Shown in pieces: positions 1 to 42,067 of a DNA stretch of 42,067 nucleotides. The position numbers and the translations under genes were made by a program. The notes under the pieces are model-generated. The model was not told the origin of the DNA, did no database searches, and saw nothing but the letters and a program-made list of their open reading frames with translations. This stretch comes from a virus. Within the stretch, counting starts at the first letter, position 1, and every line of letters starts with the position of its first letter. The DNA lies in IMG/VR virus record IMGVR_UViG_3300017776_000036, positions 1 to 42,067 of that record; one strand, 5' to 3'.

Positions 1-122
1 AAGAGGTTGTAGAAACAATAGAGAATCCATTAATAACAAAAGATAAACTCGATCGAGCAGCTGCGCAAGATGTTGTAGACAATACTCCCAAGGCAGTTAA
101 AGATCACGTGGATGGGGTATAA
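1..122 (+). CDS. 3' end of an unidentified gene (partial)
   Basis: An open frame enters from the left edge (codons in frame with position 3) and stops at TAA 120-122. The 39 visible residues are polar and charged and end in KDHVDGV. They are too few to assign a family. The stop codon lies inside a TATAAATA late-promoter octamer (118-125) that serves the next gene, so this gene should belong to the late structural block, possibly another fibre or baseplate protein. That placement is inference from position only. Confidence 0.6.
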   Translation, partial: EVVETIENPLITKDKLDRAAAQDVVDNTPKAVKDHVDGV

Positions 123-125
123 ATA
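118..125 (+). promoter_or_regulatory. T4-type late promoter, leaderless type
   Basis: Perfect TATAAATA octamer followed by GAAAT and then ATG at 131. With the T4 late octamer at about -13 to -6, the predicted start of transcription is the A of the ATG. No convincing Shine-Dalgarno would be on that transcript. Confidence 0.75.
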
Positions 126-130
126 GAAAT

Positions 131-3100
131 ATGGCATATACACTAAACAGAAGACTGGCAGAACTCATTGATAGTAATGGGCAGTTAAATACTGGTAAAA
201 TACCTAATTCCTATATTACTACAGCGCATTTGGGAACTACTCTTACACCAACATTTGGTAATACTACTGTAGGTTCAAGGTTAACCTTTAGTTCAAATTC
301 TCATTATTTAGAAACAGGAACAAATGCAGTAGCAATTAAAAATGGTAGTGGTACTGTTTATTTAAATGCTACAAATACTGGCACTATAGTCCATAATAAT
401 TTAACCGTTAGTGGAGATATTTTAAAGACATCTGGAAATCTAGTACTAAACGTTGCAGGTGATATAAAATTAGATGCTGACGGATCAAATGTTTATTTGG
501 CAGATGCCGGTACTGATATCGGTCTATTATCAGTTAATGGTCAAAATTTAAATATACGAAATTTAATTTCCGATAAGGATATTTATTTCCAAGGGAAGGA
601 TGGAACAAGTACCATTACTGCATTGGAACTTGATATGTCAGATACCGGTAGGGCAAAATTTCTTTATGCTGCCAATATTCCTAATCTTGCATCTGCAGAT
701 GGTACTATCCAAATTAATTTAAATAACACAGGTATCCCAACATTTCCTAGTGGGTTTACTTCAAGTGCAGCAATAGTAAGTACAGCAAGTAATAGTAATT
801 CCCTAGGTGGAACAAACTTTACTGGAATCATTTCAGTAAGTGGAAACACTCTTTCAGATACAAGTAGAAACGTATATACAAATAATTTAACAGTAGCTGG
901 TAATTTAGACGTTCAAGGTAGTACAACAACTTTAAATACTGCTACTCTACAAGTAGAAGATAAAAATGTAGTCCTTAATTATCATGCTTCTAATGATACA
1001 TCGGGTTCAGCTGACGGCGCAGGTATTACTATCCAAGATGCTGTTAGTGCAGGTAATGACGCCTCTTTATATTGGAGAGCATCAGATGATAAATTTATTT
1101 TCTCTCATCCACTAAGAATGTTTGGGCAATTTGAACTACCAGATAACGTAAAAATGATTGCAGGTGATAATGCTGATTTACAGATTTATCATGATGGTTC
1201 TAATAGTTATATTAAAGACGCTGGAGATGGTGACCTTAAAATAGAAAGTACAGGTGGCCATGTAGAAATTAAAGGAGTAAACAGCACTTCTACCTCTGAT
1301 TGGGGTAATAAAATTATAATGTCGAGTGTTCAAATTAATACAGCCAATAGAACATATGGTGGATTAGTATTAAAAGACCACGGCACTAGTGGAGAACATG
1401 CAGGTGTTGGTTTTAGATATGATGGAACAGGATATAAATTAGAATTAGGAACTGCAGCAACTACAAATGCAGGAATTACTACACACTTAACAGTAGACAG
1501 ACTTGGAGCAATAGTAACTTCAGGCCATCTAGACGTGGGTAATGAATTAACTGTACTAGGAACAACTATTCTAAAAAATTCTGGAGTAGTAACAATTAAG
1601 GCCGCTCCTCTTGGTAATACCTATGGTGGTGGCTTTAATGCTATTACCGTAACAGGAACATCCAGTAGTCCATATACAAGTACTATTGGTTTTAGTAATT
1701 ATGGTGAAACAAATGCCATGGTTATACAAGGCACCAAAGTAGGTATCGGAGAAACCTCTCCTGATGGCAAATTACATATTAAAGGTGCTACAGCAACAGG
1801 CGATCTAGCTCATATCTTATTTGAGAACACGCAAGGTAATAAAGTATTTGCTATCGGCGGTGGTTCAACAGGTGTAACTAATAGTCATCTATATTTTAGA
1901 AATGTAACCGATAATACAAGACCAATGGTTATCACTGATGCTGGTGATGTTGGTATCGGAACCGCCGGTTCGTCCTCAGGAATTCAACTCCAGATAGGTA
2001 ATACTTCAAATAATTCAGCCATAACACGTGTTACAAATGGTACTACTTCTGTAGACTTAACAGCTTCTTCAAGTGGTAAGGCCTTCTTAGAAGTCGGTAC
2101 AGCACATCCTTTAATTCTTGCAACAAATGCTCAAGAACGTATGGTTATTGAAGCGGGTGGTGATGTTGCAGTTAAGGCTGGTAAAGAATTAAGACTTTAC
2201 CGTAGTGATAATGCTACTTACGGCTCTTTGGAATATATGTCCGGAGCAGGTGGATTAAAATTACGAGATGTTAATGGCGATGGCATGACATTTGCCGGTC
2301 ACAGTGGTAATGATTATATTAATATAGTCGGGTCCAATGGTAACATTGGTATTAACCATGGATTGGGTGGCGGTGCCATGAATTCTAAATTTAATGTTTT
2401 TGCCGATGGTGAAGCATTTAGAGTAGATGGTACTTCAAATACATCACGAACAATTAGATTTAGAAATACTGGAACAAATGGGTCTTCTAATGGTATTATA
2501 GAGTCTGATGGTACTTTACAGTTAAAAAATACAGATGCTAATGCTGCAATTTATATGAATTCTATAAGAGATATGGAGTTCCAAGTAACCTCTGGAAACG
2601 GTAGTGCAGGACACATGAGATTCTACTCTTATAATACACAAATTATGCATCTTGATGGTGCAAATAATAGAGTAGGTATTGGTACTGATCAACCCGGCGA
2701 GGCATTAGAAGTTGATGGCATTGTTGAAATCAACAGAACAGGAGACCATCCAGCCTTAAGATTTGCTGAAGGTGGTACTACTAGAGCTTATTTTGGTTCA
2801 GGCGACTGGGCAATAAATGGCGGTGATGCTGATGATTTTGGTATTTCTGGAAGTGGTACTGGGGATTTACTTTTGGGTACTACTGCCGGTGTTGAAAGAC
2901 TGCGAATTAAAAATAATGGCCAAGTTGGTATTGGTTGTACCCCAACTAATAAACTTCATGTTAGGAATGCAAGTAGTGGTGGAACTGCAACTACAAATTC
3001 AGTGGCTGTTTTCGAGGATAATGACAATACAGAAGTAAGTATCCTAGGTGGTTCATCTTCAATACTTGCACTTAACTTTGGTCACAGTAATAATAATGAT

Positions 3101-4375
3101 GAATTTTCAATTAAGGCTAATACAACAGCAACTGATAGGTATCTACAATTTGATGTTAGTACAACACCAGTTGCAAAATTAGATATTGAAGGTCTACATT
3201 TCCAAAGAGCAGATGGACAAAAGATTTCAGCCAAAGAATCTATAGTTATGACTGTTGATGCAGATAACAATACTGCGTCAAGAGTATTTCAAGTTAATCA
3301 TGGGAATGGCAAAACATTACTTAACCTGCATGATGACTACAGGATGGAAGTTGGAACTCTACAATTCAGCTCAACTAGGAGTGCGGGTTATAGTAGCTCT
3401 AATGGTTTAGGAGCAAGTGCTGGAGATTGGGTAGATATTGCAGCAGTTCCTTATGGCAGAAATATTGCAACAATTAAATTATTCTGGGATGCAATTTATT
3501 CCCCTTCTAGTTCTCACCATGGTAATATGGAATTTGATATTGGTTCTCACTATGGAACATCATACTATTATGGATGGGATTCATATATTAATTTAAAGGC
3601 ATCTTCTGCTCATAATAGTTTTCACATTACAGAAGCTAGAATTATTACACCAAACGGATCTGGAGCAACTGGTTATTTCCAAGTTAAGTTTGGACAAGCA
3701 ACTGGCACCCAAGGTAATCTACGAGCTTATGTAACGCATAGAGATGAGCAATGTTCTATAGACCCAATAACACCTGTTGTAAATAACAGCAGAAGTGGAA
3801 CAACTATAGCAGCTGTAAATTTAGAAACTAGACCAGGACAAGCAGTATCAAGAGACTTTATAAGTAAAGGAAGTATTAGAGCTGAAGGACAACCAGGATT
3901 TTTTGCTAGAGGAAACACTTCACAATGGTTAAATGGGCAAGCGGCCTCTTGGGCTATCATCAGAAGTGGTATTGCCCATGGTGGCAGTGGATATATAGGA
4001 GTAAATTTAACCGAAGGGTCTACGGGCCACTTAAATTGTTACGATACCCAGGGTAATTTCAATACAGGTAATGGAAGATTTACAGCTCCAGTTGCGGGTA
4101 AATATCATTTACATGGTAGTCTTTATTGTGCAAAAACCGGTTCGTCTTTAAGCGATTACATGCATTTCAATCTATTTTTAAATGGGTCGAATGTAAACCA
4201 AACATACACTATGGGCGGCCATCAGGAAGATAACCAACATGACTTTGATCTAAAACAGTCAACTATTCTTTATTTAGAAGAAGGGGATTTTGTTGAATGG
4301 AGACTTTACTCCACTACCACTAATATGAGAATTTATGGAGACCATGTCTCTTTAGGTGCGGCACTCATCAGTTAA
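131..4375 (+). CDS. Giant modular tail fibre/adhesin with C1q-like C-terminus
   Basis: 1414 aa, glycine/asparagine/threonine/serine rich, almost without cysteine. It looks like a fibrous virion protein for host contact. The N-terminal third carries an ALELDMSDTGRAKF module and a LNTATLQVEDKNVVLNY module, both also present in the fibre at 4698. The middle holds about five beta-rich repeats of the form [KDRQ]VGIG-x-(S/P)-x-LxV, frequent in marine phage fibres. The last ~110 residues (FTAPVAGKYHLHGSLY near the start, then LYLEEGDFVEWRLY) resemble a C1q/TNF-like jelly roll, a likely receptor-binding head. The start at 131 follows the late octamer by 5 nt and has no ribosome site. A T4 gp number cannot be given, and other virion-surface roles (whisker, baseplate adhesin) are possible. 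Confidence 0.8.
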   Translation: MAYTLNRRLAELIDSNGQLNTGKIPNSYITTAHLGTTLTPTFGNTTVGSRLTFSSNSHYLETGTNAVAIKNGSGTVYLNATNTGTIVHNNLTVSGDILKTSGNLVLNVAGDIKLDADGSNVYLADAGTDIGLLSVNGQNLNIRNLISDKDIYFQGKDGTSTITALELDMSDTGRAKFLYAANIPNLASADGTIQINLNNTGIPTFPSGFTSSAAIVSTASNSNSLGGTNFTGIISVSGNTLSDTSRNVYTNNLTVAGNLDVQGSTTTLNTATLQVEDKNVVLNYHASNDTSGSADGAGITIQDAVSAGNDASLYWRASDDKFIFSHPLRMFGQFELPDNVKMIAGDNADLQIYHDGSNSYIKDAGDGDLKIESTGGHVEIKGVNSTSTSDWGNKIIMSSVQINTANRTYGGLVLKDHGTSGEHAGVGFRYDGTGYKLELGTAATTNAGITTHLTVDRLGAIVTSGHLDVGNELTVLGTTILKNSGVVTIKAAPLGNTYGGGFNAITVTGTSSSPYTSTIGFSNYGETNAMVIQGTKVGIGETSPDGKLHIKGATATGDLAHILFENTQGNKVFAIGGGSTGVTNSHLYFRNVTDNTRPMVITDAGDVGIGTAGSSSGIQLQIGNTSNNSAITRVTNGTTSVDLTASSSGKAFLEVGTAHPLILATNAQERMVIEAGGDVAVKAGKELRLYRSDNATYGSLEYMSGAGGLKLRDVNGDGMTFAGHSGNDYINIVGSNGNIGINHGLGGGAMNSKFNVFADGEAFRVDGTSNTSRTIRFRNTGTNGSSNGIIESDGTLQLKNTDANAAIYMNSIRDMEFQVTSGNGSAGHMRFYSYNTQIMHLDGANNRVGIGTDQPGEALEVDGIVEINRTGDHPALRFAEGGTTRAYFGSGDWAINGGDADDFGISGSGTGDLLLGTTAGVERLRIKNNGQVGIGCTPTNKLHVRNASSGGTATTNSVAVFEDNDNTEVSILGGSSSILALNFGHSNNNDEFSIKANTTATDRYLQFDVSTTPVAKLDIEGLHFQRADGQKISAKESIVMTVDADNNTASRVFQVNHGNGKTLLNLHDDYRMEVGTLQFSSTRSAGYSSSNGLGASAGDWVDIAAVPYGRNIATIKLFWDAIYSPSSSHHGNMEFDIGSHYGTSYYYGWDSYINLKASSAHNSFHITEARIITPNGSGATGYFQVKFGQATGTQGNLRAYVTHRDEQCSIDPITPVVNNSRSGTTIAAVNLETRPGQAVSRDFISKGSIRAEGQPGFFARGNTSQWLNGQAASWAIIRSGIAHGGSGYIGVNLTEGSTGHLNCYDTQGNFNTGNGRFTAPVAGKYHLHGSLYCAKTGSSLSDYMHFNLFLNGSNVNQTYTMGGHQEDNQHDFDLKQSTILYLEEGDFVEWRLYSTTTNMRIYGDHVSLGAALIS

Positions 4376-4393
4376 TTATAATAGGAGAAAAAA

Positions 4394-4678
4394 ATGGCAG
4401 ATTTAAAAATAACACTTACCGATACAGAACTTAGCGCCTTAAAATCGGTAGCCTTAGACCCATTAAATTTGATTCAAAACTTTGCTAGTGAGCGATCACG
4501 AATAGCAATTAATAATATATGTAATCAACTAATGGTACATTGCAATAATAATGAAATTGCAATGAAAGTAGGTAAAGAGGCCCAAGTAAAACAAGCCTTT
4601 GATTTAGGTCTAGTTTATGAACTAGACTCAATGGAAGATATTCTTCCAGCGGATCTTGAAACACCCGAACAAGCTTAA
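4394..4678 (+). CDS. Conserved small protein of unknown function between two fibre genes
   Basis: 94 aa. AGGAG just upstream (about 4383-4387) supports the ATG at 4394. The protein is mostly helical with an acidic tail and no membrane segment. A central stretch (ASERSRIAINNICNQLMVHC) followed by VGKEAQVKQAFDLG looks like a family seen beside fibre genes in marine T4-like phages, from memory. A role in fibre assembly or attachment would fit the location but nothing in the sequence proves it. Confidence 0.6.
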   Translation: MADLKITLTDTELSALKSVALDPLNLIQNFASERSRIAINNICNQLMVHCNNNEIAMKVGKEAQVKQAFDLGLVYELDSMEDILPADLETPEQA

Positions 4679-4684
4679 TTAAGG

Positions 4685-4692
4685 TATAAATA
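4685..4692 (+). promoter_or_regulatory. T4-type late promoter, leaderless type
   Basis: Perfect TATAAATA followed by GTACT and ATG at 4698: exactly 5 nt between octamer and start codon, as at 118 and 9864. The spacer is identical to that of the gp13 promoter. Confidence 0.8.
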
Positions 4693-4697
4693 GTACT

Positions 4698-7600
4698 ATG
4701 GCACTTACAAAAATTACACAAACACTTGTAGAAACTGGAGCAATTGGATCATCTCAAATTGCGAGTGGTGCTATAGGTGCAGGACACCTCACCAATATTA
4801 CTACTAATCATATAACTGAAGGTAACAGTAATCAATTCTTTACTACTGCCAGGGCTAGATCGAGCTTATCTGGTAGTACAGGAGTTACATATAATTCATC
4901 CACTGGTGCCATTTCTATAGGGCAGGCAGTCGGAACATCTGATAGTGTTACATTTGGCCAAGTCACAGTAGATACCATTACAATTAACGCATCAGAAATT
5001 GCCACATCTGGCAATATGATATTAAACTCTGCCAGTGACGTAATCTTAGATGTTGATGGCGGTAACGTCATGCTAAAAGATAACTCAGTGTGGTTTGGTA
5101 ATTTTAACCATAACGGCAATAACCTAGCAATAGATGCGAAAATACAAGACGGCGATATAAAATTTAGAGGTAATGATGGTGGTACTGTTATTACTGCTCT
5201 TACCCTTGATATGTCAGATGGTGGTGCAGCAATATTTAATAATGATATTTATTTATCAGATAATCGTGCAGTACGGTTCGGAGATCAGCAAGATTTCCGA
5301 ATTTATAATGATGGAAACCATACTACTTTTCATAGTGCTAGTACTAATCATGATATAATTTTTAGAGGGAATGATGACGGAAGTTCTATCACTGCACTTA
5401 CCTTAGATATGTCAAATGCTGGTAAGGCTACATTTGCTGGTATCGTAAGTTCAACAACTGGACTTGAAACTGGAAACATGTTTATTACGGCAAATGAAAT
5501 TGATGTTTCTTCTGGTAACCTTACTTTGGATGTTGCAGGAAATATTATTTTAAATGCTGATGGAAGTTCAGTAAGTCTCATGGATGACACTGTCAATTTT
5601 GGGCAGTTCTTTAGTACAGGCGCAGGTAACTTTAACATTTACTCTCCTACACTTAACCAAGATATTAAATTCCTTGGTAATGATGGTGGTAGTACTGTTA
5701 CTGCTCTTACTTTGGATATATCGAATGCAGGTAAGGCAACATTCAATAGCGATGTTGTAGTAGGTGGTGACTTAATTGTTAATGGCACACAAACTGTTTT
5801 AAATACTGCAACTTTAACTGTTGAAGATAAAATAATTACAGTAGCTCACGGTGCATCGGATGCTGCAGCCGCGAACGAATCAGGTATAAATGTTGGTGGT
5901 GCAAGTGCTCAAATTTTATATAAGTCAAGTGGAGATAAATGGTCCGTTAATAAAGATTTAGAAGCAGCAAATAGTAGTGGCGCAATGATAATGGTTGACG
6001 ACACTAACGGCAGATTTATTAAAATACGTTCAGCAAATAGTGGTTCACAAAATGCTAACATATCATCTTATTCGGGATTATATTTAGGTGGTGCTGATAA
6101 TGCCAGTCATGTTATAATTGATAATACCGGTGATGTTGGTATCGGAGTAACTCCAGCAACAAATACAAAACTCACTATAGGAGGAACAACATCCTCTTAC
6201 AGTTCTGTCTTATCATTTGATAATAATACCGCAGGTGGTGCAACATTCTTTATGCTTGCTTCTGATAATACTTGGAGTGCAGGAGCAAATAAATTCTTCA
6301 TGGGTCATGGCTCTCCTTCCAGTTCGGCAGTTGATATGACAATTGATGCTGATGGAAAGGTTGGTATTAAAAATACTGCACCTGCTGCAACTTTAGAAGT
6401 TGGAACATTAACGAGTGGATTAACTGGTAATGTAATTATTAATTCAGAAGGTGGAAACCCTCCCGCTTTACAAGTTAAATCACGAACAAATAGAGCTCGT
6501 ATAAACATTCAGGACAATGATACATCTGGATATATTATTGCAGAAGGTAGTGTTATTAGTATTGGATTTGCTGATCAAATAAGTGATAATAACATTAATA
6601 TTAATAGTTCACATAATGTTGGTATTGGCACAACTGCTCCAGATGCAAAGCTTTCTGTAACAAGTTCAACAATTAATAGTGAAGATATCGTTTATTTAAA
6701 ATCAGGTGCAGATAGTGTCAATGATTATTTAGGTATTGCATGGGAACTTGGAATTGGCGGTAATGGACCTCATGCCGCAATTAGAGTAGCAGGTGGACCA
6801 AGTGCACAAGATTCTCGTCTTGGTTTATTTACTACTAGTGATGGAGGCAGTAATCTTACAGAGGGGCTTAGTGTAGCTCATAACGGCAATGTTGGTATCG
6901 GAGAAAATTCTCCACTTACTCCATTACATATTTCTGCAGGTACATCAAGTGGCACGATGTATAATGCCGCAATATTTACTGGAGGTCAAAATTCTACACA
7001 AGGGTCTGGAGTTAGACTGTATTTATCAGGCACAGAAAATGATCCTCTTGCAAGAGGTTCTATTATAGAATCAGAGATGATTGATAATGGAAATTCTCAT
7101 GTATTGAATTTCTATACCAGTGGTAATTCTCAAGCACCTCGTTTAAGAATGAGAATTGATAATAGCGGTAATCTCTCACTTAGACAACATGGGGCAGCAT
7201 CCACTAATAGTGTAAATATGCCGCCACATTTTGAATTTAAAGGACAAGGTTGGGACAGTAATTCTGGTTCCGATGATATGAATGCCAAGATTGAAATGGC
7301 AGCAACGTATGGTAAGGTTGGAGCTGGTGCAACCTCTCCTGAATTAGTGTTCTCACTTCAAGGAGCAGGAGGATTGGATTCTTCATCTGAATCTTATGTT
7401 GAAGGAATGAGATTAGTAGGTGCAGGGGCATACAATCATAACCAACCTAGACTAGGTGTTGGAATTGCTAACCCCTCTAAAACACTAGATGTTTATACGG
7501 CAGTGAATACGGGCGGTATGCAAATTACTGGTGGCACTGCTGCCACAAATACCTCACTCCATATAAACAATACTGGTTCTGGTGGTGTAAACTGGAACAT

Positions 7601-9458
7601 AACATCAACGGCCGGTAACCATGGTTACGGTGACGGCCAGTTACAATTCGGTGTTGCTTATGGCGTACCAAAGATGAAAATTATGTCAAACGGTAATGTT
7701 GGTATAGGTCCGTTTGCAGGAGATAACCCAATTACACCATTACACGTACTCGGTAATGCAACAATAGAAACGGGAAGTCCTGATTTATATTTTGCAACGA
7801 CGAGCGCGTCTCATAATAATTGGAGAGTGGCAGCTCAAGAAGCTATTGATAAAGGTTTTGAAATAGCAAGTGGTACCCAGTCTGCTGGATCCAATGCGGT
7901 AAATGATACTTATACGACAAGATTTGTTATTAAAGATTCTGGTTTTGTAGGTATTGGTGCACATGTTCCAGATGCAAAATTGCACGTGGTTGATGGCAAT
8001 AATTATGCTATGATTGGAGATTTAAATAGTAACTCTACAATGTCATTAAGAATGGCAGACTCTACTAATTACCCAGTAGAAGTACAAGCATTTGGCAGTG
8101 ATTTAAAACTTAGAACTACAACAAATTCTGGCGGAACTCCGGACGACAGAATCATTGTCATGGCTGTTACAGGTCATGTTGGTATTAATAATGTTGACCC
8201 AAATTTCTTAATGCATATTAATAAGAAGGCCGGTGATTATGATTTACCAACATCGACAGGTGTTGTAAAAACTTATTTTGGTGTAAATACTGATTACAAT
8301 AATAATGGATCACAGGGAATATATTTATCTCATCTTAACGGCAACTGGATAGATGGGACATCAGGTGGAGACTCTCAATATGGTATGCTTTTTGGTTATG
8401 AAAATAGTGTTAGAGGTGGTTTAATTTACGACCATCGTGGCAGTGAAATGATGTCTCTTTGGTCAAGTTATGCACCTATAAGGTTTATGACACCAGATAA
8501 TGCAGATGGTAATGGTGTACCTCTTGACAGTAATATAAATGATAGATTACATATTGCAGTAGGTGGTAATGTAGGTATTAATGAAAATTCACCACAGAAA
8601 ACACTTCATGTTAGTAGTGGATCTACTAACGTAGTCGCAAGATTTGAAAGTACGGATGGAATTGCAGCAATAGAATTTAAAGACCCAAGCGGAACTGCAG
8701 AAATAGGGTGTTCAGGTAACGATATTAAATTTATGCCAGCTGGTGTGGTAAGGTCAACTATTGATAATAGTGGTAATTTTACTACTGAAGGTAATATTAC
8801 TCAGAGTGGTGGGAACAATCATTATATTAATACTGGCGGCAGAGTCACTGCAAAAGTACAGGATATGATTAATATAGGAGGTGATAATTGGCATCACTTA
8901 CCTAGGTATTACACTAATTTTGGTACCGGTACTGGAGGTCAAATAAGTGGTTATTCAGTTTCTATGCAAGATGGCCAGAATTCTAGTTGGTATGCTGGTC
9001 TTACCCTTAGTGGATATGTCACCTGGATTCCTGATGTATATATTCCTTATTCATTAGGCCAAGTTTACGGGTTGTCTGCATCATTTTTCCAACATGCAAA
9101 TAACACTGCGGGAACTGCAGTTCAATATGTAGGATGTATCGGATATGATGCAAGTTTTAATTTTATGAACCATGATGCTATTGGAACATATCAATATAAT
9201 CTGGCATCTTCGTCAACTTTTAGTACAGGTACTATAACAGAACTTGACGTTACATTGAAAGGTTGGCAAGGAAATGGACAATCAGATGGAAATAAAATGG
9301 ATAGAGGAACGGTTTATATAAGACCAATGATGTTAATTAATTATCCCTGGAGTACTTCTATGGGAGGAACAACCCCTTCAACTACAGTACTGTCTTTTAC
9401 AATGGGACCAAAACATACTTTCTCAGATAACGATTCAAATGCAGGAACAAATTACTAA
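4698..9458 (+). CDS. Giant modular tail fibre/adhesin with about nine VGIG repeats
   Basis: 1586 aa, the longest product here, beta-rich and low in charge. Three copies of a module reading DI[KI]F-x-GND-x-G ... TALTLD[MI]S-x-G lie in the first ~340 residues (nt about 5154, 5352 and 5662). Then comes VLNTATLTVEDKIITV, matching the equivalent block of the fibre at 131. About nine VGIG/VGIN-type repeats follow, such as NVGIGTTAPDAKLSV and NVGINENSPQKTLHV. The final ~250 residues are non-repetitive, aromatic rich and unlike the other fibre's C-terminus, so probably the receptor-specific tip. Predicted trimeric fibre, from composition and repeat type. The stop overlaps the next ATG (TAATG). Confidence 0.8.
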   Translation: MALTKITQTLVETGAIGSSQIASGAIGAGHLTNITTNHITEGNSNQFFTTARARSSLSGSTGVTYNSSTGAISIGQAVGTSDSVTFGQVTVDTITINASEIATSGNMILNSASDVILDVDGGNVMLKDNSVWFGNFNHNGNNLAIDAKIQDGDIKFRGNDGGTVITALTLDMSDGGAAIFNNDIYLSDNRAVRFGDQQDFRIYNDGNHTTFHSASTNHDIIFRGNDDGSSITALTLDMSNAGKATFAGIVSSTTGLETGNMFITANEIDVSSGNLTLDVAGNIILNADGSSVSLMDDTVNFGQFFSTGAGNFNIYSPTLNQDIKFLGNDGGSTVTALTLDISNAGKATFNSDVVVGGDLIVNGTQTVLNTATLTVEDKIITVAHGASDAAAANESGINVGGASAQILYKSSGDKWSVNKDLEAANSSGAMIMVDDTNGRFIKIRSANSGSQNANISSYSGLYLGGADNASHVIIDNTGDVGIGVTPATNTKLTIGGTTSSYSSVLSFDNNTAGGATFFMLASDNTWSAGANKFFMGHGSPSSSAVDMTIDADGKVGIKNTAPAATLEVGTLTSGLTGNVIINSEGGNPPALQVKSRTNRARINIQDNDTSGYIIAEGSVISIGFADQISDNNININSSHNVGIGTTAPDAKLSVTSSTINSEDIVYLKSGADSVNDYLGIAWELGIGGNGPHAAIRVAGGPSAQDSRLGLFTTSDGGSNLTEGLSVAHNGNVGIGENSPLTPLHISAGTSSGTMYNAAIFTGGQNSTQGSGVRLYLSGTENDPLARGSIIESEMIDNGNSHVLNFYTSGNSQAPRLRMRIDNSGNLSLRQHGAASTNSVNMPPHFEFKGQGWDSNSGSDDMNAKIEMAATYGKVGAGATSPELVFSLQGAGGLDSSSESYVEGMRLVGAGAYNHNQPRLGVGIANPSKTLDVYTAVNTGGMQITGGTAATNTSLHINNTGSGGVNWNITSTAGNHGYGDGQLQFGVAYGVPKMKIMSNGNVGIGPFAGDNPITPLHVLGNATIETGSPDLYFATTSASHNNWRVAAQEAIDKGFEIASGTQSAGSNAVNDTYTTRFVIKDSGFVGIGAHVPDAKLHVVDGNNYAMIGDLNSNSTMSLRMADSTNYPVEVQAFGSDLKLRTTTNSGGTPDDRIIVMAVTGHVGINNVDPNFLMHINKKAGDYDLPTSTGVVKTYFGVNTDYNNNGSQGIYLSHLNGNWIDGTSGGDSQYGMLFGYENSVRGGLIYDHRGSEMMSLWSSYAPIRFMTPDNADGNGVPLDSNINDRLHIAVGGNVGINENSPQKTLHVSSGSTNVVARFESTDGIAAIEFKDPSGTAEIGCSGNDIKFMPAGVVRSTIDNSGNFTTEGNITQSGGNNHYINTGGRVTAKVQDMINIGGDNWHHLPRYYTNFGTGTGGQISGYSVSMQDGQNSSWYAGLTLSGYVTWIPDVYIPYSLGQVYGLSASFFQHANNTAGTAVQYVGCIGYDASFNFMNHDAIGTYQYNLASSSTFSTGTITELDVTLKGWQGNGQSDGNKMDRGTVYIRPMMLINYPWSTSMGGTTPSTTVLSFTMGPKHTFSDNDSNAGTNY
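5154..5760 (+). repeat. Three intragenic module repeats in the fibre gene
   Basis: Copies begin near 5154, 5352 and 5662. Each encodes a DI-[KI]-F-x-GND-x-G block followed by TALTLD-[MI]-S-[DN]-[GA]-G. The fibre at 131 has a related single copy (near nt 580-660). They are protein-module repeats with diverged DNA, not exact DNA repeats. Confidence 0.7.
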
Positions 9459-9859
9459 TGGCTACAATAAGTGAAGTAACGTATACATGGAATATCCCAC
9501 AAATTATATGGGATGAAAACGGTGTTATTATTAGTGTAAAATGGGAGTATATTGGAACTAAAAATCCGCATACTTCTCTATTGCATGGAATACACCATAT
9601 AACAGGAGACCATACTAAAGAGGATTTTATTGCCGAACCCGAGGTAGTAAAGGCAGATGTGGTTAGTTGGTTAGAAAATGACTTTGGAAGAGTTATTGCA
9701 TTTACAGATGAGATAAAAGAAATGATTGCTGGACCCGATCAAACTGTAGATGATATACCAGATCCAGAACCTAGATTAACAACAATGAAAAAACAAATTG
9801 CAGATACAATTACTGCAAAAGAAATGGCGCCTTCAAGGGAAAGTAGAGCACTAGATTAG
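9458..9859 (+). CDS. Unknown protein downstream of the fibre
   Basis: 133 aa, not assigned. It begins inside the stop codon of the fibre gene (TAATG), so it is probably translated by coupling. The N-terminal half reads as beta strands with aromatic residues (TYTWNIPQIIWDENGVIISV). A helical stretch (VVKADVVSWLENDF) and an acidic proline-rich linker follow, then a basic C-terminus. Tight coupling to the fibre gene suggests a fibre-associated or fibre-assembly function, by inference. No signal peptide or transmembrane helix. Confidence 0.6.
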   Translation: MATISEVTYTWNIPQIIWDENGVIISVKWEYIGTKNPHTSLLHGIHHITGDHTKEDFIAEPEVVKADVVSWLENDFGRVIAFTDEIKEMIAGPDQTVDDIPDPEPRLTTMKKQIADTITAKEMAPSRESRALD

Positions 9860-9863
9860 AGAG

Positions 9864-9871
9864 TATAAATA
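9864..9871 (+). promoter_or_regulatory. T4-type late promoter, leaderless type (neck operon)
   Basis: Perfect TATAAATA followed by GTACT and ATG at 9877, with no Shine-Dalgarno between. The 5-nt spacer is identical to that at 4685. Confidence 0.8.
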
Positions 9872-9876
9872 GTACT

Positions 9877-10626
9877 ATGGCAAAACCAAATTCAAGACAA
9901 ACATTTATAGATTACTGCCTCAGAAGTTTAGGAGCTCCTGTGGTTGAGATTAATGTGGATGATGATCAAGTAGAGGATAGAGTTGATGAAGCTCTACAAT
10001 TTTATCAAGCATATCACAGTGATGCTATTGAGAAGGTATATCTAAAACACGAAGTAACCCAAACAGACATTGACAATGGATACATTGCAATTAATGATCT
10101 GGTAACTGATGTTGTTCGTGTAATGCCATTAAGAGATACTAAGTCAACTAACAGTTTATTTGATGTCAAGTATCAGATACACTTAAATGATGTATATAAT
10201 CTCGGATTTTTAGGTTCATTGGTAGATTATGAAATGACTCAACAATGGTTATCTTTATTAGATAGAATAATGGATTCTGATGATAAACATATATCATTTG
10301 AAAGACATAAAAATCAATTACGAATTGACATGGATTGGTCAGCCGAAGTTGCAATAGGTCATTATTTGGTTGTTGAGTGTTATAGAATTATTGATCCTAA
10401 TACATATACTGATGTGTATAATGATTATTACTTAAAGAAATACGCGACTGCACTTATTAAACAGCAATGGGGTCAAAACTTATTAAAATTTGAAGGTATG
10501 ACTATGCCGGGTGGAGTTCAGTTTAATGGTCGACAAATCTATGAAGATGCACAACAAGACATAGAAAAATTAACTGAAGAAGTCAGATTGAATTGGGAAC
10601 AACCAGTCGATTTCTATACGGGGTAA
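9877..10626 (+). CDS. 13: Neck protein gp13
   Basis: 249 aa, against 309 in T4. Recognised by its conserved N-terminus (RQTFIDYCLRSLGAPVVEIN), the aromatic heart (ALQFYQAYH) and the position immediately before gp14 and gp15. In T4, gp13 and gp14 form the neck that seals the filled head and joins it to the tail. It starts the gp13-14-15-16-17 late operon, with the next gene 3 nt downstream. The product is shorter than T4 gp13, as in marine relatives. Confidence 0.88.
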   Translation: MAKPNSRQTFIDYCLRSLGAPVVEINVDDDQVEDRVDEALQFYQAYHSDAIEKVYLKHEVTQTDIDNGYIAINDLVTDVVRVMPLRDTKSTNSLFDVKYQIHLNDVYNLGFLGSLVDYEMTQQWLSLLDRIMDSDDKHISFERHKNQLRIDMDWSAEVAIGHYLVVECYRIIDPNTYTDVYNDYYLKKYATALIKQQWGQNLLKFEGMTMPGGVQFNGRQIYEDAQQDIEKLTEEVRLNWEQPVDFYTG

Positions 10627-10629
10627 AAG

Positions 10630-11601
10630 ATGCCTAGAAATGTATATTTCAGTCAGGCAGTCAGATCAGAACAAAATCTGTATGAAGACCTGGTCATTGA
10701 ATCACTCAAAATTTTTGGGCAAGATGTCTATTATATCCCTAGGACTTTAGCTGATAGAGATAATATTCTAGGAGAGGATCCTGCTGGAAGTTTTAATGAT
10801 GCATATCTGATTGAGGCATATATAGAAAATCAAGATGGATTTGAAGGTGCTGGTGACCTATACCAGAAGTTTGGTTTAGAAATTAGGGATGAGGCAAACT
10901 TTATTATCTCTAAACGTCAGTGGGAAAAAATAATAGGTTTATATAATAATTCTATATCTACTGTAAGACCTCAGGAAGGTGATTTAATATTCTTACCTTT
11001 ATCTAATTCATTCTTTGAAATTACATTTGTAGAACACGAACAGCCATTCTATCAATTATCTAATTTACCTGTTTATAAATTGACTTGTTCTCTCTTTGAA
11101 TATAGTGATGAACAAATTGATACGGGTATTACTTCAGTAGATAACCTAGCGGCATTAGAGGCTTACCAAACTAAACTCACTGTTGCAGTTACTGATAATA
11201 AACACTTCACCAAGGGAGAAACCATATCCCAAGAATTGGTTGGGCCATCTGCAAATTATTCTGCCGGTCCTCCTGTAGTGGGAACACCTGCCATTATTGT
11301 AAGTGGAGAAGTATCTTCGGTTGATAAATTATCGTCAATATCTGCAGATATCACAGTTATTAATGTAGGCGTAACTGGTACGGATGGAGAAATGAGAGAA
11401 TTCGTGGCCTCAAATCTTCTGCCTGTTGTGGGTAATGAAAGTACTAACGAATGTATAATTACTAATGTTCATGGGGTAGAAGAAGCAGGTTCTTTTGCAC
11501 TAGATGGAAATGCACAAAACTATTCATTTGAAATAGAGGCAGATGGGTTCTTGGACTTTACTGAAACCAATCCATTCGGCGACCCATCGGAGACTTACTA
11601 A
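10630..11601 (+). CDS. 14: Neck protein gp14
   Basis: 323 aa, longer than the 256 aa of T4. The N-terminus (MPRNVYFSQAVRSEQNLYEDL) and the segment IDGYYIPR-like 'DVYYIPRTL' are typical of gp14, and gp13 and gp15 flank it. It is a head-to-tail neck component. The extra length lies in the C-terminal half (after about residue 180), which is rich in small and acidic residues and looks like an added beta domain or loop. The stop overlaps the next ATG (TAATG), giving coupled translation with gp15. Confidence 0.87.
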   Translation: MPRNVYFSQAVRSEQNLYEDLVIESLKIFGQDVYYIPRTLADRDNILGEDPAGSFNDAYLIEAYIENQDGFEGAGDLYQKFGLEIRDEANFIISKRQWEKIIGLYNNSISTVRPQEGDLIFLPLSNSFFEITFVEHEQPFYQLSNLPVYKLTCSLFEYSDEQIDTGITSVDNLAALEAYQTKLTVAVTDNKHFTKGETISQELVGPSANYSAGPPVVGTPAIIVSGEVSSVDKLSSISADITVINVGVTGTDGEMREFVASNLLPVVGNESTNECIITNVHGVEEAGSFALDGNAQNYSFEIEADGFLDFTETNPFGDPSETY

Positions 11602-12347
11602 TGTTTGGATCACATTTTTATCATTCAACCATGAGAAAGGCCGTAGCGGTCTTCGGTACTATATTTAATAATATTAATGTAATTAGAACCAAATCAGATG
11701 GTTCGGTTGTAAACCAAATAAAAGTGCCACTCGCATATGGCCCAAAACAAAAGTTTTTAGCTAGACTTGACCAGAGTTCTGGCGCAGATGCTTCTATGGC
11801 AATTAAATTACCACGTATGGCATTTGAAATTACATCACTAGAACTTGACTCTACACAGAAACTTGCAAAAAGAAATGTGATAGTAGAAAGTCATGCATCG
11901 GATGTAACAAAGAAAAAGTCAATTAAACATCAAGTAGCATATAATATTAATATGTCTTTATATGTTATGGCAAAGAATCAAGATGATGGTTTACAAGTAG
12001 TAGAACAAATTCTGCCTTACTTTCAACCAGAATATACAGTCACTATCACGCCAGTAAATGGGTTTGCATATAAACAAGATGTGCCTATTATATTAACTAG
12101 TGTTACTATTAGTGATGATTATGAGGGAGATTTTTTAACAAGAAGAGCTCTTATATATCAACTTGATTTTACAATGAAAATGAAATTCTTTGGACCTACA
12201 AGTAACCAAGGTGTCATTAGAGAAGTTAATATAGACTTTAATGGCGACTTAGGCGGTTCGGAGATATTAGAAAATATGGACTTTACTATTACTCCAGCAA
12301 ATGCAGATGAGGATGATAATTTTACAGTAACAACTACTATTAGTTAA
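11601..12347 (+). CDS. 15: Tail terminator / sheath stabilizer gp15
   Basis: 248 aa, close to T4 gp15 (272 aa). The start MFGSHFYHSTMRKAVAVFG and the segment KVPLAYGPKQKFLAR are characteristic. In T4 a gp15 hexamer caps the tail tube and sheath and docks to the gp13/gp14 neck. It is encoded between gp14 and the small terminase, as in T4. The C-terminus is acidic. Confidence 0.88.
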   Translation: MFGSHFYHSTMRKAVAVFGTIFNNINVIRTKSDGSVVNQIKVPLAYGPKQKFLARLDQSSGADASMAIKLPRMAFEITSLELDSTQKLAKRNVIVESHASDVTKKKSIKHQVAYNINMSLYVMAKNQDDGLQVVEQILPYFQPEYTVTITPVNGFAYKQDVPIILTSVTISDDYEGDFLTRRALIYQLDFTMKMKFFGPTSNQGVIREVNIDFNGDLGGSEILENMDFTITPANADEDDNFTVTTTIS

Positions 12348-12352
12348 CTGTC

Positions 12353-12784
12353 ATGGATATAATTATGGAAAAGAAAGATAAATTAAAAGCCTCTTTGGAA
12401 AAGAATTTGCCTACTATTAAGAAGGATAGACCTTTAAAAATAGATAAGGATATAAAAGATGATTATGAATTCTCGCGAGATACCTATAGAGATTTAATTA
12501 ATACTGGAGTACGTTCTCTTGATGTCCTATCTGAATTGGCAAGAGAATCAGAACACCCTAGAGCCTTTGAAGTATTATCCACTACCATTAAGAATTTGGG
12601 AGATACTACAGAAAAACTCATGTCTTTACAAAAAAGTAAGAAAGAGTTAAATAAGGAAGAGAAAGAAGAAGAACAAAAACAAGTTACTAATAACAATGTG
12701 TTTGTTGGTTCTACTACTGATTTACAAAGGTTACTAGCACAAGATAATGAGAAGATTATAGAACATGCAGAGGATAAAGAATAG
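12353..12784 (+). CDS. 16: Small terminase subunit gp16
   Basis: 143 aa (T4: 164). Assigned by position between gp15 and gp17 and by the helical, highly charged make-up: a central coiled-coil-like region (SVLDVLSELARES-type helix, then LSTTIKNLGDTTEKLMSLQ) as in T4-type small terminases, which form rings that regulate the packaging motor. The ATG at 12353 has no clear ribosome site; a second ATG at 12365 (MEKKDKL) is an alternative start. The 3' end overlaps gp17 by 20 nt. Confidence 0.8.
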   Translation: MDIIMEKKDKLKASLEKNLPTIKKDRPLKIDKDIKDDYEFSRDTYRDLINTGVRSLDVLSELARESEHPRAFEVLSTTIKNLGDTTEKLMSLQKSKKELNKEEKEEEQKQVTNNNVFVGSTTDLQRLLAQDNEKIIEHAEDKE

Positions 12785-14375
12785 CGAATTTGGGTATCTA
12801 GGTAATCCTTCTGTAAAACGGGACGGCGTAGAAACACAATTCACTAAAGAAGAAGTATTGGAATATGCTAAATGCATGAAGGATCCTGCATACTTCGCTC
12901 GTACGTATATCAAAGTTATATCTTTGGATAAGGGTTTAGTGCCCTTTGATCTGTATCCGTATCAGGAAAAGATGTTTCATCACTTCAATGATAACAGATT
13001 TAGCATAGTTTTAGCGTGTAGACAGTCAGGTAAATCCATATCTTCGGTAGTATATCTTTTATGGTATGCGTGTTTTCACCCCGAAAAGAACATTGCAATA
13101 CTCGCCAATAAAGGTGCAACTGCAAGAGAAATGTTGGCCAGAGTCACACTCGCACTAGAGAATTTACCATTCTTTTTACAGCCTGGGTGTAAGGCATTAA
13201 ATAAAGGCTCGATCGAGTTTTCAAATAATTCAAAGATTATGGCAGCTGCTACTTCTGGTTCATCCATTCGTGGTTTATCTATCAACTTACTTTTTCTTGA
13301 TGAGTTTGCCTTTGTAGAAAATGATGCACAATTCTATACCTCAACATATCCTGTTGTATCTTCTGGTAAAGATACTAAGGTTATTATTACCTCTACTGCA
13401 AACGGTATCGGTAATGTATACCATAAAATATGGGAGGGAGCATCGCAATCAACCAATGAATATAAACCCTTTAGGGTAGATTGGTGGGACGTACCAGGGC
13501 GTGATGAAGCATGGAAAAAAGAAACCATATCGAATACTTCTGAATTACAGTTTGAACAAGAATTCGGTAATACTTTTCATGGCCGTGGTAATACACTTAT
13601 TGATGCAAATCACTTATTGGCTCAAAAATCATTAGACCCTATTGAATATAAAGAAAATATTTGGATATACGAAACTCCAATAGAAAGACACGATTATGTA
13701 ATGACTGTTGATGTTGCCAAAGGTAGAGGTCAAGATTACTCTACATTTAACATTATAGATATTACAAAACGACCATTTGAACAAGTAGTAGTGTTTAGAG
13801 ATAATAATATATCACCTATGTTATTACCAGATATTATCTACAAGTACGCAACTCACTATAATAAGGCATATGTAATTATAGAAAGTAATGACCAAGGTGC
13901 TGTGGTGTGTAATGGGTTATATTATGATTTAGAATATGAAAATATGTTTGTAGAATCTAGTATTAAGGCAAATGCACTTGGTGCCACAATGACTCGTAGA
14001 GTGAAAAGAATTGGATGTTCTACAATTAAGGATTTAATAGAACAAAAGAAATTATCAATTAAAGACGCCAACACTATTGTAGAAATGAGTACATTTGTGA
14101 GTAAAGGCAATTCGTATCAAGCATTGGCGCCAAACCATGATGACTTAATGATGAATTTAGTAATGTTTGCATGGTTTGTTACTACGGATATATTCGAAGG
14201 CATATCAGATATTAATATGAAAGATATGTTATATAAAGAAAGACTTAAAGCAATACAAGACGATATGTTACCATTTGGATTTATACCAGATAACGAAGAT
14301 TTACCTATACCAGAGAAACTGGGCGACGATAATTTATGGTTTGAACATGATGCATTTGATAAGTTATTGCGGTAG
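12765..14375 (+). CDS. 17: Large terminase / DNA-packaging motor gp17
   Basis: 536 aa (T4: 610). ATPase domain: Walker A CRQSGKS at about 85-91, Walker B LLFLDE ending near residue 180, and coupling motif TSTANG near 210. Nuclease domain: catalytic aspartate in MTVDVAKGRGQDYS (D316), a second acidic motif IIESNDQG, and HDDLMMNLVMFAW near the C-terminus. It cuts concatemeric DNA and pumps it into the prohead through portal gp20. Its start lies inside gp16, with the SD-like AGAGG of that gene's end nearby. The gene ends the neck-terminase operon; a late promoter follows at 14388. Confidence 0.95.
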   Translation: MQRIKNSEFGYLGNPSVKRDGVETQFTKEEVLEYAKCMKDPAYFARTYIKVISLDKGLVPFDLYPYQEKMFHHFNDNRFSIVLACRQSGKSISSVVYLLWYACFHPEKNIAILANKGATAREMLARVTLALENLPFFLQPGCKALNKGSIEFSNNSKIMAAATSGSSIRGLSINLLFLDEFAFVENDAQFYTSTYPVVSSGKDTKVIITSTANGIGNVYHKIWEGASQSTNEYKPFRVDWWDVPGRDEAWKKETISNTSELQFEQEFGNTFHGRGNTLIDANHLLAQKSLDPIEYKENIWIYETPIERHDYVMTVDVAKGRGQDYSTFNIIDITKRPFEQVVVFRDNNISPMLLPDIIYKYATHYNKAYVIIESNDQGAVVCNGLYYDLEYENMFVESSIKANALGATMTRRVKRIGCSTIKDLIEQKKLSIKDANTIVEMSTFVSKGNSYQALAPNHDDLMMNLVMFAWFVTTDIFEGISDINMKDMLYKERLKAIQDDMLPFGFIPDNEDLPIPEKLGDDNLWFEHDAFDKLLR

Positions 14376-14387
14376 GATACTGTTATT

Positions 14388-14395
14388 TATAAATA
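14388..14395 (+). promoter_or_regulatory. T4-type late promoter for sheath/tube genes
   Basis: Perfect TATAAATA, here followed by a ~55-nt leader and a ribosome site (GAGAGG) before ATG 14457. This is the ordinary, led type of late promoter, unlike those at 118, 4685 and 9864. Confidence 0.75.
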
Positions 14396-14456
14396 AAAGT
14401 AGTGAAAATTCGTATAATGATAAACATATTAACTAACTCAATGAGAGGATAAAGCG

Positions 14457-16157
14457 ATGGCATTTCAAGTATCACCAGGAGTTCAAGTCAATGAGGTAGA
14501 TGCAACAGGTGTAGTACCTGCAGTATCAACTGCAATTGGTGGAATGACTGGGTCATTTAATTGGGGTCCGGTAGCTGAGATTGTGACTGTTTCTTCGGAG
14601 AAAGAACTAGCAGAAACTTTCGGAACACCAGATTCTAATACTTATAAATATTTCCTCACGGCGGCATCATTTTTGAAGTATGGTGGCGCTCTTAAAGTAG
14701 TTCGAGCCAAAACTGGGCATGACAATGCAACAGTTGGAGGTGGTGGACTCTTTATAGGAAATCAATCTGATTATGAAAATAGAGGTAGTGTATCTGAAGG
14801 AGCTTGGGTTGCTAAATATCCAGGTGAATTAGGAAATGCTATTAGAGTATCAGTATGTCCTGCTAATGCAACAGCATATGCAGCATGGGCACCAGCTGAT
14901 GCATCACACCCTAAGTATAAGGACTTATTCACAGAAGCTCCTGACACTTCCGACTATGCGGTAGACTTAGGAAAATCGGCTGCAAAAGATGAACTTCATA
15001 TTGCAGTTATCGACATTACTGGAGCATGGTCTGGTAAGAAGGGTACAATCTTAGAAACTTTTGAATTCGTTTCACAAGGTTCTGATGCTAAAAAGGCAGA
15101 TGGTACTTCTAACTACTATGTTGACGTAATTAATAATCAATCAGACTACATCAGATGGTTGGCAGCTCCTGCAGGATTGACAAATGCAGGTAGTACTATT
15201 GCAGCAACTACTGCATTTACAACTGTAACTGCTCCGATTGAAAATACTCTATCCGGAGGAACAGATGATAACGCACCTACTACTGGAGAAATTGAAACAG
15301 GTCTTACCCTATTCAGTGATTCAGATACTGTAGATGTTAATTTATTATTTGGTTATCCTGATGCAAATGGACAGAGTGCAATTGCTGGACATCTTATTTC
15401 TGTTGCAAACGGAAGAAAAGATTGTATGGCCTTTGTATCACCTCCAATTGAAGATTCTAGGGATGGAACAAACCCAGAAACTGATGTATCAACTTGGGCC
15501 CAAGGCCTAACTTCAACATCATATGCAGCATGTGATTCAACTGCTGTTTATGTATATGACAAATACAATGATGTGTATAGATGGATTGGTGCAGGCGGCC
15601 ATCAGGCTGGTCTGTGTGCTAACACTGATGATGTGGCTGACGCATGGTTCTCACCAGCTGGTGTAAATCGTGGTCAATTACTAGGTATCACTAAATTAGC
15701 ATTCAATCCTACTAAAGCACATAGAGATACTCTTTATAAGAGTAGAGTTAATCCAATTGTTTCATTGCCTGGTCAAGGTACTGTATTATTTGGAGACAAA
15801 ACTTTACTTAAAAGACCTTCTGCTTTTGACAGAATTAACGTCAGAAGACTATTCATTGTATTGGAAAAAGCAATTTCAACTGCAGCAGAGGCGCAACTAT
15901 TTGAATTCAATGACGAGTTTACTCGTGCACAATTCAGAAACTTGGTTGAACCATTCCTTAGAGATGTAAAAGGTCGAAGGGGTCTAACAGACTTTGCAGT
16001 TGTATGTGACCAAACTAACAACACAAGTCAAGTTGTTGATGCTAATAGATTTGTGGCTGATATCTTTATCAAGCCTGCAAGATCTGTTAACTTCATCACT
16101 CTTAACTTTGTGGCAACAAGAACCGGAGTCGATTTCTCTGAAATCGCTGGTGTATAA
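14457..16157 (+). CDS. 18: Contractile tail sheath protein gp18
   Basis: 566 aa (T4: 659). The N-terminus (FQVSPGVQVNEVDATGVVP, then AIGGMTGSFNWGP) and the C-terminal domain (KARSVNFITLNFVATRTG-like end, 'PARSVNFITLNFVATRTGVDF') are the conserved inner sheath domains of T4-type phages. The variable outer domain in the middle is smaller than in T4. It polymerises around the gp19 tube and contracts on infection. A leader of about 55 nt runs from the late promoter at 14388. Confidence 0.95.
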   Translation: MAFQVSPGVQVNEVDATGVVPAVSTAIGGMTGSFNWGPVAEIVTVSSEKELAETFGTPDSNTYKYFLTAASFLKYGGALKVVRAKTGHDNATVGGGGLFIGNQSDYENRGSVSEGAWVAKYPGELGNAIRVSVCPANATAYAAWAPADASHPKYKDLFTEAPDTSDYAVDLGKSAAKDELHIAVIDITGAWSGKKGTILETFEFVSQGSDAKKADGTSNYYVDVINNQSDYIRWLAAPAGLTNAGSTIAATTAFTTVTAPIENTLSGGTDDNAPTTGEIETGLTLFSDSDTVDVNLLFGYPDANGQSAIAGHLISVANGRKDCMAFVSPPIEDSRDGTNPETDVSTWAQGLTSTSYAACDSTAVYVYDKYNDVYRWIGAGGHQAGLCANTDDVADAWFSPAGVNRGQLLGITKLAFNPTKAHRDTLYKSRVNPIVSLPGQGTVLFGDKTLLKRPSAFDRINVRRLFIVLEKAISTAAEAQLFEFNDEFTRAQFRNLVEPFLRDVKGRRGLTDFAVVCDQTNNTSQVVDANRFVADIFIKPARSVNFITLNFVATRTGVDFSEIAGV

Positions 16158-16170
16158 GGGAGAATAGAAA

Positions 16171-16698
16171 ATGGCAATTTTAGGCGTAGACGATTTTAAA
16201 TCCAAATTAGTTGGAGGTGGTGCTCGTGCTAACATGTTCAAGGTAACATGTAATTTTCCTTCATACGCTCAAGGGGATGTTGAACTAACATCATTCTTGT
16301 GCAAAGGTGCTCAGATGCCCGCATCAATTATTGCTCCTATCATGGTTCCTTTCCGTGGTAGACAATTACAGATCGCAGGTGACAGAACTTTCGAGCCTTG
16401 GAGTATTACTATCATTAATGATGTAAACTTCAATGTAAGAGGAGCATTTGAGAGATGGATGAATGGTATTAATAACCATAATGAAAATACGGGTCTATCA
16501 AACCCTACTGACTATCAGGCTGACATGATTGTAGAACAATTAAATAAAGCTGGAGAAGTCACTAAGAAGTATGATATCCGTGGCACTTTCCCTACTAACA
16601 TAGGTGCAATCGACCTTTCTTATGATTCAGAAAATGCAATCGAAGAATTTACGGTTGAACTACAAGTTCAGTATTGGGAGTCAGACACTACATCATAA
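16171..16698 (+). CDS. 19: Tail tube protein gp19
   Basis: 175 aa (T4: 163). It shows the tube-protein pattern: LVGGGARANMFKV at the N-terminus, PMVPFRGRQL-like 'MVPFRGRQLQIAGDR', and an aromatic C-terminus (ELQVQYWES). It forms the rigid inner tube for DNA passage. It is 13 nt after the sheath gene with GGGAGA as ribosome site, so co-transcribed from 14388. It aligns by eye with the protein at 22064, which has the same FP...VP-x-[KR]-G...GDR...FPT skeleton. Confidence 0.92.
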   Translation: MAILGVDDFKSKLVGGGARANMFKVTCNFPSYAQGDVELTSFLCKGAQMPASIIAPIMVPFRGRQLQIAGDRTFEPWSITIINDVNFNVRGAFERWMNGINNHNENTGLSNPTDYQADMIVEQLNKAGEVTKKYDIRGTFPTNIGAIDLSYDSENAIEEFTVELQVQYWESDTTS

Positions 16699-16705
16699 TT
16701 TGATG

Positions 16706-16713
16706 TATAAATA
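16706..16713 (+). promoter_or_regulatory. T4-type late promoter for the portal gene
   Basis: Perfect TATAAATA, running directly into a second TATAAT (16712-16717) that has no matching -35. The 50-nt leader holds the hairpin at 16722-16740 and the site TTGAGGA before ATG 16764. Confidence 0.75.
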
Positions 16714-16721
16714 TAATAGAC

Positions 16722-16740
16722 GGAGGGATTTATTCCCTCC
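16722..16740 (+). other. 5'-leader hairpin of the gp20 mRNA
   Basis: GGAGGGA (16722-16728) pairs with TCCCTCC (16734-16740) around a 5-nt loop. It starts ~3-4 nt from the predicted late transcription start, so it would cap the 5' end of the message. It sequesters an SD-like GGAGG that has no start codon nearby. A role in mRNA stability is inference. Confidence 0.6.
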
Positions 16741-16763
16741 CGATATTATTTGAGGAAAAGAAT

Positions 16764-18251
16764 ATGGCAGAATTTTTTGGTTTTGAAATTAAAAGGAAAT
16801 CTGAAGAACCTATTAGGCCTTCATTTGTCCCTAATACCGATGAAGACGGCACTGGTGTAATTACAACCGGTGGGCACTTTGGTGCATATTTAGATTTAGA
16901 TGGTGATAAGGCCAAAAATGAAGTTGACTTAATATTCAAGTATCGTGACATTGCATCTCAACCAGAATGTGATGCAGCGATTGAGGATATTATTAATGAA
17001 TCAATTGTAGGAGATAATGACGAGGCTCCTGTTAATCTTATTCTTGATCAATTAGAAATTTCTGATAAGATCAAAGAATCAGTTAAGAATGAATTTGAAA
17101 CAGTATTAAGGTTATTGAATTTTAATTCATACGCACATGATATATTCAGAAAGTGGTATGTTGATGGAAGATTACCTTATCATATTATTATTGATGATAA
17201 GAACCCTAAAAACGGGATTAAAGAATTAAGATATATTGACCCAACTAAATTAAGAAAGGTCAAAGAAATCGAAGAAGAACAAGACCCTAAGACTGGGGCG
17301 AAACTTATTAAGAAGCAAGAAGAATACTTTTTATTCCAAGACACTAAAATGAATAGTGCTGGCCAGGGATTAAAAATACATCCAGACGCAATATGTTATG
17401 CGACTTCTGGGATGTTGGATCCTCAGAGAAAGAGAATACTATCTTACTTGCATAAGGCAATTAAACCAGTTAACCAACTTCGCATGATGGAAGATTCATT
17501 GGTAATTTACAGAATCAGTAGAGCGCCAGAAAGAAGAATCTTTTATATTGATGTCGGTAATTTACCTAAGGGTAAGGCAGAAGAATACCTCAAGGGTATT
17601 ATGAGTCAATATAGAAATAAGTTGGTATATGACGCAAAGACTGGTGATATTAAAGATGATAGAAAACATATGTCAATGTTGGAAGACTTCTTCTTGCCAC
17701 GTAGAGAAGGCGGAAGAGGGACTGAAATTTCAACACTGCCTGGTGGAGAGAATCTTGGCCAGATTGATGATATTATATACTTCCAAAAGAAATTATATAA
17801 GTCATTAAATGTTCCAGTAAATAGATTGGAGCAAGAGCAACAGTTTACTTTAGGTAGAAGTACCGAAATTACTAGGGATGAGATTAAATTTAAGAAGTTT
17901 ATTGACAGACTTAGAAAAAGGTTTAGTGAAACCTTTAACCAATTACTTAGAACTCAATTAATACTAAAAGGTATTATAACTGCTAATGATTGGAATGAAT
18001 GGAAATCATATATTGCATATGATTATATTGAAGATAACTACTTCTCGGAGTTAAAAGAATCAGAGATGATGAGAGAACGATTCGAGATGTTAGGGACTGT
18101 GGATGAATATGCTGGCAAGTATGTATCCATTGAATGGATTGCTAAGAATGTACTTAAAATGGATGAGGATTCTATGAAAGAAATGGAAGACCAGATTAAG
18201 GCAGAAAAGGAATCCGGTGCTCAAGGCGATGATGACGACCTTGACTTTTAA
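16764..18251 (+). CDS. 20: Portal protein gp20
   Basis: 495 aa (T4: 524). Recognised from KYRDIASQPECDAAIEDI, IYRISRAPERRIFYIDVG and TLPGGENLGQIDDI, all strongly conserved in T4-like portals. The dodecamer sits at the unique head vertex, starts prohead assembly on the membrane and serves as the packaging channel for gp17. The very acidic C-terminus (DDDDLDF) matches family habit. It begins after a structured leader and is followed by the prohead core genes as in T4. Confidence 0.95.
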   Translation: MAEFFGFEIKRKSEEPIRPSFVPNTDEDGTGVITTGGHFGAYLDLDGDKAKNEVDLIFKYRDIASQPECDAAIEDIINESIVGDNDEAPVNLILDQLEISDKIKESVKNEFETVLRLLNFNSYAHDIFRKWYVDGRLPYHIIIDDKNPKNGIKELRYIDPTKLRKVKEIEEEQDPKTGAKLIKKQEEYFLFQDTKMNSAGQGLKIHPDAICYATSGMLDPQRKRILSYLHKAIKPVNQLRMMEDSLVIYRISRAPERRIFYIDVGNLPKGKAEEYLKGIMSQYRNKLVYDAKTGDIKDDRKHMSMLEDFFLPRREGGRGTEISTLPGGENLGQIDDIIYFQKKLYKSLNVPVNRLEQEQQFTLGRSTEITRDEIKFKKFIDRLRKRFSETFNQLLRTQLILKGIITANDWNEWKSYIAYDYIEDNYFSELKESEMMRERFEMLGTVDEYAGKYVSIEWIAKNVLKMDEDSMKEMEDQIKAEKESGAQGDDDDLDF

Positions 18252-18256
18252 TTTTT

Positions 18257-18264
18257 TATAAATA
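18257..18264 (+). promoter_or_regulatory. T4-type late promoter for prohead core/protease genes
   Basis: Perfect TATAAATA followed by TATAAT and AGGAG, 20 nt before ATG 18285. It starts six bases after the portal stop codon. Confidence 0.7.
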
Positions 18265-18284
18265 TATAATAGGAGAACTTAATA

Positions 18285-18461
18285 ATGACTACAATTAATG
18301 ATTTGATTGACAATGTTGGTAAAGGTGATAACGTAGCGGCTGGTAAGGCCTTTGATACTGTTATTGCACAGAAATTACAAGCAGCACTTGATGCAAGAAA
18401 AATTGATATTGCATCAAGTATTGGAAAAGAACAATCTTCGGAAGACGAAGAGGTAGAATAA
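18285..18461 (+). CDS. 67: Prohead core protein, gp67-like
   Basis: 58 aa. AGGAG at 18270-18274 supports this start. Its plan matches T4 gp67 (80 aa): a helical region with GDNVAAGKAFDTV, then LDARKID, ending in an acidic tail (SSEDEEVE). The position directly after the portal is the same as in T4. In T4, gp67 is an internal scaffold protein cut to small peptides by gp21. The T4 acidic tail is much longer. It ends one base before the next ATG. Confidence 0.72.
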   Translation: MTTINDLIDNVGKGDNVAAGKAFDTVIAQKLQAALDARKIDIASSIGKEQSSEDEEVE

Positions 18462-18695
18462 ATGCAAACATTTGTAGAACTGCGTGAAAAGTTAAAACTT
18501 GCATCCGGCGAGAAACAAGTTAAGACTATGAAGGGCGGCAAAAGAAAGAATGTAGATATTGTAATTGCACAGAAAGGCAAGAATTATAGTGTCTATATTA
18601 ACGGTGATAAACTGGATGACAGTTTTAAGAACGCCAAAGAAGCAGAAAAGTCTGCAAATGATTTTATCAAATTAATGGGAGAAGAACTAGAATGA
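18462..18695 (+). CDS. 68: Prohead core protein, gp68-like
   Basis: 77 aa (T4 gp68: 141). Assigned mainly by place: gp67-like, this, then protease gp21. The sequence has a helical N-terminus, a lysine-rich turn (KTMKGGKRKN), a short beta region (YSVYINGDKLD) and a C-terminal helix ending LMGEELE. Marine T4-like phages have similar short proteins here. It should be part of the scaffold core. ATGA overlap with gp21 couples translation. Confidence 0.62.
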   Translation: MQTFVELREKLKLASGEKQVKTMKGGKRKNVDIVIAQKGKNYSVYINGDKLDDSFKNAKEAEKSANDFIKLMGEELE

Positions 18696-19348
18696 GGCTG
18701 ATATCAGAGTATCATGATAGTAACCTTCAGGTTATTACTGAAAGAACTAAAGATGGCAAGAAACAGTATGTCATCGAAGGCGTGTTTATGCAAGCGGATA
18801 AAAAGAACCGCAATGGACGAGTATATGAAAAGTCCATTTTAGAAGGCGCCGTAGACAAATATGTAAAAGAACAAGTAAAGACTGGTAGAGCGGTTGGTGA
18901 ATTAAATCACCCAGAAGGACCGACTATCAATCTTGATAAAGTTTCACACAAAATTACCGAACTAAATTGGAACGGTACTGATGTTGTGGGAAAGGCATCA
19001 ATACTTAATACCCCTATGGGAAAAATAGTCGAAGGACTACTTGAAGGTGGAGTTAAGCTTGGTGTCTCTAGTCGTGGTATGGGAACTCTTGTGAATAAAC
19101 AAGGTGCATCGTATGTAGGTAAAGATTTTATGCTTTCTACTGTCGATATCGTTCAAGACCCTAGTGCTCCAGAGGCGTTTGTCAATGGAATCATGGAAGG
19201 TGTTGAGTGGGTATGGAACAACGGTGTACTGAAACCACAAGAAATTGAAGAAATTGAGACTGAAATAAAAGAAGCTCGAGGCATTGGATCATCCGATGTT
19301 GAGATTAAAGCTTTTAAGAATTTCCTCTCTAAACTTGTAAATTCTTAA
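18692..19348 (+). CDS. 21: Prohead maturation protease gp21
   Basis: 218 aa (T4: 212). A herpes/T4-type prohead serine protease. The catalytic histidine lies in GELNHPEG (H73), the serine in LGVSSRGMG (S126/S127), and the substrate-loop aspartate in STVDIVQDPSAP. It cleaves scaffold gp22, the core proteins and the N-terminus of gp23 after [LI]-x-E. The ATG overlaps the stop of the upstream core gene. The C-terminal tail is acidic and helical and probably removed by self-cleavage. Confidence 0.93.
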   Translation: MRLISEYHDSNLQVITERTKDGKKQYVIEGVFMQADKKNRNGRVYEKSILEGAVDKYVKEQVKTGRAVGELNHPEGPTINLDKVSHKITELNWNGTDVVGKASILNTPMGKIVEGLLEGGVKLGVSSRGMGTLVNKQGASYVGKDFMLSTVDIVQDPSAPEAFVNGIMEGVEWVWNNGVLKPQEIEEIETEIKEARGIGSSDVEIKAFKNFLSKLVNS

Positions 19349-19363
19349 TAGAGGAGAATACAA

Positions 19364-20536
19364 ATGTCAAATGACGAAATTAAAAATGAAGATTTAGTTT
19401 CTGAAGACATTCAACAAGATGCTGAAGAGCTTGATCAAGAAGGGCTCGTTGAAGACGAACAAGTTGAAAACGAGGAAACTCTTGAAGAAGGCAAACACAA
19501 GAAAGGTAAGTACGAGTCAGAGTCTGATGAAGACGAAGATGAGGACGAAGTTAAAGAAGAAGCTGATGACGAAGACGAAGAGGACGAAGAGCCTGAAGTC
19601 AAAGAAATTAGTGTTCCTAAAACTAAAGCCGGTGTTATCTCAGCAGCAGTTGAAATGTTGAAGAAAGCTAGAAAGGAAGATGCGCAAAAACTTTTTGCAA
19701 AAATGGCCAAAGTCAGCGAAGGCGAAGAGGAAGACTCTGTTGCTTCAGTTGATAAGGCAGTAAAATCTGCACCTCAAAAGAAAAATGAGCTCAAGGCGAA
19801 AGCTAAAGTAGAGTCCATTGATTTTGAAGAGGATTTAGATGCAGTGATTGCTGAAGAGGCTACATTGTCTGATGGGTTCCGTGGTAAAGCTGGTGCAATT
19901 TTCGAAGCTGTACTTACAAGTAAGTTGGCTCAGGAAGTTGAAAGGCTAGAAACAGAATACGCGCAAAACTTAGAAGAAGAGGTTACAGACGTTAAAGGCG
20001 AACTGGTTGAGAAAGTTGATTCTTACTTAAACTATGTTGTTTCTAACTGGATGGATCAAAATGAAGTTGCAGTAACAGAAGGTCTTAGGACTGAACTTGC
20101 TGAAGAATTCATGGCTTCTTTACAAACAGTGTTCAAAGAACATTACATCGATGTGCCTGAAGGTAAGGTAGACTTGGTAGACGAATTGGCTGCACAAGTT
20201 TCTGAACTTGAAGAATCATTAAATAAAACCACAGAAGATAATATCAAACTACACGAATCAGTTCAAACTTTAGAAAGAGCTGAGGTAGTAAGAGAACAAT
20301 CTTCGGGGCTTGCAGACACAGAAGCTGAGAAGTTAGGTTCTTTGGTTGAAGATATTGAGTTCGATAACAAGGATAACTTTGAAATGAAAGTTAAAGTTGT
20401 TAAAGAGTCATACTTTACTAAAGAAATTAGCGAATCAACTGATGAAGTATCTGACGTAGTAGGAACTGACGAGGCTCCGGCTGAAGTTAGTGACGTTATG
20501 AATAGATACTCACAAGCAATCTCTAAATTTAAATAG
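19364..20536 (+). CDS. 22: Prohead scaffold protein gp22
   Basis: 390 aa, much longer than T4 gp22 (269). The first ~80 residues are a highly acidic extension (runs of D/E near residues 50-75), followed by long helices with coiled-coil character and an SDGFRGKAG-IFEAVL segment near 170. It makes the inner core on which gp23 assembles and is degraded by gp21. AGAGGAG upstream sets the start. The acidic N-terminal extension is unusual against T4. Confidence 0.9.
   Translation: MSNDEIKNEDLVSEDIQQDAEELDQEGLVEDEQVENEETLEEGKHKKGKYESESDEDEDEDEVKEEADDEDEEDEEPEVKEISVPKTKAGVISAAVEMLKKARKEDAQKLFAKMAKVSEGEEEDSVASVDKAVKSAPQKKNELKAKAKVESIDFEEDLDAVIAEEATLSDGFRGKAGAIFEAVLTSKLAQEVERLETEYAQNLEEEVTDVKGELVEKVDSYLNYVVSNWMDQNEVAVTEGLRTELAEEFMASLQTVFKEHYIDVPEGKVDLVDELAAQVSELEESLNKTTEDNIKLHESVQTLERAEVVREQSSGLADTEAEKLGSLVEDIEFDNKDNFEMKVKVVKESYFTKEISESTDEVSDVVGTDEAPAEVSDVMNRYSQAISKFK
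20528..20535 (+). promoter_or_regulatory. Possible imperfect late promoter for gp23
   Basis: TTTAAATA (one mismatch to TATAAATA) overlaps the gp22 stop codon. It would start a ~20-nt leader holding AGGGG before ATG 20561. T4 gene 23 has its own late promoter. In such AT-rich DNA the match could be chance. Confidence 0.3.
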
Positions 20537-20560
20537 AAATCTAATAGGGGAAAACAAAAA

Positions 20561-21907
20561 ATGTTTAACGCAGATTCAAACTTAATGGAAAAGTGGTCTC
20601 CAGTACTCGAGCATTCAGATGTTCCTGAAATTCAGGACAAGCACAAAAAAGCAACTGTTGCAAGACTATTGGAAAACCAAGAAGTAGCTCTTAGAGAAGA
20701 AGCTGCTCACGCTGGTGGTAACTTCTTAGGTGAAGCAGCCGCTGCAAACGCAACAGGTTCTAATATTGGAACCTTTGATCCTGTTCTTATCTCATTGGTA
20801 AGAAGAGCAATGCCTAACCTTATTGCATATGATATCGCTGGTGTTCAGCCAATGAATGGTCCTACTGGACTTATCTTTGCAATGAAGTCTAAGTACAGCA
20901 CACAAGGTGGTACTGAGGCATTATTTGGTGAAGCTGATACAGACTTCTCAGGAACTGGAACTCACTCTGCAGACGCAGGTGGAGTAACTGGTCTTGGTGG
21001 AGTTACTGATCAAACATCACCTGCAAATAACAGCATCATCGACGAGACCGATACAGTATCTACTTTCGGTTCTGGTATGGATACAGATGCGGCTGAAGCA
21101 TTGGGTACACCTGCTCCAAATGCTGGTGGATCTTTCGGTGAAATGGCATTCTCAATCGAGAAAGCAACAGTAACTGCTAAGTCCAGAGCACTTAAAGCTG
21201 AGTACACAATGGAACTAGCACAAGACCTTAAAGCAATTCACGGTCTTGACGCTGAAGCAGAACTTGCTAACATTCTTTCTGCAGAAATTCTTGCAGAAAT
21301 CAACAGAGAGTTGGTAAGAACTGTGTATCAAAAAGCTATCATTGGAGCTAGACAGGACTCTGTTGCTCTTAAAGGTGTTTTCAACATGAAGACAGATTCA
21401 GATGGCAGATGGTTGGCAGAGAAGGCTAAAGGTCTTATCATGCAAATCGAAAGAGAAGCAAACATTATTGCTAAGCAAACAAGAAGAGGAAAAGGTAACT
21501 TTGTACTTTGTTCTTCTGATGTTGCTTCAATTCTTGCTGCTTCAGGTATGTTGGACTACAGTCCTGCTCTTGCAACTAACCTAACTGTTGATGATACTGG
21601 TAATACTTTTGCTGGTGTTCTTAATGGTAAGTTTAAAGTATATGTTGATCCATATGCGACAGAAGACTTTGTATGTGTTGGTTACAGAGGATCTAATCCT
21701 TATGACGCAGGTCTATTCTATTGCCCATACGTTCCTTTAACTATGGTTAAAGCAGTGGGTGAGGAAGACTTCCAACCAAGAATCGGTTTCAAAACTAGAT
21801 ACGGAATGCAACAGAACCCATTCGTGGGTACTGCTGGTGGAGCTGGAGCGAATCGTTCTAACCCATACTTCAGAGTATTTAGAGTTGACGGAATTATGCT
21901 TGACTAA
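20561..21907 (+). CDS. 23: Major capsid protein gp23
   Basis: 448 aa (T4: 521). Diagnostic segments: LVRRAMPNLIAYDIAGVQPM near 85-105 and the C-terminal YCPYVPL. The N-terminal propeptide contains FLGE (55-58) followed by AAAAN, matching the T4 site FLAE|A, so gp21 should cut after E58. It forms the hexameric capsid lattice. No separate gp24 vertex protein is seen here. Codon use is biased to a few strong codons, as expected for an abundant product. A strong terminator follows 26 nt after the stop. Confidence 0.97.
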   Translation: MFNADSNLMEKWSPVLEHSDVPEIQDKHKKATVARLLENQEVALREEAAHAGGNFLGEAAAANATGSNIGTFDPVLISLVRRAMPNLIAYDIAGVQPMNGPTGLIFAMKSKYSTQGGTEALFGEADTDFSGTGTHSADAGGVTGLGGVTDQTSPANNSIIDETDTVSTFGSGMDTDAAEALGTPAPNAGGSFGEMAFSIEKATVTAKSRALKAEYTMELAQDLKAIHGLDAEAELANILSAEILAEINRELVRTVYQKAIIGARQDSVALKGVFNMKTDSDGRWLAEKAKGLIMQIEREANIIAKQTRRGKGNFVLCSSDVASILAASGMLDYSPALATNLTVDDTGNTFAGVLNGKFKVYVDPYATEDFVCVGYRGSNPYDAGLFYCPYVPLTMVKAVGEEDFQPRIGFKTRYGMQQNPFVGTAGGAGANRSNPYFRVFRVDGIMLD

Positions 21908-21933
21908 GGTATAATCGTTAATTCGGTTCGACT

Positions 21934-21961
21934 AAAGGGATCCTTCGGGGTCCCTTTTTTT
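21934..21961 (+). terminator. Rho-independent terminator after gp23
   Basis: AAAGGGATCC pairs with GGGTCCCTTT around a UUCG tetraloop closed by C-G (one G-U pair), running into seven to eight T. It is the clearest terminator in the window and closes the head operon. Confidence 0.93.
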
Positions 21962-21980
21962 ATGGTAAAGATTTTATCCT

Positions 21981-21988
21981 TATAAATA
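21981..21988 (+). promoter_or_regulatory. T4-type late promoter, leaderless type
   Basis: Perfect TATAAATA followed by GTTAT and ATG at 21994, with the same 5-nt spacing as at 118, 4685 and 9864. It lies 20 nt beyond the gp23 terminator. Confidence 0.78.
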
Positions 21989-21993
21989 GTTAT

Positions 21994-22083
21994 ATGGAAG
22001 AAGAAAAGAAAGAAGACGGCCGATGGAATTGGTGGGGTTTAGCAGATATAGACGAGGAAGAAGATGACACTGACGACGAATAA
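21994..22083 (+). CDS. Tiny acidic leaderless ORF upstream of the tube-fold gene
   Basis: 29 codons: acidic/basic ends around a tryptophan-rich core (GRWNWWGLADID). The ATG is exactly at the predicted +1 of the late promoter, which argues for real translation. Its 3' end overlaps the next gene by 20 nt in another frame and supplies that gene's ribosome site (GAGG at 22053-22056). It may be a small virion peptide or simply a device that couples translation to the next cistron. No homolog recognised. Confidence 0.5.
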   Translation: MEEEKKEDGRWNWWGLADIDEEEDDTDDE

Positions 22084-22531
22084 AAACTTTTTAAGTCCTG
22101 TAGGATTTCAATTTAAAGTAAATGCACAACAGTTTCCTAATGTTGAGTACTTTTGTACTGCTGTAACACTACCTAGTATTTCTATGTCGGAAGCCACTGT
22201 TCCCTATAAAGGTGTTAATATAGGAATGAGTGGTGATAGAATGACATTTGATGAACTTGCTATTCGTTTTAATGTAACAGAAGACATGGATAATTATATA
22301 GAAATGTTTAATTGGATGCATAATGTTTTAGGTGATCCTAAAGGCGAGTCATATAAGTTTGATGCTACTCTTTCTATTCTTACATCACATAACAATGTAA
22401 GTAAGGAAATATCATTCAAAGATTGTTTCCCTACATCACTATCTGCAATAGAATTTTCTACACAGCAAACCGACATTGAATATTTGCAAGCGGACGTTAG
22501 TTTTAAATATACATATTTTGAGATTAAATAA
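22064..22531 (+). CDS. Second tail-tube-fold protein (gp3 position)
   Basis: 155 aa. By eye it shares the gp19 skeleton: FKVNAQQFPNVEYFC near the N-terminus, VPYKGVNIG then SGDRMTFDEL, FNWMHNVLGDP, FPTSLSAIEFS and an aromatic C-terminus. So it is probably a tube-fold tail protein. In marine T4-like phages the gene between gp23 and uvsY is usually called gp3 (tail completion/sheath stabilizer), from memory. A gp54-like tube initiator is the alternative. The GAGG-aagaag-ATG site lies inside the preceding tiny ORF. Expressed late from 21981. Confidence 0.72.
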   Translation: MTLTTNKNFLSPVGFQFKVNAQQFPNVEYFCTAVTLPSISMSEATVPYKGVNIGMSGDRMTFDELAIRFNVTEDMDNYIEMFNWMHNVLGDPKGESYKFDATLSILTSHNNVSKEISFKDCFPTSLSAIEFSTQQTDIEYLQADVSFKYTYFEIK

Positions 22532-22535
22532 AGGG

Positions 22536-22564
22536 TTTACTTTTGTCTCGTTTTGTAGTATAAT
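22536..22564 (+). promoter_or_regulatory. Early sigma70-type promoter for uvsY-uvsW
   Basis: TTTACT, 17 bp, TATAAT. It lies between the late tail gene and uvsY, starting the recombination block. The leader is ~36 nt with GGTGA before ATG 22607. Confidence 0.85.
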
Positions 22565-22606
22565 AGTACTTAAAACACATTATTTTTAAACCGGTGAAAT
22601 TAGATT

Positions 22607-23053
22607 ATGAATAACTTAGAAAAAATTTTAGAAATGTGGAAGAAAGATTCACTCATTGATGAAATGAGACTTGATGAATCCTCCCGCGACTCTGCCAAAC
22701 TACACTCGAAATACCTAGAATTATATAGTGTCAATAAAATGAAGTTAAAGAAGCTCGATCTTGACTTCAAAATTATCCTTAGAGATAAATTCATGCACTA
22801 TAATGGTAAACTATCCAAAGAAGAAATGGACTCCAAAGGATGGGACTATGATCCACTTAACGGTTTGACTGTGCTTAAAGGCGATATGGATAAGTGGTAT
22901 GATGCCGATCCTGTTATACAAGAACATCAAGCCAAGATGGAATATCAAAAAGAGATGTGTGATACCCTTAAAGAGATAATGGAAAATATTAAATGGCGAC
23001 ATCAGAATATCAAGAATATGATTGAATGGAGAAAATTCACCAGTGGTATTTAA
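22607..23053 (+). CDS. uvsY: Recombination mediator UvsY
   Basis: 148 aa (T4: 137). Matches UvsY in length, charge and order of features: KDSLIDEMRLDESSRDSAKLHSKY near the start, then LDFKIILRDKFMHYNGK and a C-terminal helix ending NIKNMIEWRKF. It loads the UvsX recombinase onto ssDNA coated with gp32. First gene of an early operon with a sigma70-like promoter; the next gene overlaps its end. Confidence 0.88.
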   Translation: MNNLEKILEMWKKDSLIDEMRLDESSRDSAKLHSKYLELYSVNKMKLKKLDLDFKIILRDKFMHYNGKLSKEEMDSKGWDYDPLNGLTVLKGDMDKWYDADPVIQEHQAKMEYQKEMCDTLKEIMENIKWRHQNIKNMIEWRKFTSGI

Positions 23054-23549
23054 TGACTTTCTTACGCATAACGAGCTAAAGAAAATATTTGCAATTAATC
23101 CTAAATGGGAAAAAGGTTCTACTATTAAGAATCAAGATGCTCGTATAGTTGATACCTATGATATAACCGGCAAGTTTGCATGGTTGGATCAGAAAGTAGC
23201 CAAACTTGTGCAAGAAAGAAATAAAGGTTTCAGTTATAAAATAAAAAGAATTAACGAGACCAGATTGTTACAGTATAGACCAGGTGGTAAGTATGACTGG
23301 CACCAAGATGTAATATGGTCTGAGCCAGAACATAGAAAATTTACATATATAATACAACTATCTAAACAACATGAATACACAGGCGGTGATTTTGAATTTA
23401 GGGATGCTGATAACATTGACCTTTCAACCTTTCGTAAGCAAGGGTCTATAATTGTGTTTCCTTCTATTATGCATCACAGAATAACACCACTTACAAAGGG
23501 AATTAGATTCTCTATTGTAGGGTGGGTTGTAGGACCACAATGGACGTAA
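23043..23549 (+). CDS. 2OG-Fe(II) oxygenase (prolyl-4-hydroxylase-like)
   Basis: 168 aa from a GTG at 23043, chosen because GGAG (23028-23031) precedes it and the sequence then starts VFNDFLTHNEL like the family; a TTG at 23022 is the alternative. Double-stranded beta-helix dioxygenase: YDWHQD gives H87 and D89, MHHRITP gives H145, and GIRFSI gives R155 for 2-oxoglutarate. It should hydroxylate a protein, nucleotide or small molecule; the substrate is unknown. The gene sits between uvsY and uvsW with overlaps on both sides, so it is expressed with recombination proteins. Confidence 0.85.
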   Translation: MVFNDFLTHNELKKIFAINPKWEKGSTIKNQDARIVDTYDITGKFAWLDQKVAKLVQERNKGFSYKIKRINETRLLQYRPGGKYDWHQDVIWSEPEHRKFTYIIQLSKQHEYTGGDFEFRDADNIDLSTFRKQGSIIVFPSIMHHRITPLTKGIRFSIVGWVVGPQWT

Positions 23550-25039
23550 TAAAAATAAAAAAGAAGAACGAATCCTTCTTGGAAATACTCACAGAGCCAT
23601 CCATAGAGCAAGAGTTGGCTGAACATTTTTGTTTCTATGTCCCTGGTTATAAATTCATGCCAGCATATAAAAATCGTATGTGGGATGGAAAAATTCGTTT
23701 ATATGACCTAAGGAAGAAAACTTTATATACTGGGTTATTCCAATATATGCAAGAATTTGCTAATGCTAGACAATATGATATAGAACTAGATAATGGCGAA
23801 TATGGTATGCCAGGAGCCAAGAATGTTATAGACATACCAGCACTGCTAAATGAATTAACACTCACTGCTGGTGGAGATAAAATTACCCCTAGGGATTACC
23901 AATTAAATGCATTAGAACACGCGCTTTCTAACAGTCAGTCTTTACTTCTATCACCTACTGCATCAGGTAAGTCACTTATTATTTACATGGCTGTTAGGTT
24001 CTTTTTAGAAGCATCTGATCAGAATGTCCTATTAATAGTACCCACAACATCTCTTGTAGAACAGATGTATTCAGACTTTGCTGATTACTCCCAGTTTGAT
24101 GAGTGGAATGTAGATGAAAATTGTCACAAAATATATGCAGGACGAGAGAAGTATAACATACCTAATAGAGTAGTTATCACTACATGGCAGTCAATATATA
24201 AAGAAAAGTCAACCTGGTTCCAACCCTATGGTATGGTTATAGGAGATGAGGCACATTCATTCAAGGCAAAATCACTTACTGCTATTTTGGAAAAATGTAC
24301 TGAGTGTAAATTTAGAATGGGCACTACAGGAACTTTGGATGGAACACAGACTCATCAATTGGTATTAGAAGGATTATTTGGGCCTGTACATAAGGTGACT
24401 ACCACTAAGAAATTAATGGATAGTAATGACTTGGCCAAGTTGGATATTAACATATTACTATTAAAATATGCAGATGAATACTGTAAAGAAAAACGCGACT
24501 ATCAGGCTGAGATGGACTTTATAGTAAAGTATGAGCCAAGAAATAATTTTATATCCAATCTGGCCATGGATTGTGATGGGAACACACTCATATTATTCCA
24601 ATATGTCGATAAACACGGCAAACCTCTACATGATATGTTAAAGAATAAGTTTGATAAACTCGATATAACACAACGAAAACTGTTTTATGTAAGTGGAGAA
24701 ACCGATGTTGATACGAGAGAGGAAATTAGGGCTATTACCGAAGAGCAGAATGACGCAATTATTGTGGCGAGTATGGGTACTTTTTCTACTGGCATTAATA
24801 TTAAGCGCCTACACAATATTATATTTGCTTCACCAAGTAAGAGTCAGATTAGGGTATTACAGTCCATAGGTAGAGGGTTAAGAAAGTCTGCTGATGGCAA
24901 GAATACGAAGGTATACGATATAGCAGATGACTTACATTGGAAGTCCAGAAAGAATTATACACTAGTTCATGCGGCAGAGCGCATTAAGATATATTCAAAA
25001 GAGAAATTTGACTACAAGCTATTCGATATAAATATATAA
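23540..25039 (+). CDS. uvsW: RNA-DNA/recombination helicase UvsW
   Basis: 499 aa (T4: 503). AGGA at 23531-23534 sets the ATG at 23540. The N-terminal segment includes AYKNRMWDGKIRLYD, the UvsW-type DNA-binding domain. Superfamily 2 helicase motifs: Walker A SPTASGKS (138-145), DEAH (236-239), TGTLDG, and motif VI QSIGRGLRKS. It unwinds R-loops and branched intermediates, moving replication from origins to recombination in T4. It overlaps the oxygenase by 10 nt. Confidence 0.93.
   Translation: MDVIKIKKKNESFLEILTEPSIEQELAEHFCFYVPGYKFMPAYKNRMWDGKIRLYDLRKKTLYTGLFQYMQEFANARQYDIELDNGEYGMPGAKNVIDIPALLNELTLTAGGDKITPRDYQLNALEHALSNSQSLLLSPTASGKSLIIYMAVRFFLEASDQNVLLIVPTTSLVEQMYSDFADYSQFDEWNVDENCHKIYAGREKYNIPNRVVITTWQSIYKEKSTWFQPYGMVIGDEAHSFKAKSLTAILEKCTECKFRMGTTGTLDGTQTHQLVLEGLFGPVHKVTTTKKLMDSNDLAKLDINILLLKYADEYCKEKRDYQAEMDFIVKYEPRNNFISNLAMDCDGNTLILFQYVDKHGKPLHDMLKNKFDKLDITQRKLFYVSGETDVDTREEIRAITEEQNDAIIVASMGTFSTGINIKRLHNIIFASPSKSQIRVLQSIGRGLRKSADGKNTKVYDIADDLHWKSRKNYTLVHAAERIKIYSKEKFDYKLFDINI
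25027..25034 (+). promoter_or_regulatory. Candidate late promoter before the Sm-like gene
   Basis: Perfect TATAAATA inside the last codons of uvsW, then TATAAT, then ATG 25041 (6-nt spacing). The gene has no Shine-Dalgarno, so a near-leaderless late message would explain its start. It lies within coding sequence, where a chance match is possible. Confidence 0.45.
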
Positions 25040-25040
25040 T

Positions 25041-25439
25041 ATGGAAGACCTAAATATAAGAAACTTTAAATTAATCAACGGTGATAACATCATTGCATTG
25101 GTCAGTGCTAATAATAGGGATAATTATGTAGTAGAACGACCAGTTTCAGTTTACAGCAGTATGGTGGGTGGCTATCAGTTCACTCCTTGGTTTCCATTTT
25201 CAGAACAGAACAGGCATTCTATTGACAAGCATAATATAGTAGGTGATTCTAGTGTAGTGGAAGACATTAAGAGAGAATACATAAAGTTTGCATTACAGAA
25301 AAAGTCTTTCGCCCCTCCCGAATCACATGAGGTATTACTAGAAAGAATCACTAATGAAATTGCCAACCGTTTTGAAGTTACAGAAGAAATAACAGATGAG
25401 GACTATGAACCCGTACCGACTAAGGAGACAGTACATTAA
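25041..25439 (+). CDS. Sm-like (Lsm/Hfq-fold) protein, candidate RNA binder
   Basis: 132 aa. The first ~85 residues follow the phage Sm-like pattern: FKLINGDNIIALV, then ERPVSVYSS, then FTPWFPFSE with HNIVGDSSVVED-IKREY. This is the family whose crystal structure from a marine phage-like sequence showed an Sm fold (established knowledge, from memory). The C-terminal ~45 residues are acidic and extended. It is related in plan to the protein at 39457. No ribosome site; one base from the uvsW stop. RNA binding is inference. Confidence 0.6.
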   Translation: MEDLNIRNFKLINGDNIIALVSANNRDNYVVERPVSVYSSMVGGYQFTPWFPFSEQNRHSIDKHNIVGDSSVVEDIKREYIKFALQKKSFAPPESHEVLLERITNEIANRFEVTEEITDEDYEPVPTKETVH

Positions 25440-25474
25440 TGTGGTATACCTCTACCCCCTCGGGTTACTATATT

Positions 25475-25503
25475 ATTATATACCATTTAGCCGAATTTGT
25501 CAA
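25475..25503 (-). promoter_or_regulatory. Consensus sigma70 promoter facing backwards
   Basis: On the minus strand: TTGACA (25503-25498), 17 bp, TATAAT (25480-25475), a full consensus match. The block GTGTTGACAAATTCGGCTAA nearly repeats the + strand promoter at 29017. Transcription would run antisense into the Sm-like gene and uvsW. No minus-strand gene is evident. Confidence 0.7.
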
Positions 25504-25524
25504 CACTTTTGTTAAAAATAATTA

Positions 25525-25543
25525 AATCTTTTTTACAGATTTT
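25525..25543 (+). other. AT-rich inverted repeat between divergent promoters
   Basis: AAATCT and AGATTT arms around a 7-nt spacer, located between the minus-strand promoter and the gp55 promoter. It could be a weak terminator or a regulator site, or chance in AT-rich DNA. Confidence 0.3.
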
Positions 25544-25545
25544 TG

Positions 25546-25574
25546 TTTACATTTGATTGAAAGCATGTTATAAT
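25546..25574 (+). promoter_or_regulatory. Early sigma70-type promoter for gp55-47-46
   Basis: TTTACA, 17 bp, TATAAT preceded by TGT (extended -10) and followed by ATAC. The leader is short, with GGAGG at 25586-25590. Confidence 0.88.
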
Positions 25575-25599
25575 ATACTAATTATGGAGGAAACCCAAG

Positions 25600-26172
25600 A
25601 TGGCAAAATTAAAGCCTAAAGAAAAACCACATTATGTTAACAACCGTGAATTCTCGGAAGCAGTCTATGACTATGCAAAAGAAGTAGCAGTTGCACGTGA
25701 AACCAATACGAACCCACCCAAAGTGACAGATTACATTGCAAAATGTTTTATTAAGATTGCAGAGGGATTATCACATAGACCTAATTTTGTACGATATACT
25801 TACCGAGAAGAAATGGTAATGGATGCAGTAGAAAATTGTTTAAGGGCCATTGGAAATTATAATATCGAAGCATCAACTAGAACCGGCAAACCTAATGCAT
25901 TCTCTTACTTTACACAGATATGCTATTTCGCCTTTATTAGGCGAATAACCAAAGAGAAGAAACAACAGGATATCAAGTTTAAGTTCATCGAGAAGATGGG
26001 CATCGAGGACTTTGTAGCTATGGGTATGGACAATGAAGGCGCAGAAATTACTATGCAATATGTCGATACACTAAGACAAAGAATTGATCAAGTCAAGACT
26101 AAAGATGCTAAGATTAAACAGTTCGCGAAAGAAGAAAAGGAACGCGAAAAACTAGAATTATTTATGGTATAA
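25600..26172 (+). CDS. 55: Late-transcription sigma factor gp55
   Basis: 190 aa (T4: 185). Conserved segments: YVNNREFSEAVYDY at the N-terminus, IAEGLSHRPNFVRYTYREEMVMD and NAFSYFTQICYFAFIRRI. These give a reduced sigma70 region 2 that recognises only the TATAAATA -10 octamer; T4 gp55 works with gp33 and clamp gp45. GGAGG with a 9-nt gap sets the start. It is the regulator expected to read all the late octamers listed here, and is driven by its own early promoter. Confidence 0.93.
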   Translation: MAKLKPKEKPHYVNNREFSEAVYDYAKEVAVARETNTNPPKVTDYIAKCFIKIAEGLSHRPNFVRYTYREEMVMDAVENCLRAIGNYNIEASTRTGKPNAFSYFTQICYFAFIRRITKEKKQQDIKFKFIEKMGIEDFVAMGMDNEGAEITMQYVDTLRQRIDQVKTKDAKIKQFAKEEKEREKLELFMV

Positions 26173-26175
26173 TAT

Positions 26176-27237
26176 ATGAAAGTAGCTATTTTAAATGACA
26201 CCCATTGTGGGGTAAGAAATTCATCGGATATATTTCTAAAGTATCAAGAGCAATTCTATGAGAAAATATTTTTCCCGTATCTAAAACAACACAATATCAA
26301 AAATATCCTGCACCTAGGAGACTATTATGAGCACAGAAAATTCGTTAACTTTAAGGCGCTCAATGCTAATCGTAAGCATTTTCTTGAGCCTATGCGTGAT
26401 GCAGGGATTACCATGGATATTATACCCGGAAATCATGATGTGTTCTACAAAAACACCAACGAACTTTGTAGCCTCAAAGAACTGCTAGGGTATTTTACCA
26501 GCAACGTAAATATCATAATGAAACCTACTGTGTTGGATTATGATGGTCTTGGAGTTGCAGTTATTCCATGGATTAATAATGCCAATTATGAAGAATACAC
26601 TAAGTGGGCAATGACATGTGAGGCACCTATCCTTGGAGCTCATTTGGAGTTAAAGGGGTTTGAAATGATGGCAGGTATGCCTAATCCTCACGGTATGAAT
26701 GCCGATGTATTCTCCAGATTTGAAATGGTATTATCTGGTCATTTCCACACTAAATCACATCAAGGGAATGTGCACTACCTTGGTTCTCAAATGGAGTTCA
26801 CCTGGGCAGATGTAGATGATCCTAAGTATTTTCATGTTTTAGACACAGAAACTAGAGAGATAACTGCTGTCCGTAACCCTATTACTATGTTTAAAAAGGT
26901 AATCTATGATGATACTAAGGTGGATTATAATGAAGTAGATGTATCCGAATTTGAGAAAAAGTTTATTAAACTAATTGTTATAAATAAAAATGACTTATAT
27001 ATGTTCGACAAGTTTGTGGATAAATTGCAATCCATTGAAACTTACGAATTGAAGATTGCAGAATCTTTTGAAGAGTATCTGGGAGAAAGCGTAGATGACG
27101 AGAAAATATCCCTAGAAGATACTACAGAACTGCTTGATTCCTATGTTGAGGCTGTAGACACAGAGCTCGATAAAGAGCATATAAAGGTTGAACTGAGAAA
27201 GCTATATACTGAAGCACAAAATCTAGAGGTAGTATGA
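26176..27237 (+). CDS. 47: Recombination nuclease subunit gp47 (Mre11-like)
   Basis: 353 aa (T4: 339). Calcineurin-type phosphoesterase motifs in order: NDTHCG, HLGDYYEH, IPGNHDVF, GAHLELKG and SGHFHTKSHQG. It pairs with gp46 to degrade DNA ends and prepare 3' overhangs for recombination-dependent replication. The gene starts 3 nt after gp55 and overlaps gp46 by 4 nt. No Shine-Dalgarno is visible before ATG 26176, so translation probably depends on coupling with gp55. Confidence 0.93.
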   Translation: MKVAILNDTHCGVRNSSDIFLKYQEQFYEKIFFPYLKQHNIKNILHLGDYYEHRKFVNFKALNANRKHFLEPMRDAGITMDIIPGNHDVFYKNTNELCSLKELLGYFTSNVNIIMKPTVLDYDGLGVAVIPWINNANYEEYTKWAMTCEAPILGAHLELKGFEMMAGMPNPHGMNADVFSRFEMVLSGHFHTKSHQGNVHYLGSQMEFTWADVDDPKYFHVLDTETREITAVRNPITMFKKVIYDDTKVDYNEVDVSEFEKKFIKLIVINKNDLYMFDKFVDKLQSIETYELKIAESFEEYLGESVDDEKISLEDTTELLDSYVEAVDTELDKEHIKVELRKLYTEAQNLEVV

Positions 27238-28949
27238 TACATTTTAAATCATGTAAGTGGAAGAATTTTCTATCCACTGGCGACGAATTTATTGAAATAA
27301 AACTTGACAAATCCCCCACCACTCTTATCGTAGGCCAAAATGGCGCTGGTAAATCAACCTTGCTAGATGCATTATCGTTTGGTCTCTTTGGTAAACCCCA
27401 TAGAGATATAGGTAAATACCAGCTTATTAATTCCATCAATGAAAGAAAAGCTCTAGTAGAAGTAGAGTTTGACATCGGTAATGCTGAATTTAAAATTGTA
27501 AGAGGTATTAAACCTAACAAGTTTGAAATCTGGCAGAATGGTAATATGATTAATCAAGCATCTAATGCAAGGGACTTTCAAAAATTCTTAGAAACCAATA
27601 TTCTGAAACTTAATCATAAGAGTTTTCATCAGGTGGTTGTTTTGGGTAGTAGTTCATTTATTCCGTTTATGCAACTACCAGCATGGAGCCGTAGAGCAGT
27701 AATTGAAGACCTACTTGATATACAGATATTCTCTAAGATGAATATGCTATTAAAAGAAAGGAATTCAAAGATACGTGATGAACTGACCGATATTAACCAT
27801 CAGATTGAGTTATATAAGACAAAGATGGAATCGCAAGAGAAGTATATCAAAGATCTGCAGTCTATTAATAAAGATATGATAGAACAGAAGCGATTGTCTA
27901 TGGAAGAACATAAGGTTGAAATCGGTAAACTGTTTGAAGAATCAAAGACCGTAGGGAAGAACCTAACTGCACTATTACAGGCTGAAGAGAAATCACAGAC
28001 GGTATTTATGGACAGGATGTCAGATATCAAATCTGCACAAACTCAGAATAATAGCAAGATTAAGGCGTTAGTCAAAGATGCAAGATTCTTTGAAGATAAT
28101 GATAATTGTCCTACTTGTGAACAAGAAATCACGGTTGATATCAAAAAGGCAAAACTGGACGACATTAAGAAAACTGCCTCAGATGTCCAAAGTGATATTA
28201 AGAATATAGAGAAAGAAGTTGCCATTGCAGAAAAGGAAGGCAATGAAATCAAGAATAAATTAAATGAATTAAGACAGAGACAGCAACGCATTAATTCAAA
28301 TAATGATAAGATATCAGTCATTCAAAAAGAAGTAGATAAGATACAAAAAGAGATTACAAATTTATCTGGCCAGTCTGGTGACCTTAAAGGTGCTAAAAAG
28401 GAACTAGAATCTATCAGAAATTCTAAGGATAGTTCAACTGAAAAGAAACTAGCATTTGTAGAAGAACGAACCTATAATGAAGTTATTGGAGAGATGTTAA
28501 AGGATACCGGCATTAAGACCAAAGTCATCAAGCAGTATTTACCAGTAATGAATAGGTTAATTAATCAGTATCTACAAGTACTGGACTTTTTTGTGGCATT
28601 CCATTTGGACGAAAATTTTAATGAGACTATCAGATCAAGGCATCGCGACTCGTTTAACTATGCGTCATTCTCGGAAGGTGAGAAACAAAGAATTGATTTA
28701 TCTTTGCTGTTTACATGGAGACAGATTGCAAAGATGAAGAATAGTGCTGCAACCAACCTTCTTATCCTCGATGAAACATTTGATTCTAGTTTGGATGTGG
28801 ATGGGGTAGAAAACCTAACCAAAATCCTAAGTACGCTAGATGATAATTCTAATGTCTTTATTATATCACATAAGGGCGACCTATTAGAGAACAAGTTCCG
28901 TAGCAAGATCGAGTTCTTCAAACATAAGAATTTCAGCAAAATACGTTAA
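27234..28949 (+). CDS. 46: Recombination ATPase subunit gp46 (Rad50-like)
   Basis: 571 aa (T4: 560). ABC/SMC-type ATPase: Walker A VGQNGAGKS (34-41), two long coiled-coil arms, zinc hook CPTC (292-295), signature SFSEGEKQR near 480, and Walker B LLILDETFD near 510. It forms the MR complex with gp47. The ATGA overlap makes stoichiometric translation likely. The stop codon is followed at once by a 9-bp hairpin. Confidence 0.94.
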   Translation: MIHFKSCKWKNFLSTGDEFIEIKLDKSPTTLIVGQNGAGKSTLLDALSFGLFGKPHRDIGKYQLINSINERKALVEVEFDIGNAEFKIVRGIKPNKFEIWQNGNMINQASNARDFQKFLETNILKLNHKSFHQVVVLGSSSFIPFMQLPAWSRRAVIEDLLDIQIFSKMNMLLKERNSKIRDELTDINHQIELYKTKMESQEKYIKDLQSINKDMIEQKRLSMEEHKVEIGKLFEESKTVGKNLTALLQAEEKSQTVFMDRMSDIKSAQTQNNSKIKALVKDARFFEDNDNCPTCEQEITVDIKKAKLDDIKKTASDVQSDIKNIEKEVAIAEKEGNEIKNKLNELRQRQQRINSNNDKISVIQKEVDKIQKEITNLSGQSGDLKGAKKELESIRNSKDSSTEKKLAFVEERTYNEVIGEMLKDTGIKTKVIKQYLPVMNRLINQYLQVLDFFVAFHLDENFNETIRSRHRDSFNYASFSEGEKQRIDLSLLFTWRQIAKMKNSAATNLLILDETFDSSLDVDGVENLTKILSTLDDNSNVFIISHKGDLLENKFRSKIEFFKHKNFSKIR

Positions 28950-28975
28950 GTTATATAAAATCCCCCTTATATAAC
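28950..28975 (+). other. 3' hairpin after gp46
   Basis: GTTATATAA (28950-28958) and TTATATAAC (28967-28975) pair perfectly around a loop ending in five C. No T-run follows, so it is more likely a message-end or stability hairpin than a strong terminator. Confidence 0.55.
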
Positions 28976-28990
28976 AAAATATTCTTAAAA

Positions 28991-29008
28991 TGTTACACAA
29001 TTGTAACA
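28991..29008 (+). promoter_or_regulatory. Putative operator, copy 1
   Basis: TGTTACACAATTGTAACA: TGTTAC/GTAACA arms. The same 18 bases occur at 31240-31257. It ends 8 bp before the -35 box of the promoter at 29017. The binding protein is unknown. Confidence 0.7.
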
Positions 29009-29016
29009 AAAAAGTG

Positions 29017-29045
29017 TTGACAAATACGGCTAATTGTAGTACAAT
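29017..29045 (+). promoter_or_regulatory. Early sigma70-type promoter for the VWA gene
   Basis: TTGACA, 17 bp, TACAAT followed by ATACC. Start of a 29-nt leader with AAGGAG before ATG 29075. Upstream lies the palindrome at 28991. Confidence 0.88.
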
Positions 29046-29074
29046 ATACCTATATTCAAAGATAAGGAGTGGAT

Positions 29075-31219
29075 ATGACAAAATCAACATTACTACCCAA
29101 ACTACTCGCAAAAGAGAATGTTACCATCAAGCACGGTAACTATAAGACTGCGTGGTTTGATATTAAGAATCGTGTCTTAGGACTACCACTGTGGGAAGAT
29201 ATGCACAAGGATGTATATGACCTATTTGTTGGTCATGAAGTTGGACATGCACTGGAGACACCCTTCGAAGGATGGCATGATAGTCCCGAGAAGTTAAAGG
29301 GATGTCCTAGGTCTTATATTAATGTTGTAGAAGACGCTAGAATTGAAAGAAAAATACAAGCTAGATATCCTGGTCTCGTCGGATGTTTCAACAGAGGCTA
29401 CAAACAACTTCTTGATAGAGAATTCTTTGGTCCACTTGATGACCTAGATTGGGATGAAATCAAGTTGATTGATAAAATTAATCTTAAAACCAAACTCGGC
29501 ACTAAGTTGGAAGTACCTTTCAGTGTTGAAGAAAAGGTGTTCTTGGATAGATCACTTAACACATCAACCTTTGATGAAGTGCTCGATTTAGTCAGAGACA
29601 TCTTGACATGGACAAAAGAAAATCAAGAAGAGCTTATTCAGAAACCAGAACCAGCCCCTGCTCCTTCACTAGACAGTGATGATATAGAACAAGAACAAGA
29701 ACAAGAACAACAACAAGGTCAAGGAGGACACGATGATTATGAACAAGAAAATACTGAAGATGAACAATCCTCAACTAATGATGAAGTTGGTCAAACTGAA
29801 CAACCAGAGCCAGAAACAGAAGAAACAGTCTCTGCCGCCCCTATTGAACCTACGCATTCAGAAGACGATATTTCAATTACCGATACTATTTTTAGGGAAA
29901 AAGAAAAATCACTAGTTGAAGTAGATAGACATGGCAATCAGCCAGTTTACTTGGATGATGTTAATAAGGATATCATCTCTAAGGCAGTAATTGATTTCTC
30001 TACCCTTAATGAGGCAAGAAAAACCCATGAATCCAAAAGAAAAGAACTAGACGGAGAGTGGTACACAGAATTCGATTATTCGGAATTCCCACAACATCTT
30101 AAAAATATCAAGAAGAATGTTCAAGTTGCTGTAAAGGAATTTGAAATGAGAAAAGCGGCATACAGATACACTAGAGCACAGACTGCAAAAACTGGCACAA
30201 TTGATGTGAACAAGTTATGGTCTTACAAGACTAACGAAGACATCTTCTTTACTGCTACTAAACTGGCAGATGCAAAGAATCACGGAATGATGCTTCTAAT
30301 TGATATGTCTGGCTCCATGGCTAGTTCTATGCACCATGTAATGGATCAAGTCATGCACTTGGTAATGTTTTGTAAGGCAGTTAATATCCCGTTTGAAGTT
30401 TACGGTTTTACTTCAACCAATCCTAACCTAGAGTGGGATCAATTGCAAGGTATGGACGTTCCATTTGAAATCGATGGATTATCAATGCCACTTATTTGTT
30501 CATCAAGTCTTAATAAGGCTGACTTTGCCGAGTCAATGAAACATATGTACAAAAGGGCATCCACTTCAAGAAATTCATGGGGTGACCTATGTAAATTTGA
30601 AGAATGGGGTTCAACACCTTTAAATCAAGCATTAATTGTTTCACATCACTTGGTTAAGAAATTCAAAAGAAAGCATGGTGTTGAAAAGATGAACTTCATC
30701 ACATTTACCGATGGTGATGCAAACAGAATTTCCCAGTACTATGGCAGAAACGAACTCGTGGAAACATTCTACCCCGACAGACACAACGCTGTGATTATGG
30801 TTGATGGTAGTAGAGTGAAGACCACAACTGGTTCTAGGCAAGTAACCAAGAGTCTGCTAGAGAACATGAAAAAGAAATATGGCACTAACAACATCGGATT
30901 CTTTATGGCCGATGATTCCAGTGCATGGAGACAAAGACTTTGGATTGTGTCAGAGGAATTGGGGATGTATTCGGAAGAGTATAAGTCAAATGCTAATAAA
31001 GAATACAGAAAGAACAAGTGTGTTCATGCCCAGAGTGTATTAGGTTATTCCGAATACTACCTAGTCAAAGGCGGTAATCATCTGGCGACAGAAGAGGACG
31101 GGTTCGAGGTAAAAGAAGATGCTTCAAATGCTAATATCAGAAACGCATTTAAGAAGTTTGCCAAGAGTAAGAAACAGAACAAAATTCTAATGACCAAGTT
31201 TGGTAAGGCGGTTGCTTGA
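29075..31219 (+). CDS. HExxH metallopeptidase-like/VWA protein, CobT-like partner of the MoxR ATPase
   Basis: 714 aa. ATG 29075 is chosen because AAGGAG (29064-29069) is 5 nt upstream; an in-frame GTG at 29069 is less likely. N-terminal domain: HEVGH at 54-58 followed by NVVEDARIE (83-91), the ligand pattern of a zinc metallopeptidase. Residues ~195-260 are a low-complexity E/Q-rich linker. The C-terminal half is a von Willebrand A domain with the MIDAS motif DMSGS (410-414) and a later FTDGD. Such proteins work with MoxR-type AAA+ ATPases, here the next gene. In phages it is often labelled CobT, but no other cobalt-chelatase gene is here. The substrate is unknown. Confidence 0.8.
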   Translation: MTKSTLLPKLLAKENVTIKHGNYKTAWFDIKNRVLGLPLWEDMHKDVYDLFVGHEVGHALETPFEGWHDSPEKLKGCPRSYINVVEDARIERKIQARYPGLVGCFNRGYKQLLDREFFGPLDDLDWDEIKLIDKINLKTKLGTKLEVPFSVEEKVFLDRSLNTSTFDEVLDLVRDILTWTKENQEELIQKPEPAPAPSLDSDDIEQEQEQEQQQGQGGHDDYEQENTEDEQSSTNDEVGQTEQPEPETEETVSAAPIEPTHSEDDISITDTIFREKEKSLVEVDRHGNQPVYLDDVNKDIISKAVIDFSTLNEARKTHESKRKELDGEWYTEFDYSEFPQHLKNIKKNVQVAVKEFEMRKAAYRYTRAQTAKTGTIDVNKLWSYKTNEDIFFTATKLADAKNHGMMLLIDMSGSMASSMHHVMDQVMHLVMFCKAVNIPFEVYGFTSTNPNLEWDQLQGMDVPFEIDGLSMPLICSSSLNKADFAESMKHMYKRASTSRNSWGDLCKFEEWGSTPLNQALIVSHHLVKKFKRKHGVEKMNFITFTDGDANRISQYYGRNELVETFYPDRHNAVIMVDGSRVKTTTGSRQVTKSLLENMKKKYGTNNIGFFMADDSSAWRQRLWIVSEELGMYSEEYKSNANKEYRKNKCVHAQSVLGYSEYYLVKGGNHLATEEDGFEVKEDASNANIRNAFKKFAKSKKQNKILMTKFGKAVA

Positions 31220-31239
31220 TAGAACATTTGGTTATAAAA

Positions 31240-31257
31240 TGTTACACAATTGTAACA
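31240..31257 (+). promoter_or_regulatory. Putative operator, copy 2
   Basis: Identical 18-base TGTTACACAATTGTAACA to copy 1. Here it ends 19 bp before the -35 box, 11 bp (one helical turn) further than copy 1. The flanking AAAAAAGT is duplicated in the gap. Confidence 0.7.
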
Positions 31258-31276
31258 AAAAAGTTTAAAAAAAGTG

Positions 31277-31305
31277 TTGACAAAGGTGTGTTTTTTTGAT
31301 ATAAT
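31277..31305 (+). promoter_or_regulatory. Early sigma70-type promoter for the MoxR/CobS-like gene
   Basis: Full consensus TTGACA, 17 bp, TATAAT, then ATACCTATATTAAATGATAAGGAGT, nearly the same leader as the VWA gene. Confidence 0.9.
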
Positions 31306-31336
31306 ATACCTATATTAAATGATAAGGAGTTAAATT

Positions 31337-32500
31337 ATGAATGAAGTGAAAATATCAACCCAAAATATTATCAAGAAATTGGTAACAACGTATCCAGACC
31401 AAACGCAGTTCAGGAAGAATGTGATTGTGGATACAGCCAAGGCCATGGGTTATAGAGGCCCAGATTGGTATGACCTAATCGATGGCGAGAATAGAGTCAA
31501 GATCGGTACTTACGATTTAAGTGCCATGATTGATACAGTTAAACCTACAATGAGTACAGAAGTGGTGAACACTATGGATCCGGCACCAACAGTTGCCAAA
31601 ATGCAATCAATTGTAAACGATGAGAAGTCATTTGCCAAAGTTGACCCAACCTTTGTACCTTGGGGCGCTTTCGGAGATGTTGTTAAAATCATCAAGTCCG
31701 AGATGTTCTACCCTGTGTATATCAGTGGCTTATCTGGTAACGGTAAGACATTCATGGTCGAACAAGCGGCCGCTAAATTAAACAGAGAGTTTATTAGGGT
31801 TCAGATTAACCCAGAAACAGACGAGGACGATTTACTTGGTGGATTCAGACTTATTAATGGAGAAACTATTTTCTCTAAAGGCCCAGTTCTTAAAGCTATG
31901 GAGAATGGGGCAATTCTACTGCTCGATGAAATTGATAGAGCTACAAATAAAATTATGTGTTTACAAGGTATCCTTGAAGGCAAACCTGTCCTTGTTAAAA
32001 AGACGGGTGAGACAATTACTCCAGCGCCTGGATTTAATGTAATCGCAACGGCCAATACCAAGGGTAAGGGTTCGGAAGATGGCAGATTCACCGCGGCATC
32101 AATTATTGACGATGCCTTCTTGGAAAGATTTACAGTGGCCGTTGACCAACAATTCCCTTCACAGGCGATTGAAAAGAAAATCGTTTCAAAACATATGGAA
32201 AAGTTTGATACGGTTGACCCATCATTTGCAGAGAATCTTGTGGCATGGGCAGATATCATCAGAAAGACATTCTATGATGATGGCGTTGACGAAGTTATTT
32301 CAACAAGAAGGCTCTGTCATATTGTGCAAACCTTCTCTATCTTTAAAGATAAAATGAAGTCCATCGACCTATGTATTGCAAGGTTTGACGATGATACTAA
32401 ACTGGCTTTCTTGGATCTCTACTCTAAAGTGGATCAGGGAGTCACATTTGATGAACCTACAACTGAGGATAATAATGAAGAACACCAAAACGAATTTTAA
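31337..32500 (+). CDS. cobS: MoxR/CobS-like AAA+ ATPase
   Basis: 387 aa. Walker A GLSGNGKT (131-138), Walker B LLLDEID (D197 region), sensor segment NVIATANTKGKGS and DAFLERF arginine-finger region. The first ~110 residues are a helical adaptor domain; the C-terminus is acidic. Marine T4-like phages carry this gene as 'cobS', after the cobalt-chelatase ATPase. With the VWA/HExxH neighbour it forms a MoxR-VWA pair that more generally remodels proteins or loads metal. AAGGAG 7 nt upstream fixes the start. The two genes share an operator and promoter type. The symbol is by resemblance only. Confidence 0.85.
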   Translation: MNEVKISTQNIIKKLVTTYPDQTQFRKNVIVDTAKAMGYRGPDWYDLIDGENRVKIGTYDLSAMIDTVKPTMSTEVVNTMDPAPTVAKMQSIVNDEKSFAKVDPTFVPWGAFGDVVKIIKSEMFYPVYISGLSGNGKTFMVEQAAAKLNREFIRVQINPETDEDDLLGGFRLINGETIFSKGPVLKAMENGAILLLDEIDRATNKIMCLQGILEGKPVLVKKTGETITPAPGFNVIATANTKGKGSEDGRFTAASIIDDAFLERFTVAVDQQFPSQAIEKKIVSKHMEKFDTVDPSFAENLVAWADIIRKTFYDDGVDEVISTRRLCHIVQTFSIFKDKMKSIDLCIARFDDDTKLAFLDLYSKVDQGVTFDEPTTEDNNEEHQNEF

Positions 32501-32768
32501 GTTTAATGAGGGAGCTCTCTGTGAAGAGCTCCTTAATTATATAAGTAAGACCTATGACGGGCACTACAGCAAGAATAAATTTCAGTCAACTGAGTTTATT
32601 ATTGATTGTGGTCATGGCATGGGATTTGCTCTAGGTAATGTACTAAAGTATACACAACGATACGGCAAGAAGGACGGATATAATAGGGCTGACCTATTAA
32701 AGATACTACACTACGCTATCATTGCTCTTAATGTACATGATGAACATCACAAAGACCTTGACAAATAA
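32475..32768 (+). CDS. DUF3310-like small protein
   Basis: 97 aa from ATG 32475, inside the end of the MoxR gene (26-nt overlap). The segment GFALGNVLKYTQRYGKKDGYNRADLLKILHYAI fits the DUF3310 pattern (LGN-x-KY-x-x-R-x-GKK ... DL-x-KA-x-xY) seen in many phages next to nucleotide or DNA metabolism genes. Biochemical role unknown. The -35 of the gp45 promoter lies in its last codons. Confidence 0.7.
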   Translation: MKNTKTNFKFNEGALCEELLNYISKTYDGHYSKNKFQSTEFIIDCGHGMGFALGNVLKYTQRYGKKDGYNRADLLKILHYAIIALNVHDEHHKDLDK

Positions 32769-32786
32769 GGTATTGCGTGGTATAAT
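32758..32786 (+). promoter_or_regulatory. Early sigma70-type promoter for gp45
   Basis: TTGACA, 17 bp, TATAAT, followed by ATAAC. The -35 overlaps the end of the DUF3310-like gene. Confidence 0.88.
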
Positions 32787-32812
32787 ATAACTATTGAAAT
32801 GAAGGAGAATAT

Positions 32813-33484
32813 ATGATTATTTCAGACGATACCCTAAAGGTATTACAAAACTTTGCTAGTGTTAATCCTAACCTAGTACTAAAACCTGGCCAAAAAGTGA
32901 AAACAATATCAGAGGCTAAAAATATTATGGCCATTGCTGATATCACTGAGGACTTTCCATTGGAGTTCGGAGTCTATGACTTAAACGAATTTCTATCTGT
33001 CCATGGCCTTATCGAGAATGCTTCCTTATCGTTTGATGACAAGTCTTTGACTATGTCTAATGGCGATCAGAAGATCAAATACTACTTTGCTGAGACAGAA
33101 ATTCTTACACAACCACAGAAAGACATTACTATGCCTAATGCGGAAGTTGGGATTACACTAAGTGAACAAGTACTTGATCAAATTAAAAAGGCCGCCTCTG
33201 TCCTAGGGCATATGGAATTATCCCTAAGTGGAGACAATGGGGTAGTCACAGCAAGTGTCTTAGACGTTAAAGACTCTACTGCTAATACCTTTGATATTGT
33301 GGTAGACAAAGATAATACTTGTAAAGATACATTTAATTTTGTGGTTAATATCCCAAATCTAAAACTACTGCCTGGTGATTATTTTGTTTCAATCAGCTCT
33401 AAGTTGATTTCAAACTGGCAAAATACTAATTACCCAGTAGAATATTTTATTGCACTAGAAAGAACTAGTAGCTATGGTGTATAA
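32813..33484 (+). CDS. 45: Sliding clamp gp45
   Basis: 223 aa (T4: 228). Matches gp45 along the length: LKVLQNFASVNPNLVLKPGQ at the N-terminus, FPLEFGVYDLNEFLSV, and DTFNFVVNIPNLKLLPGDYFV near the C-terminus. A trimeric clamp for polymerase gp43; in T4 it also activates late transcription with gp55/gp33. AAGGAG precedes ATG 32813. The stop codon is embedded in a late-promoter octamer. Unlike T4, gp45 is separated from gp44 by two extra genes. Confidence 0.93.
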   Translation: MIISDDTLKVLQNFASVNPNLVLKPGQKVKTISEAKNIMAIADITEDFPLEFGVYDLNEFLSVHGLIENASLSFDDKSLTMSNGDQKIKYYFAETEILTQPQKDITMPNAEVGITLSEQVLDQIKKAASVLGHMELSLSGDNGVVTASVLDVKDSTANTFDIVVDKDNTCKDTFNFVVNIPNLKLLPGDYFVSISSKLISNWQNTNYPVEYFIALERTSSYGV

Positions 33485-33487
33485 ATA
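33480..33487 (+). promoter_or_regulatory. T4-type late promoter for the 85-aa gene
   Basis: Perfect TATAAATA overlapping the gp45 stop codon and running into TATAATATAC without a matching -35. Starts a ~100-nt leader with two hairpins. Confidence 0.75.
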
Positions 33488-33506
33488 TAATATACACAAC
33501 CAGAAT

Positions 33507-33526
33507 TCTCCATATTATTATGGAGA
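33507..33526 (+). other. First leader hairpin of the 85-aa gene
   Basis: TCTCCAT (33507-33513) pairs with ATGGAGA (33520-33526) around a 6-nt loop, ~14 nt from the predicted late start. Confidence 0.6.
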
Positions 33527-33531
33527 TAATA

Positions 33532-33560
33532 AGGGAAGTGCCGAATGGTCGGGCTTCCTT
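33532..33560 (+). other. Second leader hairpin, TGCCGAAT-NN-TCGGG type
   Basis: Outer stem of GGGAAG with CTTCCT, an asymmetric TG/G internal loop, inner CCGA/TCGG stem and a 4-nt loop. The same inner core and asymmetry occur in the hsp20 leader (35985-36017) with a different outer stem sequence. Confidence 0.65.
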
Positions 33561-33593
33561 AAATTAGTCTAAACTTTGCAAAGGAGAAGAAAC

Positions 33594-33851
33594 ATGACTG
33601 AAGAAGTAAACGCAGTTGAAACTGCAGAAACAGAGGCACCTCAACTGTCTCTACAAGACATCGCAACGATGGTACAAATTATTGATGTTTGTTCCAAGCG
33701 CGGTGGCTTCGAAGGCCAAGAACTGGAAGCAGTCGGGTCGTTGAGAAACAGAGTTGTTGCATTCTTAAATGCAGCTGCTCCTAAAGACGGTGAAGCACCA
33801 ACAGGTGATATGCCAGTCGAAGAAGAAGATTCTGATTCAGCCGAATCTTAA
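33594..33851 (+). CDS. 85-aa unknown late protein, probably abundant
   Basis: 85 aa from ATG 33594 (AAGGAG at 33581-33586). Acidic and alanine-rich ends flank a conserved-looking core: LSLQDIATMVQIIDVC, then RGGFEGQELEAVGSLRNRVVAFL. Similar short helical proteins occur in marine T4-like phages, from memory. It has a late promoter, two leader hairpins, a strong ribosome site and a UUCG terminator, so it is a single-gene late unit between clamp and clamp loader. A virion or head-internal protein would fit; function unknown. Confidence 0.72.
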   Translation: MTEEVNAVETAETEAPQLSLQDIATMVQIIDVCSKRGGFEGQELEAVGSLRNRVVAFLNAAAPKDGEAPTGDMPVEEEDSDSAES

Positions 33852-33857
33852 TCTCAC

Positions 33858-33882
33858 GGGGCCTTCGGGCCCCTCACTTTTT
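33858..33882 (+). terminator. Rho-independent terminator after the 85-aa gene
   Basis: GGGGCC pairs with GGCCCC around UUCG, followed after four bases by TTTTT. Same tetraloop design as the gp23 terminator. Confidence 0.88.
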
Positions 33883-33901
33883 ATTATTAAGGAATTATAT
33901 T

Positions 33902-34159
33902 ATGGATCGAAATGAAACATCTCGCCTTATCGAGGCACTCAAACGTGGTACTGTAACAGTTACCTTCAACAAAATCAACACTGGCGAAGTCCGTGTAATG
34001 CCATGCACTCTGAATCAAGTAGTGCTGGAAGCGCATGGGGTTAAGACAGCAATTAATGAAATTAGTCCCGAGTCTGACCATTTGGCAGCATGGGCTCTCG
34101 ACAAGGAGGCTTGGAGGTCTTTCCGACTTTCCACAGTTACTGGTTGGGAGGTACTCTAA
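33902..34159 (+). CDS. DUF2693-like small protein
   Basis: 85 aa. Small beta-rich protein: GTVTVTFNKINTGEVRVMPCTL, then SDHLAAWALDKEAWRSFRLSTV, the pattern of the DUF2693 family (host-and-phage protein of unknown role, often ending WRSFR-V). AAGGA before the ATG. The stop overlaps the gp44 start (TAATG), so it is translationally coupled to the clamp loader. Confidence 0.72.
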   Translation: MDRNETSRLIEALKRGTVTVTFNKINTGEVRVMPCTLNQVVLEAHGVKTAINEISPESDHLAAWALDKEAWRSFRLSTVTGWEVL

Positions 34160-35094
34160 TGGATGATTTTCTATGGGTAGAGAAGTACCGACCTCAAAAA
34201 ATTGACGATTGTATATTACCTAAATCAATCAAGAAAACTTTTGAAGATATTGTTAAAGGAGGTGACCTACACAATATGCTTCTAACCGGTACGGCCGGTA
34301 CAGGTAAGACTACAATCGCCAAGGCTTTATGTAATGAGCTCGATCTTGATTACTTACTGATTAATGGATCAGAAGAATCGGGTATTGATACACTCCGAAA
34401 TAAAATTAAGAAGTTTGCCTCATCGGTCTCCTTACAAGGTGGCTATAAAGTAGTGATACTTGATGAGGCCGACTACCTTAATCCACAATCAACCCAACCT
34501 GCTTTACGTGGCTTTATTGAAGAATTTAGTGCGAACTGTAGGTTTATTCTGACTTGTAATTTTAAGAATCGAATCATTGAGCCTTTACACAGTAGGTGTT
34601 CTGTTATTGAATTTAATATGTCAAAGAAGGATTCCGGCACACTCTGTGCGGAGTTCCTAAAACGTATACAGTTAATCCTAGATACAGAACAAGTATCATA
34701 TGAAGTTCCTGTTATTGCAGAACTGATTATGAAACATATGCCAGACTGGCGTAGGGTATTAAATGAATTGCAAAGGTATTCAGTATCTGGCACAATTGAT
34801 ACAGGTATATTGGTTACCCTATCAGATGTATCAGTTAACGAATTGATGAATTCACTTAAACGCAAAGATTTCAAAAAGATGCGCCAATGGGTTGCAGATA
34901 ACATTGACACAGAACCAGCTGCTGTATTTCGTAAGATATATGACAATATGGGTGAACATGTTGAACCTCAATCCATTCCTCAGCTAGTGCTCATACTTGC
35001 TGACTACCAGTATAAGAATGCCTTTGTGGCCGATCACGAACTAAACCTCGTGGCTTGTTGCACAGAAATTATGGCTGGAGTTAAATTTAAATGA
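34159..35094 (+). CDS. 44: Clamp loader ATPase gp44
   Basis: 311 aa (T4: 319). Start at 34159 gives MDDFLWVEKYRP, the classic gp44/RFC opening. AAA+ motifs: Walker A GTAGTGKT (44-51), Walker B VVILDEAD near 100, sensor TCNFKN, arginine finger HSRCSVIEF. Four copies with one gp62 load the gp45 clamp. Overlaps the upstream DUF2693 gene and gp62 (ATGA). Confidence 0.95.
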   Translation: MDDFLWVEKYRPQKIDDCILPKSIKKTFEDIVKGGDLHNMLLTGTAGTGKTTIAKALCNELDLDYLLINGSEESGIDTLRNKIKKFASSVSLQGGYKVVILDEADYLNPQSTQPALRGFIEEFSANCRFILTCNFKNRIIEPLHSRCSVIEFNMSKKDSGTLCAEFLKRIQLILDTEQVSYEVPVIAELIMKHMPDWRRVLNELQRYSVSGTIDTGILVTLSDVSVNELMNSLKRKDFKKMRQWVADNIDTEPAAVFRKIYDNMGEHVEPQSIPQLVLILADYQYKNAFVADHELNLVACCTEIMAGVKFK

Positions 35095-35477
35095 GCAATC
35101 CATTTGATTATGTAAACAGCATTAATATCACTAAGAAGGATATAATGCCAGATGATATAGCAGAGAAAGGTTATCCACCATTCATGGTTAATAGAGCCTT
35201 ATCCTATTTTACGGATACGGTTCTCTTTGCCAATGAAATGAATATAAACCATCACATAGACAACAAGCTTCAATATCATTTTCTTATAAATATAATTAAG
35301 AAGAAGAAAAGGTTTTCCAAGTGGCTAAAACCACAAGAGGTTGAGAACCTAGAGCTCATTAAAGAATATTATGGATATAGTAATGAAAAAGCTAAATCCG
35401 TTTTACCATTATTTAATGATGAACATATTGAAACATTGAAACAAAGGATTTATAAAGGTGGAAAACGAAAATATTGA
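35091..35477 (+). CDS. 62: Clamp loader small subunit gp62
   Basis: 128 aa, short against T4 gp62 (187 aa). Identified from position between gp44 and regA and from NPFDYVNSINITKKDIM and the segment PFMVNRALSYFTDTVLFANEMN, typical of marine gp62. It completes the gp44/gp62 loader. Starts by ATGA overlap with gp44. An in-gene TATAAATA (35285) is judged chance. Confidence 0.85.
   Translation: MSNPFDYVNSINITKKDIMPDDIAEKGYPPFMVNRALSYFTDTVLFANEMNINHHIDNKLQYHFLINIIKKKKRFSKWLKPQEVENLELIKEYYGYSNEKAKSVLPLFNDEHIETLKQRIYKGGKRKY

Positions 35478-42067: not shown

Follow-up and report, generated by a model that had tools for sequence, protein, structure and literature searches.

A backward-facing sigma70-type promoter conserved behind the Sm-like gene of T4-like marine phages, with a possible role in early antisense transcription

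The window, i.e., the whole stretch of DNA analysed here, is a 42,067-base viral contig from a T4-like marine phage, whose best whole-genome relatives are Phage C48C1, Pelagibacter phage HTVC008M and Synechococcus phages. The head genes, uvsW, a gene encoding a Sm-like protein, gp55, gp47 and gp46 lie on the plus strand throughout. A sigma70-type promoter on the minus strand is located entirely inside the 160 nt that separate the Sm-like gene (end at 25439) from gp55 (start at 25600), with 35 nt between its -10 element and the Sm-like stop codon. Further upstream, between uvsY and uvsW, the ORF 23022-23549 carries what we take to be a 2OG-Fe(II) oxygenase-like sequence and overlaps the ends of both neighbours. 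The features discussed below are the following:

23522..25039, plus strand: uvsW helicase (Pfam UvsW_N, phrog_16), further along the possible antisense path
25027..25034, plus strand: TATAAATA, putative late promoter of gp55 type located 6 nt 5' of the ATG of the Sm-like gene and partly confounded by its overlap with the uvsW C-terminus
25041..25439, plus strand: Sm-like (LSm-fold) gene (phrog_527/phrog_471), to whose 3' end the minus promoter is anchored
25424..25453, minus strand: conserved AGAGGTATAC block, with a weak second stem that extends into the stop codon of the Sm-like gene (moderate evidence)
25454..25465, minus strand: short inverted repeat ACCC-GAGG-GGGT directly past the expected start, which could form a hairpin at the 5' end of the minus RNA
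25468..25469, minus strand: place where transcription is expected to start, on A or G, 6-7 nt past the -10; A/T-G-T recurs at this place in relatives
25475..25503, minus strand: sigma70-type promoter, -35 TTGACA at 25503-25498, 17-nt spacer, -10 TATAAT at 25480-25475, 12/12 consensus positions
25546..25574, plus strand: early-type gp55 promoter, TTTACA-17-TATAAT, divergent from the minus promoter
25600..26172, plus strand: gp55, late sigma factor (phrog_234, E 2.6e-51)
29017..29045, plus strand: promoter with the GTGTTGACAAAT.CGGCTAA block in common with the minus promoter

The first-pass annotation had reported a perfect TTGACA-17-TATAAT on the minus strand and its divergence from the gp55 promoter, and both observations are exact. 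Three sites with 12/12 matches are present between positions 20000 and 39000, the minus promoter being one of them and the other two lying on the plus strand. A consensus match by itself proves little, and its significance comes from conservation. Promoter-like sites with at least 9/12 matches are no more abundant in this DNA than in shuffled sequences (73 vs 67.5), so that the test must come from relatives. Because the minus promoter is wholly intergenic, plus-strand coding cannot account for its conservation.

Neighbourhoods of gp55 (three queries against viral contigs) and of the Sm-like gene were gathered, together with annotated phages, and gave 169 dereplicated loci with a Sm-like gene upstream of gp55, from viral contigs, cyanophages, HTVC008M and the Sinorhizobium phage phiN3. 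A minus-strand sigma70-type promoter with at least 10/12 matches is present in the Sm-like/gp55 gap in 168 of these 169 loci, and the -35 and -10 elements, whose conservation in relatives had been proposed as a check, are thus indeed retained. Promoters were also scored in 176 dereplicated 160-nt regions upstream of gp55, with dinucleotide shuffles as controls. Minus promoters with at least 10/12 matches were found in 96% of the window group, 99% of the cyanophage group and 72% of the HTVC008M group (4-13% in shuffles), and those with at least 11/12 matches in 67%, 83% and 63%, respectively (at most 1.1% in shuffles). With one exception, the regions missed by this 160-nt scan correspond to loci in which gp55 has moved 200-670 nt away and the promoter is still found behind the Sm-like stop codon; the remaining one (L059, window group) falls under the score cut-off, yet its gap sequence contains TTGTCA followed by TATAAT. 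The two boxes and their 17-nt spacing are kept, whereas the sequence between them has varied almost without restriction; in this alignment the TATAAT column is fixed by construction, which is not the case in the shuffle test on the 176 regions. In whole genomes, consensus minus promoters are rare, and the Sm-like/gp55 site is among them. Consensus-like sites are common in AT-rich DNA, and a chance or relict promoter could be imagined on these grounds, but the fixed place of this one in nearly all loci, with diverged spacers, contradicts such an origin, which we consider hardly credible. It is highly probable that the minus promoter functions as a promoter.

The position of this promoter is defined by the Sm-like gene. 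In 158 loci, it lies 20-50 nt from the Sm-like stop codon (MAD 4 nt), while its distance to gp55 varies from 1 to 614 nt, and in the loci with a displaced gp55 it occupies its usual place in all cases except phiN3. No counterpart was detected at a comparable place in the three dereplicated loci without a Sm-like gene before gp55 (T4, L217 and L254). Since the promoter keeps its distance to the Sm-like stop codon rather than to gp55, and has no counterpart where the Sm-like gene is missing, its partner is the Sm-like gene. These distances also bear on the idea that promoter occupancy itself is what matters, the bound polymerase acting as a roadblock or as a competitor of the gp55 promoter and keeping late readthrough from the head genes, uvsW and the Sm-like gene out of gp55, with the RNA being irrelevant. 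In several cyanophages (L106, L110 and L111), the -35 elements of the divergent promoters overlap in the gap (TTGACA...TGTCAA), so that both promoters could not be occupied together, and the inverted repeat at the start site described below would also fit such interference. However, displacement of gp55 leaves the minus promoter beside the Sm-like gene, and competition with the gp55 promoter therefore cannot be its kept role; we regard interference as improbable.

The label 'Sm-like' given to the neighbouring gene in the first-pass annotation proved correct: the protein matches the profile of PDB 3BY7 (2.5e-12) and its fold (TM-score 0.93 on the target), with a pLDDT of 79 for the AlphaFold model. 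In cyanophages, the gene corresponds to T4-GC 139. Its C-terminal end reads T-[VI]-H in the window group, HTVC008M and phiN3, and does not do so in cyanophages. The late promoter motif TATAAATA occurs 14 times in the window vs 6.4 expected, with 13 of the 14 copies on the plus strand, and is located 6-7 nt 5' of the ATG at four genes (118-131, 4685-4698, 9864-9877 and 25027-25041), a placement suggesting that the late mRNAs could be leaderless or nearly so. The motif precedes the Sm-like ATG in 37 of 44 loci of the window group (0.9 expected) and in 12 of 53 HTVC-type loci, and in none of 69 cyanophage loci. Its recurrence in the window group indicates that the Sm-like gene is probably late there and opposed by an early promoter. 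In T4, the removal of origin R-loops by UvsW is the reason for its late synthesis (PMC3016281), which by inference makes an early brake on the uvsW/Sm-like block plausible.

The block GTGTTGACAAATNCGGCTAA is present twice in the window, at 25506-25487 on the minus strand and at 29014-29033 on the plus strand (0.01 expected), in agreement with the near-exact repeat of the 29017 promoter that had been noticed before. The shorter agtgTTGACAAA is common to the promoters at 25503 (minus), 29017 (plus) and 31277 (plus), the additional CGGCTAA being found only at the first two, where it remains a curiosity. In 28 loci of the window group, we compared the minus promoter with distal plus promoters, either from the same phage or from others. 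Likeness within the same phage was higher for the 4-nt flank 5' of the -35 (0.611 vs 0.377; p=0.0005) and for the -35 itself (0.987 vs 0.902; p=0.0005), and at chance level for the spacer middle (0.358 vs 0.350). The minus promoter and the gp55 promoter also tend to have a TGTACA-type -35 together (Fisher p=7e-5, for lineages that are not independent). Such phage-specific -35 and flank sequences, common to minus and plus promoters, are expected if the same polymerase reads both. The likeness to the 29017 promoter thus mostly reflects a phage-wide promoter dialect (agtgTTGACAAA), and the proposal that the minus promoter is a copied and inverted early promoter finds no support, the spacers of minus and other promoters in relatives being no more alike than by chance. 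In each phage (the window and relatives L004-L101), this dialect combines the tetranucleotide 5' of the -35 with a TTGACA, TTTACA or TGTACA hexamer. Promoter dialects may mark differences in host or polymerase.

Transcription from sigma70 promoters usually starts 6-8 nt after the -10. In the window group, the first 35 nt past the -10 are conserved (AGTCATCCGGGGGGATAGAGGTATACTA), and a stem with a score of at least 4, centred about 15 nt past the -10, is present in 28 of 55 distinct sequences, with 19 different arms (7.0 in shuffles, at most 17 in 200 shuffles). A second stem, between +20 and +66, has a mean score of 7.52 vs 6.68 in shuffled sequences. Cyanophages and HTVC-type phages exhibit an inverted repeat directly past the -10 and centred on the expected start, e.g., AACTCT-GTC-AGAGTT or CCGG-TATGT-CCGG; a stem score of at least 4.5 is reached in 47 of 60 cases (7.9 shuffled) and of at least 4 in 27 of 38 (10.1 shuffled). 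The arms of this repeat are variable, with TGT near the middle (L104-L111, L114-L193 and L195-L273). If transcription starts at 6-8 nt, half of the repeat lies outside the RNA, and it therefore cannot be called an RNA hairpin. This start-centred repeat is the strangest part of the locus. Other consensus promoters of HTVC008M, S-SSM7, S-CAM9 and C48C1 do not, as a rule, carry such a repeat. Column-wise covariation in cyanophages is small (0.82 vs 0.79 shuffled, and 0.30-0.63 when slid), the register differing between groups, and an ungapped column-pair scan gave no clear helix, with shifting registers. The G-U/A-C strand test favours the minus sense in cyanophages (50:1) and in HTVC-type phages (22:1), which may reflect composition, one arm being rich in T and the other in G; it shows no strand preference in the window group (7:12). 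In single-sequence folding, neither the minus RNA nor the plus strand was more stable than shuffles, mean folding z-scores across relatives were small for both strands, and Rfam scans at gathering and permissive thresholds gave no family match.

These data bear on the possibility that the promoter produces a short structured RNA acting in trans, with a 5' hairpin, a purine block and a second stem, which would be encoded behind its Sm-like chaperone and target phage or host RNAs. The conserved 5' block and the stem past the start in the window group, the Sm/LSm fold of the neighbouring gene product and the position fixed to its gene would all be consistent with such an RNA. On the other side, half of the inverted repeat of cyanophages and HTVC-type phages lies upstream of the expected start, no clear terminator and no Rfam family were detected, and RNA binding by the Sm-like protein is itself putative; we thus consider a trans-acting RNA possible and rather unlikely. 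It is distinctly unlikely that the minus transcript is more specifically a dedicated RNA partner of the Sm-like protein, locked to the 3' end of the chaperone gene and with a start-site hairpin controlling its synthesis, in T4-like phages infecting cyanobacteria, SAR11-type hosts and rhizobia; if true, this would represent a phage riboregulatory module in one of the commonest marine virus groups.

A small protein could be another product of the minus promoter. The 32-codon minus ORF listed in the first-pass annotation does exist (25436-25338), but its role as a product does not hold, since ORFs at the same place in relatives range from 1 to about 50 codons and no minus ORF is conserved in the window group. 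In this group, an ATG or GTG is present about 31 nt past the start, and on the opposite strand this start codon belongs to the conserved end (His-stop) of the Sm-like protein. The situation differs in the Sinorhizobium phages phiN3 and phiM12, in which the promoter and the start-site repeat are kept and a small minus ORF is located between them and the Sm-like gene. In phiM12, this ORF is annotated as gp042 (50 aa), and a related end, IGDNVxPxYRRF, is found in phiN3. The two Sinorhizobium minus ORFs (L304:2149-2301 and L113:1079-1246) have similar ends (IGDNVIPNYRRF and IGDNVMPSYRRF), the remainder being diverged. Despite the rhizobial case, the irregular ORFs of the window group make it very improbable that the promoter serves to express a small protein.

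The neighbourhood of uvsY and uvsW, the G-rich RNA start in the window group and the use of an early promoter by T4 oriE (PMC3016281) raise the question of whether the site could be a replication origin resembling T4 oriF/oriE, at which the minus RNA would prime the leading strand via an R-loop. However, the 100 bp of downstream DNA are not less stable than random windows and contain no A+T-rich unwinding element, the GC-skew extrema of HTVC008M, C48C1 and S-CAM9 lie elsewhere, and there is no strand switch at the site. We give this origin hypothesis only a slim chance. The rivals therefore rank in the order trans-acting RNA, promoter interference, small ORF and replication origin.

The best-supported role of the locus is the production of an early sigma70-dependent antisense RNA against a late Sm-like gene, a full mechanism to which we assign slightly less than an even chance. 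That an early-type promoter reads antisense into the Sm-like gene, as first proposed from the window, is very likely real; we infer transcription itself, its early timing, repression and a reach into uvsW from the sequence. In the proposed scheme, a host sigma70 promoter located some 30 nt past the end of the Sm-like gene would fire leftwards early in infection, producing a cis-antisense RNA that would cover the 3' end of the Sm-like gene and possibly reach uvsW, while its partner promoter would fire rightwards into gp55. Host polymerase would use both promoters and gp55 would accumulate, the antisense RNA or head-on polymerases meanwhile holding the Sm-like gene down. Once gp55 reprograms the polymerase, sigma70 promoters would fade, antisense transcription would end and the Sm-like gene would come under its late promoter. 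Several observations do not fit easily with this antisense mechanism. Synonymous sites at the Sm-like 3' end show no extra constraint (0.54 vs 0.50 elsewhere), i.e., no visible selection on a long pairing region; the late motif is absent before the Sm-like gene of cyanophages, so that an early/late opposition does not hold for all groups; the inverted repeat at the start site finds no place in the scheme; and a small minus ORF follows this promoter in Sinorhizobium phages.

Antisense transcription in lytic T4-like phages has so far been a matter of single cases (CfrI). A fixed backward promoter in nearly all phages with the Sm-like gene makes an antisense purpose testable across many hosts and flags the Sm-like protein, which is unstudied, as something whose expression merits control. 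The T4 'anti-late RNA' and lambda-type antisense RNAs such as OOP are known systems in which an early promoter produces an RNA complementary to a late gene; they are not known to be homologous to the present site, and T4 lacks this gene order and promoter. The fold of PDB 3BY7, a Sm/LSm-like protein, is that of the neighbouring gene product, the two sharing about 19% identity and being set apart by an additional C-terminal part. T4 oriF/oriE resemble the site in having a promoter without obvious gene in a recombination-gene neighbourhood (PMC3016281), whereas neither an unwinding element downstream nor a skew signal is present at our site. In the searchable literature, which most subscription journals lie outside, we found no antisense RNA of T4-like cyanophages besides CfrI and no description of a widely conserved backward promoter. 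CfrI is an antisense RNA of about 225 nt, located at psbA/homing endonuclease and experimentally shown only in cyanophage S-PM2 (PMC2984593, PMC5931967). Like the RNA predicted here, it is a cis-antisense RNA of a T4-like marine phage directed against the end of a phage gene; in contrast, the present site, predicted from sequence, lies behind the Sm-like gene and is near-universal in relatives that carry this gene.
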